In this document: positions 1 through 64,000 of the stretch, one piece after another
Position numbering within the stretch: position 1 is the first letter of the stretch
How the letters are laid out: every line of letters begins with the position of its first letter
Source of the DNA: Flavobacteriaceae bacterium LSUCC0859
Lineage (GTDB): Bacteria; Bacteroidota; Bacteroidia; Flavobacteriales; Flavobacteriaceae
Reading direction: 5' to 3'
DNA: 64,000 nucleotides
Assembly: GCA_022239325.1 (NCBI GenBank)
Contig: JAKOGP010000003.1
Span: 1 to 64,000, forward strand
Position numbers and translations under genes: made by a program
The notes under the pieces: model-generated
Databases searched by the model: none
What the model saw: only the letters and a program-made list of their open reading frames with translations
Told to the model about the DNA's origin: nothing

Positions 1-19
1 AGGTCGTTGCCTTTTTTAG

Positions 20-55
20 AGTCCCGAACACAACTGTGTTCGGGACTTTTTTTTT
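20..55 (+). terminator. Intrinsic terminator of an upstream gene outside the window
   Basis: A near-perfect inverted repeat (AGTCCCGAACACA against TGTGTTCGGGACT) closes on a tiny loop and is followed at once by nine T residues. This is a textbook Rho-independent terminator for a plus-strand gene that ends before the window. The next gene starts about 70 bases later and so has its own promoter. Confidence 0.88.
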
Positions 56-127
56 GGCATCGGCCAAAGGCCAAAGAAAGGGCAGATCGCTTAGAGATAT
101 AAAGTGGGAATGTCTATATTTATACTC

Positions 128-1246
128 ATGAACGTTCTAATTATTCCAGATAAATTCAAGGGGTCTTTAAGTTCTATAGAGGTGTCAGATGCTATAGAGA
201 AAGGTTTGTTAGCGGCCCAATATGAGCCACATCAAATTACCAAAATGCCTGCTTCAGATGGTGGAGATGGGTTTTTGGATGTTATTTCTCATTTTAAAAA
301 CGTTTCTATTTCTAATGTACAGAGTGTTGACGCTTTGCACAGACCTATTTTCTCCAATTATTTAGTAGATCCCTCTTCTTTAACCGCTTATGTGGAACTA
401 GCAGCTACAGTTGGTTTGTCTGGTCTGAATACGATTCAATTTAATAAGGCCTCTACCTACGGCTTGGGAATTCAAATATTAGACGCTTTGCATAAGGGGT
501 GTAAGACCATTTATGTGGGATTGGGTGGTAGTGCTTCTAATGATATTGGTTTTGGGATGTTAGAAGCAATGGGAGTTCATTTTTTAGATGCTTACGGAAA
601 TAAGCTTCACATTCACACTGGAATGCTTCACCAGATTAAGGGATTTCATATTCCTGAATCTTTAAAAAATCTATTAGAGGGCGTAAGCTTTTATGCAGTT
701 AATGACGTGACCAACCCACTTGTAGGAAAAGATGGAGCAACTCATACCTTTGGACCTCAGAAGGGTGCAACGCCACAAGATATTAGAAAAGTAGAGGCCT
801 CAGTTCATTATTTAATACATCATTTAAATTTTCCCTACCTACCAGATGAGAATGAACCTGGGTATGGTGCGGCTGGTGGAACCGCTTTTGGCTTGAAAAC
901 CTTTTTAAACGCTTCCTTTGTTAGCGGTTTTGATTTTTTATGTGAGATTACTCAATTAAAAAGCCATTTAAGTGCGGGTGTCTTTGATTACATCATTAGT
1001 GGGGAGGGATGTTTTGATCACACCTCGCTTCAGGGGAAATTGGTGGGTGGCTTAAAGGTACTTGCTGAGCAATACAATATTCCTTTGTTAATTGTTTGTG
1101 GACAGACTACCCATATACCCGATCTAGAAATTTCAAAAGATTTTAATGTCCTAGCTCTTTTAGATCCTACCATCAGTTTAGAATTTTGTATGAACAACAC
1201 CTCTCAGTTCATACAGGAACGTGTTTTTAATTATTTTAGATCATAG
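128..1246 (+). CDS. Glycerate kinase (GckA/GlxK family)
   Basis: The protein is expected to phosphorylate D-glycerate with ATP in the cytoplasm, feeding it into lower glycolysis. The N-terminus (MNVLIIPDKFKGSLSS) matches the family start, so the ATG at 128 is chosen over one eight codons upstream at 104. Family signatures seen are the SDGGDGF loop near residue 45, the glycine-rich GLGGSASNDIGFG near residue 135, and ISGEGCFDHTSLQGK near residue 290. The length of about 372 residues is normal. It lies one base before a GntP-type permease gene, which suggests a glycerate uptake and use operon. Whether the product is 2- or 3-phosphoglycerate cannot be told from sequence. Confidence 0.93.
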   Translation: MNVLIIPDKFKGSLSSIEVSDAIEKGLLAAQYEPHQITKMPASDGGDGFLDVISHFKNVSISNVQSVDALHRPIFSNYLVDPSSLTAYVELAATVGLSGLNTIQFNKASTYGLGIQILDALHKGCKTIYVGLGGSASNDIGFGMLEAMGVHFLDAYGNKLHIHTGMLHQIKGFHIPESLKNLLEGVSFYAVNDVTNPLVGKDGATHTFGPQKGATPQDIRKVEASVHYLIHHLNFPYLPDENEPGYGAAGGTAFGLKTFLNASFVSGFDFLCEITQLKSHLSAGVFDYIISGEGCFDHTSLQGKLVGGLKVLAEQYNIPLLIVCGQTTHIPDLEISKDFNVLALLDPTISLEFCMNNTSQFIQERVFNYFRS

Positions 1247-1247
1247 T

Positions 1248-2576
1248 ATGGAGCTTTTAATTATTGTCTTTGCCATCTGTTTTATTGTTTTGGGAACTTT
1301 AAAATTAAAGATAGACCCTTTTATCATGCTTATCTTAGCGGCCATTTTATGTGGTTTTGGATTTGGTATGCCCTCTACAGAACTACTTGATGTGATCACT
1401 AAAGGGTTCGGAAGTACCTTGTCTAGTATTGGGATTGTCATTGTTCTTGGGGCAATCATTGGTGTTTTTTTAGAAAAATCTAACGGAATTGATCAGATTG
1501 TTTCTGTCCTATTTAAGTTTTTTGGAGTAAAGAGATCTGGTCTCATGCTTAATGTTGCAGGTTTTATAACGGCTATTCCTGTTTTTTGTGACGCGGCCTT
1601 TGTGATTTTGTCTGCTATTCCTAAAGAGTTGTCAAAGAAAACAGGGATATCCCTTAGTTTTTATGGGGTAGCATTGGCTACAGGTTTATACGCAGCCCAT
1701 GTTTTTATACCTCCTACGCCGGGGCCACTTGCTGCTGCTGCTATTTTACAGACCCCTTTGTCTAGTGTATTGGGATATGGCCTTGTAGTTTCTATTCCAG
1801 TTTCTCTTTGTGGGTATTTTTTCTCCTTTTTTTTTAATAAGAAAGTCCCTTCCCAAGGTATCTATAAGACTAAAGTTTCACTTTTTACATCTAAAGAAGC
1901 AAAGAAATTACCTAAATATGCCATTACCTCCTTTTTGCCCATTTTAGTTCCTATTATTCTAATAGGAGTATCTTCTTTTTATAAAGTAGATGCTGGCGAA
2001 AAAGATGCTATAATTTCTTCTATTTTATTTTTAGGTCATCCTGTTGTAGCTACGCTATTTGGTGTATTGGTTTCTTTTGCCATTTCAAAAAAGGAAACAA
2101 AAGAAAAACGGTCTCATTGGGTTTTAGAGGCTATTACTCAGGCTGGTGTTATTATCTTAATCACTGGAGCAGGTGGTGCTTTTGGTGCTGTTTTAAAATC
2201 TTTAAACCTATCAGAATTCGTTTCCTTCAGCAGTAATTCTCCATATTTAGGTTTGCTAATGGCTTTTGGTTTTGCAGCTCTTATTAAGACTGCACAAGGC
2301 TCTTCTACAGTGTCTATACTTACTACTTCTGCATTTATGCTTCCTTTGCTAGCTGTTTTGGGCTTGTCTAGTGACATAGGAAGGTGTATGACTGTTTTAG
2401 CTATAGGTTCTGGGGCTATGACCCTATCACATATTAATGATAGTTACTTTTGGGTAGTTACCAAAAGCTTGGGGTTAGAGGTAAAAGAAGGAATGTATTC
2501 CTTTAGTTTGGCTACTTTTTTTCAAGGAATAACAGGTATTGTAGTGGTGTTGTTGTTGTATTATTTTCTACAATAG
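1248..2576 (+). CDS. GntP family proton symporter, probable glycerate or sugar-acid permease
   Basis: This is an inner-membrane protein of about 442 residues made almost entirely of hydrophobic segments, with GntP-family motifs such as FCDAAFVIL near residue 105 and HVFIPPTPGPLAAA near residue 145. GntP proteins import gluconate and related sugar acids with protons. The start at 1248 is one base after the glycerate kinase stop, so the two are almost certainly co-transcribed. By context D-glycerate is the likeliest substrate; this is inference. The gene runs to within nine bases of the convergent DUF6095 gene, leaving no room for a separate terminator. Confidence 0.88.
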   Translation: MELLIIVFAICFIVLGTLKLKIDPFIMLILAAILCGFGFGMPSTELLDVITKGFGSTLSSIGIVIVLGAIIGVFLEKSNGIDQIVSVLFKFFGVKRSGLMLNVAGFITAIPVFCDAAFVILSAIPKELSKKTGISLSFYGVALATGLYAAHVFIPPTPGPLAAAAILQTPLSSVLGYGLVVSIPVSLCGYFFSFFFNKKVPSQGIYKTKVSLFTSKEAKKLPKYAITSFLPILVPIILIGVSSFYKVDAGEKDAIISSILFLGHPVVATLFGVLVSFAISKKETKEKRSHWVLEAITQAGVIILITGAGGAFGAVLKSLNLSEFVSFSSNSPYLGLLMAFGFAALIKTAQGSSTVSILTTSAFMLPLLAVLGLSSDIGRCMTVLAIGSGAMTLSHINDSYFWVVTKSLGLEVKEGMYSFSLATFFQGITGIVVVLLLYYFLQ

Positions 2577-2585
2577 TTTTTGCTT

Positions 2586-2816
2586 TTATTCACTTTCATC
2601 GAAAAAGGCGGCTGTGATGGTCTTCACACTTAAAAATCCTAAGGCTATAGCTGCGGCAGCACAAATAATTCCAAAAATGAGGACCGGAATATACAGTGGG
2701 TGCTCACTATTTTTAAAGGCCTGATAAATGCCAAAGGGGGCTACAAACATAAGGACTACGGTACCTATAAGATAGCGTAGTCCTAAGTATAAAGTATCTC
2801 TGTTGGTTTTTGCCAA
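2586..2816 (-). CDS. DUF6095 family small membrane protein
   Basis: This 76-residue protein has two clear membrane segments (about residues 12-31 and 42-64) with a short charged tail. It resembles the flavobacterial family of unknown function DUF6095, recalled by pattern and not searched. It starts three bases after the stop of the isocitrate dehydrogenase gene on the same strand and is probably co-transcribed with it. No function is assigned. Confidence 0.7.
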   Translation of the reverse strand: MAKTNRDTLYLGLRYLIGTVVLMFVAPFGIYQAFKNSEHPLYIPVLIFGIICAAAAIALGFLSVKTITAAFFDESE

Positions 2817-2819
2817 AGA

Positions 2820-5069
<2,250 letters not shown>

Positions 5070-5087
5070 TTAAGGCTGCTATTATTC

Positions 5088-5119
5088 AAAAAAACACCCA
5101 TAACAATTTGTTATGGGTG
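5088..5119 (-). terminator. Terminator downstream of rplS
   Basis: An inverted repeat CACCCATAAC / GTTATGGGTG with a five-base loop lies 27 bases past the rplS stop. On the minus strand it is followed by a run of seven T residues. It separates rplS from the icd promoter. Confidence 0.82.
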
Positions 5120-5145
5120 CTTATATTTTGTTAAAAAAAATGGTG

Positions 5146-5496
5146 TTAAGAACGAACTTCCTTAATACGTGCTTTTTTTCCAGTGAGTTCTCTGAAGTAG
5201 AATATTCTAGATCTACGAACTTTTCCTTTTTTGTTTATTTCGATTTTCTGTAATGCAGGTAAATTCACTGGGAAGATTCTCTCTACTCCAATGGTTCCAG
5301 ACATTTTTCTAATAGTAAAAGTCTCTGTAGCTCCAGATCCTCTTCTTTGAATTACAACACCTCTAAAAAACTGAGTTCTTGTTTTTTCACCCTCCTTAAT
5401 CTCGTAGTATACAGTAATGGTGTCTCCGGCTGAGAATTTTGGGAAATCTTTTTTTTGAACGAATTCGTCCTGAACAAATTTTACTAATGCTTCCAT
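5146..5496 (-). CDS. rplS: 50S ribosomal protein L19
   Basis: This is a 116-residue ribosomal protein of the large subunit that sits at the 30S-50S interface. Family signatures are FSAGDTITVYYEIKEG near residue 21, FRGVVIQRRG near residue 45, and TIGVERIFPVNLP near residue 68, followed by a basic C-terminal half. It has its own -7 box about 75 bases upstream, a structured leader, and a strong downstream terminator, so it appears to be monocistronic. The neighbouring trmD is a common partner of rplS, but here it precedes rplS and has a separate promoter. Confidence 0.97.
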   Translation of the reverse strand: MEALVKFVQDEFVQKKDFPKFSAGDTITVYYEIKEGEKTRTQFFRGVVIQRRGSGATETFTIRKMSGTIGVERIFPVNLPALQKIEINKKGKVRRSRIFYFRELTGKKARIKEVRS

Positions 5497-5527
5497 AGTA
5501 AGGTTTAACTTAAAAATGAATTAAAAA

Positions 5528-5555
5528 CAACATTCACGTATCTCGTCAGAGGTTG
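5528..5555 (-). promoter_or_regulatory. Candidate ribosomal-protein leader structure upstream of rplS
   Basis: Between the predicted transcription start (about 5563) and the rplS ATG the RNA can fold so that CAAC pairs with GUUG, enclosing a CUC-UGAC-GAG hairpin, with a ten-base bulge (AUACGUGAAU) on the 3' side only. A hairpin with a one-sided conserved bulge is typical of autoregulatory ribosomal-protein leaders. An L19 leader has, to my recollection, been proposed for Flavobacteria, but I cannot compare this one with that model. Confidence 0.4.
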
Positions 5556-5569
5556 GATTTAATGGACTG

Positions 5570-5577
5570 CAAAAATA
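5570..5577 (-). promoter_or_regulatory. Predicted rplS promoter, -7 box
   Basis: The minus strand reads TATTTTTG, matching TAnnTTTG exactly. It would start a transcript near 5563 with a leader of about 65 bases, long for this window, which agrees with a regulatory leader in front of rplS. Confidence 0.5.
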
Positions 5578-5614
5578 GTATTATTCTAATATATAGACAA
5601 CTAAATATTATTTT

Positions 5615-6289
5615 TTATTCTAAAAGATCGGGCCTTCGTTCTTGGGTCCTCTCTAAAGCAGATTTTTCTCTCCATGCTTCAATTTTTCCAAAATCGCCAC
5701 TGGTCAAAACTTCAGGCACTTTTAGCCCTTTGTATTCTGCTGGTCTTGTGTATACAGCGGGAGCTAACAAATTATCTTGAAAACTGTCTGTTAGGGCAGA
5801 GGTCTCATTGTTTAGCACTCCAGGAATGAGTCTAATTATAGTGTCACAGAGAATACCTGCAGCGAGTTCTCCACCAGAAAGCACATAATCTCCAATAGAA
5901 ATTTCTTTCGTAATGAGTAAGTCTCTAACCCTTTGGTCTACACCTTTATAATGGCCACATAAAATAATAATATTGCCGCTTAGAGAAATGCTGTTGGCCA
6001 TGCTTTGGTTTAGTGTTTCCCCATCTGGAGTCATATAAATGATATGGTCGTAGTGACGTTCCAACTTTAATTTACTTATGCATTTGTCAATGGGCTCTAT
6101 CATCATAACCATACCAGCACCACCCCCGTATTGATAGTCGTCAATCTGATTGTAAGACAGCTCTGTATAGTCTCTTAAATTGTGAAAGTGAACAGAGACC
6201 AATTGTTTTTCAATAGCTCTTTTCATGATGGAAGCCTCAAATGGACTTTTGAGCAATTCGGGAAGTACCGTAATAATGTCTATACGCAT
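5615..6289 (-). CDS. trmD: tRNA (guanine-N1)-methyltransferase TrmD
   Basis: TrmD methylates G37 of tRNAs that read CNN codons, using S-adenosylmethionine, and prevents frameshifting. The SPOUT fold signatures are visible: YGGGAGMVM near residue 53, an [13 protein letters not shown] loop near residue 108, and [11 protein letters not shown] near residue 130, which form the deep trefoil knot around the cofactor. The length of 224 residues is normal. A -7 box lies 23-30 bases upstream of the ATG. Confidence 0.96.
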
Positions 6290-6311
6290 AGTAGAAATGA
6301 TTTCCGGTGGC

Positions 6312-6319
6312 CAAAGGTA
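6312..6319 (-). promoter_or_regulatory. Predicted trmD promoter, -7 box
   Basis: The minus strand reads TACCTTTG, an exact TAnnTTTG match, placing the transcript start about 17 bases before the trmD ATG. Confidence 0.5.
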
Positions 6320-6384
6320 AGGATATTTATGCTACGGGTGCTTTTAAAATTGTCTCACAAAAGTATTGTTTTTCGGAGTCTGGT

Positions 6385-7041
6385 TTATTTTTTAAAACCT
6401 TTCTGAGATTCTCTTTTGTCCTTAGAGGTGTTTGAGGGCAGTAGTTTTTCTAGATCTAGAATTTGTCTGCTGAGCTTTTGCTCTCTACTCAGAGATTTTT
6501 TAACAAAAATATGCAGTTCTTCTTGGGCCATCTCTTTTTCTCCTAGGAGGTTTTTCTGTATGCGCTGTGAACCTAGGAGTTTTTTTGTCAGAAAAAAAAG
6601 GGCTAAAATAGTTGTAGTAAAGAACATCCAGAAAAACCAAATAAAACTTTGGGTGTCTATTTTTAATCCTAGAATGGAGGTGGTTTTAAGACTGCTGCTA
6701 AGTTCCTGATTGCTTGCAAGTAGTCTAGATATTCTTTTTTGTGAATCTTCATTTTCTTTTAGAGCGCTAAACAATGCCTTTTCTGTTTGCTCTATAGTTT
6801 GTTTGTATTGCGCTACACTATCTTGAAGGTGCTCTTTAAAAGCTAAGAGGTATCTTTTTTTTATGACCTCAAATGGAATACTGTCTGTGGTGTAGTCTGC
6901 ACCCTGTTCTAGGATGTATTCTATTTGTAGTATTAAGCGGTTGTCCAGCTCTCTTTTACTTCGTTCAATGTCATTTTGAGTTTGCCCAACAGAGATTTGT
7001 AAACAGCAAAAACTCAGAAAACATAAAAGGGTTTTCATGGT
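6385..7041 (-). CDS. Exported membrane-anchored coiled-coil protein of unknown function
   Basis: The protein of about 218 residues starts with a signal peptide (MKTLLCFLSFCCLQISVGQTQ), continues into a charged helical region rich in E, K and Q (about residues 70-120), has one strong membrane segment rich in F and W (about residues 128-150), and ends in a second charged helix. The start at 7041 places the signal peptide at the N-terminus; the ATG at 7059 would add six residues. In flavobacterial genomes similar proteins next to trmD sometimes carry a tRNA methyltransferase name by neighbour transfer, but nothing here resembles a methyltransferase. Confidence 0.75.
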   Translation of the reverse strand, partial: TMKTLLCFLSFCCLQISVGQTQNDIERSKRELDNRLILQIEYILEQGADYTTDSIPFEVIKKRYLLAFKEHLQDSVAQYKQTIEQTEKALFSALKENEDSQKRISRLLASNQELSSSLKTTSILGLKIDTQSFIWFFWMFFTTTILALFFLTKKLLGSQRIQKNLLGEKEMAQEELHIFVKKSLSREQKLSRQILDLEKLLPSNTSKDKRESQKGFKK

Positions 7042-7115
7042 TTTAATTTTAGTTCCCAATAAATATAAACTAAAATGAAAAACTGTGAAAACCCTAGGTT
7101 ATGAATGGAGTATCT

Positions 7116-8495
7116 TTATTGGAATATAAGACGTTCTTTCTCTCCTGCTTCGTTTATCATGCTCATACTGGTTCTTTGGTATCTATTGATTTGGTCGAAG
7201 AGTTTTTGAGCTGTTTCAATATTTTTAACCTCTTGGTCATCAATGGCTGTTACTACCTTACCAATTAAGCCGTAATTTTTATATTGAGGAGGTACATTGA
7301 TTATTTTTACGCCCTTTTTAGTTTTAAATATTTCCTCGTCTTCTTTGCTTAAATTTTTTACTGTAAAACCTATTTTTGGTAGCATTAGACTTTGTTTTTC
7401 TAGAAGCGTCACTTGCTTTTTTATACGCTCCCCTTCCCTAGAGATGGATAGTTCTACTTGATCATAGGGTCTCTTTGAAGATAAGTATCCTGTTAGGTCT
7501 GAGAATTTTCTAATCTTGAGGTAGTCAATCTGTTTTATAATATCCCCTTCTTTTAGTCCGGCTTTTTCTGCTGCACTTGCTTCTTCTACACTCGAAATGT
7601 AAACCCCTTCAAGGTCTTCCACTCCATATTCTTCATTCAAAACTTCTTTTGAGGTGATCGCAGAGATACCTAAGACTGCGGTCTTTACTGCACCGTATTC
7701 CATTATATCTCCCACTACTTTATTAGCTATATTGCTTGGCACAGCAAAGGAGTAGCCCATATAGGAGCCAGAATTAGTGCTTATGGCTGTATTTATTCCA
7801 ATTAAGTCTCCACGGGTGTTAACTAGTGCACCACCACTATTCCCTGGATTTACAGCTGCGTCTGTTTGAATGAATGATTGGTTTTTACCGAGCTCTCTGG
7901 CTTTTGCGCTAATAATACCAGCGGTGACCGTAGAAGTTAGGTTAAAGGGGTTCCCTACTGCCAACACCCATTCTCCGATTTTTGCCATGTCAGAGTCACC
8001 AAAACTCAAGTAGGGTAGAGGCTCTTCTGTTTCAATTTTCAATAGTGCAATGTCGGTATTGGAATCTGACCCTATGATTTTAGCTTTGTATGTACTGTTG
8101 TTGTTTAGTGTTACGGAAAGTTCGGTGGCTTTGTCAATAACGTGATGGTTAGTAACAATATAGCCATCGGGAGATATGATTACACCGGAGCCAGAACCCA
8201 ATTGAGGAGTAGATTTGTATTGATAGCCGTAGAAGTATTCAAAAATTTTATTGGGAGTTCCCTCTTTAATGTTTTTTACATGAACTACAGCATGAATTGT
8301 TTTCTCTGCTGCCAGATTAAAATCACTTAAAGGTTCATTAGTGCTTAATACATTATAATTCACCTCACTTAATGGAGTAGGTGGTGTGCTTATTTCCATT
8401 TTTAAGGAGGATGTTTTATTCGTGTAGTTAAAAAGAACCAGAGATAAAATAGCTCCTAAAAATGCTGAAATGGTAAGTGGAAGTATTTTTTTCAT
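7116..8495 (-). CDS. HtrA/DegP family periplasmic serine protease with PDZ domains
   Basis: This envelope protease degrades or refolds damaged proteins. It has an N-terminal membrane anchor (about residues 3-23), a trypsin-like domain with His118 (TNHHVI), Asp148 (SNTDIALL) and Ser220 (NPGNSGG), a first PDZ domain (about residues 275-355), and a shorter second PDZ-like segment at the end (about 370-455). The length of 459 is typical for Bacteroidota HtrA. A -7 box sits just upstream, so it forms its own transcription unit, divergent from dapF. Confidence 0.94.
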   Translation of the reverse strand: MKKILPLTISAFLGAILSLVLFNYTNKTSSLKMEISTPPTPLSEVNYNVLSTNEPLSDFNLAAEKTIHAVVHVKNIKEGTPNKIFEYFYGYQYKSTPQLGSGSGVIISPDGYIVTNHHVIDKATELSVTLNNNSTYKAKIIGSDSNTDIALLKIETEEPLPYLSFGDSDMAKIGEWVLAVGNPFNLTSTVTAGIISAKARELGKNQSFIQTDAAVNPGNSGGALVNTRGDLIGINTAISTNSGSYMGYSFAVPSNIANKVVGDIMEYGAVKTAVLGISAITSKEVLNEEYGVEDLEGVYISSVEEASAAEKAGLKEGDIIKQIDYLKIRKFSDLTGYLSSKRPYDQVELSISREGERIKKQVTLLEKQSLMLPKIGFTVKNLSKEDEEIFKTKKGVKIINVPPQYKNYGLIGKVVTAIDDQEVKNIETAQKLFDQINRYQRTSMSMINEAGEKERLIFQ

Positions 8496-8519
8496 GAGTA
8501 AATATTTTTAATTACACCT

Positions 8520-8527
8520 CAAAATTA
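8520..8527 (-). promoter_or_regulatory. Predicted htrA promoter, -7 box
   Basis: The minus strand reads TAATTTTG, an exact TAnnTTTG match. Transcription would begin near 8513, about 18 bases before the ATG of the HtrA gene. Confidence 0.5.
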
Positions 8528-8596
8528 TATAACTACAACAAACTAATCTTGAATTTTAACGACCCTTTAACGGCTAAAAAAAACTTAATAAATGGC

Positions 8597-8604
8597 TATA
8601 TTTG
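8597..8604 (+). promoter_or_regulatory. Predicted dapF promoter, -7 box
   Basis: TATATTTG matches TAnnTTTG. It lies 16 bases before the ATG at 8621, which supports that start over the ATG at 8549 (24 codons upstream), since the latter would lie upstream of the predicted transcript start. Confidence 0.55.
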
Positions 8605-8620
8605 TGTCATACTTTTTAAA

Positions 8621-9406
8621 ATGAATGTAGCCTTTAGTAAATATCAAGGAACTGGAAATGATTTTGTGATCATTGACAATCGGGATTTGACTTTTCCCAA
8701 AGAAAATCACAATTTAATTCGGGTTTTATGTGACAGACGCTTTGGAATTGGCGCGGATGGTCTTATGCTTTTAGAAGCGGAACCTGGATATGATTTTAAA
8801 ATGATTTATTTTAATTCAGATGGTCACCAAAGTAGTATGTGTGGAAATGGAGGGCGCTGTCTGGTGGCATTTGCAAAAAAAATAGGTTTAATTTCATCTA
8901 AAGCTTTTTTTTTAGCTCCTGACGGCCCTCATAGCGCTCATTTTCATGGGGAAGAAGTTTGTCTGGGAATGTCTGATGTAAGTGAGGTGTCCAAAAAGAA
9001 TGAGACCTTTTTTCTGGACACAGGTTCTCCACATCATGTTCAATTTGTTTCAGATTTAGACCTTCTAGATGTAAAAAAGGAGGGACTCAAACTAAGATAT
9101 GGTCTCTATGGTGCTACAGGGGCTAATATTAATTTTGTCTCTACGCTACCCCTCGGATTTAAAATGAGAACCTACGAGCGTGGTGTAGAAGACGAAACAC
9201 TTTCATGTGGGACCGGTGTTACAGCAGTAGCCATATCTATTTATGAGCAAAACCCAAATCAATCCCTTCCCATTCTTATTCAAACCCTTGGTGGGGAATT
9301 AAAGGTGCACTTTATTAAGAGTAAAAGCGCGTATACAGACATTGTATTGCAGGGCCCAGCTCAGTTTGTTTTTGAAGGTAATTTTAAAATAGATGAGATA
9401 TCTTAG
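8621..9406 (+). CDS. dapF: Diaminopimelate epimerase
   Basis: DapF interconverts LL- and meso-diaminopimelate, the last step before lysine and the cross-linking residue of peptidoglycan. The family start (MNVAFSKYQGTGNDFVIID) fixes the ATG at 8621. The two catalytic cysteines are seen in SSMCGNGGRC near residue 72 and in ETLSCGTGVTA near residue 194. The length of about 261 residues is normal. The gene overlaps the downstream acetyltransferase by 14 bases, so translation is probably coupled. Confidence 0.96.
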   Translation: MNVAFSKYQGTGNDFVIIDNRDLTFPKENHNLIRVLCDRRFGIGADGLMLLEAEPGYDFKMIYFNSDGHQSSMCGNGGRCLVAFAKKIGLISSKAFFLAPDGPHSAHFHGEEVCLGMSDVSEVSKKNETFFLDTGSPHHVQFVSDLDLLDVKKEGLKLRYGLYGATGANINFVSTLPLGFKMRTYERGVEDETLSCGTGVTAVAISIYEQNPNQSLPILIQTLGGELKVHFIKSKSAYTDIVLQGPAQFVFEGNFKIDEIS

Positions 9407-9887
9407 ATCCTTAAGGTCTTCAGATCTTCAATTCCTAGAAACCGTTGAAAACAATCCTGATTTTATGAAATATGGAGCGTTTCATTTGCCTTTTACAAGG
9501 GCGCAATTGAGCGACTTTATTAAGAATTCACATCAGAATATACGAAAATCCAAACAGTACAGGTATGTGATTGAATATCAGGAAAAAGCTGTTGGTTTTT
9601 TAGATATATTTGATTACGAATCTAAATTAAATTCAGCATTTGTAGGAATTATTGTAATACCAAGCCATAGAAAAATGAATGTTGCCTACGAATCTTTATT
9701 AGAATTAGAAACCATATGTAAAAGGGATTGGGGCATTATTCTCCTCAGGGCTCAAGTAGCCAGTGATAATTTACCCAGTCTAAAATTGTTTAAAAAGTTA
9801 AATTACAAAAAGGCTCAAAATACAGATACAAGTATTTTTTCAAGCACAAACAAAGCTTTATTTTTATTTGAAAAAGCACTTATATGA
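9393..9887 (+). CDS. GNAT family N-acetyltransferase
   Basis: This 164-residue protein has the RimJ/RimL/SpeG-like GNAT layout: an N-terminal YLRSLRSSDLQFLE segment, a central beta strand pair ending in AFVGIIVIPSHRKMN (about residues 85-100, the acetyl-CoA loop region), and a C-terminal LRAQVASDNLPSLKLFKKLNYKK segment shared with these enzymes. The substrate is unknown. It overlaps dapF upstream and mltG downstream by a few bases, forming a tight envelope-related operon. Confidence 0.82.
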   Translation: MRYLRSLRSSDLQFLETVENNPDFMKYGAFHLPFTRAQLSDFIKNSHQNIRKSKQYRYVIEYQEKAVGFLDIFDYESKLNSAFVGIIVIPSHRKMNVAYESLLELETICKRDWGIILLRAQVASDNLPSLKLFKKLNYKKAQNTDTSIFSSTNKALFLFEKALI

Positions 9888-10930
9888 TTTATAGAAAAAA
9901 GATTTTATTGGGTTTAGTTCTTTTTGTTTTTATGGCTGGGGCGCTATTTAGTGCTTATGTTTATAGGTCTATTTTTAGCTCAAATACCTCATTTGAAGAT
10001 GAAAGTGTAGCGATTTATATATCTACCGCTGCCGAGCCAGGTCGCTTGTCCCGTGCTTTGTTTCCTTTTTTAGAAAACACCAACACTTTTTTAAAGGTGG
10101 CCAAACAAAAAGGATATTTAGCTCAGGTTAGAGGAGGTAAGTTCATTATCAAGAAGGGGATGAGTAATAATGATATTGTTAATGTACTGCGGTCTAAACC
10201 AGAAACGGTTCAGGTATCTTTTAATAATGTAGAGCGCTTAGAGAATTTAGCCGCTAAGGTTTCTAAGCTTATTGAACCAGATAGTACCCAATTAATGAAT
10301 GCTTTTTTAGACGAAAGGTTTTTTTTAGAAAATGAATTCTCAAAAGCCACAGCACTGTCCATGTATATTCCCAACACATACGATTTCTTTTGGAATACAT
10401 CTGCAGATGGCTTTAGAGATAGAATGTTAAAAGAATATCGAATATTCTGGAACGAAAAAAGAATGCAGCAAGCTGCGGATATTGGCCTAAGCCCTTTAGA
10501 GGTTTCTAGTTTAGCTGCTATAGTTCACAAGGAGTCTGTGAAGAAGGACGAACGTCCAAGAGTGGCTGGTGTGTATCTCAATAGACTTAAAAAGAATATA
10601 AAATTACAGGCAGACCCTACGGTTATTTTTGCGCTAAAACACACTCAAAAAGACTTTAATCAGATCATTAACAGAGTGCTTTACAAAGATTTAAAAATTA
10701 ATTCTCCATATAATACATATAAATATAAAGGCTTGCCGCCTGGCCCAATTTTTATGGCAGATATTTCTGCTATAGATGCTGTTTTATATCCTGAAAAGCA
10801 TGATTTCATATTTTTTGTAGCAGACACGAGTCGTTTTGGGTATCATATTTTTGCCAAAACTTTAAGGCAACACAACCGGAACAAAAGGCAATATGTGCGT
10901 TGGCTTAACGAAAGAAATATCAGTAGGTAA
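9884..10930 (+). CDS. mltG: Endolytic peptidoglycan transglycosylase MltG
   Basis: MltG (YceG) cleaves nascent glycan strands at the inner membrane and is thought to end their elongation. The protein has one N-terminal membrane anchor (about residues 7-27), a LysM-like region, and the catalytic part with AIVHKESVKKDERPRVAGVY near residue 212, whose glutamate is the expected catalytic acid, then LQADPTVIFAL and YKGLPPGPI. The length of 348 is typical. It starts within the last bases of the acetyltransferase gene. An inverted repeat spans its stop codon. Confidence 0.95.
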   Translation: MIYRKKILLGLVLFVFMAGALFSAYVYRSIFSSNTSFEDESVAIYISTAAEPGRLSRALFPFLENTNTFLKVAKQKGYLAQVRGGKFIIKKGMSNNDIVNVLRSKPETVQVSFNNVERLENLAAKVSKLIEPDSTQLMNAFLDERFFLENEFSKATALSMYIPNTYDFFWNTSADGFRDRMLKEYRIFWNEKRMQQAADIGLSPLEVSSLAAIVHKESVKKDERPRVAGVYLNRLKKNIKLQADPTVIFALKHTQKDFNQIINRVLYKDLKINSPYNTYKYKGLPPGPIFMADISAIDAVLYPEKHDFIFFVADTSRFGYHIFAKTLRQHNRNKRQYVRWLNERNISR

Positions 10931-10982
10931 TTATCTAATTACCTATTTATGAGAACTTTAACATTAAAAAATAAAATATTCG

Positions 10983-10990
10983 TATATTTG
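10983..10990 (+). promoter_or_regulatory. Predicted promoter of the transglycosylase-like gene, -7 box
   Basis: TATATTTG matches TAnnTTTG. The predicted leader of about 35 bases includes a short inverted repeat (TAGCAGT / ACTGCTA, 11001-11017) just before the ATG at 11031. Confidence 0.5.
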
Positions 10991-11030
10991 CAAAAAAATT
11001 TAGCAGTTGAACTGCTATTAAAACATATTT

Positions 11031-11660
11031 ATGCAAATAGGTTTGAGATCTGTTTTGTCTTTCATTGTGATTGTTATTTTATCTGGTTTCAGAGATCATA
11101 AACAACCCTTACGATATAAAGTGCCTACTCATTTGTCTGCTCCAACTCTAAAATATCAGGTGGGAGCTATCCCCATAACCACGGAGCCCCTTCAAATTCC
11201 ATTTACCGGGCAATCCTACATAGGTTTCAAAGAAGCTCTGGCATTAAAAGAATCTTCGGGTAATTATGCCTCCATAAATACCTTGGGATACTTGGGTAAA
11301 TATCAGTTTGGAAAAAACACTTTGGCTTTTTACGGACAAGAGAACACCAGTTGCTTTATGAATGACCCAGCCCTTCAAGAGAGAATATTCTTTCATAACA
11401 CTGCTAGAAATAAATGGATTTTAAGACGCGATATTAAAAGGTATGTGGGGGTTAAAATGAATGGTATTTTGATTTCTGAGTCTGGAATCTTGGCAGCTGC
11501 TCACTTAGCTGGGGCTGGAAATGTTAAGAAATACCTCCGTTCCTGGGGAAGCCAAAATTTCACAGATGCTTATCAGACGAGTATTGAAGACTATTTGGTT
11601 CTATTTTCTGGATTTAATTTAGGAGATATAAAAAGCACAAAGCAGGTGCATTTTATCTAA
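11031..11660 (+). CDS. Exported lytic transglycosylase-like protein
   Basis: The 209-residue protein begins with a hydrophobic export segment (about residues 5-20). Its central part carries ALKESSGNYASIN near residue 72, which resembles the glutamate motif of soluble-lytic-transglycosylase-like domains, followed by LGYLGKYQFGKNTL. The later GILAAAHLAGAGNVKKYL segment also fits that fold. It probably cleaves peptidoglycan, and it follows mltG and dapF in the same direction, but it has its own promoter. In flavobacteria this position between mltG and the dnaA region is commonly held by a cell-wall-binding protein. Catalytic activity is inferred. Confidence 0.7.
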   Translation: MQIGLRSVLSFIVIVILSGFRDHKQPLRYKVPTHLSAPTLKYQVGAIPITTEPLQIPFTGQSYIGFKEALALKESSGNYASINTLGYLGKYQFGKNTLAFYGQENTSCFMNDPALQERIFFHNTARNKWILRRDIKRYVGVKMNGILISESGILAAAHLAGAGNVKKYLRSWGSQNFTDAYQTSIEDYLVLFSGFNLGDIKSTKQVHFI

Positions 11661-11730
11661 TGTTTTGAAACTCGCTGGAGTAGTCCGTATAGAGGCTTCT
11701 ATTCTACCAAAAGCCTCTTCATTCATTGTA

Positions 11731-12453
11731 TTAGGATCCAATCAGAAAAATACAGGGTCTTTTATGCAAGTCTGGTAGGTTTTTTTTCCAATAGCTCACA
11801 CTTTCCGTCTTAATAAATTCATTTTCTAAGCTTATATCACAGGCTATACAAAGCAAAGTATTTGGAAGTAAAGTTTTACACAAACTAGTCAGAAGCGCTT
11901 CATTTCTATAAGGGGTTTCTATAAACATTTGTGTCTGCCCTTTCTTCATCATTGTGTTTTCAAGGTCTTTAATGGCTTTGCTTCTTTCTTTCTGATCTAT
12001 GGGGAGATATCCATTAAAAGTAAAACTTTGTCCGTTAAACCCACTAGCCATTAGAGAAAGAAGTAGGGAAGAAGGTCCCACCAAAGGCAGTACTTGAATT
12101 TTTTTTTGGTGCGCTATTGCTACTATTTCTGCTCCTGGATCTGCTACACCAGGGCACCCTGCCTCTGAAATAACACCCACTGATTGTCCTTGCAAACAAG
12201 GATCTAGAAAACTAGCTAATAAGCTAGGGTCCGTAAATTTGTTTAAAACCTCTATCTGTAAACTTTGCTGTGGTTTTTTTGGACATATTTTTTTTATAAA
12301 CCGCCTAGCTGTTTTTTCATTTTCTACAATAAAACAATCTATTTCTTCAATTGTTTTTTTTACGGAAAGTGGCAGCACCTCTAAGGGTTCATTGTCTCCC
12401 AGGGTTGTTGGAATAAGATAGACTGACCCATATGGTGGTCTTATTTGGCTCAT
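11731..12453 (-). CDS. SAM-dependent methyltransferase, tetrapyrrole methylase fold (RsmI-related)
   Basis: This 240-residue protein belongs to the fold shared by RsmI (16S rRNA C1402 2'-O-methyltransferase) and cobalamin or siroheme methylases. The start has YLIPTTLGDNEPLEVLP, and SVGVISEAGCPGVADPGAEIVA near residue 92 is the RsmI-type cofactor loop; LVGPSSLLLSLMASGFNGQSF near residue 123 is also RsmI-like. It is shorter than typical RsmI and diverged at the start, so it may modify a different target. It follows dnaA on the same strand with a 15-base gap. Confidence 0.8.
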   Translation of the reverse strand: MSQIRPPYGSVYLIPTTLGDNEPLEVLPLSVKKTIEEIDCFIVENEKTARRFIKKICPKKPQQSLQIEVLNKFTDPSLLASFLDPCLQGQSVGVISEAGCPGVADPGAEIVAIAHQKKIQVLPLVGPSSLLLSLMASGFNGQSFTFNGYLPIDQKERSKAIKDLENTMMKKGQTQMFIETPYRNEALLTSLCKTLLPNTLLCIACDISLENEFIKTESVSYWKKNLPDLHKRPCIFLIGS

Positions 12454-12468
12454 AAAAAATATAAGGGC

Positions 12469-13893
12469 TTATGAAAACTTCTTAGTGAGGTCTTCAATGT
12501 ATTTTTTGAATTGCTTGTCTGTCTCTGCTAAGTTATCTACAGTTTTACATGCATGTAAAACAGTTGCATGGTCTCTTTTTCCTATTTGTGTGCCAATACT
12601 GGCTAAAGAGGCTTTGGTGAATTTCTTAGCAAAAAACATAGCAAGTTGTCTGGCCTGAACAATATGTCTCTTTCTTGTTTTTGACTGTAAGGTGCTTACA
12701 TCCATCTCAAAGTAGTCAGATACTACTTTTTGAATATAATCTATGGATACTTCGCGTTTGGTGTTTTTCACAAACTTTTCTACTACCTGCTGAGCCAGAT
12801 CTAGAGTGACCTCTTTTTTATTAAAAGAGGATTGGGCAATTAAAGAAATGATAGCGCCTTCTAATTCTCTAACATTTGTTTTGATGTTTTTAGCTACGTA
12901 ATCAATAATGTCGTCTGACATTTCTACGCCATCCTTATACAGTTTGTTTTTTAAAATGGATATTCTTGTTTCAAAATCTGGAGTTTGTAGCTCCGCAGAA
13001 AGTCCCCATTTAAACCTTGAAAGTAATCTCTGCTCTATGTCCTGCATATCTACAGGGGCTTTATCAGAGGTTAAAATGACTTGTTTTCCATTTTGATGTA
13101 GGTGATTAAAGATGTGGAAAAATACATCTTGCGTACCAGACTTTCCGGATAGGAACTGAACATCATCTATGATTAATACATCTATAAGCTGATAAAAATG
13201 AATAAAATCATTTCGAGTGTTCTTTTTTACAGACTCTATATATTGTTGGGTAAATTTCTCAGCAGAGATATATAGCACCGTTCTCTCTGGGTATTTATCT
13301 TTAATCTCTACGCCAATGGCATGCGCTAAGTGTGTTTTTCCAAGTCCTACTCCACCAAAAATTAGTAATGGATTAAAAGAGGTTCCTCCTGGTTTATTAG
13401 CAACAGCCATCCCAGCAGATCTCGCTAGTCTATTAGAATCTCCTTCTAAAAAGTTATCAAAATTATAGTTTGGATTGAGTTGGGATTCAATTTTCACATT
13501 CCTAATTCCAGGAATAACAAAAGGATTCTTGAGTTCTGGACTTTTAGACCTAACAGGCACATCTATCTCTTGAGGTGCGTGAGAATGCCTGTTGGCACTT
13601 GGAATTTTTTCAGTGAATGGTTCTCTATTCCCATAGGTGTTTTCCATTCTGATAATGTACACCAGTTTGGCACCTTCTCCTAAAGACTTGGTTAAAGCTA
13701 CCTTAAGGAGTTTTACATAGTGTTCTTCTAGCCACTCATAGAAAAATTTACTAGGAACCTGAACACTTAAAGCGTTTTCTGTGAGTTTAACAGGTTTAAT
13801 AGGCTCAAACCAAGTTTTATACGCCTGAGGTTGGATATTGTCCTTTATAAAAGTAAGACAGTCGTTCCATACGTCGTTAGCGTTAACACTCAT
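12469..13893 (-). CDS. dnaA: Chromosomal replication initiator protein DnaA
   Basis: DnaA binds the origin and opens DNA for replication. The 474-residue protein shows all domains: an N-terminal oligomerisation part (WNDCLTFIKDN), a linker, an AAA+ ATPase with GGVGLGKTHLAHAIG near residue 180 and LIIDDVQFLSGK near residue 240, and a DNA-binding helix-turn-helix ending in IGKRDHATVLHACKTV near residue 445. Two 11-base direct repeats sit immediately before its ATG. In some Flavobacteriaceae a small tyrosine-phosphatase gene lies between dnaA and the methyltransferase; it is absent here. Confidence 0.98.
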   Translation of the reverse strand: MSVNANDVWNDCLTFIKDNIQPQAYKTWFEPIKPVKLTENALSVQVPSKFFYEWLEEHYVKLLKVALTKSLGEGAKLVYIIRMENTYGNREPFTEKIPSANRHSHAPQEIDVPVRSKSPELKNPFVIPGIRNVKIESQLNPNYNFDNFLEGDSNRLARSAGMAVANKPGGTSFNPLLIFGGVGLGKTHLAHAIGVEIKDKYPERTVLYISAEKFTQQYIESVKKNTRNDFIHFYQLIDVLIIDDVQFLSGKSGTQDVFFHIFNHLHQNGKQVILTSDKAPVDMQDIEQRLLSRFKWGLSAELQTPDFETRISILKNKLYKDGVEMSDDIIDYVAKNIKTNVRELEGAIISLIAQSSFNKKEVTLDLAQQVVEKFVKNTKREVSIDYIQKVVSDYFEMDVSTLQSKTRKRHIVQARQLAMFFAKKFTKASLASIGTQIGKRDHATVLHACKTVDNLAETDKQFKKYIEDLTKKFS

Positions 13894-13917
13894 TATTTAG
13901 GTTAGGTATTTAGGTTA
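13894..13917 (-). repeat. Direct repeat abutting the dnaA start codon
   Basis: On the minus strand TAACCTAAATA occurs twice with a 13-base period and ends directly at the dnaA ATG. No Shine-Dalgarno-like sequence is present between repeat and start. It may be part of the dnaA leader or a protein-binding site; no function is known to me. The rest of the 198-base gap is A+T-rich and shows no clear DnaA boxes. Confidence 0.55.
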
Positions 13918-14091
13918 TTTTTAGTTGAAAATCAAAACAAATGTTTGTAGTGATTTATTATAGGATGACAAATATGTGAACAAAAAACTTAAAAAAAAAA
14001 TCAATTGGGGTTGATTATTCCATTTTTTTTATTCATTATTTCTCACCAAAAATTTGGAGATTAAATATAGTGTAATATTTTAAAAATTCGG

Positions 14092-14499
14092 ATGATTAGT
14101 TCAAAAAAAAATATAGAAATTAGATATGGAGAAACAGACCAGATGGGTGTTGTTTATCACGGTAGCTATCCAGCTTATTTAGAGATAGGTAGGATAGATT
14201 GGTTGGCTCAAATGGGGTTTTCATATGCTCAGATGGAACGCGATGGTCATATACTTCCTGTGGTGTCTCTTCAAATAGATTTTAATAAATCATTGTATTT
14301 TGGAGACACCCTTAGCTTAGAAACTCGATTGTTAAAAATACCTCAGGTTAAAATTGAATTTGAATACCGACTAATCAATCAAAAAGGAGAGCTCATTGGG
14401 ACGGCCAAAACTACTTTAGCTTTTATGAACAAACATACCTATAAGCCCATTGCCTGTCCTGAGGGATTGCTAAAGAAAATTAAGGCTACTCAGATTTAG
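14092..14499 (+). CDS. Acyl-CoA thioesterase, hotdog fold (YbgC/FadM type)
   Basis: The enzyme is expected to hydrolyse an acyl-CoA thioester in the cytoplasm. The 135-residue protein carries the 4HBT signature RYGETDQMGVVYHGSYPAYLEIGRID (about residues 11-36), where the aspartate near residue 15 is the usual catalytic residue. The last 27 codons lie in the first copy of an 80-base tandem duplication, and its TAG stop is formed at the junction with the second copy. Without the duplication the frame would have continued for three more residues (HLI) to a TAA at 14586. Confidence 0.9.
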   Translation: MISSKKNIEIRYGETDQMGVVYHGSYPAYLEIGRIDWLAQMGFSYAQMERDGHILPVVSLQIDFNKSLYFGDTLSLETRLLKIPQVKIEFEYRLINQKGELIGTAKTTLAFMNKHTYKPIACPEGLLKKIKATQI

Positions 14500-14574
14500 C
14501 TTTTATGAACAAACTTGCCTTTAAGCCTATTCTCTGTCTGGAGGGATTGCTAAAGAGAATTAAGGCTACTCAGA
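14415..14574. repeat. 80-bp tandem duplication at the thioesterase/yigZ convergent junction
   Basis: Copy one (14415-14494) is the 3' end of the thioesterase gene. Copy two (14495-14574) follows with no spacer and differs at nine positions by eye (71 of 80 identical). Copy two still has an open frame from an ATG at 14505 to TAA at 14588. The stop codon and last three codons of yigZ (minus strand) fall inside copy two. The nine differences show that the event is not very recent. Confidence 0.92.
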
Positions 14575-15171
14575 TACATTTAATTTAATATCTCTGTGAT
14601 CTCTAATAGTTTTCTCAAATTCTGCTGAAATGTCTAGAGGGATCTCAATTAAAATCTCACATAGATTACCAAGCTTTTGATCTAAGATCACAGCATGCTG
14701 TTGTTTAATGAGCCTCATTAATACATGAAGCTTTGGATAAGTGACGGATAATTTATAAGATTTTTTGATTTTCCTTTTTACAATTTTGGCCTGTTCCAAA
14801 GCTCCCTGTGCTGCTGTTTTGTATGCACTTATTAGCCCGCCACTTCCAAGTTTTACACCTCCAAACTCTCTCACTACCACAACAGCTGTATAGCTGAGAT
14901 TAAAGGATTGAATTTGCCCATATATTGGAGCAGCTGCAGTATTGTTAGGTTCACCGTCATCATTTTTTCTTGAAATCTCTGGGTGTATCCCCATGCTCCA
15001 AGCGTAACAAAAATGATTGGCATTTGGATGGTCAGATTGCAACTTTTCTATAAACACTTTTAAATCTGCCTCTTTGTACAAGGGGATGGCATACCCCCAA
15101 AACTTGCTTTTCTTTTCTTTGTGTAAAAAAGCTTCAGTAGGATTGGAAAGGGTGTGAAATTCAGAGGTCAA
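14566..15171 (-). CDS. YigZ/IMPACT family protein
   Basis: The 201-residue protein has the N-terminal IMPACT (UPF0029) domain with YKEADLKVFIEKLQ and HFCYAWSMG near residue 55, DDGEPNNTAAAPIYGQI near residue 75, and REFGGVKLGSGGLISAYK near residue 102, then a C-terminal DUF1949-type domain. The biochemical role is unsettled; eukaryotic IMPACT regulates the kinase GCN2. The start overlaps the ribD 3' end by 11 bases, so it is translated from the same message. Its final residues VSE and stop lie in the second copy of an 80-base duplication. Confidence 0.9.
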   Translation of the reverse strand: MTSEFHTLSNPTEAFLHKEKKSKFWGYAIPLYKEADLKVFIEKLQSDHPNANHFCYAWSMGIHPEISRKNDDGEPNNTAAAPIYGQIQSFNLSYTAVVVVREFGGVKLGSGGLISAYKTAAQGALEQAKIVKRKIKKSYKLSVTYPKLHVLMRLIKQQHAVILDQKLGNLCEILIEIPLDISAEFEKTIRDHRDIKLNVSE

Positions 15172-16213
15172 AATGTGGTTTTATATAATGAAGCAAATCT
15201 TGTTCTATGGTTTCTTTTTCAATGCATCTCCCAGACAAAGCAACTGCCTTCAGGCCGGTACCTAGTGTGTTTTTCGAATGAAAGATTCTGGCCTCATCCC
15301 ATATGTTTTCCTGAATAAAAATAGAAAGAGTTTTTGCGCCTCCTTCTACAATTACACTAGATATACCCTCCAAGAACAAAGCATTTGCAATTTGTTTTGC
15401 TAGAGGTTTTTTGAAATCTATTGGCAGGTAGGTAATATTTTGGTCTCCTTTCTGTGGTATAACACTAAGGTCTGTAATACATATTATTTTTTTGTGTAGG
15501 CTAAATAGTGGTGCTGTTTGAGGTAAACTTAAGTCCCTGTCTATATAAATTGGAATGGGGGAGGTGCCGGACCATAGTCTTGCGTCTAGTCTGGGAGCGT
15601 CATCTACAAGGGTATGGGCTCCAATTAAAACGGCGTGTTCTTCGGTGCGCCATTTGTGAACTCTTTGTTTAGACAAGGGAGAAGAAATCCAATAAGACGT
15701 TCTATTTTTTCTTGGAGGTGCCATATAGGCATCGGCGCTCTGCGCCCACTTTAATATAATATAAGGCCGCTGCTTGTTTTGAAGGCTTAAAAAACGCCTG
15801 TGATGAAAATGACAGGAAGCTGCTAGAACTCCCTGAATAACCTGAATACCTGCGGATTCCAAAATAGCCACGCCTTTGCCAGATACTTTTGGATTGGGGT
15901 CTAAAATTCCAATAACTACCCTAGGAATACCAAGAGATACAATGTGATTGGCACATGGAGGGGTATTCCCATAATGGGCGCAGGGTTCTAAGGTGACATA
16001 AAGCGTTGCTTTTCTGAGTAAACCCTTATCAGACACCTTTCCCATGGCTTGGACCTCTGCGTGAGGGCCTCCAAATGGACTGGTAAAACCCTCTGAAATG
16101 ATTTTGTTATTACAAACAATGACACAGCCAACCATGGGGTTGGGGTAGCACTGCCTAATGGCATTTTTCCCCACAGAGATGGCTCTTGACATGTATTTTT
16201 CATGTATCTTCAC
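15161..16213 (-). CDS. ribD: Bifunctional riboflavin biosynthesis deaminase/reductase RibD
   Basis: RibD performs the second and third steps of riboflavin synthesis. The N-terminal deaminase domain has PNPMVGCVIV near residue 25 and the zinc ligands in GPHAEVQ near residue 50 and EPCAHYGNTPPC near residue 76. The C-terminal reductase domain has YIILKWAQSADAYM near residue 147 and VIVEGGAKTL near residue 285. The length of 350 is normal. A -7 box lies only five bases upstream of the ATG, so the message is predicted to be nearly leaderless. yigZ overlaps its 3' end. Confidence 0.95.
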   Translation of the reverse strand: MKIHEKYMSRAISVGKNAIRQCYPNPMVGCVIVCNNKIISEGFTSPFGGPHAEVQAMGKVSDKGLLRKATLYVTLEPCAHYGNTPPCANHIVSLGIPRVVIGILDPNPKVSGKGVAILESAGIQVIQGVLAASCHFHHRRFLSLQNKQRPYIILKWAQSADAYMAPPRKNRTSYWISSPLSKQRVHKWRTEEHAVLIGAHTLVDDAPRLDARLWSGTSPIPIYIDRDLSLPQTAPLFSLHKKIICITDLSVIPQKGDQNITYLPIDFKKPLAKQIANALFLEGISSVIVEGGAKTLSIFIQENIWDEARIFHSKNTLGTGLKAVALSGRCIEKETIEQDLLHYIKPHFDL

Positions 16214-16217
16214 CCTA

Positions 16218-16225
16218 CAAAAATA
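16218..16225 (-). promoter_or_regulatory. Predicted ribD promoter, -7 box almost at the start codon
   Basis: The minus strand reads TATTTTTG, matching TAnnTTTG, and ends five bases before the ribD ATG. Transcription should start at or next to the A of the ATG, implying a leaderless or near-leaderless mRNA. Confidence 0.5.
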
Positions 16226-16260
16226 GCAGTTTTTATTCCATTAAAAGCAAGATTTAAAAG

Positions 16261-16736
16261 ATGGTTATTAGAGCGATAAAAAAGTCTGACAATCCTACTG
16301 TGGCAAAGGTTGTTAGGCAGGTTTTAGAAGACTTAGGGGTCCCAAAAGTAGGGACGGCATATGCAGATAAGGCACTAGATATGATGTATGAAACCTACCA
16401 GAAACCCAAGAGCGAATATTTTGTTTTAGAAGTGAATGGTCGCATTTTAGGGTGTGCTGGCATAGCGCCATTGGATCATTATGAAGGACTTGTTTGTGAG
16501 CTCCAAAAAATGTATTTTCTAGAAGAGGCCAGAGGCAAAGGATACGGAGAGAAAATGATACAAGTTTGCTTACAAAAAGCAAGGGAATTTGGATTTGAGC
16601 AATGTTATTTGGAGACTATGCCCTATATGAAAGCCGCTCAAAAATTGTATACAAAAACTGGATTTACCTACTTAGACGGCCCCATGGGAGACACAGGTCA
16701 TTATGCTTGTCCTGTTCATATGATATTAGATTTATA

Positions 16737-16737
<1 letters not shown>
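16261..16737 (+). CDS. GNAT family N-acetyltransferase
   Basis: The 158-residue protein has a clear GNAT core: ILGCAGIAPLD near residue 63, then ELQKMYFLEEARGKGYGEKMIQ (about residues 80-101), which includes the R/Q-x-x-G-x-G acetyl-CoA loop as RGKGYG, and a C-terminal CYLETMPYMKAAQKLYTKTGF motif. The substrate is unknown. Its TAG stop overlaps the GTG start of prmC, so the two are translationally coupled. Confidence 0.85.
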
Positions 16738-19584
<2,847 letters not shown>

Positions 19585-19632
19585 TGTTGTATTTACAACA
19601 AATTGTTTTAAAAATAAATAGAAACTAATTTT

Positions 19633-19640
19633 TATCTTTG
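19633..19640 (+). promoter_or_regulatory. Predicted promoter of the DUF6913 gene and dapA, -7 box
   Basis: TATCTTTG matches TAnnTTTG and lies 26 bases before the ATG at 19667, giving a leader of about 20 bases. Confidence 0.48.
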
Positions 19641-19666
19641 TATGGTTAAATTTTAAGATTTGACAT

Positions 19667-20191
19667 ATGTTCTTTAAATCTATACTAGCGCCTATAAAAT
19701 TATTTTTTTTATCTATTAAAAATAGAGTATTGGAGCGCCGTGACATTCTTAGACCAGATGCCTCTGATGTATTGGTTTCCCTCGGGGTGCTGATAGATTT
19801 AGATACATTTTATGTGCCAACTGTTTTAGATGAGGTGTCCGCTGCTTTTAACATTCCTGCCCATAAAATACGGTGGCTTGGTTTTTCTAAAAATCAAATA
19901 TCTTCTGAGTTTCCAGCTTTTACACTAGAGTCAAATTTAAGTTGGTTTCAAGGGGATATATCTGAAGAGGCTACGAATTTTAAGCAGCATTCATATACTT
20001 ATTTGCTTAATTTTTATTCTTGTTCACACCCAACAATTGTCGCTATTAATCAAGAGATCCAGGCCAGTTTTAAAATTGGTTTTAATAAAAATATGGGACG
20101 CCAGTTAGATTTCATTTTTAACATTTCAAATTTAAGTATCCGCGATATTATATTTCAATTGGGTGCTTATATTCACAAAATATCTATATAA
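19667..20191 (+). CDS. DUF6913-like protein of unknown function
   Basis: The 174-residue protein has a hydrophobic, basic N-terminal stretch (about residues 1-20) and a soluble part with LGVLIDLDTFY near residue 39, LSWFQGD near residue 91, and YLLNFYSCSHPTIVAIN near residue 111. I recognise the pattern as a flavobacterial family of unknown function (DUF6913, from memory). Its stop codon is directly followed by the dapA ATG with no spacer, so it shares an operon with dapA. Confidence 0.65.
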   Translation: MFFKSILAPIKLFFLSIKNRVLERRDILRPDASDVLVSLGVLIDLDTFYVPTVLDEVSAAFNIPAHKIRWLGFSKNQISSEFPAFTLESNLSWFQGDISEEATNFKQHSYTYLLNFYSCSHPTIVAINQEIQASFKIGFNKNMGRQLDFIFNISNLSIRDIIFQLGAYIHKISI

Positions 20192-21094
20192 ATGAAAGCA
20201 TTCACAGGAACTGCTGTTGCCCTTATTACCCCTTTTAACGCCGAGCATCAGGTTGACGTTTTAGCGCTTAAAAAGCTAGTGCGCTACAATATTGAGGCTG
20301 GAATTGATTATCTGGTGGTTTTGGGAACAACTGCAGAAACGGCTACCTTGTCTGAAGCAGAACAAGAGTTGGTTTTAGAAACTGTGGTTCGAGAAAATGC
20401 CTCTAAACTTCCATTAGTTTTGGGTATGGGAGGTAACGACACTTTGAGTTTGGTGCATAAAATCAGAAATACCAATCTCAGTGATTTCTCTGCTATCTTA
20501 TCTGTAACTCCCTATTATAATAAACCCACTCAGGAAGGTTTGGAAGCTCATTTTAATGCAGTGGCACAGGCCAGTCCAATACCAGTGATTATTTATAATG
20601 TTCCATCAAGAACAGGAGTGAATATGCTTGCTAAAACAAGTCTGAACATAGCCAGGAAAAACAAGAATGTTATAGGGATTAAGGAGGCCTGTGGTGATCT
20701 ATCTCAAATTGCACAACTAATTAGTGGTAAAGAGGAAGATTTTCTGGTTATTTCTGGAGATGACGCTACTGCTTACCAGACTACTTTAGCTGGAGGCGCA
20801 GGTGTGATTTCAGTGATAGGGCAAGCCATACCAAAAGTTTTTAATTCATTAATAAAAGGTGCCACTCAGGGAAATAAGGAGGAAGACCATGCCAATAACG
20901 AAGCCTTACAACCACTGATTCAATCTATTTTTGAAGAGGGAAACCCAGCAGGGATTAAAGCGCTATTGTCTGTTGTAGGGGATTATCCGACGGGTGTTCG
21001 TCTCCCCCTTCTTCCTGCTTCTCAGGGCTTACAAGACAAAATAAGGCAACAATGGCATGATTTTGAACTAAAATTGAAAAGTATATCTGTTTAA
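20192..21094 (+). CDS. dapA: 4-hydroxy-tetrahydrodipicolinate synthase
   Basis: DapA condenses pyruvate with aspartate semialdehyde at the start of the diaminopimelate/lysine branch. The 300-residue TIM barrel has GTTAETATLS near residue 46, the tyrosine motif IIYNVPSRTGVN near residue 131, and the Schiff-base lysine in VIGIKEACGD near residue 162. It works in the same pathway as dapF at 8.6 kb. It is co-transcribed with the upstream DUF6913-like gene. Confidence 0.96.
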   Translation: MKAFTGTAVALITPFNAEHQVDVLALKKLVRYNIEAGIDYLVVLGTTAETATLSEAEQELVLETVVRENASKLPLVLGMGGNDTLSLVHKIRNTNLSDFSAILSVTPYYNKPTQEGLEAHFNAVAQASPIPVIIYNVPSRTGVNMLAKTSLNIARKNKNVIGIKEACGDLSQIAQLISGKEEDFLVISGDDATAYQTTLAGGAGVISVIGQAIPKVFNSLIKGATQGNKEEDHANNEALQPLIQSIFEEGNPAGIKALLSVVGDYPTGVRLPLLPASQGLQDKIRQQWHDFELKLKSISV

Positions 21095-21228
21095 TTTTAA
21101 CGTAAGTTTAAGGTCTTAGTTTCCTTTTTTAGACACAATTTATTCAACTTTATATCCTCAAAGTTATAGCTTAACTTGAGCTAGAATTTTAGCGAATTAA
21201 AATTTTTTTTATATCCATTTGGATTCCT

Positions 21229-21236
21229 TAATTTTG
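21229..21236 (+). promoter_or_regulatory. Predicted bamD promoter, -7 box next to the start codon
   Basis: TAATTTTG matches TAnnTTTG and ends four bases before the bamD ATG, so the mRNA is predicted to be leaderless or nearly so. The preceding gap (21095-21240) is A+T-rich and shows no other element I can name. Confidence 0.5.
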
Positions 21237-21240
21237 CAGG

Positions 21241-22065
21241 ATGTTTTTAAATAAAAGAATAGCAGTTATATTATTAATCTCGGGGCTTATTACGGTTTCC
21301 TGTAATGAGTACCAGCAGGCCATTAAGTCTACAGATTTAAAGGTTAAATATGACGCCGCAGAAACATTTTACAATCAAGGAGACTACAGACAAGCCAACC
21401 GTTTGTTTGAGCAAATTGCTCCAAAGTATGTGGGTAAACCCCAAGGGGAACGCGTTTTGTTTTTTCTAGCAGACAGCTATTTTAAAGTAGGTGACTACAA
21501 TGAAGCCGGTTATCAGTTTGAAAGGTTTATAAAATCTTATCCCAACAGTGACAAAGCAATAGAGGCAGCTTTTTTTGGGGCGAAAAGCTATTATGAATTA
21601 TCTCCGCTTTATTCTTTGGACCAGACAGACACGGACAAGGCCCTTGCTAAGCTCCAAAATTTTATAAATGCTCATGCAGAATCTCCTTTTGTAGCAGAGG
21701 CAAATGTACTAGCTAGAGAGCTCAGTATAAAAAAAGAAAGAAAATCTTTTGAAATAGCGAAGCAGTATTATAAAATAGCCGCAGGCTTTGACCATATTTT
21801 TCTTTTCGCAGCAGAAGAAGCATTGGCAAATTTTCTTGTAGATTTTCCAGGATCGCCCTTTAGAGAAGAGGTTTTATACCTACAGTTTGCTACGGCTCAC
21901 AATTTAGCGGAGAAGAGTGTGGCGTCTAAGAAAGCAGACAGAATTAAAAAAGCACAAGAGTCTATGAGGACCTTGCTTAAATATTATCCAGAGACTCAGT
22001 TCCTAAAGGAGGTAACAGATATGTCTGGAAAGTTAGATAAGGAGCTCGAGGCTCTAAGTGAATAA
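21241..22065 (+). CDS. bamD: Outer membrane protein assembly factor BamD (lipoprotein)
   Basis: BamD is the essential lipoprotein partner of BamA in inserting outer-membrane beta-barrels. The N-terminus has a lipoprotein signal ending in TVSC near residue 21. The rest is TPR-like helical repeats, for example AAETFYNQGDYRQANRLFEQ near residue 39 and FLADSYFKVGDYNEAGYQFE near residue 76. The length of 274 is typical. No alternative in-frame ATG lies near the start, so the predicted promoter gives a leaderless message. The genes rpoZ, coaBC, the DUF4835 gene and recN follow, the usual Bacteroidota order. Confidence 0.93.
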   Translation: MFLNKRIAVILLISGLITVSCNEYQQAIKSTDLKVKYDAAETFYNQGDYRQANRLFEQIAPKYVGKPQGERVLFFLADSYFKVGDYNEAGYQFERFIKSYPNSDKAIEAAFFGAKSYYELSPLYSLDQTDTDKALAKLQNFINAHAESPFVAEANVLARELSIKKERKSFEIAKQYYKIAAGFDHIFLFAAEEALANFLVDFPGSPFREEVLYLQFATAHNLAEKSVASKKADRIKKAQESMRTLLKYYPETQFLKEVTDMSGKLDKELEALSE

Positions 22066-22083
22066 TTTTTTATTACAAATAAG

Positions 22084-22410
22084 ATGAATGATTTAAAGAA
22101 TTCTAAAGCGTCTGCTTCTACTGTTACTATCAATCGAGACAAGTTTGACGCACCTACGGGTAACATCTATGAAGCTATTTCTATCACTGCAAAAAGAGCT
22201 ATTCAGATAAACGCAGAAATTAAAAAAGAACTTCTTGAAAAATTAGAGGAGTTTGCAACCTATAGCGATAGCTTAGAGGAAGTATTTGAAAACAAAGAGC
22301 AAATAGAGGTGTCTAAATTTTACGAAAAACTTCCTAAAGCACACGCAATGGCTGTTTTGGAGTGGTTGGAAGGTAAGATTTACTACAGAGACACTTCTAA
22401 AGAAATATAA
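22084..22410 (+). CDS. rpoZ: DNA-directed RNA polymerase omega subunit, Bacteroidota type
   Basis: This 108-residue protein matches the Bacteroidota version of omega, which helps assemble RNA polymerase. The conserved part is TGNIYEAISITAKRAIQINAEIKKEL (about residues 25-50), which aligns with the omega core helix around the A-R-R-A motif. The C-terminal half is acidic and less conserved. Its place between bamD and coaBC is typical. Confidence 0.88.
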   Translation: MNDLKNSKASASTVTINRDKFDAPTGNIYEAISITAKRAIQINAEIKKELLEKLEEFATYSDSLEEVFENKEQIEVSKFYEKLPKAHAMAVLEWLEGKIYYRDTSKEI

Positions 22411-22415
22411 GCAAC

Positions 22416-23621
22416 ATGCTTAGGGGTAAACATATCCTTCTTGGGATTAGTGGTGGCATAGCTGCATACAAAACTCCTTACCTTGTTCGTTTACTTACAA
22501 AGGCTGGCGCGAAAGTTAAAATAGTTTTAACTGAAAGTGCCAGCCATTTTGTTTCTCCGCTCACTCTAGCTACCCTCAGTGAACATCCTGTTGCTGCAGA
22601 TTTCACTTTCTTGGACGAGCAAGGCCAAGTGTCATGGAACAATCATGTGGAACTGGGCTTGTGGGCAGATCTCATGATTATAGCTCCTGCAACGGCCAAC
22701 ACCTTGTCAAAAATGGCACAGGGACAGTCAGATAATCTATTATTGGTTTCTTACTTATCTGCTAAGTGTCCCATTTTTATAGCACCAGCTATGGATTTAG
22801 ACATGTACAAACACCCAACAACTAAGAGTAATTTGAAAGTTTTAGAAGGTTATGGTCATATTGTTATTCCAGCAGAAAAAGGTTTGTTGGCTAGTGGTTT
22901 GTCTGGGGAAGGTAGAATGGCAGAACCCCAACATATAGTAGACGCTATTCTAGACTTTTTCACTAAACCCCTCCCTTTACACGGTAAAAAAGTTGTTATT
23001 ACAGCGGGTCCAACTTATGAACCTATAGATCCTGTTAGATTTATTGGCAATAGAAGTTCTGGGCTTATGGGCTTTGCATTGGCAGAACAGGCTGCTCAAA
23101 TGGGCGCTAAAGTAATTTTAATAAGTGGTCCCACTCATTTAGAACAAACACATGCGGGTGTTTTACTTACCAGAGTAGAAACTGCCCTTCAAATGCAAGA
23201 GGCTGTTCTTGAGGTTTTCTCTGATTGTGATGTTTTTATAGGTGCTGCTGCTGTAGCAGATTACAGACCAAAAGAGCTAGCTACTCAAAAAATTAAAAAA
23301 GGAGCTACTAGTATTTCTAGTATAGCTTTGGTGGAAAATCCAGATATTATTGGGGACCTAGGTCGCATTAAGAAAAACCAATTTTTAGTTGGTTTTGCTC
23401 TAGAGAGTCATGACGGACTTAAGTATGCGCAAGATAAGTTGAAAAAAAAGAATTTAGACGCTATTGTACTCAATACATTAGAGCATCAGGGAGCTGGATT
23501 TGGCTATGAAACCAATCAGATTTCTTTTATTCACATTGGTCAGAGCCCCGTTTCTTTTCCATTAAAATCTAAAAGTGAGGTAGCTATAGACATATGGAAT
23601 GAAATCTTGAAAAAATTATGA
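22416..23621 (+). CDS. coaBC: Bifunctional phosphopantothenoylcysteine decarboxylase/synthase
   Basis: CoaBC makes 4'-phosphopantetheine for coenzyme A. The N-terminal flavin decarboxylase (CoaC) part has GISGGIAAYK near residue 9, the active-site His in NHVELGLWADL near residue 76, and IAPAMDLDMY near residue 119. The C-terminal synthase (CoaB) part has ITAGPTYEPIDPVRFIGN near residue 196 and the AAAVADYRPKE loop near residue 284. The 401-residue length is normal. panB (60.9 kb) and coaE (29.1 kb) in this window act in the same pathway. Confidence 0.96.
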   Translation: MLRGKHILLGISGGIAAYKTPYLVRLLTKAGAKVKIVLTESASHFVSPLTLATLSEHPVAADFTFLDEQGQVSWNNHVELGLWADLMIIAPATANTLSKMAQGQSDNLLLVSYLSAKCPIFIAPAMDLDMYKHPTTKSNLKVLEGYGHIVIPAEKGLLASGLSGEGRMAEPQHIVDAILDFFTKPLPLHGKKVVITAGPTYEPIDPVRFIGNRSSGLMGFALAEQAAQMGAKVILISGPTHLEQTHAGVLLTRVETALQMQEAVLEVFSDCDVFIGAAAVADYRPKELATQKIKKGATSISSIALVENPDIIGDLGRIKKNQFLVGFALESHDGLKYAQDKLKKKNLDAIVLNTLEHQGAGFGYETNQISFIHIGQSPVSFPLKSKSEVAIDIWNEILKKL

Positions 23622-24502
23622 AACTTATCGTTTTCAGTCTCTTAATGTTGTTTTGCAATCCTTTGATAGCTCAGGATTTTAATGCAAAGGTGGTAGTAGA
23701 CGCTTCCCGAATTGACCAGTCTAATTTGCAGATATTTAAGTCTTTGGAGACCCAGATATCGTCCTTTATGAATGAAACTTCCTTTAGTGGGCAATCCATT
23801 CCAGCTACTCATAGAATCCCTGTTGTTTTTTACATTAATATTACTGGCTACGAAAACAATAGCTTTGAAGCTACTTTGCAGTTGCAAAGTGAAAGGCCTG
23901 TTTATAATAGCCAATACACCAGCCCATTGTTATTTGTCAAAGACCCTCAGTTTAATTTTTCTTTCCAAGAATTTGCTCCCTTGGTGTTCAATGAAAATTC
24001 TACAGATAGTAACCTGGTGTCTGTTTTGTCTTTTTATGCCTATATGGCTCTTGGGCTGGACGCAGACAGCTTTTCTTTTAATGGAGGAAGTCTATATTAC
24101 AGTAAGGCAAGGAATATTATGTCTTTGGCTCAGGCACGATCTTTTTCAGGTTGGGTGTTAAATAACAGGTCTTTTAACAGGCCCATGCTTATAAATTTAT
24201 TGGGGAGCAACGAGAGTCTTTTATTTAAAAAATCCATTTATGAGTACCATATCAATGGGATGGATAAAATGAGTGAATATCCTGTAGAGGCCAAAAATCA
24301 ATTGATTACAGCCATCGCTTTTTTGAAGTCTTTTGGGAATAACGGGACCCATAGAACCCTGGTGCAATCATTTTTTGACGCCAAATCAGATGAAATCAAA
24401 AATATCTTTTCTGCTGGTCCTAAAATTCCTTTAGGAGATCTCACTAAAAACTTACAAGGCTTGGCTCCATTGTTTGGAAATTCTTGGTCTCAAATACAAT
24501 AA
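23618..24502 (+). CDS. DUF4835 family exported protein (PorD-like)
   Basis: The 294-residue protein has a signal peptide ending near FCNPLIAQ (residue 19) and the family pattern of Bacteroidota DUF4835: an N-terminal QDFNAKVVVDASRI segment, a central LVSVLSFYAYMALGLDADSF near residue 131, and a C-terminal helical part. Some annotations call this family PorD and link it to type IX secretion; I treat that as tentative. It overlaps coaBC by four bases. Confidence 0.82.
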   Translation: MKLIVFSLLMLFCNPLIAQDFNAKVVVDASRIDQSNLQIFKSLETQISSFMNETSFSGQSIPATHRIPVVFYINITGYENNSFEATLQLQSERPVYNSQYTSPLLFVKDPQFNFSFQEFAPLVFNENSTDSNLVSVLSFYAYMALGLDADSFSFNGGSLYYSKARNIMSLAQARSFSGWVLNNRSFNRPMLINLLGSNESLLFKKSIYEYHINGMDKMSEYPVEAKNQLITAIAFLKSFGNNGTHRTLVQSFFDAKSDEIKNIFSAGPKIPLGDLTKNLQGLAPLFGNSWSQIQ

Positions 24503-24571
24503 ATTGAGCTTGAGTTTCCTACCAATTAAACCTATATTTACATTCATAAATTTTGATTTAAACAAAGGCTA

Positions 24572-26224
24572 TTGCTCTCTCAGCTACATATAAAAAACTT
24601 CACTTTAATTGACGAAATTGACATTCGTTTTGAACCTGGTTTTACTGTAATTACTGGCGAAACAGGTGCGGGAAAGTCCATTTTGCTCGGTGCACTTGCC
24701 TTGGTTTTAGGTAAGCGAGCAGAGGCGGCATTGCACAAAGACCCTACAAAAAAATGTGTGATAGAAGCTCAGTTTAAAGTAGATAAAGTACCCATGCTTG
24801 AGTCTTATTTTAAACAGCAAGATTTAGATTATGATCCCATTTGTTTTTTGAGAAGAGAGCTGCTCCCAAGCGGGAAGTCTAGAGCTTTTGTGAATGACAG
24901 TCCGGTTACATTAGAAGTGATGTCTTCCGTTGGGGCTTTTTTAATAGACATTCATTCACAGCACCAAACTCTTGAAATTTTTAATGGTTCCTACCAATTG
25001 CATCTTATAGATGGTATAGCCAATAATGGCAGTATTTTAAAATCTTATCAAGAGCAGTTTATCGCTTTTCAGAAGGTGTCTGCAGAATTAAATTCATTAG
25101 AAAATAAACACGAGTCTGCATTAAAAGAATGGGATTACAATCAGTTTTTGTTAGAAGAGTTAGAGAAGTGTCATTTAGAAGCTGGAATTCAAGAAGAGTT
25201 GGAGGAGCGACAAATGCAGTTGGCTAATGCCTCTGAAATTATAGAAAAATCTTCTCAGGTCTTAAACTTAATAGAGAGTTCTCCAGGAGTAGTAGAGCAA
25301 CTGCAGGAAATAGGGAGCTTGCTTAACAAGCTCGCCAATTACGGAGCTGCATTCAAAGATTTGAAAGATCGTTTGGGAGCTGTTCAAATAGAATTATCTG
25401 ATATTTCGGATACCATAAACAATTTATTAGACTCACAAGACATAGATCCCAACGCGCTAACTGTGGTAAACGAGCAGCTTCAATTAATCTACAGTTTACA
25501 GCGAAAGCACAGGGTGGCTCTCGTGACAGATTTAATAGACATTAAAAAGGCTTTACAAGACAAAGCTAGTTTTGTCTCTGAAGGGACTCATGACATTGAC
25601 AGGCTAAAAAAACAAGCTCAACAATTAGAAGAAAAACTCTCCAAATTAGCAGAGGAGTTACACCAATCTAGAGTACAGGTGCTTCCGGTATTTAAAAAGT
25701 CTTTAGGTGAAAAATTAGCTGCTCTTGGTATGCCAAAAGCAGAAATGAAAATAGAGTTAGACCAGCTTACCTCATATGGCGAATTGGGTAGGGATCAGGT
25801 TCATTTTTTGTTTTCTGCAAATCCAGGTATGCCATTTGCTCCCTTAAAAAAGGTAGCCTCTGGTGGAGAAATGTCAAGAATCATGCTCAGTGTAAAGGCT
25901 TTAATCTCTAAATATGTGAGTTTGCCCACTATTATTTTTGACGAAATAGACACAGGTGTTTCAGGAGAAATTGCAACAAAAATGGGGGGGATTATGAAAG
26001 AAATGGGTCAGGATTTACAGCTAATAGCTATCAGTCATTTACCCCAAGTGGCTTCTAAAGGACAAACTCATTACAAGGTGTTTAAAGAAGATGATGGCCA
26101 GCGTACTCAAACTCAAATGAGTTTATTAAGTGCTTCGCAGAGGGTTATTGAGATAGCAGAAATGCTGGGGGGGAAGGAGATGAGCGATTCTGCTATTGCC
26201 CACGCAAAGCAGTTACTAGCATAA
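24572..26224 (+). CDS. recN: DNA repair protein RecN
   Basis: RecN is an SMC-like ATPase used in double-strand break repair. The Walker A motif is TGETGAGKSILLGAL near residue 29, the QHQTLEIF element is near residue 131, a long coiled coil spans about residues 150-365, and the ABC signature region KVASGGEMSRIMLS is near residue 428, followed by Walker B IIFDEIDTGVSGE. The start must be TTG at 24572: an in-frame TGA lies 15 bases upstream with no ATG between, and the conserved LSQLHIKNFTLIDE begins directly after. AAAGG just upstream may act as ribosome-binding site. Confidence 0.94.
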   Translation: MLSQLHIKNFTLIDEIDIRFEPGFTVITGETGAGKSILLGALALVLGKRAEAALHKDPTKKCVIEAQFKVDKVPMLESYFKQQDLDYDPICFLRRELLPSGKSRAFVNDSPVTLEVMSSVGAFLIDIHSQHQTLEIFNGSYQLHLIDGIANNGSILKSYQEQFIAFQKVSAELNSLENKHESALKEWDYNQFLLEELEKCHLEAGIQEELEERQMQLANASEIIEKSSQVLNLIESSPGVVEQLQEIGSLLNKLANYGAAFKDLKDRLGAVQIELSDISDTINNLLDSQDIDPNALTVVNEQLQLIYSLQRKHRVALVTDLIDIKKALQDKASFVSEGTHDIDRLKKQAQQLEEKLSKLAEELHQSRVQVLPVFKKSLGEKLAALGMPKAEMKIELDQLTSYGELGRDQVHFLFSANPGMPFAPLKKVASGGEMSRIMLSVKALISKYVSLPTIIFDEIDTGVSGEIATKMGGIMKEMGQDLQLIAISHLPQVASKGQTHYKVFKEDDGQRTQTQMSLLSASQRVIEIAEMLGGKEMSDSAIAHAKQLLA

Positions 26225-26264
26225 GTATTTTTAATATATTTACCACAATAATTAAACACATAAT

Positions 26265-27077
26265 ATGGCTTACAATTTATTAAAAGGGAAAAGAGGAATT
26301 ATTTTTGGCGCACTTGACCCTAATTCAATTGCTTGGAAAACAGCAGAAAGAGTTCATGAAGAAGGAGGTGCTTTTGTCTTAACCAATGCTCCTATAGCAA
26401 TGAGAATGGGACAGATAAATGATTTAGCAGCAAAAACAGGGGCAGAGGTAATCCCTGCAGACGCCACAAATGAGGAGGACTTAGCCCACTTAGTAGCTAA
26501 GGCTACTGAAATTTTAGGAGGTAAGTTAGATTTTGTTTTGCACTCCATTGGAATGTCTGTAAATGTGAGAAAAGGGAAGGCATACACAGATGAAAATTAT
26601 GATTTTACAACCAAGGGTTGGGATGTCTCTGCACTTTCTTTTCACAAGGTAATGAAGTCTTTGTATAAAGCAGACGCTATGAATGAGTGGGGTAGTATTG
26701 TAGCGCTTACTTATATGGCTGCTCAGCGCACATTCCCAGATTATAATGATATGGCAGACAACAAGGCATATTTAGAGTCTGTGGGGAGAAGTTTTGGATA
26801 TTTCTTTGGAAAAGAGAAGCAGGTTCGTGTGAACACTATTTCACAGTCTCCTACTCCAACCACTGCTGGGCAGGGAGTGAAAGGATTTGACGGATTTATT
26901 GCTTACGCAGAAAAAATGTCTCCTCTTGGAAATGCCACTGCGGCAGAGTGTGCAGATTACACCGTGAGTCTTTTTTCTGATTTGACTAGAAAAGTGACCA
27001 TGCAAAACTTATTCCATGACGGAGGATTTTCTAATACAGGCGTTAGCCAAGAAGTAATAGAATACTTTTCAAAATAA
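26265..27077 (+). CDS. fabI: Enoyl-[acyl-carrier-protein] reductase FabI
   Basis: FabI performs the last reduction in each fatty-acid elongation cycle using NAD(P)H. It shows the FabI variant of the Rossmann nucleotide loop (GALDPNSIAWKTA, near residue 16), LDFVLHSIGM near residue 87, and the catalytic pair in YNDMADNK near residue 165 (Tyr-x6-Lys). The protein is 270 residues. A strong terminator follows 16 bases after the stop. Confidence 0.95.
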   Translation: MAYNLLKGKRGIIFGALDPNSIAWKTAERVHEEGGAFVLTNAPIAMRMGQINDLAAKTGAEVIPADATNEEDLAHLVAKATEILGGKLDFVLHSIGMSVNVRKGKAYTDENYDFTTKGWDVSALSFHKVMKSLYKADAMNEWGSIVALTYMAAQRTFPDYNDMADNKAYLESVGRSFGYFFGKEKQVRVNTISQSPTPTTAGQGVKGFDGFIAYAEKMSPLGNATAAECADYTVSLFSDLTRKVTMQNLFHDGGFSNTGVSQEVIEYFSK

Positions 27078-27093
27078 TAGAGACACCTATTTT

Positions 27094-27123
27094 AAAGAAG
27101 CCATCTCTTGAGATGGCTTCTTT
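27094..27123 (+). terminator. Intrinsic terminator after fabI
   Basis: A 13-bp stem (AAAGAAGCCATCT / AGATGGCTTCTTT) with a four-base loop follows the fabI stop. The T tract is part of the 3' arm and short beyond it, so efficiency may be moderate. The glycosyltransferase gene starts 18 bases later. Confidence 0.75.
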
Positions 27124-27141
27124 GTTCATGACAGACACTAT

Positions 27142-28152
27142 ATGGCCCTTCAGATAAGTTTTGTAATCCCCATTTATAACCGCCCGGAAGAACTGCGTGA
27201 ACTTTTAGTAAGTTTAAAGGCTCAGTCCGAAAAGGTGTTTGAGATTGTAGTGGTAGAAGATGGTTCACAACGCACTAGCAACCATGTAATGGATGACTTT
27301 AAAAGCAGCCTTCCATTGGTCTATTTCACAAAAGAAAATACGGGACCTGGAGACTCTAGGAACTTCGGAATGGCAAGAGCTAAAGGGAACTATTTTATTA
27401 TTTTAGACTCAGATTGTGTACTTCCCAAAGACTACCTGAAATCTGTTCATGAGTTTTTGGCCAATAATTCTGTGGACTTCTTTGGGGGTTCCGACACAGC
27501 TCATCCCTCTTTTAACGCTTTACAAAAAGCAATAAATTTCACCATGACCTCTTTTTTAACCACAGGAGGTTTAAGGGGAGCAGAAGCGTCTATTCAAAAA
27601 TTTGAGCCTAGAAGTTTTAATATGGGTATTTCTAGATCTGCTTTTGAAAAAAGTGGGGGATTTGGTCTTATTCATCCGGGGGAAGACCCAGATTTAACCA
27701 TTAGGCTTTGGAGATTGGGATTTGACTCTGCATATATTAAGGAAGCTTATGTATTTCACAAAAGGAGGATTAATTTAAAGCTATTTTATAAGCAAGTGCA
27801 TGCTTTTGGTCGTGTGAGACCCATACTCATGCGTCGTTATCCCGAATATTCTAAATGGAGTTTCTGGCTCCCTAGTCTGTTTTTGATAGGGGTTCTATTT
27901 GCTGTGCTAATGGCTTTTGTAGGAATGAGTTTGTGGCTTAAGTTCTTAGTAGCCTACCTGCTTACCCTATTTTTAGTAGCTTTGTTTAAAGAAGGTTTTA
28001 TGGTTTCAATTCTGGTGATTCCTGCCTTTTGGATTCAAATGATGGGATACGGATATGGTTTTTTAAAAACTAAGCTCCAAATGGCGTTAAGTGATAAAGA
28101 TCCAGAATTGCTATTCCCTAGCTTATTTTTCAAGAAAAAAAATGGGTCTTAA
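27142..28152 (+). CDS. Family 2 glycosyltransferase with C-terminal membrane segments
   Basis: The 336-residue protein has the GT-A fold start VIPIYNRPEELRELLVSL near residue 8, EDGS near residue 38, a GPGDSRNFGMARAKG segment, and the metal-binding DSDC motif near residue 94. A GEDPDLTIRLWRLG motif near residue 178 fits the acceptor-site E/D-D region. Two or three hydrophobic segments follow from about residue 235. It probably transfers a sugar to an envelope glycan at the inner membrane; donor and acceptor are unknown. Its 3' end overlaps the YbbR-like gene by 11 bases. Confidence 0.88.
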   Translation: MALQISFVIPIYNRPEELRELLVSLKAQSEKVFEIVVVEDGSQRTSNHVMDDFKSSLPLVYFTKENTGPGDSRNFGMARAKGNYFIILDSDCVLPKDYLKSVHEFLANNSVDFFGGSDTAHPSFNALQKAINFTMTSFLTTGGLRGAEASIQKFEPRSFNMGISRSAFEKSGGFGLIHPGEDPDLTIRLWRLGFDSAYIKEAYVFHKRRINLKLFYKQVHAFGRVRPILMRRYPEYSKWSFWLPSLFLIGVLFAVLMAFVGMSLWLKFLVAYLLTLFLVALFKEGFMVSILVIPAFWIQMMGYGYGFLKTKLQMALSDKDPELLFPSLFFKKKNGS

Positions 28153-29098
28153 AGATGTTCATATTTTAAAAAAGCACCAAACTAGGCTTTTCCTCTTGTT
28201 TTTCGGAGCTGCTTCTTTTGTATGGCTTCTCAATAGCTTAAATGAGAGCTATACTAAAGATGTGGTTTTTAAACTTGCGTATATAAATTTAGATCCTGAT
28301 TTTAGGATTCATGAGTCAAGTGACCATACGGTGAGTTTAAGGATTAGTTCTAGTGGTTTTAAGTTTTTTGCATTGGCTTTCTCTAATCTAGAACTCTCAT
28401 TAGATCTCAGTGATTTAAGTACAGACGCTTCAGGTAGTTTTACTTTACCTAAAGCCAATCAATTGAGTCAATTTTCCAATCAATTGGGGAGTTCTATCAC
28501 TCTTTCGGATTTTACTCCCAATTCTCCTTTAAGTTTTGACTTTTATAGACTTGTAAAGAAAAGGTTGCCGTTGCGCTTGCAGGCAGATATTCGTGCAGCT
28601 CCTAATTTTTTTATATCCAGTAAAGAGATTCAACCAGATAGTGTTTGGGTCTGGGGATCTGGGGACCAGTTGTCTGGTATTCATGAGGTAAATAGTGAGT
28701 CCTTTCGCGTAGGCTTGCTCAAGTCTAACTTAGACACACTTATACATGTGACTGCCATAGACAGTTTAACCATCTCACCAGCTCGCGTTAGATTGAAAGC
28801 AGAGGTGTTATCATTTTCTGAGAAAATATTTAAAGTCTCTATAAAAACGAAAGATCTACCTACATCTCATCAAGTTTATTTTTTTCCAAATCAAATGGAA
28901 GTGGTTGTTGCAGCTCCAATTGAGACATTAAAACAGATTACAGAAAGTGATTTTGAATTGTTTGTTCCTTATAAATTACTCAAAGACGCTACCTCAGAAA
29001 TCATACAACCCACGATTGAATCTCTACATCCAGAAATACACCATCTGTATATAAAAGATACGATAGGAGTAGAATATATAATAACAAAAAAAATATGA
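28142..29098 (+). CDS. YbbR-like domain protein
   Basis: The protein of about 318 residues has one N-terminal membrane segment (RLFLLFFGAASFVWLLNSL, about residues 14-32) and repeated beta-rich YbbR-type segments on the outer side. The start at 28142 (MGLKDVHILKK) is chosen because the upstream 17 codons at 28091 lie inside the glycosyltransferase gene. The exact role of this class in Bacteroidota is unknown. It shares an ATGA overlap with coaE. Confidence 0.8.
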   Translation: MGLKDVHILKKHQTRLFLLFFGAASFVWLLNSLNESYTKDVVFKLAYINLDPDFRIHESSDHTVSLRISSSGFKFFALAFSNLELSLDLSDLSTDASGSFTLPKANQLSQFSNQLGSSITLSDFTPNSPLSFDFYRLVKKRLPLRLQADIRAAPNFFISSKEIQPDSVWVWGSGDQLSGIHEVNSESFRVGLLKSNLDTLIHVTAIDSLTISPARVRLKAEVLSFSEKIFKVSIKTKDLPTSHQVYFFPNQMEVVVAAPIETLKQITESDFELFVPYKLLKDATSEIIQPTIESLHPEIHHLYIKDTIGVEYIITKKI

Positions 29099-29706
29099 AG
29101 CAATTAGTGGCTATAACAGGCGGGATCGGATCTGGTAAATCTACCGTTGCAGCTTACTTTGAGTCTTTTGGTGTGCCAGTTTACAACTCAGATGAGGCAG
29201 CGAAAACGCTAATGAATACTTCAAACACTTTAAAAAAAGAGATTACTAAATTATTTGGAAATGAGGCCTATATCTCCACGGGGGAATTAAATAAAAAATA
29301 TATTGCTACTCAAATATTTTCTGACAATAGTAAAAGAACTGCCTTAAATTCTCTAGTACACCCTGCAGTTAGGATAGATTTTCAAAGATGGGTAGCTTCT
29401 TATGAATCCAACACATCTATTGCCTATTTATTATATGAGTCTGCTTTGGTATTTGAAAATCAAATGCAGGATCAGTTTTTTGGTGTGATTTATGTTACAG
29501 CACCTCTAGAGGCTAGAATATCTCGCATAAAAATAAGAGATGGACGTTCTAGGGATGAGATTTTAAGAATAATCAGCACCCAATCCAATCCTTTAGATTT
29601 AAATAAATCTGGGTTATACACCATATATAATGACAAGCCTTCAAACACTATGTTAAAATCTAAAGAAATCCATATTAAAATACTCCAAAAAATACAAAAA
29701 AATTAA
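29095..29706 (+). CDS. coaE: Dephospho-CoA kinase
   Basis: CoaE phosphorylates dephospho-CoA in the final step of coenzyme A synthesis. The P-loop AITGGIGSGKSTVAAYF is near residue 6, SDEAAKTLM near residue 32, and the LLYESALVFENQMQDQF segment near residue 119 fits the family core. The 203-residue length is normal. It overlaps the YbbR-like gene by four bases, giving coupled translation. Confidence 0.94.
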   Translation: MKQLVAITGGIGSGKSTVAAYFESFGVPVYNSDEAAKTLMNTSNTLKKEITKLFGNEAYISTGELNKKYIATQIFSDNSKRTALNSLVHPAVRIDFQRWVASYESNTSIAYLLYESALVFENQMQDQFFGVIYVTAPLEARISRIKIRDGRSRDEILRIISTQSNPLDLNKSGLYTIYNDKPSNTMLKSKEIHIKILQKIQKN

Positions 29707-29764
29707 TATTTAACTTAAATGTTAATATTATGTTTATTTGTTCTCATAAATGATTAGCAATATT

Positions 29765-29772
29765 TAATTTTG
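29765..29772 (+). promoter_or_regulatory. Predicted promoter of the two-component operon, -7 box
   Basis: TAATTTTG matches TAnnTTTG and lies 19 bases before the ATG of the histidine kinase. A TTTG at 29737-29740 could be a -33 element, but the 24-base gap is longer than usual. Confidence 0.5.
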
Positions 29773-29791
29773 TTAACATATTTTCTGGTTT

Positions 29792-31381
29792 ATGAAGCAG
29801 CGCCTTTTGGTTTTTTTGATGTTTTTCATGAGTGTCTCCTTACTGGGCATTATCTTCATTCAAGGCTATTGGATAAAAAAAACCATAGATTTCAAAGAAG
29901 AAGAATTTGACACTGCTGTAGCAGCTGTACTTCTAAAAGTGACTGATAAAATTGCAAAAAGGGAGCTGGCTACTTACTACGATAAATTCTTACAGTTAAA
30001 AGATAGTGTTGGTAGCCCACAAACATCCCATTTAAAAAACTTTCTTTTTTTTGATAGAAATCTTTCTACCAATGAGACAATGGTATATTCTCATGGAATT
30101 TTAGAGGAGGATTATAATATGTCTGCTGCTTTTTTTGACAAAGACTTAGGCATAGACAGTACGATTCTAAAATCTTTTAGAAGTGAGAAGAGCAGATTGA
30201 CTTACAAAGAAAACATTGGTTTGGATGGAAAATCTTTAGGCTTCACTCCAGTAGAAAAACTTATTATATCTCAAGAGCTTTCAGAGGCAGACAAAACTTT
30301 ATTTGCTGCAGGATTTAAAGAGCTAGCAAGTAGAGAACCTATTCACAACAGGTTAGAAAGGCAAGAAGTTTACTTCCAATTAGAGCAGGAGTTTAAGATT
30401 AGGGGAATGGACATAGACTTTGAATACGGTGTTTACAGCAAAGAACTACCTACTCGGATTAAGTCAAAAGCATTTAAGTACAATCCCAATTCACCTTATA
30501 AAGCACCATTATTTGAAGATGGGATGGGGAATGTAGATTTTTCTCTTCATGTGAGTTTTCCAAAGAAAGGCAAATTTTTGTTAGGGTCTATTATGAGTAT
30601 GGCTGTAATGTCTGTCTTTTTCACTTTAGTTATTATTGTGGCTTTTATCTCTGTGATGTATCAGCTTATTAAGCAGAAAAAGATATCTGAAATTAAAACA
30701 GATTTCATAAACAATATGACCCACGAGTTTAAAACTCCTATAGCCACTATTAATTTAGCAGTAGAAGCTATAAAGAACCCTAAAATTATCAGTGATCATG
30801 AGAAAGTAATGCGTTATGCCACCATGATTAAAGATGAAAATAAGCGTATGCACGCCCAGGTAGAAAATGTTTTGCGTATTTCTAAACTCGATAAAAATCA
30901 ATTAGATATTCAAAAATCTGCTCATCATTTACAAGATATTATTACAGATGCTATTACGCATATTAGTTTGATAGTTGCAGATAGAGGGGGGTATATAAAT
31001 ACGCATTTTGAGGATCAAAATTGCCAAGTGTTTGCCAGTGAAATGCACCTCACAAATGTTTTTGTGAATATCCTTGACAATGCCATTAAATATTCTCCTG
31101 AAGCTCCTAAAATAGATGTCTACACTAGTTTAAATAAGCATCAGGTGCTCATTAAAATTAAGGACCAAGGAACTGGCATGAGTAAAGCGGTACTGAAACA
31201 AATATTTGAAAAATTTTACAGAGAACATACTGGGAATATCCACAATGTTAAGGGCCATGGACTTGGATTGGCTTATGTGAAAAAAATAGTTGAAAACCAT
31301 CAAGGCTTGGTATATGCTGAGAGTGAAAAAGGGAAAGGAAGCACCTTTTTTATTCAATTGCCTTTGCTGAAGCCTGAATAA
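29792..31381 (+). CDS. Membrane sensor histidine kinase
   Basis: The 529-residue sensor has two membrane segments (about residues 4-26 and 267-292) enclosing a periplasmic domain of about 240 residues with no recognised fold. The HisKA motif NNMTHEFKTPIATI is near residue 309, the N box NVFVNILDNAIKYS near residue 417, and the ATP-binding motifs IKDQGTGM and KGHGLGLAYVKK near residues 454 and 489. It resembles the RprX class of Bacteroidota kinases. The response regulator gene follows 13 bases later. The signal is unknown. Confidence 0.92.
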   Translation: MKQRLLVFLMFFMSVSLLGIIFIQGYWIKKTIDFKEEEFDTAVAAVLLKVTDKIAKRELATYYDKFLQLKDSVGSPQTSHLKNFLFFDRNLSTNETMVYSHGILEEDYNMSAAFFDKDLGIDSTILKSFRSEKSRLTYKENIGLDGKSLGFTPVEKLIISQELSEADKTLFAAGFKELASREPIHNRLERQEVYFQLEQEFKIRGMDIDFEYGVYSKELPTRIKSKAFKYNPNSPYKAPLFEDGMGNVDFSLHVSFPKKGKFLLGSIMSMAVMSVFFTLVIIVAFISVMYQLIKQKKISEIKTDFINNMTHEFKTPIATINLAVEAIKNPKIISDHEKVMRYATMIKDENKRMHAQVENVLRISKLDKNQLDIQKSAHHLQDIITDAITHISLIVADRGGYINTHFEDQNCQVFASEMHLTNVFVNILDNAIKYSPEAPKIDVYTSLNKHQVLIKIKDQGTGMSKAVLKQIFEKFYREHTGNIHNVKGHGLGLAYVKKIVENHQGLVYAESEKGKGSTFFIQLPLLKPE

Positions 31382-31394
31382 AAAAAATGTAATT

Positions 31395-32099
31395 ATGGAA
31401 ACAGTGAATAAAAAGATTTTACTCGTAGAAGACGACCCCAATTTTGGTAGTATTTTAAAAGATTACTTAGTTATGAATGATTTTGATGTTGTTCTGGCTA
31501 AGAATGGTATGGAGGGGTTCGAAAAATTTAAAAAGGAAGATTTTGATGTTTGTATTTTAGATGTGATGATGCCTTACAAAGACGGCTTTACTTTAGCTAA
31601 GGAAATTAGAGAAAAGAACGAGCAGGTGCCCATTGTGTTTTTAACAGCTAAAACCATGAAAGAAGACGTTCTCGCTGGCTATAAGGCTGGGGCAGATGAC
31701 TATTTGAACAAGCCATTTGACTCAGAAGTACTATTATTGAAACTCAAAGCAATTCTTCAACGAAAATCTGTAGCTACACAGGCAGACAGTAAGCAATTTG
31801 AATTTACCATTGGAGATTTTAATTTAAACTCGAAACTTAGATTTTTGCAGTTTAAATCTGAAGAGCCTATAAAATTATCTCCTAAAGAAAATGAATTGCT
31901 GAGAATGTTATCACTTCATGAAAACGACCTCATGCCTAGGGAGCTTGCGCTTACTAAAATTTGGAGAGATGACAACTACTTTACCTCCAGAAGCATGGAT
32001 GTATATATTGCCAAATTGAGAAAGTATCTCAAGCAAGATCCCAATGTAGAAATTATTAATATACACGGGGAAGGTTTTAGATTGGTCATTAATTCCTAA
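31395..32099 (+). CDS. OmpR-family response regulator
   Basis: The 234-residue protein has a receiver domain with VEDDPNFG near residue 11, the phospho-acceptor aspartate in CILDVMMPYKDGF near residue 55, and the conserved lysine in YLNKPFDSEVLL near residue 105. A winged-helix DNA-binding domain follows (about residues 135-232, with LSPKENELLRML and RSMDVYIAKLRKYL). It is the partner of the upstream kinase and is RprY-like. A terminator lies 60 bases downstream, within the miaA 3' end. Confidence 0.94.
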   Translation: METVNKKILLVEDDPNFGSILKDYLVMNDFDVVLAKNGMEGFEKFKKEDFDVCILDVMMPYKDGFTLAKEIREKNEQVPIVFLTAKTMKEDVLAGYKAGADDYLNKPFDSEVLLLKLKAILQRKSVATQADSKQFEFTIGDFNLNSKLRFLQFKSEEPIKLSPKENELLRMLSLHENDLMPRELALTKIWRDDNYFTSRSMDVYIAKLRKYLKQDPNVEIINIHGEGFRLVINS

Positions 32100-32149
32100 G
32101 ATTAAAAGGAATCCTGTAGTTAAGCTACACTTGTACTAAAATTTTATTA

Positions 32150-33058
32150 CTATGGTAAAGAAGCCTCTAAATAATGGAGGCTTTTTTCTTTGGCTTCTGT
32201 GTAAGGCACCCAAATTACATCTGATTTTTTTCTATTCCAAGTACCCTGTCTTTTGGCAAAGCGCCTGCTGTTCTTTTTAATGTCTTCAATGGCTTCTGCT
32301 AGGCTAATTTGCCCTTCAAAAAAAGAAAAAAGCTCTTTGTATCCCACTGTGTTTAGTGCATTGAGGTTTTTGAATGGAAGCAGAGATAGGGCTTCCTCTT
32401 CTAAACCCATCTCTACCATGAGGTCTACTCTTTTATTTATTCGCTCGTATAAGACATCTCGCTCAGCTTCTATACCAATGGTGTGCACATTAAAAGGCCT
32501 TGAGGGTCTAGACCTATTCTGGAAACTACTAAAAGGCTTTCCAGATGCTTTATATACTTCTAAGGCTCTTATGACGCGTACTGGATTGTTTAAGTCTAGG
32601 GTTTTAAGCGAGTGAGGGTCTACCTGAGCCAATTCTTCTTGTAGTGATTTTAGTCCAAGACTTTGATACTGCTCATTTAATTGATTGCGAATTTCTGATT
32701 TCACATTTGGAAAATGATCTAATCCATGACAAACTGCGTCCGTATATAGTCCGCTACCACCCACCAATATGGCTATATCATGTTTTTGAAAATGATCTGT
32801 TAAAAATGAAATGGCTTCTTTTTCAAAGTCCCCCACATTGTAGGATTCGTGTATGCTCTTGTGCTGAATAAAATGGTGTGGTGCAGTAGCGAGTTCAGCG
32901 GGAGTAGGCACGGCTGTGCCTATAGTCATTTCTTTATAAAATTGTCTGGAGTCTGCAGAGAGAATAGGGGCTTTGAAGTGTCTGGAAATGGCTATGGCCA
33001 AACTTGTTTTGCCCACCGCCGTAGGACCTATGATAGATATGAGATGTTTTGGACTCAT
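32150..33058 (-). CDS. miaA: tRNA dimethylallyltransferase MiaA
   Basis: MiaA transfers a dimethylallyl group to A37 of tRNAs that read UNN codons. The P-loop ISIIGPTAVGKTSLA is near residue 8, the DSRQFYKEM motif near residue 35, and GGSGLYTDAV near residue 96. The start at 33058 overlaps the stop of the ion-channel gene as ATGA; an ATG at 33082 would lie inside that gene. The last codons contain the hairpin that ends the convergent two-component operon. Confidence 0.95.
   Translation of the reverse strand: MSPKHLISIIGPTAVGKTSLAIAISRHFKAPILSADSRQFYKEMTIGTAVPTPAELATAPHHFIQHKSIHESYNVGDFEKEAISFLTDHFQKHDIAILVGGSGLYTDAVCHGLDHFPNVKSEIRNQLNEQYQSLGLKSLQEELAQVDPHSLKTLDLNNPVRVIRALEVYKASGKPFSSFQNRSRPSRPFNVHTIGIEAERDVLYERINKRVDLMVEMGLEEEALSLLPFKNLNALNTVGYKELFSFFEGQISLAEAIEDIKKNSRRFAKRQGTWNRKKSDVIWVPYTEAKEKSLHYLEASLP
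32158..32187 (+). terminator. Terminator for the response-regulator operon, embedded in miaA
   Basis: AAGCCTC pairs with GAGGCTT across a nine-base loop, with six T residues after it on the plus strand. It lies in the last codons of the opposite-strand miaA gene, so this DNA serves both as coding sequence and as a terminator. Confidence 0.7.
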
Positions 33059-33873
33059 AGGCAATGACCACATTTGTAACAAAAGGAGGCCTGGTCGGAA
33101 TGTTTGTCTGCATTACAATTTTGGCAAACCTGTGTGTTGAGAGAAATCTCTTTCTTAGATTTATTAAAGGCTACTGTAACAATACCTGTGGGAACGGCTA
33201 TGATACCATACCCCAAAACCATGATTACAGAAGCCAGTAATTGCCCCAAAGGAGTTTGTGGAGCAATATCTCCATAGCCAACCGTAGTTAAGGTTACTAT
33301 AGTCCAGTAAATGCTTCTTGGAATGCTGGTAAATCCAGATTCATTGTCTTCAATGAGATACATAAGGGTACCCATAATAACACACAGAATGAGTACAAAA
33401 TAAATGAAAACTAAGATCTTATTTCTGGAGTCTTTAATGGCTTGCTTGAGCACGGAGGCTTCTCCTAAAAAACTAACTAATTTTAAAATTCTAAAAATCC
33501 GTAGCAATCTGAAAGCTCTTAGTGCTAAAAGAACTTGAGAACCCGCTAGTATGTATGACAGATACAGCGGGATTGTAGCTAGTAAATCTATAATTCCATA
33601 AAAGCTAAAAATGTATTTTTTTGGTTTCTCTATACATGCGATGCGAGCGATATATTCTACAGTAAAAAATAAGGTTACTGCCCATTCGAGTTTTAATAGA
33701 ATGTTGTGGTATTTAATATCTATGGAGGTTACACTCTCCATCATGACCAGAAGCACGCTAAATAAAATGAGAATAACCAGAAGTACGTCAAAAGCCTTTC
33801 CCATGGGGGTGTCTGCTTCATAAATGATTTCATGAAGTTTGTGCTTTATGCCTTTATGCTCAGAGGTTTTCAA
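33055..33873 (-). CDS. Voltage-gated-type potassium channel with C-terminal zinc ribbon
   Basis: The 272-residue protein has six membrane segments (about residues 27-220). An arginine-rich S4-like helix (ALRAFRLLRIFRILKL, near residue 113) and the potassium selectivity filter TLTTVGYGD near residue 194 are visible. The C-terminal tail has CQNCNADKHSDQASFCYKC, two CxxC pairs that look like a zinc ribbon. It likely conducts K+ across the inner membrane. The gene overlaps miaA by four bases. Confidence 0.9.
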   Translation of the reverse strand: MKTSEHKGIKHKLHEIIYEADTPMGKAFDVLLVILILFSVLLVMMESVTSIDIKYHNILLKLEWAVTLFFTVEYIARIACIEKPKKYIFSFYGIIDLLATIPLYLSYILAGSQVLLALRAFRLLRIFRILKLVSFLGEASVLKQAIKDSRNKILVFIYFVLILCVIMGTLMYLIEDNESGFTSIPRSIYWTIVTLTTVGYGDIAPQTPLGQLLASVIMVLGYGIIAVPTGIVTVAFNKSKKEISLNTQVCQNCNADKHSDQASFCYKCGHCL

Positions 33874-33991
33874 GGGTCTTGGACTTTAATTGTGGTGTTT
33901 TTTATTCAGGTCACGGATTTAATTCTTCCTTATGTTCTACAATAGGGAGATGCTTTTTTGTGTTTAAGGGTTTACCTTTAGGGTTTTTGTT

Positions 33992-35092
33992 TTATAAAGG
34001 CTCAAAGGCTAGGAGCTTTAAGGGTTTCTTTTCATGACTTTGAACCAGCAACTTTTTTAAAGGGCTTGTTTCTAGGACAGGGCTTAATAGTTGCTCTAAG
34101 ATAGTCATATTATTTATTTGGTACTGAAGCGCTACATAACCAATACCAACCAACTTGTTGTTTTTTATGAGAAAAACCCCTTTTTCAGATTCATTTCTCC
34201 CTTTGTCTATCATGACACCATTTTGAAAAGGATAGCTTAAGCCATTGGAGGCTTGAAGCATTTTTTTGGAGGGAATTCTATTGTATTTGGGCCTGAATTT
34301 AACCAATGCCAGTTGCATTTTTAGTTGGGCCATCAATAAGGTTCCACATTTTACTACCTTTATTTTTCTCATTTTTTTATTCACACTTTTAGCTACGCTA
34401 GTTTGTTTTGTGAACAATTGGGTGATGTCTTTTTTAAGCAGGTCGCTCGCCAGAGTGTAAATAATTTGATCTTCTTTATCTAAAAAATGAACTATCCCTG
34501 TCTCATTGGGGATTTGCTCAATGAGTTCTACTTGTTTATGGGTCAGAATACCTGTGTGTGCAGAGCGTGTTATTTCAGAAATACTCTTGTGATCCTCTTC
34601 TTTAGTGAGAAGTAATTTAAATAATTCAAGGGTAGCTAAAGCGTCTCCATTGGCTCTGTGCCTATTACTTACCGGAATCCCTAAAGCTCTCACTAGCTTC
34701 CCAAGACTATAAGACTCCATGTCTGGGATAAGTTTTTTAGAGAGATCTACGGTGCAGAGTGTTTTTCTTTGAAAGTCATAGCCCAATCTGTCATACTCTG
34801 TTTTTAGTATTCGGTAGTCAAAGGGAGCGTTATGAGCCACCAAAATGCAATCTTCTGTAATTTCTATGATGCGTTTGGCTACTTCGTGAAATTTGGGTGC
34901 AGTAGCCACCATTTTATTGTTAATTCCGGTCAATTTAACTACAAAAGACTGTATTTCTTTTTCCGGATTTACCAGACTTATAAACTGATCCGTAACACGC
35001 TCTCCGTCAAACTGATGAATGGCAATTTCCGTAATTCCCTCTTCATTGAACTTTCCACCTGTAGTTTCTATATCTAATATGGCATATTTCAT
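33992..35092 (-). CDS. DnaQ-type 3'-5' exonuclease fused to a degenerate GIY-YIG domain
   Basis: The N-terminal domain (about residues 1-165) is a DEDDh exonuclease like the proofreading subunit of DNA polymerase III, with Asp7/Glu9 (AILDIETTGG), Asp92 (HNAPFDY), His145 and Asp150 (HRANGDA). Residues 199-272 follow the outline of a GIY-YIG (UvrC/Cho-like) nuclease and end in the family's RPKYNR, but the motif residues read GIV and YTL and the catalytic glutamate is not seen. About 95 further residues follow. It is the last gene of a four-gene operon. Similar fusions in Bacteroidota normally carry a full GIY-YIG motif. Confidence 0.8.
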   Translation of the reverse strand: MKYAILDIETTGGKFNEEGITEIAIHQFDGERVTDQFISLVNPEKEIQSFVVKLTGINNKMVATAPKFHEVAKRIIEITEDCILVAHNAPFDYRILKTEYDRLGYDFQRKTLCTVDLSKKLIPDMESYSLGKLVRALGIPVSNRHRANGDALATLELFKLLLTKEEDHKSISEITRSAHTGILTHKQVELIEQIPNETGIVHFLDKEDQIIYTLASDLLKKDITQLFTKQTSVAKSVNKKMRKIKVVKCGTLLMAQLKMQLALVKFRPKYNRIPSKKMLQASNGLSYPFQNGVMIDKGRNESEKGVFLIKNNKLVGIGYVALQYQINNMTILEQLLSPVLETSPLKKLLVQSHEKKPLKLLAFEPL

Positions 35093-35094
35093 AG

Positions 35095-35748
35095 CTAGTT
35101 TCTACTTCCAAAGATAAGACTCCCCACTCTAATCATGTTACTCCCTTGTGCAATGGCTTCTGGATAATCTCCACTCATACCCATAGACAATACTTCAAAA
35201 TTTGAACCCTGGCTACAGCACCAATCATAAAGTTTTTTAAGCCCCTTAAACTCGCTACTTATCTGACGCTTATCTTTTGTAAAACTAGCCATGCCCATGA
35301 GTCCTTTAATCTGTAGGTTGCTGAAATTTTCAAATGATTTCTCTCTAATAAAAGCCTCTATTTCTGAGGCTGAAAAGCCAAACTTAGTTTCCTCTGTGGC
35401 AATGTGAACTTGAAGGAGACAGCTAATGACCCTGTTGTTTTTTTCTGCTTGCTTTTGGAGCTCTGTGAGTACTTTTATACGATCTACTCCGTGTACTAAG
35501 CTAACAAAAGGGGCCATATATTTTATCTTATTGGTTTGAATATGTCCAATCATATGCCACTCTATATCTTTGGGAAGCTGCTCCCATTTTTGAGCCATCT
35601 CTTGGATTTTATTTTCACCAAAAACTCTTTGGCCCGCCTGGTATGCAGCTTCAATGTCGGCCACCGGCTTGGTTTTAGAAACGGCGACCAAACTCACATG
35701 TGGCGCTAATTGTTTTTTTATGGAATGTAATTGATTTAAAATAGACAT
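35095..35748 (-). CDS. YggS family PLP-binding protein
   Basis: This 217-residue protein is the PLP homeostasis factor family (YggS/PLPBP). The cofactor lysine lies in LVAVSKTKPVADI near residue 25. IGHIQTNKIKYM near residue 67 and the phosphate-binding LSMGMSGDYPEAI near residue 186 are also present. It has no known catalytic reaction; it buffers pyridoxal phosphate. It sits between the hydroxyacyl-CoA dehydrogenase gene (5-base gap) and the exonuclease gene (2-base gap). Confidence 0.94.
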   Translation of the reverse strand: MSILNQLHSIKKQLAPHVSLVAVSKTKPVADIEAAYQAGQRVFGENKIQEMAQKWEQLPKDIEWHMIGHIQTNKIKYMAPFVSLVHGVDRIKVLTELQKQAEKNNRVISCLLQVHIATEETKFGFSASEIEAFIREKSFENFSNLQIKGLMGMASFTKDKRQISSEFKGLKKLYDWCCSQGSNFEVLSMGMSGDYPEAIAQGSNMIRVGSLIFGSRN

Positions 35749-35753
35749 AGTTG

Positions 35754-36644
35754 CTAAAAATTTTGAAGGGCTGTTGGATTTTTAGCGTCTGAGTAGTCAT
35801 AAAATCCACGACCACTTTTTATTCCCAGATGACCAGCTGTGACCAAATTAACCAGTAGGGGTGAGGGGGCGTATTTTGGATTTTTAAAACCTTCATGCAT
35901 GACGTTTAAAATAGATAAACAGACGTCTAAACCAATAAAATCTGCTAGCTGTAAGGGGCCCATTGGATGTCTCATGCCTCCTTTCATAATGGCGTCTATT
36001 CCTGCTACGTCTCCAATGCCTTGAAAAAGTGTTTCTATGGCCTCATTAATCATGGGCATGAGTATTCTATTAGCTATAAAGCCTGGATAATCTTTTGCCA
36101 CAACAGCTTCTTTCCCTATTTGCTCTGTGAGTTGTACTATTTTTTCTAAGCATTCTTTTGAGGTATTTGCTCCTCGGATTACCTCTACCAAAGTCATTAG
36201 CGGCACCGGATTCATGAAATGCATTCCTATGACACGATCTGGCTTTGAGGTTTGGCTAGCTAGACTGCTAATAGAAATAGATGAGGTGTTAGAAGCGAGG
36301 ATAATTTCTGGAGCACTTAATCTATCTATTTCTCTAAAAATATGCAACTTAGCTTCTTTGTCTTCACTAATGGCTTCAATCACTAAATCTGAATTTTTAA
36401 GCCCCTCTGAAAGGTCTGTGTAAGTGCTTATCTGATTTAAAATAGCGGGTATATGCGCCGTCTCTATAAGACTTTTTTGTGCCTGTCTATGTAGGTTTTT
36501 CTCTATGGTTTTTTTTGCATTGGATAGGCTGTATTCTTCTCGGTCTACTAAGGCTACCTTAAAACCGTATTGCGCAAATACATGAGCAATCCCATTTCCC
36601 ATGGTGCCTGCACCAATAATGGATATTTGTGTTATTTTTTTCAT
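35754..36644 (-). CDS. 3-hydroxyacyl-CoA (3-hydroxybutyryl-CoA type) dehydrogenase
   Basis: The 296-residue enzyme oxidises 3-hydroxyacyl-CoA with NAD. The Rossmann loop IIGAGTMGNGIAHVFA is near residue 9, the catalytic histidine lies in VIGMHFMNPVPLM near residue 138, and the C-terminal domain has GFIANRILMPMINEA near residue 186. The size fits the short, single-function type. It starts within the last base of the preceding Gfo/Idh gene. Confidence 0.93.
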   Translation of the reverse strand: MKKITQISIIGAGTMGNGIAHVFAQYGFKVALVDREEYSLSNAKKTIEKNLHRQAQKSLIETAHIPAILNQISTYTDLSEGLKNSDLVIEAISEDKEAKLHIFREIDRLSAPEIILASNTSSISISSLASQTSKPDRVIGMHFMNPVPLMTLVEVIRGANTSKECLEKIVQLTEQIGKEAVVAKDYPGFIANRILMPMINEAIETLFQGIGDVAGIDAIMKGGMRHPMGPLQLADFIGLDVCLSILNVMHEGFKNPKYAPSPLLVNLVTAGHLGIKSGRGFYDYSDAKNPTALQNF

Positions 36645-37603
36645 TAGAAAGATTGAATGATTTTTTGTGCAATCTCCAAGGCTTTAGCGCCTTGGCTCAA
36701 TGAGACAACAGGGGTTGTTTGGTTTTCGATGGATAAGGCAAAACTCTCGAGCTCATCTAATATAGCGTTGTTGGGCGATATATTTGGATTTTCGAAATAG
36801 ATCTGTTTTTTCTCACCTTCTGCGTTCTGGAGAATCATGTCAAATGCTCCTGACTGCTCGGGAGCGTCTTTCATTTTAACCACCTCTGTAGTTTTTTCTA
36901 AAAAATCTACAGAGATATAAGCGTCTTTTTGAAAAAATCTAGATTTTCGCATATTTTTCATAGAAATCCTACTAGCCGTCAAATTAGCTACGCAGCCATT
37001 TTCAAAGACAATTCTGGCGTTGGCAATATCTGGAGAACTACTAATGACGGCAATACCACTCGCATGAATTTCCTTAACTTCAGAGGGAACAACGGATAAA
37101 ATAATGTCAATATCATGGATCATGAGATCTAAAACTACAGGAACATCCGTACCTCTTGGATTAAACTCTGCCAATCTATGTGTTTCTATGAACATAGGGT
37201 TATCAATAGCGTTTCTGGCTGCTATAAATGCTGGATTAAATCGCTCTACATGACCTACTTGGCCCATTACCTGATGTTCTTGTGATAGTTTTATTAGGGC
37301 TTCTGCCTCTTCTAAAGTATTGGTGATAGGTTTTTCTATAAATACATGTTTCCCTCTTTTAATTGCTTTTTCAGCCACATCAAAATGGGAGAGGGTAGGG
37401 GTAACTATATCTACCACATCTGCAGCTTCTATTAAGGCTTCAATAGATTCAAAATAAGGATATTGAAGCTTCTGGCTCAATTCCTGAGCTGCTTCCTTGT
37501 CTGGATCATAAAAACCAACCAACTCGTATTTTTCTGATTGCTGGGCCAACTTGAGGTGAATTTTACCAAGGTGTCCAGCTCCTAATACTCCAATTTTAAG
37601 CAT
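36644..37603 (-). CDS. Gfo/Idh/MocA family oxidoreductase
   Basis: The 319-residue protein has an N-terminal NAD(P)-binding loop (IGVLGAGHLGKIHL, near residue 4) and the family motif HVFIEKPITNTLEEAE near residue 90, whose EKP lysine is commonly catalytic. The substrate is unknown. It is the first gene of an operon with the hydroxyacyl-CoA dehydrogenase, YggS and exonuclease genes, and a -7 box lies 18-25 bases upstream. Confidence 0.9.
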   Translation of the reverse strand: MLKIGVLGAGHLGKIHLKLAQQSEKYELVGFYDPDKEAAQELSQKLQYPYFESIEALIEAADVVDIVTPTLSHFDVAEKAIKRGKHVFIEKPITNTLEEAEALIKLSQEHQVMGQVGHVERFNPAFIAARNAIDNPMFIETHRLAEFNPRGTDVPVVLDLMIHDIDIILSVVPSEVKEIHASGIAVISSSPDIANARIVFENGCVANLTASRISMKNMRKSRFFQKDAYISVDFLEKTTEVVKMKDAPEQSGAFDMILQNAEGEKKQIYFENPNISPNNAILDELESFALSIENQTTPVVSLSQGAKALEIAQKIIQSF

Positions 37604-37620
37604 ATAATATATGTTTTAAG

Positions 37621-37628
37621 CAAAAATA
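37621..37628 (-). promoter_or_regulatory. Predicted promoter of the Gfo/Idh operon, -7 box
   Basis: The minus strand reads TATTTTTG, matching TAnnTTTG, with a leader of about 12 bases before the ATG at 37603. Confidence 0.5.
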
Positions 37629-37710
37629 AGGATATGTGGGCATTCTTTTTGTATAAATTCCAAGGAATCATTTTTTGAGTTTACATATCTTAGTGTTTTA
37701 AAAAGCTACA

Positions 37711-38352
37711 GTGAACAATACGTCAAAACATCAGGGTTTGCGCAATAGGTTAGCAGCAGAACTCGCTGAGAAGGGAATTGAGCAGGAGGCTGTTTTAAAA
37801 GCTATTAAGACAGTGCCTAGGCATTTGTTTTTAGATTCTAGTTTTGAATCGCATGCCTACCAAAACAAAGCCTTTCCCATTGGAGCAGATCAGACTATTT
37901 CTCACCCGTATACTGTAGCCTTCCAAACAGAACTTTTGGGGGTATCACCTGGGGACAAAATACTAGAAATAGGCACTGGAAGCGGATACCAAACAGCTGT
38001 TTTACTGGTGTTAAAGGCGCAGGTATATACCCTGGAACGCCAATTAGAGCTATTTAAAAAAACACAATCATTCTTTAAAAAGACGGGGTATTTTCCTAAA
38101 AAACATGTCTTTGGTGACGGATATTTGGGCCTTCCGGAGCATGCACCTTATGACGGAATTGTAGTTACTGCAGGTGCCCCATTTGTGCCAAAGCCTCTTT
38201 TGGAACAGCTTAAGATTGGAGGTCGTTTGGTTATTCCTTTGGGAGACTCTGAGCAGGAAATGACCTTATATACAAGAACCGCCGCTCATAGTTTTGAACG
38301 TAAAACCTATGGTTCTTTTAAATTTGTCCCTCTTTTAGAGAAAAAAAATTAA
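37711..38352 (+). CDS. pcm: Protein-L-isoaspartate O-methyltransferase
   Basis: Pcm methylates isoaspartyl residues in aged proteins so that they can be repaired. The family signature FPIGADQTISHPYTVAFQTELL is near residue 51 and the SAM-binding loop ILEIGTGSGYQTAVL near residue 85. The start is GTG at 37711: an in-frame TAA lies 12 bases upstream and no ATG intervenes. The 213-residue length is normal. Confidence 0.94.
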   Translation: MNNTSKHQGLRNRLAAELAEKGIEQEAVLKAIKTVPRHLFLDSSFESHAYQNKAFPIGADQTISHPYTVAFQTELLGVSPGDKILEIGTGSGYQTAVLLVLKAQVYTLERQLELFKKTQSFFKKTGYFPKKHVFGDGYLGLPEHAPYDGIVVTAGAPFVPKPLLEQLKIGGRLVIPLGDSEQEMTLYTRTAAHSFERKTYGSFKFVPLLEKKN

Positions 38353-38418
38353 AACTTACTTTTTAGCATTTCATTTCAGGCTTACACCATTACACTTCTT
38401 TAAATAGTGTCTACTGTT

Positions 38419-39798
38419 CTAATAAAAAAAACCAAATACAAATCCCTTGGAATAGGTCTTGTCGTAATAAGACTGTACATAGTCTATTCTTAAGCTGCTC
38501 TTTTTATCGAGTCTAATTTTCCCTAATCCAACACCCAATTCCTGGTATGGACTTTTTGAAGAAACGGCTAAGCGTTTGTAACTTACCACAAGCTCCCAAT
38601 TAAATTCGCTGAGGATAGGTATGTATTTTATGAGTTGACCTTGAAAATTATGCTCCAGATGTAGGGTGGCAAATGAGCTGTCTGTACTGAGCATATAATA
38701 GGGGAGTAGATGAAAAACTTCTAAATAGGGTCCTCTCACTACTAGGGTTTCATTGCCATTAAAATGTTTGAAATCTACAAAAGGGATTTCTTTTGTTTTT
38801 AGAAAAGTACCCAGCATAACAAAGGACCTAAATTGGCCTAAGTTAGGAATTTGAAGTTGTTGTCTGTGTTGTGCTATAGCTAATGTAGATCTTCCATAAT
38901 TTTGGGTATTTTCACCCCTATTTTGAAGATTTTGAACGGAGAAAGGCAGCCTTGTTTTAAGTCCTAATAAGCTACTGTGAGAGGAGCTATATTTCTGAGT
39001 TGTGCTTTTATTCTCTTTGCTTCTTTTAGCATATTGAAAATAAACATCATGGGTAAACTGAGAATAGGTGAGGAAAGATGTTTGCTCTTTGTTCTTTGGA
39101 AATAGAGGATGGTTGGAGGTGTAATTTTTTTTGGAATTATCAAAGAGAACAAAATCACTCCTGTTTTTTAAAGGGCTGTTTCTCTCCAGACCTAGGGTGT
39201 TTTTAATTTGAATTTGTCCGTTTTTGGTATTTTTTTTGAAAAAATGGGACCCTTTGAGAAAATCGCTTTGATAGAATTTCGCCACATTATTTTCGTACAA
39301 AAGGCTTGCGTATGTGTTGGCTCTTGGAACAATAGCTGGGCTATTGTTAAATTGCTTTATCTCTTGTCCAAAATTAAAAAATAAAGAATGAGAAGTGCTA
39401 GCTCGGTACCAAAAGGACATTTGAGGTCTGAGTACCCCCTCTTTAAATCCGTAGTTTATTTTTCCTCTTAAAATCCACTGAGAATTAATTTTATAGTCTG
39501 TAATGAGGCTGGTTTCAAAGCCCTGAACCGTATTAAAATTTGTGGTCTGCCACAAAGGGGTAGTAACCAAGTCATTTTGAGCCAATTTGAAGTGTGGTTT
39601 TGTCCAAGCTCCTCCAATTACCCATAGATCAGAAGTATTGGTTTGTGTGCTGTCAAAAGCATGAGCAGGGAGTAGGGTACTATATTCTGATTTCCAGTGA
39701 TAATCTGGAGAAATAATTTCTGGAATTTTTTGTGCTTTAAGTGCTAGAGTACTTAAAAAGCAAACAAAAACTAGGGCAGCTTTAATATGCTTATACAT
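38419..39798 (-). CDS. Exported outer-membrane beta-barrel-like protein (short DUF5686-like)
   Basis: The 459-residue protein has a signal peptide (cleavage near ALKAQ, residue 22) and then alternating aromatic and polar strands typical of outer-membrane barrels. The last 120 residues (for example PFVDFKHFNGNETL near residue 340, LPYYMLSTDSSFATLHLEHN near residue 363, and a final LRIDYVQSYY) resemble the C-terminal barrel of DUF5686 proteins, which usually exceed 800 residues and begin with a carboxypeptidase-regulatory-like domain absent here. Its ATG follows the smpB stop with no gap. Confidence 0.62.
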   Translation of the reverse strand: MYKHIKAALVFVCFLSTLALKAQKIPEIISPDYHWKSEYSTLLPAHAFDSTQTNTSDLWVIGGAWTKPHFKLAQNDLVTTPLWQTTNFNTVQGFETSLITDYKINSQWILRGKINYGFKEGVLRPQMSFWYRASTSHSLFFNFGQEIKQFNNSPAIVPRANTYASLLYENNVAKFYQSDFLKGSHFFKKNTKNGQIQIKNTLGLERNSPLKNRSDFVLFDNSKKNYTSNHPLFPKNKEQTSFLTYSQFTHDVYFQYAKRSKENKSTTQKYSSSHSSLLGLKTRLPFSVQNLQNRGENTQNYGRSTLAIAQHRQQLQIPNLGQFRSFVMLGTFLKTKEIPFVDFKHFNGNETLVVRGPYLEVFHLLPYYMLSTDSSFATLHLEHNFQGQLIKYIPILSEFNWELVVSYKRLAVSSKSPYQELGVGLGKIRLDKKSSLRIDYVQSYYDKTYSKGFVFGFFY

Positions 39799-40260
39799 TT
39801 AAGCGTTAAAGTTTTTCTTAATTCTTGCTAAGTCTTTTTTGCTGTCCCTTTCTTTTATAGCCTCTCTTTTGTCGTATAGTTTCTTTCCTTTAGCTAAGGC
39901 AATGCTCAGTTTTGCAAATCCCTTGTCTGTGATATACATCTGGAGTGGAACAATGGTTAGGCCAGTGTTCTTTACTTCTTTATGGAGTTTTGCTAGCTCT
40001 TTTTTCTGTAACAGTAATTTTCTGACTGCTTTTGGTTTGTGGTTGTAGTGGCTCCCGTGGCTATACTCGTCTATCTGCATGTTTACGATAAATAATTCAC
40101 CACGTTCATTAAATTCACAAAAACTCTCCGTGATTTGAGCTTTTCCCAAACGGATAGATTTAATCTCAGTGCCACCGAGAACAATACCAGCCTGGTATTG
40201 TTCAATGAGCTCATATTCAAATCTGGCTCGTTTGTTTCGAATGTTTATCTTCTGTTGCAT
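39799..40260 (-). CDS. smpB: SsrA-binding protein SmpB
   Basis: SmpB delivers tmRNA to stalled ribosomes. The 153-residue protein has the core KINIRNKRARFEYELIEQYQAGIVL at its start, GTEIKSIRLGKA near residue 30, and the basic C-terminal tail GKKLYDKREAIKERD near residue 125. It lies in an operon with tetR and sixA upstream and the barrel protein downstream. The tmRNA gene itself was not found in this window. Confidence 0.96.
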   Translation of the reverse strand: MQQKINIRNKRARFEYELIEQYQAGIVLGGTEIKSIRLGKAQITESFCEFNERGELFIVNMQIDEYSHGSHYNHKPKAVRKLLLQKKELAKLHKEVKNTGLTIVPLQMYITDKGFAKLSIALAKGKKLYDKREAIKERDSKKDLARIKKNFNA

Positions 40261-40285
40261 GGCTGCAAAAATAAGCTTCTTAGAG

Positions 40286-40810
40286 CTAATCTATGTGGTA
40301 TTGATTCACCAATTTAAAATCTTCCGAAATATAAAGTACAAATACACTTCCGTTGTCGGAGTCGTCAAGGTCTTCATATCTAGCTTTTTCGAGAAAGGCA
40401 TTTACAAAAGCTGGGGTGGTATTGCTATGCCCAACAATCAGAATCTGACCCTTTGGGAACTGCTCTAAAAAAGGCTTGGGATCTAAGTTTCTTGGGTCAT
40501 AGCTCAAAACTTCTAGGTTTTTCTGAGCTGCTGTAGGTGTTGCTGTTTCAATGGTTCTATGGTATGGGGAGCTATAAACAGCTGCCAAGGGGATGTCTTT
40601 AAAAAAATGTGCCCATTGCTTTGCTCTATAATGTCCTTGCTCTGTTAGGTGCGGATTGCGCTCATTGGGATTGGACCTGTCTTTTTCTGCATGTCTAATA
40701 AAATAAAAAACGGCCGCATTGGATTCTTTGGTTTGGGTTTCTTGGCCAAAAGAATGTAAGGAGAGGCATAAAAATAAAGAGAAAATAAGATAGGTGTATT
40801 TGGTGTTCAT
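40286..40810 (-). CDS. Exported histidine phosphatase (SixA/phosphoglycerate-mutase-like)
   Basis: The 174-residue protein has a signal peptide (cleavage near LHSFGQ, residue 22) followed by the histidine phosphatase core: FIRHAEK near residue 37 with the phospho-accepting histidine, SSPYHRTIETA near residue 80, and LIVGHSNTTPAFV near residue 124 with the second histidine. An exported location separates it from cytoplasmic SixA; the substrate is unknown. It starts one base after the TetR gene stop. Confidence 0.86.
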   Translation of the reverse strand: MNTKYTYLIFSLFLCLSLHSFGQETQTKESNAAVFYFIRHAEKDRSNPNERNPHLTEQGHYRAKQWAHFFKDIPLAAVYSSPYHRTIETATPTAAQKNLEVLSYDPRNLDPKPFLEQFPKGQILIVGHSNTTPAFVNAFLEKARYEDLDDSDNGSVFVLYISEDFKLVNQYHID

Positions 40811-40811
40811 A

Positions 40812-41420
40812 TTAAAAGTTTTTTACTTGTTTAATTTCTCTAAGGATGAGCTGGTCTAAGTATGTGACGGTATTCATTAAATATTTTTGATCTCCAGTAA
40901 TGCTAGACATACTTACAGCCCCCAGGAGCATGGTCATGAGTTGTTTTGAAAATTGAGCAGGGAGCACCCTCACGTGAATGATATTTTTTTCAATGCCATC
41001 TTTTAAGATTTGAGTGACCATTTTCTCCAATATTTTAATAGTATTTTTAACAGCATATGAAAGTTCTTGGTTATTTTCTGTAGCGTCTACTCCTACATTG
41101 AGTATGGGGCACCCTCCTATGGGAGTAGTAAATTGATGGTATGTTTTGTAAAAAGCAGTGAAAGCGGAAAGTTTTTCCAGTGGATGGGTTTTAGCGCTTA
41201 TTTTAGAGTTTAAAATTCGGACCAGTTTATCGCTGTTATACAGATAGGCTTTTAGAGCCAGGGTCTCTTTGTTTTTAAAGTTTCCATAAAGCGCTCCTTT
41301 AGTGAGTCCTGTTGCTTTGGTTATGTCACTAAGACTAGTGGCAGCATAACCATGTCTGTTAAAAAGTGGAGCCACGCACTCTATGATATATAAACTTGTT
41401 TTCTCTGCTTTGGTAGGCAT
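40812..41420 (-). CDS. TetR/AcrR family transcriptional regulator
   Basis: The 202-residue protein has a typical N-terminal helix-turn-helix (GYAATSLSDITKATGLTKGA, near residue 24, then YGNFKNKETL) and a helical ligand-binding C-terminal part. The last residues of the protein contain two cysteines and a hydrophobic helix pair. It is the first gene of the operon with sixA, smpB and the barrel protein and probably controls its own transcription; the ligand is unknown. Confidence 0.9.
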   Translation of the reverse strand: MPTKAEKTSLYIIECVAPLFNRHGYAATSLSDITKATGLTKGALYGNFKNKETLALKAYLYNSDKLVRILNSKISAKTHPLEKLSAFTAFYKTYHQFTTPIGGCPILNVGVDATENNQELSYAVKNTIKILEKMVTQILKDGIEKNIIHVRVLPAQFSKQLMTMLLGAVSMSSITGDQKYLMNTVTYLDQLILREIKQVKNF

Positions 41421-41440
41421 TTGGTTTTTTTTACTAATAT

Positions 41441-41470
41441 AAAAAAAAGGCCTCTATTGAGGCCTTTTTA
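41441..41470 (-). terminator. Terminator after clpB
   Basis: AAAAAGGCCTC pairs with GAGGCCTTTTT around a TATT loop. On the minus strand a further run of T residues follows. It ends the clpB transcript 43 bases past the stop, directly before the tetR gene. Confidence 0.85.
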
Positions 41471-41512
41471 AAGGGATTAAACACCCATGCTATTCTTATT
41501 TTAGAAAGGAGG

Positions 41513-44110
41513 CTATAAAGCCTTCACTTGAGGTGCTCTAAAAACAATTTGTCCTTCAAATGCGTCTATCAAAATCACACTATCTGTTTTGACTTCTCCT
41601 CTCAGAATAGATTTAGAGAGTTCGTTAAGCACTTCTTTTTGTATTACTCTCTTCAAAGGTCTGGCGCCAAAAGCAGGGTCATATCCCTTTTGGGTTAGTA
41701 ATTCTATGGCTTCAGGAGCGGCCTCAATGGTAATCTGTTGTTTATTAAGTTGTTTTTGTAGGCTTTTGAGTTGTATGTGAACTACCTGCTTAATGTCTTC
41801 TTCACTCAAGGGACTAAACATAATGATGTCATCTATTCTGTTTAAGAATTCCGGTCTAAGTTGTTTTTTAAGTAGGTCCATCACACCATTTTTGGCTACT
41901 TCTGCCGCTTTTTCTATGTTTTTTTCATGAGCATAGGTCTCCAAGATAAATGGGCTTCCCATATTACTTGTCATAATAACAATGGTATTTTTGAAGTCTG
42001 TTACACGACCTTTGTTGTCTGTAAGTCTTCCCTCATCTAATAACTGTAATAGGATATTAAAAGTATCTGGATGGGCTTTTTCAATCTCATCTAATAGCAC
42101 TACAGAATAAGGTTTTCTTCTAATGGCTTCTGTGAGTTGCCCTCCCTCTTCATAACCCACATAGCCCGGAGGTGCTCCTACCAATCTGCTTACAGCGTGT
42201 TTTTCTTGGTATTCACTCATGTCTATTCGGGTCATGGCGTTGGGGTCATTGAATAGATAGGAGGCAAGCGCTTTGGCTAACTCTGTTTTTCCAATTCCCG
42301 TAGATCCTAGAAATAAGAAGGAACCCAAGGGTTTGTTAGGGTCTTGAAGGCCTGCTTTACTTCTTCTAATGGCATCTGATACTGCAATTATGGCTTCTTC
42401 TTGGCCCACTACATTTTTATGAAGCACCTTCTCTAAAGAGAGTAATTTTTCAATGTCAGTTTGTAGCATTTTACTCACTGGAATTCCAGTCCATTTAGCC
42501 ACTACATCTGCAATGTCCTCACTGGTAACTTCTTCTTTTATGAGGTTTTCTGAGTTTTCTGTTGCTGTTTCGCTTTGAATTTTAGTTAATTGTGCCTCTA
42601 ATTCCTTCGTTTTTCCATACCTAATCTCTGCAACGGTGGCAAAATCTCCGTTGCGTTCTGCCCGTTCTGCCTCAATTTTTAAGGCTTCTAGATCTGTTTT
42701 AATTTTTTGCACCTGATCTACTACGCTTTTTTCAGATTCCCATTTTGAAAATATGGTATTTCTTTTCTCTTTGAGATTCGCCAATTCAATTTCAAGGGTT
42801 TTTATAGCCTCTAGATTGTTTTCTCTTTTGATGGCTACATACTCGATTTCCAGTTGCATAATTTTACGATCTAATTGATCTAATTCTTCTGGCTTTGAGT
42901 TTATTTCCATTCTGAGTTTGGAAGCGGCCTCGTCCATGAGGTCAATCGCTTTGTCCGGTAAAAACCTATTTGTAATGTATCTCTGAGATAGGGTAACTGC
43001 ACTAATAATAGCCTCATCTCTTATTTGAACCTTGTGGTGTGCCTCATATTTATCTTTAATGCCTCGCAGTATAGAAATAGCACTTTCTGTACTGGGTTCT
43101 GCTACCATCACTTTTTGGAACCTTCTCTCCAAAGCCTTGTCTTTTTCAAAATATTTTTGAAATTCATCAAGGGTAGTGGCACCAATGGCTCTAAGTTCCC
43201 CTCTGGCCAGTGCTGGTTTTAAAATATTAGCTGCATCCATGGCTCCTTCGCCGCCTCCTGCACCCACTAAGGTGTGAATTTCGTCTATAAAGAGTAAGAC
43301 TTCTCCGGCTGCATCTGTCACTTCTTTTATGACGGATTTAAGTCTTTCTTCAAATTCTCCCTTGTACTTAGCTCCAGCAATTAAGGCCCCCATATCTAGG
43401 GCATAGAGGGTTTTTCCTTTTAAATTTTCCGGTACATCGCCTTGAACTATTCTATGCGCTAAACCTTCTGCAATGGCGGTTTTACCCACTCCAGGTTCTC
43501 CGACCAACATGGGGTTATTTTTTGTTCTCCTGGAAAGGATTTGTAAGACTCTTCTTATTTCCTCGTCCCTGCCAATCACTGGGTCTAATCGCCCTTTGTC
43601 TGCTAAATCATTTAAATTTTTCGCGTATTTGTCCAAAGCGTTGTAAGTGGCTTCTGCGTCATTAGATTGTACTGGATTTCCTTTTCTAAGAGCTGTAATG
43701 GCTGCCTTCAAATCAGATTCTCTAGCGCCTTGGTCTTCAAGAACCTTGGACACCTCTGACTTAGATTTCAAGACAGCCAACAATATATGTTCAAGGGTTA
43801 CGTACTGGTCTTTGAGTAACTGCGCCTCTTTTACGGAATTTTGAAAGATTCCATTCATGGATTTTGACCAGGTAACTTCTCCGCCAGACACCTTGGATTT
43901 CTTCTCTAAAATGCGACCTATTACTTGATTAAACACGGTTTTGTCTATTTTCATCTGGTTAAATAGATACCCCATTAGGTGGTTTTCTATTTTGAACATC
44001 GCTTTAATCAAGTGAGATTCATCTATTTCTGGGTGTGAGTAAGCCAAGGCAATTTGCTGTGCTTCTTGTAAGGCCTCTTGAGCCTTTATGGTAAAGTTGT
44101 TAAGTTGCAT
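41513..44110 (-). CDS. clpB: ATP-dependent disaggregase ClpB
   Basis: ClpB threads aggregated proteins through its pore and works with DnaK. The 865-residue protein has the N domain with two repeats (about residues 1-145), a first AAA+ domain with [13 protein letters not shown] near residue 204, the regulatory coiled-coil middle domain (about residues 395-525), and a second AAA+ domain with [15 protein letters not shown] near residue 604. A possible stress-type element (44177-44218) lies upstream, resembling the one before the probable dnaK at the window end. Confidence 0.97.
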
Positions 44111-44132
44111 ACATATTCATTTAAGGATTCAT

Positions 44133-44140
44133 ATATTTGT
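44133..44140 (+). promoter_or_regulatory. Possible promoter of the ytxJ-like gene, -7 box
   Basis: TATATTTG on the plus strand matches TAnnTTTG. It lies 90 bases before the ATG at 44230 and inside the clpB leader region, so it may be chance. No closer box was seen. Confidence 0.3.
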
Positions 44141-44176
44141 AATCAATTTAGTGACCAAAGCTTAATAACAGACAAA

Positions 44177-44218
44177 ATGTCACTTAAAACCACTGATTAG
44201 CAGACATTTAGTCAGTTT
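44177..44218 (-). promoter_or_regulatory. Candidate stress-response element upstream of clpB
   Basis: Read toward clpB, the sequence contains AAACTGACTAAATGTC, then TTTTAAG and TGACATTTTGTC. The region upstream of the probable dnaK has AAACTGCCAGCTTGTC, then TTTTAAG and TGGCAT. The shared pattern is AAACTG-n-C-n4-TGTC followed by TTTTAAG and TG(A/G)CAT, with different spacing. GACAAAATGTC (44171-44181 on the plus strand) is also an inverted repeat. The function is inferred only from the two neighbouring chaperone genes. Confidence 0.35.
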
Positions 44219-44229
44219 TATTTATTAGT

Positions 44230-44631
44230 ATGGCTTCATTTTTTTCTAAACTTTTTGGTGAGGGTGCAAACACACCTGCTACAGACCAAGTGACTCAAAC
44301 CCTAGCCTGGAAAGACTTAGATTCTTCCCAAGGTTTAGAAGCACTCCAGGAGGCCTCTTTTGAAAGGCCGCAGCTTATTTTTAAACACTCTACATCTTGT
44401 GGTATTAGTAGTATGGTTCTTAGAAAGTTTAGCCATTCCTGTAAAGACCATCAAGATCAGATCACTTTTCATCTCTTAGATTTACTAAAAAATAGGGCGC
44501 TATCTAATGAAATTGCCCAATATTTTGGGGTTGTTCATCAGTCCCCTCAAATGTTAGTTGTTAAGAATGGAAAAGTGACGGTACAGGCTTCCCATTACGA
44601 CATTCTACAGGCTCAAATATCGGCGCGCTAG
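44230..44631 (+). CDS. Bacillithiol-system redox protein YtxJ-like
   Basis: The 133-residue protein has a thioredoxin-like fold with the single-cysteine motif FKHSTSCGISSMVL near residue 51 and a QSPQMLVVKNGKV segment near residue 107 that carries the cis-proline region. This matches YtxJ, a proposed monothiol bacilliredoxin that removes bacillithiol from proteins. Its presence suggests that this organism makes bacillithiol, which many Bacteroidota do. It is a single-gene unit divergent from clpB. Confidence 0.87.
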   Translation: MASFFSKLFGEGANTPATDQVTQTLAWKDLDSSQGLEALQEASFERPQLIFKHSTSCGISSMVLRKFSHSCKDHQDQITFHLLDLLKNRALSNEIAQYFGVVHQSPQMLVVKNGKVTVQASHYDILQAQISAR

Positions 44632-44712
44632 CGACAAATAAATTGTTGATTACTCTTTAATAAAAGCCATTAATTTTAATATTGATTGCTATTTAAATCT
44701 CCCTTCTATTTG

Positions 44713-44720
44713 TATTTTTG
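44713..44720 (+). promoter_or_regulatory. Predicted glyA promoter, -7 box
   Basis: TATTTTTG matches TAnnTTTG and lies 22 bases before the glyA ATG at 44743. Confidence 0.5.
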
Positions 44721-44742
44721 TAATTCATTTTAAAAATATCTT

Positions 44743-46017
44743 ATGGAAAGGGATGCAGTCATATTTGATTTAATAAAGGACGAAGAAGCCAGACAAAAAG
44801 AAGGCATTGAGCTTATTGCCTCTGAAAATTTTACCAGCCCTCAGGTGATGGAGGCAGCTGGTTCTGTTTTGACCAATAAATATGCAGAGGGCTACCCTGG
44901 AAAGCGCTACTACGGTGGCTGCGAAGTGGTAGACCAGGTAGAACAAATTGCCATAGATAGGGCTAAAGAGTTGTTTGGTGCGGCCTATGCCAATGTACAG
45001 CCTCATTCCGGTTCTCAAGCTAATGCCTCTGTTTTTCACGCCTGTCTTAAACCAGGAGATACCATCTTAGGATTTGATCTTTCCCACGGTGGGCATTTAA
45101 CGCATGGTTCTCCAGTGAATTTTTCAGGCCGTCTGTACAACCCTAAATTTTATGGGGTAGAGCAAGAGACGGGATTGCTAAACTACGACACCATTGAGGA
45201 GATTGCCTTAAAGGAGCAACCCAAGCTAATCATAGCAGGTGCTTCTGCCTACTCAAGAGATATTGATTTTAAAAGGTTTAGAGCCATCGCAGACCAGGTA
45301 GGTGCACTTTTATTAGCAGACATTTCACACCCATCTGGGCTTATTGCTAAAGGTATTTTAAATGACCCTATTCCTCATTGCCATATTGTTACCACCACGA
45401 CGCACAAAACCCTAAGAGGCCCTAGAGGTGGCCTAATACTTATGGGGGAAGACTTTGATAATCCATTTGGAATTACTTTAAAAGACGGTAGTCTAAGAAA
45501 AATGTCGGCTCTTTTAGATTTAGCTGTATTTCCCGGTAATCAAGGAGGCCCTTTGGAGCACATTATAGCAGCTAAGGCTATTGCCTTTGGAGAAGCTTTA
45601 ACAGATGAGTTTTTGCATTATATGTTACAGGTTAAAAAAAATGCGGCGGCTATGGCGGCTGCCTTCATGGCTAAGGATTACCATATTATATCTGGTGGTA
45701 CAGACAACCACATGATGCTTATAGATCTTAGAAACAAAGGAATTACAGGTAAATTAGCAGAATTTGCCTTGGTACAGGCAGACATTACAGCCAATAAGAA
45801 TATGGTCCCTTTTGACGACAAATCTCCATTTGTAACCTCTGGAATTCGTTTTGGAACGGCAGCGATTACCACCAGGGGTTTGAAGGAATCGGATATGGAA
45901 ACTATTGTAGATTTGGTAGACAAAGTTCTCACTAACCCTGAAGACCAGGAAGTACTTTTTTCTGTTAAAAACCAGGTAAATGCCCTAATGTCTCATAGGC
46001 CTTTGTTTAACGCCTAA
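44743..46017 (+). CDS. glyA: Serine hydroxymethyltransferase
   Basis: GlyA interconverts serine and glycine with tetrahydrofolate, the main source of one-carbon units. The 424-residue PLP enzyme has [16 protein letters not shown] near residue 22, [15 protein letters not shown] near residue 50, and the cofactor lysine in [14 protein letters not shown] near residue 226. It has its own -7 box and ends in a strong hairpin. Confidence 0.97.
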
Positions 46018-46034
46018 AAATTAAATTTACTAGC

Positions 46035-46064
46035 AAAGGGGCTGTGCTTACGCACGGCCCCTTT
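46035..46064 (+). terminator. Terminator after glyA
   Basis: AAAGGGGCTGTGC pairs with GCACGGCCCCTTT (one G-U pair) around a TTAC loop, 17 bases after the glyA stop. Only four T residues end the 3' arm, but the stem is strong. On the minus strand it can also end the transcript of the convergent gene. Confidence 0.75.
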
Positions 46065-46096
46065 TGCATTCATAAACCCAACCAACCAAAGGCTTA

Positions 46097-46657
46097 CTAA
46101 CTAACATTTAAATCCAAGCTATCTAAAATTTCTAGGCTTCTATCTTCTAAGCTATATACAATGAGTTCAGATTCATTAGGATAATGAAGCCCCCACTTTT
46201 TAAAGCAGCTATTCTCCAATTTTTCTCCATCCATTTGTAATGGAATATAAATTACCTCTGGCACCATGTCTTCGTACTTGGAGATGTGTGGTAAATGCTG
46301 AAAAAGATTAGAGAGAATATCTTCAATTAAATATACTACGTTATTTTTTTGTTCTTTTAGTAGGACCACATGGCAATCATTAAAGTGCAAATTGAGCTCA
46401 GAGACATCTTCGTATGGAATATCTCCCAATATGAGTTTTAAGATTTCTTCTACGTTTGTATAGTCTCCCTCAACCAAAGGAATCTTTTCGAATAAATTAA
46501 ACTTCAGAGCATTAGAAAAAACAAAGGGACATTTAATGTTTATCACCCATTTTTTGCTATCTGTTTTTATTAGATCTACAGTAGAAACTATGGAATGCTG
46601 GGTTATCAGAGACCTTCCAGACTCTAAATTATTAATATGACCCATTTGATCTTTCAT
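46097..46657 (-). CDS. Hypothetical protein
   Basis: I do not recognise this 186-residue protein. It has no signal peptide or membrane segment, is acidic at its end, and shows alternating strands and helices (for example IVSTVDLIKTDSKKWVINI near residue 23). A central block LHFNDCHVVLLKEQKNNVVYL near residue 105 is the most ordered looking. It has a -7 box of its own, lies downstream of an orphan response regulator on the same strand, and ends at the glyA terminator. Base composition is like its neighbours. Confidence 0.72.
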   Translation of the reverse strand: MKDQMGHINNLESGRSLITQHSIVSTVDLIKTDSKKWVINIKCPFVFSNALKFNLFEKIPLVEGDYTNVEEILKLILGDIPYEDVSELNLHFNDCHVVLLKEQKNNVVYLIEDILSNLFQHLPHISKYEDMVPEVIYIPLQMDGEKLENSCFKKWGLHYPNESELIVYSLEDRSLEILDSLDLNVS

Positions 46658-46674
46658 AGCACATAACTTTACTA

Positions 46675-46682
46675 CAAAGATA
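46675..46682 (-). promoter_or_regulatory. Predicted promoter of the hypothetical gene, -7 box
   Basis: The minus strand reads TATCTTTG, matching TAnnTTTG, 18 bases before the ATG at 46657. It indicates transcription independent of the response regulator gene upstream. Confidence 0.48.
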
Positions 46683-46745
46683 GGATGGAGGAATGCGAAT
46701 AGAGTAGAGATAAACCTTGGAAAAACTAAGGTTTAATAGGTTAGA

Positions 46746-47414
46746 TTAAATAAAGCCCCTTTTTTTGGCTTCGTGTAAAAGAGCTTGGTCATTTTGTTTG
46801 TCAATTTCAAATAAGACTTTAATGTGTCTCTTTCTGTTTTCAATGCCCGCTAAGGAAAGAGGGACCACCTGTGTCATGTCTTTTGTTTTAACCCCAAGAG
46901 ATAAATGATGTAGTATCTGTTTGTCTATCTGATCTAAGGGCAGGTCATTGGCCAGTCTTTTTCTAATGGCTGCCAAGGTTCCTTTGGAGTAATAGGGGGG
47001 ATTTGTCATCACCGTAGAAACCATAGCAGAGAGGGTATGTTGGTCAATGTCTGATTTTACCAAATATCCTTCCGGGTCTACACTACTTAAAATGCTATTC
47101 ACTCTATACCCATCGGAAAAGCTGGACATAAAAACAATCTTGCTCTCAGGAGAAACTTTCCTTGCATACAAACCCAGATCTTCTCCATTTTTAGCCCCTG
47201 GCTCATCATAGGTAGCAAGCATGACGTCTAAAAATAAAATATCGTAGGGAAAGCCTTTTTTGCTATTATCTATTTTCTCCTTCCCCTCTTGGTAACTTTT
47301 AGCAGTTTCTAATTGAATGTTGTAATCCTCAAAATATATTCTTTCAAGAATATACTTATAACCCATCATACTCATTTCATGGTCATCTACCGTTAAGATT
47401 CTGAGGATTTTCAT
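46746..47414 (-). CDS. Orphan response regulator with LuxR-type C-terminal domain
   Basis: The 222-residue protein has a receiver domain with VDDHEMSMM near residue 9 and the phospho-acceptor Asp63 in FLDVMLATYD, where the usual short loop is extended by about eight residues (ATYDEPGAKNGEDLG), a form known in Bacteroidota. A helix-turn-helix follows (about residues 155-215). No kinase gene is adjacent, so the partner is unknown. Confidence 0.85.
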   Translation of the reverse strand: MKILRILTVDDHEMSMMGYKYILERIYFEDYNIQLETAKSYQEGKEKIDNSKKGFPYDILFLDVMLATYDEPGAKNGEDLGLYARKVSPESKIVFMSSFSDGYRVNSILSSVDPEGYLVKSDIDQHTLSAMVSTVMTNPPYYSKGTLAAIRKRLANDLPLDQIDKQILHHLSLGVKTKDMTQVVPLSLAGIENRKRHIKVLFEIDKQNDQALLHEAKKRGFI

Positions 47415-47496
47415 ATTTTTTTATTTAAAGTTATAAATAAAGAACTTGTAATAAAACTAGATAATACGTATTACACAAAAAAGGATGAAGTACCAA

Positions 47497-48537
47497 TTAT
47501 TTTTTTTCCAATCGCACCTCAAACATTTTGTTCCATTTTTTACCCGTTACAAAAAAAGTTTTTCGGTCAGGGTGGTAGGCAATTCCGTTGAGTACATCTA
47601 GTTCTGGATGGGGATTTACTAATTCTTTTAAGCCAGAAAAATTCACGACACCTTCAATAGCACCAGAAGTAGCATTTATAATCATCACGCTTTCTTTTAA
47701 ATAGACATTTGCATAAATCTTGCCGTTTACATACTCCAATTCATTGGTGTTTTTAAAAAAACCTTTATGGGTAGCCAGCTCAATATGGTCTATTTCTTTT
47801 AAATTTTCAGGGTCTAAACGCCAAATTTTTTGGCTTCCGTCACTTTTAAATAGGCTTAGTCCGTCGTTACAAAGGCCCCAACCTTCTTTACTTTGGCCAT
47901 AACTAAATTGACCTTTTTCTTCAAAGCTCTCCAGATCGTAAATATAGCCCTTGCCACTTTGCCAAGAAAGGAGGTATATCTGATTATTCAATATGCTAAT
48001 GCCCTCTCCAAAAACAGCCGCGGGTAGGTCTATTTTTTTGAACACTTCTCCTGTTTTGTAATTGACTTTTCTCAAACTGGAATATCCTCTAAGACCCGTG
48101 CTCTCATAGAGCGTGTCTCTATAAAACTCTAAGCCTTGGGTATACGCCTTTTCGTCATGAGGGAAAGTATTGATAATCTTATAGGTATATAGACTGGGTG
48201 CTTCTTTGGCAAAAACCCTTATTTTCTCACTTATTTTATAAGAGTTTTCTCCATATGTGATGGCCACTTCCAGGGTCTTATTTCCCAAAGAATTAAGATC
48301 TAGGTAGAGGCTGTCATTCGAGCTTTTTATAATTTTTCCGTCCACACTAAACACGGCTTTACTTATAGGTTGCTGTGTTTTATTTTGGAGAACATAAGCA
48401 ATTGGAGTCCCGTTTTTCACTCCATTTTTCACTCCTGATAGCTTCAAAGTAAAAGGTGTGATGTGGTTGTTTTTACCACCACACGAGACACAGATTAGAG
48501 TTAATAAACTGATAGATAATAATTTATATAATTTCAT
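47497..48537 (-). CDS. Glutaminyl-peptide cyclotransferase, lipoprotein
   Basis: The enzyme turns N-terminal glutamine of exported proteins into pyroglutamate; in Bacteroidota it has been linked to periplasmic protein maturation. The N-terminus is a lipoprotein signal ending in CVSCGG near residue 19. Residues 115-346 match the beta-propeller cyclotransferase family, with FPHDEKAYTQGLEFYRDTLYESTG near residue 124 and ELEYVNGKIYANVY near residue 263. A short in-frame repeat, GVKNGVKNG near residue 35, lies in the linker. Confidence 0.88.
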   Translation of the reverse strand: MKLYKLLSISLLTLICVSCGGKNNHITPFTLKLSGVKNGVKNGTPIAYVLQNKTQQPISKAVFSVDGKIIKSSNDSLYLDLNSLGNKTLEVAITYGENSYKISEKIRVFAKEAPSLYTYKIINTFPHDEKAYTQGLEFYRDTLYESTGLRGYSSLRKVNYKTGEVFKKIDLPAAVFGEGISILNNQIYLLSWQSGKGYIYDLESFEEKGQFSYGQSKEGWGLCNDGLSLFKSDGSQKIWRLDPENLKEIDHIELATHKGFFKNTNELEYVNGKIYANVYLKESVMIINATSGAIEGVVNFSGLKELVNPHPELDVLNGIAYHPDRKTFFVTGKKWNKMFEVRLEKK

Positions 48538-48625
48538 AAAGGACGTCTAATTTTTTACAAGTTATCTATTAAAATTTAGATGGTAAAATCATCCACAAAA
48601 AATTCGGAAAGCTTTAAGGTTTCCT

Positions 48626-48633
48626 TATATTTG
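48626..48633 (+). promoter_or_regulatory. Promoter of the SRP RNA gene, -7 box
   Basis: TATATTTG is an exact TAnnTTTG match that ends three bases before the first paired G of the SRP RNA, which is the distance expected for the transcript start. This position also fixes the 5' end of the RNA. Confidence 0.75.
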
Positions 48634-48636
48634 CAC

Positions 48637-48732
48637 GGGCAAGTCCTATACGACCAGCTCCTGCAGAATCCCCCAGGGTGGGAACACAGCAAGGGTATGC
48701 GGTTGTAGCGGTGCGATGTAGGTAGCTTGCCC
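48637..48732 (+). ncRNA. ffs: Signal recognition particle RNA (small bacterial 4.5S type)
   Basis: The 96-base RNA carries the universal SRP domain IV: CCAGG, a GUG stem, the GGAA tetraloop, a CAC stem, then AGCA, which form the Ffh-binding loops. The ends pair as GGGCAAG with CUUGCCC and then CCUA with UAGG. A run of eight T residues follows the terminal helix, which therefore also acts as the terminator. The RNA pairs with Ffh to target membrane proteins. The downstream SDR gene starts only 22 bases after the terminal helix. Confidence 0.92.
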
Positions 48733-48754
48733 TTTTTTTTGTTTCTTTACCAAT

Positions 48755-49567
48755 ATGAAACCCCTTCCCATAGTTCTAATCACAGGTGCCTCTTCCGGAA
48801 TTGGAAAATCTATAGGTACGTATCTCACTCAAAAAGGCTGTAAGGTTTACGGAACAGCCAGAGATCCAAAAAAATATCCAGACTTCAAAACATTTGAGTT
48901 ACTTCCATTAGAGGTCACCAATGAACAAACTATAACAGATGCGGTGGCTCATATTATTAAAATTTCTGGCCGCATAGATGTTTTAATTAACAATGCTGGA
49001 GTTGGTATTACCGGCCCACTGGAAGAAACTCCTTTATCTGCTATAGACCACTGTATGGATGTGAACTTTAAAGGCCCTATGAGACTCATCCGAGAAGTAA
49101 TTCCCCATATGCGCTCCCAGCAGTCAGGACTCATTATAAATGTCACTTCCATAGCAGCTTATATGGGCCTGCCATTTAGAGGAATTTATTCTGCTTCAAA
49201 ATCTGCTCTCTCTATGATCACCGAGACCTACCGGATGGAATTTAAAAAGTTTGGAATAGAATGCTGCAGTTTGGCTCCTGGAGATTTCGCTACTAATATT
49301 GCGCAGGGTCGTTTTCATGTACCCGCCTCAAGTACCTCCGAGTATTTTCCGGAATATAGCCAAAATTTAGAGCAGATGAATGCTCATGTAAGTGGGGGAG
49401 AGGACCCAATACATTTGGCTAAAAAAGTCTATCGTATAATGAACACCAAGCATCCAAGGGTACACTATGTGGTGGGTAGTCCACTACAACGTTTTTCTTT
49501 GGTTTTAAAAAAAGTGCTCCCAAGTAAATGGTATGAGCGCATGCTTTCCAATCATTATAATTTGTAA
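48755..49567 (+). CDS. Short-chain dehydrogenase/reductase
   Basis: The 270-residue protein is a classical SDR with the nucleotide loop VLITGASSGIGKSIG near residue 6, NNAGVG near residue 79, and the catalytic YSASKSA near residue 148. The substrate is unknown. It begins just after the SRP RNA, with no promoter of its own visible, so it may depend on read-through or on a promoter I could not identify. Confidence 0.9.
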   Translation: MKPLPIVLITGASSGIGKSIGTYLTQKGCKVYGTARDPKKYPDFKTFELLPLEVTNEQTITDAVAHIIKISGRIDVLINNAGVGITGPLEETPLSAIDHCMDVNFKGPMRLIREVIPHMRSQQSGLIINVTSIAAYMGLPFRGIYSASKSALSMITETYRMEFKKFGIECCSLAPGDFATNIAQGRFHVPASSTSEYFPEYSQNLEQMNAHVSGGEDPIHLAKKVYRIMNTKHPRVHYVVGSPLQRFSLVLKKVLPSKWYERMLSNHYNL

Positions 49568-49632
49568 ATTTAACTAGATTATTATGGCCTTACGGCCTAT
49601 GACTTATAAACATTAACCTCAAAAAATCACGT

Positions 49633-50286
49633 ATGAAATTTTTCATTGACACCGCCAACTTAGATCAAATCAAGGAAGCCCAAGACCTTGGTATATTAGA
49701 TGGGGTTACTACTAATCCATCTTTAATGGCCAAAGAGGGTATTACAGGTCCCGAAAATATTTTAAAGCACTACTTAGCCATCTGCGATATTGTGACTGGC
49801 GATGTCTCTGCTGAGGTAATTTCAACAGACTTTGAGGGAATGGTAAAAGAAGGAGAGGCCTTAGCAGCATTACACCCACAGATTGTTGTTAAAGTACCTA
49901 TGATCAAAGAAGGAGTAAAAGCTATTAAATACTTTTCAGATCAAGGAATTAGAACTAATTGCACCCTGGTTTTTTCGGTAGGTCAGGCTTTATTAGCAGC
50001 TAAAGCAGGTGCTACTTATGTGTCTCCCTTTATAGGAAGGTTAGATGATATTTCTACAGATGGTTTAAACCTTATTGCAGAAATCAGACAGGTATATGAC
50101 AATTATGCGTATCCAACACAAATATTAGCAGCCTCGGTTCGCCATACCATGCATGTGATTGACTGTGCTAAAATTGGAGCAGATGTCATGACAGGCCCGC
50201 TTTCTTCCATTGAAGGCCTCCTTAAGCATCCTCTAACAGACATAGGCTTAGCCAAATTTTTAGAAGATTACCAGAAAGGAAATTAA
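49633..50286 (+). CDS. fsa: Fructose-6-phosphate aldolase / transaldolase-like protein
   Basis: This 217-residue protein belongs to the short transaldolase family. It starts with [16 protein letters not shown], has [13 protein letters not shown] near residue 24, and the Schiff-base lysine in [14 protein letters not shown] near residue 86. Members either cleave fructose 6-phosphate or act as transaldolases; the sequence does not decide between them. It stands alone, with a convergent lipoprotein gene six bases away. Confidence 0.92.
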
Positions 50287-50292
50287 AAGTTG

Positions 50293-51678
50293 TTATTTTA
50301 ATCTCAAACTGTATAAGTCTGCGAAACCATTAATAATGAACCCTTTATGGGTAACAATACTTTTATTAAGGTGGTCAATTACAAGGGTGTTTTTTAGTTC
50401 CTCAAAATTCTCAGATCTAAATTGATTTTTGGGATTGAGTCCTTTTTCTCTAATTATTTTGAGCCACTCATTGTATTCTGTATTTCTGTTAATACCTATA
50501 AAACTGTAGTTTGGGTATTGTTTTTCAAGCTGAGATATTTGAGCTAATGTTCTGTTTAAATGTTTTTGATAACGCCCACTCCAAAAGTAGAAAACAGCAC
50601 TTTTCTCCAATGCAATTTCATTTAAGTGTACCCCCATGCCGTTGGTGTTAAGTAATTCTATACGAGGCAATTTTTTCTGGGGTTGTAGTTCTTGGATGTC
50701 TTTGTGAAGTTTCGTGATTTCACCCATATGCCTATTATTAGGACTGTAGGTATAAAAAGTATTCATAAACAGATTGGTGTTCTCTGGACTGTCTTTAACT
50801 TTTAAGAGATAGTGCATGACAATATTTCTGTATAAGTTATCCTTGAGTTTTTTTTCTTGCACCAAGGCTTCTGTAAGTTTTAATTTGTGTTCGTTAAAGT
50901 GAACAGCAGAAGAGGTATTTATCAGGTCTTTACAATTTTTTTCACATTCCATATAAGCCAGATTGCCTAAATGATATTTCATAAAATTATAATAGGGTCT
51001 AAAGTATATGAGATCTCTGTTGTTTAAACTGAGTTCTTTTCTGTAGTCATAGAAATTATTTGGAAGCTTGTGGAGCCTATTCTCATGGGTTGTCGCCCTG
51101 TGATAAAATGGATATTTTTCTTTGTAAATAAAAGCGTTGTAATCTATGGTAGCTTTTAAAAGCGCAGTGGCCCGATCAGATAGAGATACTTCTTCAAGCA
51201 ACTCTTCTAGTAATCTTATTTTTTCTTTTCTAAGTTGTTCAATTTTTTTATTAAATACTTTGGGTTCCAAAGTAAAGTATTGTTCTACAATAGATTCATC
51301 TTCTTCATTGGCTAAGAACAACTCAACTATAAAGTTGTTAATTTCTGCTCCTTTTCCAGAAAAGACAATAGATTCGTCAAATTCAATGGTATTTAGCCTG
51401 AGGTTTAAACTATCTCCCTTTTCCAAATAGACATAGTGAAATTGAGGACTGTGATCAAAGTGATATAGACCTTCAGATGCATTGTTGAATCTGATGTTAA
51501 ATCTATTTCTAGCATCTAATTTAGCAGAATCTATTACCTGGTCGTCTTTGTATAATACGACATATTCTGTGGTGGGATTTACAATCTCTCCAGCAAAATA
51601 AACGGAAGATACTTGTTTGTCTACCACACCACAACTCATTAGGAGTGTAAAAAAGAATATAAAAAGTAATTTTTTCAT
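50293..51678 (-). CDS. Lipoprotein with a thioredoxin-like domain lacking the CxxC motif
   Basis: The 461-residue protein has a lipoprotein signal (LLMSCG, near residue 13), a beta-rich N-terminal part like the DUF4369 region of Bacteroidota TlpA-type lipoproteins, a helical middle, and a C-terminal thioredoxin-like fold. In the latter, FYFWSGRYQKHL near residue 365 occupies the place of the usual W-C-x-x-C, so no disulfide chemistry is expected. The function is unknown; a binding or chaperone role is possible. Confidence 0.75.
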   Translation of the reverse strand: MKKLLFIFFFTLLMSCGVVDKQVSSVYFAGEIVNPTTEYVVLYKDDQVIDSAKLDARNRFNIRFNNASEGLYHFDHSPQFHYVYLEKGDSLNLRLNTIEFDESIVFSGKGAEINNFIVELFLANEEDESIVEQYFTLEPKVFNKKIEQLRKEKIRLLEELLEEVSLSDRATALLKATIDYNAFIYKEKYPFYHRATTHENRLHKLPNNFYDYRKELSLNNRDLIYFRPYYNFMKYHLGNLAYMECEKNCKDLINTSSAVHFNEHKLKLTEALVQEKKLKDNLYRNIVMHYLLKVKDSPENTNLFMNTFYTYSPNNRHMGEITKLHKDIQELQPQKKLPRIELLNTNGMGVHLNEIALEKSAVFYFWSGRYQKHLNRTLAQISQLEKQYPNYSFIGINRNTEYNEWLKIIREKGLNPKNQFRSENFEELKNTLVIDHLNKSIVTHKGFIINGFADLYSLRLK

Positions 51679-51829
51679 AGAAATATAGCAATGACAAAGG
51701 TAAGATACCCCTAGAGCTCAATTTGTTAATGACTCGTTAAAAAACAACAAGCTTTGCAAGGTCATTTGATTGAATTTCAGGAATTATAACTCCTTTAGAT
51801 TAATTGCTAAATACATGGATTCTCTGTGA

Positions 51830-53479
<1,650 letters not shown>

Positions 53480-53513
53480 TTAAAAAGCCACTTCTAAAAA
53501 AGTGGCTTTTTAA
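53480..53513. terminator. Bidirectional terminator between the ABC-F and pheT genes
   Basis: A 14-bp perfect stem TTAAAAAGCCACTT / AAGTGGCTTTTTAA with a six-base loop begins right after the ABC-F stop. It has T runs on both strands and can end both convergent transcripts. Confidence 0.87.
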
Positions 53514-53531
53514 TTTAACAAACTATTTAGT

Positions 53532-55958
53532 TTACCTCAATGAGGCGTTTAGGTCTTTTTCAAATGCCCCTTGAAGTTTGTTCATGATTTTATCGATTTG
53601 TTTTTCTTCTAAAGTAGCTTTGGGGTCCTGAAGTACAAAACTAACCCCATAGGATTTTTTTCCTTCGGGAAGATTGTTACCCAGGTACACATCAAAAAGA
53701 TCTACCTGTTTAAGGTATTTTCTCTCTGTGTTTTTAGCTGTTTGTTTCACTTGCTCAAAAGAGATATTAGTATCTAATAAGAGCGCAAAATCTCTGTAAA
53801 CCTCTGGGAACTTTGGAATCTCAGTAAACTTGACTGAGCTTGTTGGAATACTTTTTAAAATCTCATCCCAGTTAAAGTCTGCAAAAAGAACTTCTTGTTT
53901 TATATCCATTTTTTTTGCTAAGCTAGATTGCACCACTCCAAAGCGAACTAATTCTGATTTTCTATTCAGATAGATAATGCCTTCAGAAAATAAGTTGCTG
54001 TCTGTGGATGACGTTTTCCAATTTTGAATTCCCAGTTTTTGTAAGCAATTGTCTACAATAGATTTTAAGAAAAAGAAATCCGATTTTTTTGCTGTTCTAT
54101 ACCAACTTTCTTTATGATTTTTTCCAGTGATTAGAAGAGTTAAATGTTTGGATTCATACCTTTCACTCTCATTTTGATGATATGTTTTTCCAAATTCAAA
54201 TAACCTTAAATCTGTAGCTTTCCTGTTAATATTATATGAAGCAGCTTCTAAAGCAGTAAATAGCATAGAAGTTTTTAGGACTCCTAAGTCTCCACTGAGA
54301 GGATTTAGAATACGTACTGGATGTTTTAAGCTAGGATCCTTTGTAAATTCTAAATATTTTTCTGTACTTAAGCTGTTGGTTAAAATTTCATTAAAACCTT
54401 GGGCTGCTAAAAAATCTCCAATATTATTTTGGATAATATGATCTGCATTTTTCTCATTTTTAGCTATAGAAGCGTTTATTTTTTTTGAAAAATGAATGTT
54501 GTTATATCCATAGACTCTAAGGATTTCTTCTATTACGTCTACCTCTCTTTGAACATCTACCCTGTAAAATGGAATAGTTAATCCCAATCCAGCTTCCGTA
54601 ACATTATTGACCTTGATCTCCAAAGAGCTCAAAATACTTTTAATAGTGTCTGTAGGTATTTCTTCTCCAATGAGAGAATTTATTCTGTTAAAGCTTAAGA
54701 AAACTTGGTAATCCGTTTCCTTTTTTGGATAAACATCAGAAATATCTGAGCTAATTTTACCTCCAGCTATCTCTTTTATCAATAATGCAGCCCTTTTAAG
54801 TGCGTACTCTACTAAGTTAATATCTATACCTCTCTCAAACCTAAAGGAGGCGTCCGTGCTGAGTCCATGCCTTTTTGCAGATTTTCTAATACTTACAGGA
54901 TTGAAATAAGCAGCTTCTAAAAAGATATTTTTAGTATCCTTATGTACCCCAGAGTTAAGTCCCCCAAATATACCAGCCATACAAAGTGGTTTTTCTTGGT
55001 CGCAAATCATGAGGTCTTCCTTAGATAAACTTCTTTCTACTCCATCTAAGGTGGTAAATTTTGTTCCTTCTGGGAGTGTCTTGACTATAATCTTTCTGCC
55101 TTTAATGCTATCTAAATCAAATGCATGTAGGGGTTGCCCTAATTCATGAAGCACATAATTGGTGGCATCGACAACATTATTTACAGGATTAAGACCTATG
55201 GCCTTGAGCCTATTTTTAATCCAATTCGGACTATCTTTTACTTCAATATCACTTATACTTAGCCCAGCATATCTTGGAGCCAAATTTAAATCTACTACTT
55301 CTGTCTGTACAGAAGCCAGTCTGTTGTCTACTGAGAATCCCATCACTGAAGGTGAAATGAGTTCTTTATGAATTCCTTTGTGTAATAGACCTGCCCTAAG
55401 ATCTCTAGCCACTCCAAAATGACTCATGGCGTCTGCCCTGTTTGGAGTGAGCCCAATTTCTATCACCTCATCTTTTACAACGTTAAACACAGTGCTACAG
55501 GCAGTTCCAACGAGAAGATCGTCATCTAGGACCATAATCCCGTCATGATCAGAGCCCAACCCAAGTTCATCTTCTGCACACAACATGCCATGGCTTTCCT
55601 CTCCTCTTATTTTTCCTTTTTTAATCACCCATGCTTCCCCCTCAGGCGTGTACAGGGTAGTACCTATAGTGGCCACGGCTACCTTTTGTCCTTTAGCTAC
55701 ATTAGGAGCGCCACAAACAATCTGAAGGGGTTCTTCTGCTCCAACATGAACTGTAGTGAGTTGTAGTTTATCTGCATTTGGGTGTTTTTCACAAGTCAGA
55801 ACCTGCCCCACAATTACTCCTAGTAGCCCTCCTTTTACAGACTCAAAGGGAATAACACCTTCTACCTCCAATCCTAAATCTGTTAATAGTTGGGAAGTTT
55901 TGTCAATGTTCCAATCCGTTGCAATAAATTCTTTAAGCCAGTTGTATGATATTTTCAT
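53532..55958 (-). CDS. pheT: Phenylalanine-tRNA ligase beta subunit
   Basis: PheT partners PheS to charge tRNA-Phe. The 808-residue protein has the N-terminal MKISYNWLKEFI, the EMAP-type tRNA-binding domain (about residues 40-155), the B3/B4 editing domain (about residues 205-370), B5 (about 400-470), and the C-terminal anticodon-binding domain (about 715-808). The start at 55958 is preferred over 55979, whose seven extra residues are not family-like. pheS is not adjacent. A -7 box lies 19-26 bases upstream. Confidence 0.96.
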   Translation of the reverse strand: MKISYNWLKEFIATDWNIDKTSQLLTDLGLEVEGVIPFESVKGGLLGVIVGQVLTCEKHPNADKLQLTTVHVGAEEPLQIVCGAPNVAKGQKVAVATIGTTLYTPEGEAWVIKKGKIRGEESHGMLCAEDELGLGSDHDGIMVLDDDLLVGTACSTVFNVVKDEVIEIGLTPNRADAMSHFGVARDLRAGLLHKGIHKELISPSVMGFSVDNRLASVQTEVVDLNLAPRYAGLSISDIEVKDSPNWIKNRLKAIGLNPVNNVVDATNYVLHELGQPLHAFDLDSIKGRKIIVKTLPEGTKFTTLDGVERSLSKEDLMICDQEKPLCMAGIFGGLNSGVHKDTKNIFLEAAYFNPVSIRKSAKRHGLSTDASFRFERGIDINLVEYALKRAALLIKEIAGGKISSDISDVYPKKETDYQVFLSFNRINSLIGEEIPTDTIKSILSSLEIKVNNVTEAGLGLTIPFYRVDVQREVDVIEEILRVYGYNNIHFSKKINASIAKNEKNADHIIQNNIGDFLAAQGFNEILTNSLSTEKYLEFTKDPSLKHPVRILNPLSGDLGVLKTSMLFTALEAASYNINRKATDLRLFEFGKTYHQNESERYESKHLTLLITGKNHKESWYRTAKKSDFFFLKSIVDNCLQKLGIQNWKTSSTDSNLFSEGIIYLNRKSELVRFGVVQSSLAKKMDIKQEVLFADFNWDEILKSIPTSSVKFTEIPKFPEVYRDFALLLDTNISFEQVKQTAKNTERKYLKQVDLFDVYLGNNLPEGKKSYGVSFVLQDPKATLEEKQIDKIMNKLQGAFEKDLNASLR

Positions 55959-55976
55959 AGTATTCTTGTGAACTTG

Positions 55977-55984
55977 CAAATATA
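55977..55984 (-). promoter_or_regulatory. Predicted pheT promoter, -7 box
   Basis: The minus strand reads TATATTTG, matching TAnnTTTG. It overlaps the alternative ATG at 55979, which supports the start at 55958. Confidence 0.55.
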
Positions 55985-56032
55985 AACATTGAAAACAATT
56001 GGTTTCCCATGTTCATGTATAAAAAAGTAAGA

Positions 56033-57103
56033 TTATATAATGGTAGATTTGCCTAAATCAATGTTTTCATCATTGAGTTCTCCAATGTCATCTGCATCTA
56101 TGATAGCTGCGGCAATATAGTCTCCCAACTGATCGCAGCTTATCTCTATTGGAAGCTGCTGTTTAAAGCTAAACATACCTCTTTTAGCTGCACTATTAAT
56201 AGCTATTTGAATGGCAGAAGCCTCTTCTTGAAGACCAAATCTAGACAACATAAGTGCCACACCATAAATCAATGAGATTGGATTTGGATCTGAAGATAAA
56301 GAACGGCAATTTATGAGGCTCAAAGGTTCAAAAAGGTTTATTCCCATTCCAGTGTGAGCCAGAGGTAATACAAAACTCATATCACAATTTGCTTTGGATT
56401 GAAACTGAAGTATGGGTCCCATAATTTCGTCTGCAAAGACACAATCTAAGTCTTCGGGCTTACACTTTAGGGTATTCATGATTTCTTCCATACCCATCTC
56501 TGAGACTTTTACTGAGGGATAACTATGTGAAACCTCATCTAAAGTTTTTTTCCAAAGGCTTGCTTTTAAAGGACCATTAGGGGTTACTACAATGAGATTT
56601 TTGTTTCTATTTTTAGCTGTTTTAAATGCGAGATGAAATAGTATATGTACTCCTTGAATATTAGGTGTGTAGACGTCTGTTGTTGTTGCTAAGGGTTCCG
56701 ATAAACTTGCGTATTGCCCAGATTTTGAGGCTGTAAAAATGACAAAATCTGGGGTATTATGATCCTGAGCGTCCTTATATAGCGTCTGAGGGAATGCCAA
56801 AAAAGGGGCCACTGTAGCATCACAATCCAGTATTTGTGTTAGTGAGACTGATTTGAGTTTATTATTTTGATAGTAATTTTTTTGGGTAATAGGGAAGCTA
56901 CTGAGAATGGCGTCAGATTTCTTACAGTTTTTAATTACCTCATCCGTAAGCCAATAATTATCTTCTCTTTCTAAACTTTTAAGATAAGTGGTTGTAAAGT
57001 GGTGGTTGTAGTTTTCCTCAATCGCTCTAATGCACTTCACCCCCTGATTCATTATTAAATCACCAAATTCTGAATGCGGAAGTAAAGCGATTTTTAAATT
57101 CAC
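56033..57103 (-). CDS. LeuB-like protein (3-isopropylmalate dehydrogenase fold) with erased active site
   Basis: The 356-residue protein aligns by eye with LeuB over its whole length: MNLKIALLPHSEFGDLIM in place of the GDGIGPEV start, CKKSDAILSS near residue 60, NLIVVTPNGPLKASLW near residue 169, LFEP near residue 257 and NPISLIYG near residue 274. The catalytic residues are gone: the lysine of the DKANVL motif is Pro175, the aspartates of the FGDILTD motif are Pro230 and Phe234, the arginine pair of the substrate loop is missing, and the HGS motif reads SLI. It follows leuA by 20 bases. It is expected to be inactive as a dehydrogenase; a structural or regulatory role with LeuA is a guess. 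Confidence 0.72.
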   Translation of the reverse strand: MNLKIALLPHSEFGDLIMNQGVKCIRAIEENYNHHFTTTYLKSLEREDNYWLTDEVIKNCKKSDAILSSFPITQKNYYQNNKLKSVSLTQILDCDATVAPFLAFPQTLYKDAQDHNTPDFVIFTASKSGQYASLSEPLATTTDVYTPNIQGVHILFHLAFKTAKNRNKNLIVVTPNGPLKASLWKKTLDEVSHSYPSVKVSEMGMEEIMNTLKCKPEDLDCVFADEIMGPILQFQSKANCDMSFVLPLAHTGMGINLFEPLSLINCRSLSSDPNPISLIYGVALMLSRFGLQEEASAIQIAINSAAKRGMFSFKQQLPIEISCDQLGDYIAAAIIDADDIGELNDENIDLGKSTII

Positions 57104-57123
57104 AAAAAAAAATATTAAAGATG

Positions 57124-58284
57124 TTAAAAGCTAAAACCAGACTGTTTGATAATATCATGAATACCCTCATCTTCCACAGTCTTGTGATTGTCTGCATAGC
57201 TTAAAAATAGATCATAAACAATGTCTAACTGTGTTTTTGTAAGGTCATAGCCCACATTTTTAGCGCGGTAAGCCAAAGCTGCCCTACCACTTCTAGCGGT
57301 TAGCACAATAGAAGACTCGGTAACTCCAACTGCTGCGGGATCTATAATTTCATAGGTTTCCCTATTTTTTATTACTCCATCTTGGTGAATACCAGAACTG
57401 TGAGCAAAAGCATTAGCACCTACTATAGCTTTGTTTGGTTGTACCATCATTCCCATATTTCTGGACACCATTAAGCTTGTATCATTGAGAAGTTTAGTGT
57501 TTATGTTTGTGTCCAGATTTAAATAGGGGTGCTGTTTCATAATCATAACCACCTCCTCCAAAGCAGTGTTACCAGCTCTTTCACCTATGCCGTTTATGGT
57601 ACATTCTATTTGTCTTGCCCCATTTTGAACTCCAGCTATTGCGTTGGCAGTGGCCAGTCCTAAGTCGTTGTGACAATGGCAAGAGAGTGTAACTTTGTGT
57701 ATGCCACTCACATTTTCTTTGAGATATTTTATTTTTGCACCGTATTCTTCAGGTAAACAATATCCGGTAGTGTCTGGAATATTCAACACAGTAGCTCCAG
57801 CCTTAACAACAGCCTCACAGACTCGTGCTAAAAATTCATTATCTGTTCTACCTGCGTCCTCGGCATAAAATTCTATATCATCTACAAAAGTTTTTGCATA
57901 GGAAACAGCTTTAACAGCTCTTTCAATAATAGCCTCTTTATTGGAATTAAATTTGTATTTTATGTGGGAGTCAGAGGTGCCAATACCAGTGTGAATTCTT
58001 GGTTTAATAGCGTGTTTTAATGCCTCCGCCGCTACCTCAATATCTTTTTCAACAGCTCTAGTTAGACCACATACAGAAGCGTTTTTAACCAACTTAGAAA
58101 TTAACTGTACAGAATTAAAATCGCCGGGAGAAGACACCGGAAAACCTGCTTCAATGATATCTACACCAAGTTCATCCAATCTTGCAGCTATTTCAAGTTT
58201 TTGAGGCGTGTCTAATTTACAACCCGGAACCTGCTCTCCATCTCTAAGTGTGGTGTCAAAAATAAATACCTTGTCTTTACTCAT
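57124..58284 (-). CDS. leuA: 2-isopropylmalate synthase, short form
   Basis: LeuA condenses acetyl-CoA with 2-oxoisovalerate at the start of leucine synthesis. The 386-residue protein has [17 protein letters not shown] near residue 7, the metal-binding [15 protein letters not shown] near residue 200, and [16 protein letters not shown] near residue 226. It ends near residue 386 and lacks the C-terminal leucine-sensing domain of about 120 residues in the long form, so feedback by leucine is not expected in the usual way. Homocitrate or citramalate synthase is a less likely reading. The start at 58284 gives the family N-terminus; an ATG at 58329 adds 15 residues. Confidence 0.88.
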
Positions 58285-58340
58285 TATATTTCCGTAATTT
58301 GATCTAACTAACGAATATAACAATTGCATTTGAGTATACC

Positions 58341-58348
58341 CAAAAATA
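58341..58348 (-). promoter_or_regulatory. Predicted promoter of leuA and the LeuB-like gene, -7 box
   Basis: The minus strand reads TATTTTTG, matching TAnnTTTG, with a leader of about 50 bases to the ATG at 58284. I see no leader peptide rich in leucine codons or attenuator in it. Confidence 0.48.
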
Positions 58349-58429
58349 GTAGTTTGATTTACAATATACAGGTCTATGACTCCCTACTTAAATACCTTGT
58401 TTTTAGTTATATAGCGCACAAATAATACG

Positions 58430-59974
58430 ATGACAAATCTACATAAAGATCCTTTGTTTATACTGGTAAAATCGCTTTCGAAATCAGAAAAGCGACAGTT
58501 CAAGTTGTACGTTGGCAGATTGGGGGTCAATTCAGATGCCAAATTTCTTGCCTTATTTAACCTCCTTGACAAGTCTAAGGTATATGATGAGAAACAGATT
58601 TTAGACCATAAAATTGTTACAAAATCTCAACTCTCTAATTTAAAAGCTCATTTATACAAACAAATTTTAATCTCTTTGAGGTTAAATCCGGTGAATCAAA
58701 ATATTAGAGTTCAGCTGAGAGAACAATTAGATTTTGCAACCATACTTTACCAAAAAGGCTTGTACAAGCAAAGTCTCAAAATTTTAGATAAGGCCAAGTC
58801 TTTAGCCATAGAGCAGCAAGAGAAAAATATTGCATTTGAAATTGTAGAGTTAGAAAAGGTCATAGAAACACAGTATATCACCAGAAGCATTCCAGACAGA
58901 GCAGACGAGCTGGCCTCCCAGGCTATGGATTTATCCTCTCAGAACCTCCTGGCAAGCAAACTCTCCAATTTATCTCTACAACTATATGGGATGATGCTTA
59001 AAGTAGGTTATGTTCGTTCTGACAAGGATCTAGATCAGGTAAAAAAATACTTTGAAAATAATCTTCCTGATGTAGAGCTTCATCAATTGGGATTTAAAGA
59101 AAAACTTTGGCTTTACAAGGCCCACCTTTGGTATAGTTTTCTCATTCAAGATTTTTTATCATGCTACAAGTACGCCTCTAAATGGGTCCAGCTTTTTATA
59201 GATCAGAAAGAGATGGTGCAAATGCACCCAGTATTTTATATAAAGGGAAATAACTACCTTTTAGAGTCCTTGTTTTATGTTAAATACGGTACCCAATTTA
59301 AGGAGACCCTAGAGCATATGGAAGCCGTCATGAATAGTGATTTCTTCCCAAAGAATGACAATATTTCCTCATTATCCTTTCTCTATTTAAACTCCAATAA
59401 ACTCAATCTACATTTTTTGGAAGGTACCTTTAAGCAAGGACTCTACCTTGTTAATGCTATTAATTACGGCATAGATAAGCATCAGGATAGATTAGATCAG
59501 CACCACATTATGCTTTTGTATTACAAAATTGCTTGTTTGTATTTTGGAGTGGGTGACCATAAAAACTGCATTGTATATCTCAAGAAAATAATCTTTAACA
59601 AGCAACTCAAAATGCGTGAAGACCTTATGTGCTTTGCACGGGTCTTAAGTTTGGTAGCACATTATGAGTCTGGCATGGATTATCATTTGGAAGTACAACT
59701 CAAAAGCACCTATAAGTTCTTGCTTAAAATGAATGACTTACACGCGGTTCAAAAAGAGATGATTGTCTTCCTAAGAAGCCTGGCTCAGATATATCCTGCA
59801 GACTTGCCAGAAGCATTCAGAACACTGTATGTGAAGCTCAAAGTATATGAAAATCATCCCTATGAAAAGAGAGCTTTTTTGTACCTAGATATTTTATCTT
59901 GGCTGGAAAGCCATTTGTCCAACAGACCCGTTGCAGAAATCATCAGGGAAAAGGCCCTAGAGCAGCTTCGTTAA
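58430..59974 (+). CDS. Helical-repeat (TPR-like) protein of unknown function
   Basis: The 514-residue protein has no signal peptide. It is mostly alpha-helical with TPR-like spacing, for example LDFATILYQKGLYKQSLKILDKA near residue 100 and MLLYYKIACLYFGVGDHKNCIVYLK near residue 365. The start (LFILVKSLSKSEKRQFKLYVG, near residue 9) is a strongly charged helix. I recognise it as a conserved type in flavobacteria but cannot assign a function. It stands alone, divergent from leuA. Confidence 0.72.
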   Translation: MTNLHKDPLFILVKSLSKSEKRQFKLYVGRLGVNSDAKFLALFNLLDKSKVYDEKQILDHKIVTKSQLSNLKAHLYKQILISLRLNPVNQNIRVQLREQLDFATILYQKGLYKQSLKILDKAKSLAIEQQEKNIAFEIVELEKVIETQYITRSIPDRADELASQAMDLSSQNLLASKLSNLSLQLYGMMLKVGYVRSDKDLDQVKKYFENNLPDVELHQLGFKEKLWLYKAHLWYSFLIQDFLSCYKYASKWVQLFIDQKEMVQMHPVFYIKGNNYLLESLFYVKYGTQFKETLEHMEAVMNSDFFPKNDNISSLSFLYLNSNKLNLHFLEGTFKQGLYLVNAINYGIDKHQDRLDQHHIMLLYYKIACLYFGVGDHKNCIVYLKKIIFNKQLKMREDLMCFARVLSLVAHYESGMDYHLEVQLKSTYKFLLKMNDLHAVQKEMIVFLRSLAQIYPADLPEAFRTLYVKLKVYENHPYEKRAFLYLDILSWLESHLSNRPVAEIIREKALEQLR

Positions 59975-59991
59975 TTTATTTTTAAATTCAT

Positions 59992-60198
59992 TAAATTGGC
60001 GCTCCAAGCTTACTTTACCTTTGCTAATTAAAAGAGTATTTACATGATTTGTGCTCCGTCCATTTCAACCTTACAAGCCAACTTCAATTTCGCTGCTTTA
60101 AAGAGTAACTACATAATTTTTGATCCCTCCGTTGTAACCCTAAAGTTACCTACCCCTTTGCTACATTAAAGAGAACCTACATGATTTTTGCTCCGTTC
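59992..60198. repeat. Degenerate tandem repeat, about 68 bp, of the pseudouridine synthase 3' end
   Basis: Units start with AAAGAG at 60031, 60100 and 60168, spaced 69 and 68 bases. Over the first 31 bases they share 25-26 positions between the third unit and each of the others. A shorter, more decayed fourth unit may precede 60030. The third unit holds the stop and last codons of the RluA-family gene on the minus strand (NGAKIM). The others, read the same way, encode EGSKIM and DGAQIM, each followed by a stop. The array fills the 202-base gap between two convergent genes. Confidence 0.82.
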
Positions 60199-60872
60199 GC
60201 TGCGGCTCTCCATAACGCACAGTCTCTTGGAGGTGGTGCCACAATATCTATATGTGTTTTTTTAACTGGATGAATAAAGGATAAGCGACGGGCGTGAAGG
60301 TGAATACTGCCATTAGAGTTAGAACGATCTGCACCGTATTTTAAGTCTCCTTTTATATGACAATTTACAGCGGCTAATTGAGCTCTTATTTGGTGGTGCC
60401 TACCAGTTAAAAGATTTATTTCCAGTAGGTTGTAACGGTCTAGTTCTTTTAGTATTTTAAATTCTAAACTGGATAATTTAGACTCAGGAACCTCCTTAAG
60501 GTGGGCATAAGACTTGTTTTGTTTGGGATTCCTACGGAGCCAATGTACCAAAGTGCCTGAAGCTGCCAAGCTGTTCTTTTGAACTATGGCCCAGTAAATT
60601 TTGCGAGCGTCTTTTTGAGCAAAAAGAGCATTCATTCTTGGTAATACCTTGGAAGTTTTGGCAAAAATGACAATGCCAGAAGTTGGTCTGTCTAATCGGT
60701 GCGGTACACCAAGATACACATTGCCAGGTTTTTGGTCTCGATTTTTGATAAAAGATTTGAGTTGTTCGCTTAGAGGGATATCGCCAGTTTTGTCTCCTTG
60801 TACCAGAGTACCTGGAGCCTTATTAATAGCTATAAGGTGGTTGTCTTCATATAAAATATCCAATGTTTCCAA
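60177..60872 (-). CDS. RluA family pseudouridine synthase
   Basis: The 231-residue enzyme isomerises uridine to pseudouridine in an RNA target. The catalytic aspartate lies in VPHRLDRPTSGIVIFAKT near residue 56. ILYEDNHLIAINKAPGTLVQ near residue 6 and LLTGRHHQIRAQLAAV near residue 152 are family motifs. It lacks an N-terminal S4 domain, as in the RluA/RluC-like short forms; whether the target is rRNA or tRNA is unclear. The last codons lie in a repeat unit. panB is upstream on the same strand, 11 bases away. Confidence 0.92.
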   Translation of the reverse strand: METLDILYEDNHLIAINKAPGTLVQGDKTGDIPLSEQLKSFIKNRDQKPGNVYLGVPHRLDRPTSGIVIFAKTSKVLPRMNALFAQKDARKIYWAIVQKNSLAASGTLVHWLRRNPKQNKSYAHLKEVPESKLSSLEFKILKELDRYNLLEINLLTGRHHQIRAQLAAVNCHIKGDLKYGADRSNSNGSIHLHARRLSFIHPVKKTHIDIVAPPPRDCALWRAAANGAKIM

Positions 60873-60883
60873 AGAAGAAAAAA

Positions 60884-61702
60884 TTAGTATTGTTCCTGGG
60901 CGTTTGGAAAGTCTTTTTCTTTCACATCAGAAACGTACTGTCCAATAGCTTTGGTCATGTCTTCGTATAAATTCATATACCTTCTTAAAAATCTTGGAGA
61001 GAATTCTTTAGTCATTCCAAGTAAATCGTGAATGACAAGTACCTGACCGTCTACACCAGCTCCTGCACCAATCCCTATTACGGGAATGCTCAATTGCGCA
61101 GCTACTTTTGCAGCCAGTTTAGCAGGTATTTTTTCTAAAACTAAAGCAAAACATCCTAGAGATTCTAAAAGCAACGCGTCTTCTATGAGTTTTTTAGCTT
61201 CTGCTTCCTCCTTAGCTCTAACCGAATAGGTTCCAAATTTATAAATGGATTGAGGGGTTAAACCCAGATGTCCCATCACAGGAATACCCGCGTTTAAGAT
61301 TCTTTTTACAGATTCTTTAATTTCTTCACCACCTTCTAATTTTACGGCATGGCCGCCGCTTTCTTTCATAATTCTAATGGCAGATCTCAAGGCTTCTTTT
61401 GGGTCACTTTGGTAGCTTCCAAAGGGAATGTCTACCACTACCAAGGCCCTTTTTATGGCTCTAATGACAGAAGAAGCATGGTAAATCATTTGATCTAAGG
61501 TAATGGGCAGTGTAGTTTCATGACCGGCCATGACATTACTTGCAGAGTCTCCAACTAATATGACATCAACACCAGCCTGATCTACAATATGAGCCATGGT
61601 GAAGTCGTAGGCCGTTAGCATTGAGATTTTTTCTCCATGAGATTTCATCTCAGTAAGAGATTGAACAGTCACTTTTTTGTATTCTTTTTTTGCTACGGAC
61701 AT
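60884..61702 (-). CDS. panB: 3-methyl-2-oxobutanoate hydroxymethyltransferase
   Basis: PanB makes ketopantoate for pantothenate and coenzyme A, using methylene-tetrahydrofolate. The 272-residue TIM-barrel protein has [27 protein letters not shown] (about residues 28-54), with the metal-binding aspartate, then [12 protein letters not shown] near residue 110 and the catalytic glutamate near [11 protein letters not shown], residue 178. It precedes the pseudouridine synthase gene in the same direction. Confidence 0.96.
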
Positions 61703-61838
61703 ACTTAAATTAATTGTATCTGAAATAAATGGAAAATTGGTAGGGTAAAAATAAGGGTTTTGTGTGAAAAACTGCCGTAAATTAAAGAGTCCTTGGGATA
61801 AATATGCTTATTTTTAAGAATAATAAACCTTATTATTT

Positions 61839-62324
61839 ATGAAAAGAATAATTTTCGCCCTTATGTGGGTGTGTTTTTATCCGCTTTCTCAAGCTCAAGT
61901 TTCTCAAAACACCCAAGCTACACCTGACCATACCACAGCACAAAATATGGAAGACCCTACACAAACCATTAAAGATTTTTTTGAGGCTTTTCACGCTCAG
62001 GACACCACTGCCATGAGAGCGTTAACTTCTTCTTCCATATTGCAGCAAACTATAATTCCAGCTTCCGACGACAAAGATGAACAAGTTGTTGTGGTTTCAT
62101 TTGATCAATTTTTAGAACGAATAGCGACAATGAGTCCGGGAAGTTTTAAAGAAGAGATACTATCTTATAATTACAGAAGCGCAACTGGGATGGTTCATTC
62201 CTTTACGCCTTATCGTTTTTTCTTCCAGGGAGAACTAAGTCATTCTGGTGTTAATTCCTTCTTGTTGGTTCGGGTAAATGGGGCTTGGAAAATAGCACAC
62301 ATTATAGATACTCGGATTAAATAA
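61839..62324 (+). CDS. Exported NTF2-like protein
   Basis: The 161-residue protein has a signal peptide (cleavage near PLSQAQ, residue 20). A low-complexity Thr/Gln stretch follows, then an NTF2/SnoaL-like fold (about residues 42-158): TIKDFFEAFHAQDTTAMRAL near residue 43 and FFQGELSHSGVNSFLLVRVNGAWKIAHI near residue 128. Such folds bind small molecules; no function can be named. It stands alone between panB and sdaA. Confidence 0.75.
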   Translation: MKRIIFALMWVCFYPLSQAQVSQNTQATPDHTTAQNMEDPTQTIKDFFEAFHAQDTTAMRALTSSSILQQTIIPASDDKDEQVVVVSFDQFLERIATMSPGSFKEEILSYNYRSATGMVHSFTPYRFFFQGELSHSGVNSFLLVRVNGAWKIAHIIDTRIK

Positions 62325-62338
62325 ACCATTAAAAACAG

Positions 62339-63763
62339 TTAACAATCACTGAGAAAAACACCAACAGCCAAGCCACCAATAGAAGTTTCTTTGTATTTGC
62401 TACTCATGTCTTTGGCCGTCTCCCACATAGTCTGAACTACTTTGTCTAGTGAAATTTTAGCATTTTCAGGTACGGAATTTAGCGCTAATTCCGCTGCATT
62501 AATGGCCTTTATGGCTCCCATGGAGTTTCTTTCAATACAAGGGATTTGAACCAAACCTCCAATAGGGTCGCAGGTCATACCCAGATGGTGTTCCATGGCA
62601 ATTTCAGCAGCCATGAGTACCTGAGCAGGGTTTCCTCCTAATAGCTCCGTAAGTGCTGCAGCTGCCATAGCTGCAGAAACTCCGATTTCTGCTTGGCAGC
62701 CTCCCATGGCAGCAGAAATAGTGGCTCCTTTTTTAAAAATACTGCCTATTTCGCCGGCCACTAATAAGAATTTTTTAATCTCTTCAAATCCAGCCTGGTG
62801 ATTTTCAATAACCAGATAGTACATAAGTACGGCTGGAATAACACCAGCACTACCATTAGTTGGCGCTGTAACTACTCTGCCTAAAGAGGCATTTACCTCG
62901 TTCACACTAAGAGCAAAGCAGCTTACCCATTTTAATATCTCTCTAAATTTAACCTCCGTCTTTCTAATCTCTCTAATCCATTCTTGAGGGTCATTATAAG
63001 CGGCAGTACCTAGTAGCTTGCTGTGAATGTCAAAAGCCCTTCTTCGTACTGACAGGCCTCCTGGAAGAAAACCCTCCGTATGACAGCCGTCGTACATGCA
63101 CTCTAACATGGTGTTCCAAACGGCTTGTATCTCTGCGTCTATTTCTGCGTCTGTTCTGAGCGATCGTTCATTTTCTAACACTAGTTCAGAGATACTTTTT
63201 CCTAAAGACTTACAATAGCCCAATAGCGTTTCCCCTTTTTCTACAGGGTAGGGGAAGTTGTTAAATTGTTCTGCCTTTTCCTCTGCGTTATCCAAACTTT
63301 CTTTGACCACGAAACCACCTCCTATAGAGTAAAATGTAGCTTTAAACAGCTGATTATCATTCGTGTGGGCCAGAAATTCCATGCCGTTGGCATGAAAAGG
63401 TAAAAACTCTTTTTTAAAGACTAGGTCTTCTGCAGGATGAAAACAAATGGGGTAGGAACCAGAGAGTAAAAGAGATTGATTTGCCTTTATGGCAGCTACC
63501 GCTGCCTGAATTTCCTCTGTAGGAATCGTTACTGGATCGTAGCCAGAGAGACCTAACATAAGGGCGTAGTCCGTGGCATGGCCTTTTCCAGTAAGAGAGA
63601 GTGAACCATATATGTGTACCTGGACCTTGGAAATTTGTGAGAGTGATATTTGCTGGGACAGTTCAGAGAGCCACCTCTCTGCAGCACGCCAAGGGCCCAA
63701 GGTGTGAGAACTTGAAGGTCCTATCCCAATTTTTAACATATCAAATACGCTAATACACTCCAT
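62339..63763 (-). CDS. sdaA: L-serine ammonia-lyase, iron-sulfur type
   Basis: The enzyme converts serine to pyruvate and ammonia with a [4Fe-4S] cluster. The 474-residue single chain has the SDH beta part first ([24 protein letters not shown], near residue 5) and the alpha part with cysteines in MGGCQAEIG near residue 355 and [14 protein letters not shown] near residue 395. The chain ends in Cys474, as in the single-chain enzymes whose terminal cysteine occupies the cluster iron when no substrate is bound. It may link glyA-derived serine to pyruvate. Confidence 0.95.
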
Positions 63764-63832
63764 ACTTATGTTTTAATTTGTGCTGCTGCATAATGAAATA
63801 ATTAAACCGCAAACCACACATACCAGGCCGTA

Positions 63833-63840
63833 CAAATATA
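63833..63840 (-). promoter_or_regulatory. Predicted sdaA promoter, -7 box
   Basis: The minus strand reads TATATTTG, matching TAnnTTTG. The leader to the ATG at 63763 is about 64 bases and contains no structure I can name. Confidence 0.5.
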
Positions 63841-63891
63841 AAAGAAGATATAGATTTTTAATGACATTTTTATTGTTTTGCGACACTGCAA

Positions 63892-63935
63892 AAACTGCCA
63901 GCTTGTCATACTTTTAAGGATGGCATAATCATTGA
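63892..63935 (+). promoter_or_regulatory. Candidate stress-type promoter element before the probable dnaK
   Basis: The region contains AAACTGCCAGCTTGTC, then TTTTAAG, then TGGCATAATCATTGA. The last part fits the sigma-54 layout TGGCA-n6-TTG with correct spacing, but the usual final C is A. TGCCA and TGGCA also form an inverted repeat. A similar AAACTG-n-C-n4-TGTC and TTTTAAG arrangement occurs before clpB. Confidence 0.38.
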
Positions 63936-63937
63936 AA

Positions 63938-63945
63938 TATGTTTG
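63938..63945 (+). promoter_or_regulatory. Possible housekeeping promoter of the probable dnaK, -7 box
   Basis: TATGTTTG matches TAnnTTTG and starts three bases after the candidate sigma-54-like element. The leader would be about 35 bases. Only one of the two overlapping elements may be real. Confidence 0.4.
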
Positions 63946-63984
63946 TGGATTTTAAAACGATTGCAAACAAATAAATATCATATC

Positions 63985-64000
63985 ATGAGTAAAATTATCG
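63985..64000 (+). CDS. Partial gene at the window end, probably dnaK
   Basis: Only the first five codons are present, MSKII, and a G starts the sixth. Bacteroidota DnaK commonly begins MSKIIGIDLG, which fits, and the upstream region resembles the one before clpB. MSKII alone is not specific: the icd product in this window also begins MSKII, followed by Y. The call is an inference. Confidence 0.48.

Follow-up and report, generated by a model that had tools for sequence, protein, structure and literature searches.

A decayed three-unit tandem array at the end of a pseudouridine synthase gene, and short tandem copies at other gene 3' ends of the same genome

Downstream of an RluA-type pseudouridine synthase gene lies an array of three head-to-tail units of 68-69 bases (minus strand, positions 60005-60211 of the window, the whole stretch of 64,000 nucleotides that was analyzed), and tandem copies of gene ends recur at other 3' edges across the sampled part of the same genome. 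The array is probably an ordinary short tandem duplication that survived past stop codons, of a kind that forms, or escapes removal, more frequently in this lineage. This reading draws directly on the units themselves, on the short, array-free gaps of relatives, on the excess of copy-bearing 3' edges in the sample, on the difference between 3' and 5' edges and on the fit of array positions to random placement.

The units follow one another at spacings of 69 and 68 bases. Unit 1 (60143-60211, minus strand) comprises the final 35 bases of the gene, including the stop codon (60177-60179), and 34 bases downstream; units 2 (60074-60142) and 3 (60005-60073), on the same strand, lie inside the gap. 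Pairwise identities are 46/68 (units 1 and 2), 46/68 (units 1 and 3) and 50/69 (units 2 and 3), corresponding to 68-72%. The first-pass annotation, made from the sequence alone, had described three units at 68-69-base spacing, each ending G-x-x-I-M-stop, and both the units and the translated ends NGAKIM, EGSKIM and DGAQIM, each followed by a stop, were found. It had also named alignment against shuffled sequence as a check: the best ungapped 69-base lagged match in the gap (50/69) lies well above 500 first-order Markov shuffles (mean 31.3, maximum 39). Adjacent head-to-tail copies beyond chance are what define a short tandem duplication or minisatellite array, and they are present at 60005-60211. 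A sequence-only model of the three units, run against the whole genome, scores them at E = 8e-20 to 3e-18, a match by construction. Tandem Repeats Finder, at a minimum score of 30, gave no entry at this array.

The G+C content falls from 0.46 in unit 1 to 0.38 in unit 2 and 0.33 in unit 3. Compared with unit 1, units 2 and 3 carry 12 and 13 G/C-to-A/T differences, versus 6 and 4 in the opposite direction. Such A+T enrichment would be expected for copies freed from selection. We hypothesize that a segment of about 69 bases, running from the end of the RluA-type gene into the adjoining downstream sequence, was duplicated in tandem, that at least one further copying step gave three units, and that substitutions, mostly toward A+T, then eroded the copies in the gap. 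The duplication step may have been slippage or template switching; replication slippage is compatible with the data.

The gene (60177-60872, minus strand) was labeled 'RluA family' in the first-pass annotation, and its Pfam assignment is pseudouridine synthase (PF00849, PseudoU_synth_2, E 2.8e-32); the encoded protein ends in ALWRAAANGAKIM. The array sits in the convergent gap between this gene and a 514-codon gene without a Pfam match (58430-59974, plus strand), which adjoins the RluA-type gene in many relatives too. The closest named records to the locus are from Flavobacteriaceae. Six genomes of the same genus keep the pair side by side (loci L003-L006, L008 and L011, from genomes G011, G007, G009, G004, G003 and G010), as does an uncultured bin (L039) that is possibly one of the six species. 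In all seven, the gap from the RluA stop to the end of the match to the neighbor is about 5-34 bases, which is less than one unit. Across all 70 loci other than that of the window in which the neighbor was found, the gap is at most 34 bases in 35, 86-293 bases in 4 and more than 500 bases in 31, so that a long gap is in itself not unusual in the family. The duplication that gave rise to the array presumably postdates the split from the sampled relatives.

The end of the protein is also atypical. In 83 of the 88 other homologues whose C termini could be read, the protein ends 3-6 residues past a conserved tryptophan, versus 10 residues in the window protein (one of 90 homologues, L065, lacks the motif used for reading tails and was left out). 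Three others also run 10 residues past the tryptophan, with different tails, and the IM ending is found only in the window protein. The longer tail therefore indicates that the RluA-type gene now ends in repeat-unit sequence absent from its nearest relatives. The gene's own 3' end had been taken as the first unit, with the copies lying beyond the stop. The stop does lie inside unit 1, but the 'own end' is partly new sequence, which speaks to some degree against the duplication account, and the events may have occurred in more than one order.

Interspersed repeats are common at the ends of bacterial genes, and the array could in principle have arisen by insertion of a mobile or REP-type dispersed repeat at the gene end. 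Dispersed repeats of the REP/BIME or MIRU type are recognized as the same sequence at several sites in a genome. The array unit, however, has no second site in its own genome at E <= 0.001 by DNA search (11 chance-level matches at E 0.4-5.3), and the model search returned just the three units and one weak 37-base match (E 0.07). Eleven relatives from the genus yielded a single weak match, in G008 (E 0.06). Although two other sites in the sample share a palindrome-rich motif, the arrays at 3' edges have only a single 13-base match in common once one duplicated locus is set aside. Mycobacterial interspersed repetitive units, which measure 40-100 bases and are copies of one sequence family, resemble the present arrays in their location in gaps and their contact with stop codons; they differ in that the arrays here share no sequence. 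The genome and relative searches thus contradict insertion of a dispersed element, to which we give hardly any credence. An origin from a phage or plasmid was dropped as well, the unit being absent from the plasmid and phage records searched. Layouts resembling attC sites or diversity-generating retroelements were considered by eye only.

Maintenance by selection, as an RNA hairpin, a terminator or a set of binding sites, would agree with the observation that the best-conserved part of the three units is the stretch around the stop (consensus AAAATCATGTAG and TACTCTTTAA). Single units, however, show no greater folding stability than shuffled sequences, whichever strand is taken (z -0.09 to 1.69), the sole Rfam match (E 0.42) is far under the gathering score and lies outside the units, no promoter-like site was found and the one terminator-like site is also outside the units. 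Moreover, the relatives with the shortest gaps are too tight to hold a unit. A structured RNA element was dropped on the folding and Rfam results, and we consider a functional element of any of these kinds very unlikely; we see no function of its own for the array.

A gene-edge test places the array among other cases. We sampled 80 stretches of 20 kb plus the window, covering together about three quarters of the genome (1.664 of 2.169 Mb). Uncurated gene calls came from a simple script, and the edges tested were those facing gaps of at least 25 bases. An edge was counted when a copy of the gene end, displaced by 20-249 bases and straddling or abutting the edge, scored 18 or more in an ungapped comparison (+1/-1). 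In the own genome, 20 of 768 3' edges carry a tandem copy, compared with 0 of 768 in shuffles, in support of the recurring process that the first-pass annotation had suggested. One locus (L150) is itself duplicated and was counted once in the tests, leaving 19 independent cases. Shuffles were made once per edge for the own genome, G004 and the family loci, and 1 of 2902 shuffled edges passed at score 18 (a 5' edge of G004).

The comparators are few and unequal, consisting of parts of two genomes of the genus, one neighborhood across 80 species and, for E. coli, 250 kb, and copy-bearing 3' edges are rare in all of them: 1/384 in G004, 0/143 in G003, 0/203 at 80 named Flavobacteriaceae loci around the RluA-type gene and 0/127 in five stretches of E. 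coli K-12. The own frequency of 19/768 differs from the 1/730 of G004, G003 and the family loci together (p = 4e-5), and from the 1/527 of the two genomes of the genus alone (p = 8e-4). Expressed as fractions, 2.5% of 3' edges bear copies in the own genome versus 0.1-0.2% in the comparators (1/857 and 1/527), a loose ratio because the comparators contribute a single event. At a stricter score of 24, 13 of 768 3' edges remain in the own genome, 0 of 384 in G004 and 0 of 203 at the family loci. The median gap at tested edges is alike throughout (86 bases in the own genome, 76 in G004, 69 in G003 and 99 at the family loci). Tandem repeats wholly within coding sequence number 12 in the own sample, 1 in G004, 0 in G003, 0 at the 80 family loci and 1 in the 250 kb of E. 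coli; we dropped them as support for a general excess, the own set being by eye largely domain repeats and low-complexity stretches.

For 11 of the 19 loci, tblastn found a best match in the G004 stretches (not checked reciprocally), and in the 10 with a called gap the gene orientation is the same. The gap is shorter in G004 in nine of these ten (for example 7 versus 155, 24 versus 208 and 30 versus 202 bases), the exception measuring 144 bases in G004 and 142 in the own genome. None of the ten is the one 3' hit of G004.

The 5' edges behave differently. Copies were found at 2 of 854 5' edges in the own genome and at 2 of 1029 in the comparators (1/436 in G004, 1/193 in G003, 0/257 at the family loci and 0/143 in E. 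coli), and the difference between the 19 own 3' cases and the own 5' edges is pronounced (p = 6e-5). In our preferred account, in which short tandem duplications persist past stop codons, duplications of about 20-125 bases would arise at many places in the genome. Duplications that begin within a few tens of bases of a gene's end and extend beyond its stop would alter the protein little or not at all and would be retained, and those across start sites would disturb translation and mostly be lost. Selection would then act as the filter between the two kinds of edge.

Alternatively, the 3' ends of genes may be favored starting points for duplication, for example at sites of transcription termination at which replication encounters RNA polymerase. 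The strong excess of 3' over 5' edges in the own genome agrees with such a hot spot at transcription ends, as does the lack of any excess of its 5' edges over comparators. A raised mutation rate alone should lift the 5' edges as well, unless selection removes nearly all of these duplications; they are not lifted, and some room is therefore left for a process at transcript ends. However, selection against changes at start sites accounts for the 3'/5' difference equally well, and some arrays lie entirely within gaps. Copy-bearing edges are nominally richer in convergent gaps (11/298) than in co-directional gaps (8/470), but not significantly so (p = 0.10), and the tie to convergent gaps proposed in the first-pass annotation is not clearly supported. 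Special inclusion of the stop codon in the repeat units is not supported either: among arrays scoring 22 or more, 14 of 20 overlap the 3' end of a gene, versus 13.3 expected from a rough model in which units are dropped randomly into flanks of inferred earlier sizes. From the 25 rows, this placement test omitted five: two from divergent gaps, a near-identical tRNA-like pair, a palindrome-rich motif and one copy of L150. Inclusion of the stop follows from a unit length close to the gap length. We therefore regard a hot spot at transcription ends as unlikely; in the earlier reading, the duplication of gene 3' ends was real and recurrent, and its target, convergent gaps and the stop codon, seems to have been misread.

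Any single array is ordinary and can be explained without new machinery, but such an account does not explain the excess in the own genome, where duplications either arise more often or are removed less often. We speculate that the lineage could be a 'tandem duplicator', with a much higher rate of short (about 20-125 base) duplication than its sister species, caused by a heritable change in replication or repair that leaves mutS1, recJ and the exonuclease domain of polA in place, and with its record surviving at gene 3' ends. We put this forward tentatively and consider it somewhat less probable than its negation. Among the own genome and 11 genus relatives, mutS1 is above cut-off in 10 of 12, recJ is present in 11 and the polA 5'-3' exonuclease domain in 11, the own genome included each time, and Ku was found in 0 of 12. 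The large subunit of exonuclease VII (xseA, TIGR00237) gave no match in 11 of 12, namely the own genome and 10 of the 11 relatives, in a search that matched 12 of 14 control genomes; it is missing also in G004 and G003, both of which are without the 3'-edge excess. None of these five sets the own genome apart from these relatives. If the excess holds in complete genomes, it would provide a natural example of a bacterium in which short tandem duplication occurs at a raised rate. Such duplication would lengthen gene tails and gaps, and its cause could be sought by comparing related species.

Close tandem duplications and minisatellite (VNTR) loci of bacteria consist of head-to-tail units of tens of bases in two to several copies. 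The arrays described here resemble them in arrangement, unit length, low copy number and location in gaps and at gene ends; they differ in that the units of the window array are already only 68-72% alike and in that the own genome is richer in gene-end cases than the sampled relatives. In archaeal Borg elements, independent tandem repeat arrays are likewise reported throughout a single replicon, and the first units there fall partly within gene ends (PMC9879509). The Borg repeats are perfect there and many lie in reading frames, whereas those here are mostly imperfect, have two to about six copies and reside on a bacterial chromosome. Short tandem duplications also include the flap-related internal tandem duplications of yeast and human cells, which reportedly increase when the processing of replication flaps is faulty (PMC13202174); that system is eukaryotic, whereas the own genome here retains the polA 5'-3' exonuclease domain. 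Among the literature matches listed, no gene-tail duplications of this kind are recognized in Bacteroidota, which is no proof of absence.

The arrays have periods of 21 to 123 bases, and 10 of 20 lags are divisible by three; the window array was scored in the edge test at lag 137, equal to two periods. A second duplicated 3' end had been claimed within the window, and it is real: a thioesterase-superfamily gene (14092-14499) carries an 80-base tandem duplication at 14415-14575 (plus strand, period 80, 88-89% identical). Here the present stop was itself made by the duplication. Because a length of 80 bases does not divide evenly by three, translation enters the second copy in a different frame and, judged by eye, meets ATT TAG at its start, which supplies the present stop.

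Elsewhere in the sample, a 75-base unit at L131 (8811-8985) gives a second tail, with DLFEAKQAAEAQ before the first stop and DLFEAKQGVKVQ before the second. The copied tail (8886-8960) opens with ATG right after the stop (TAAATG) and forms a 24-codon open frame, for which translation by re-initiation is possible. L127 has a doubled tail, YVGDALWGSGVIAQ followed by YVGDALWGSAVIAR, each before a stop, and L125 (17380-17562) contains about six decayed 30-base units. At L150 (555-715 and 1387-1547), a 160-codon gene and its downstream 53-base array are duplicated together, 832 bases apart and identical over the 221 bases compared. The palindrome-rich motif AGCGAGCGCAGCGAAGCTAAT occurs, on either strand, twice at each of two sites (L155 18057-18181 and L125 896-999) and is perhaps a dispersed repeat. 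Finally, L135 (12870-13073) holds two adjoining 104-base copies, identical over their first 100 bases, which resemble a putative tRNA gene pair.
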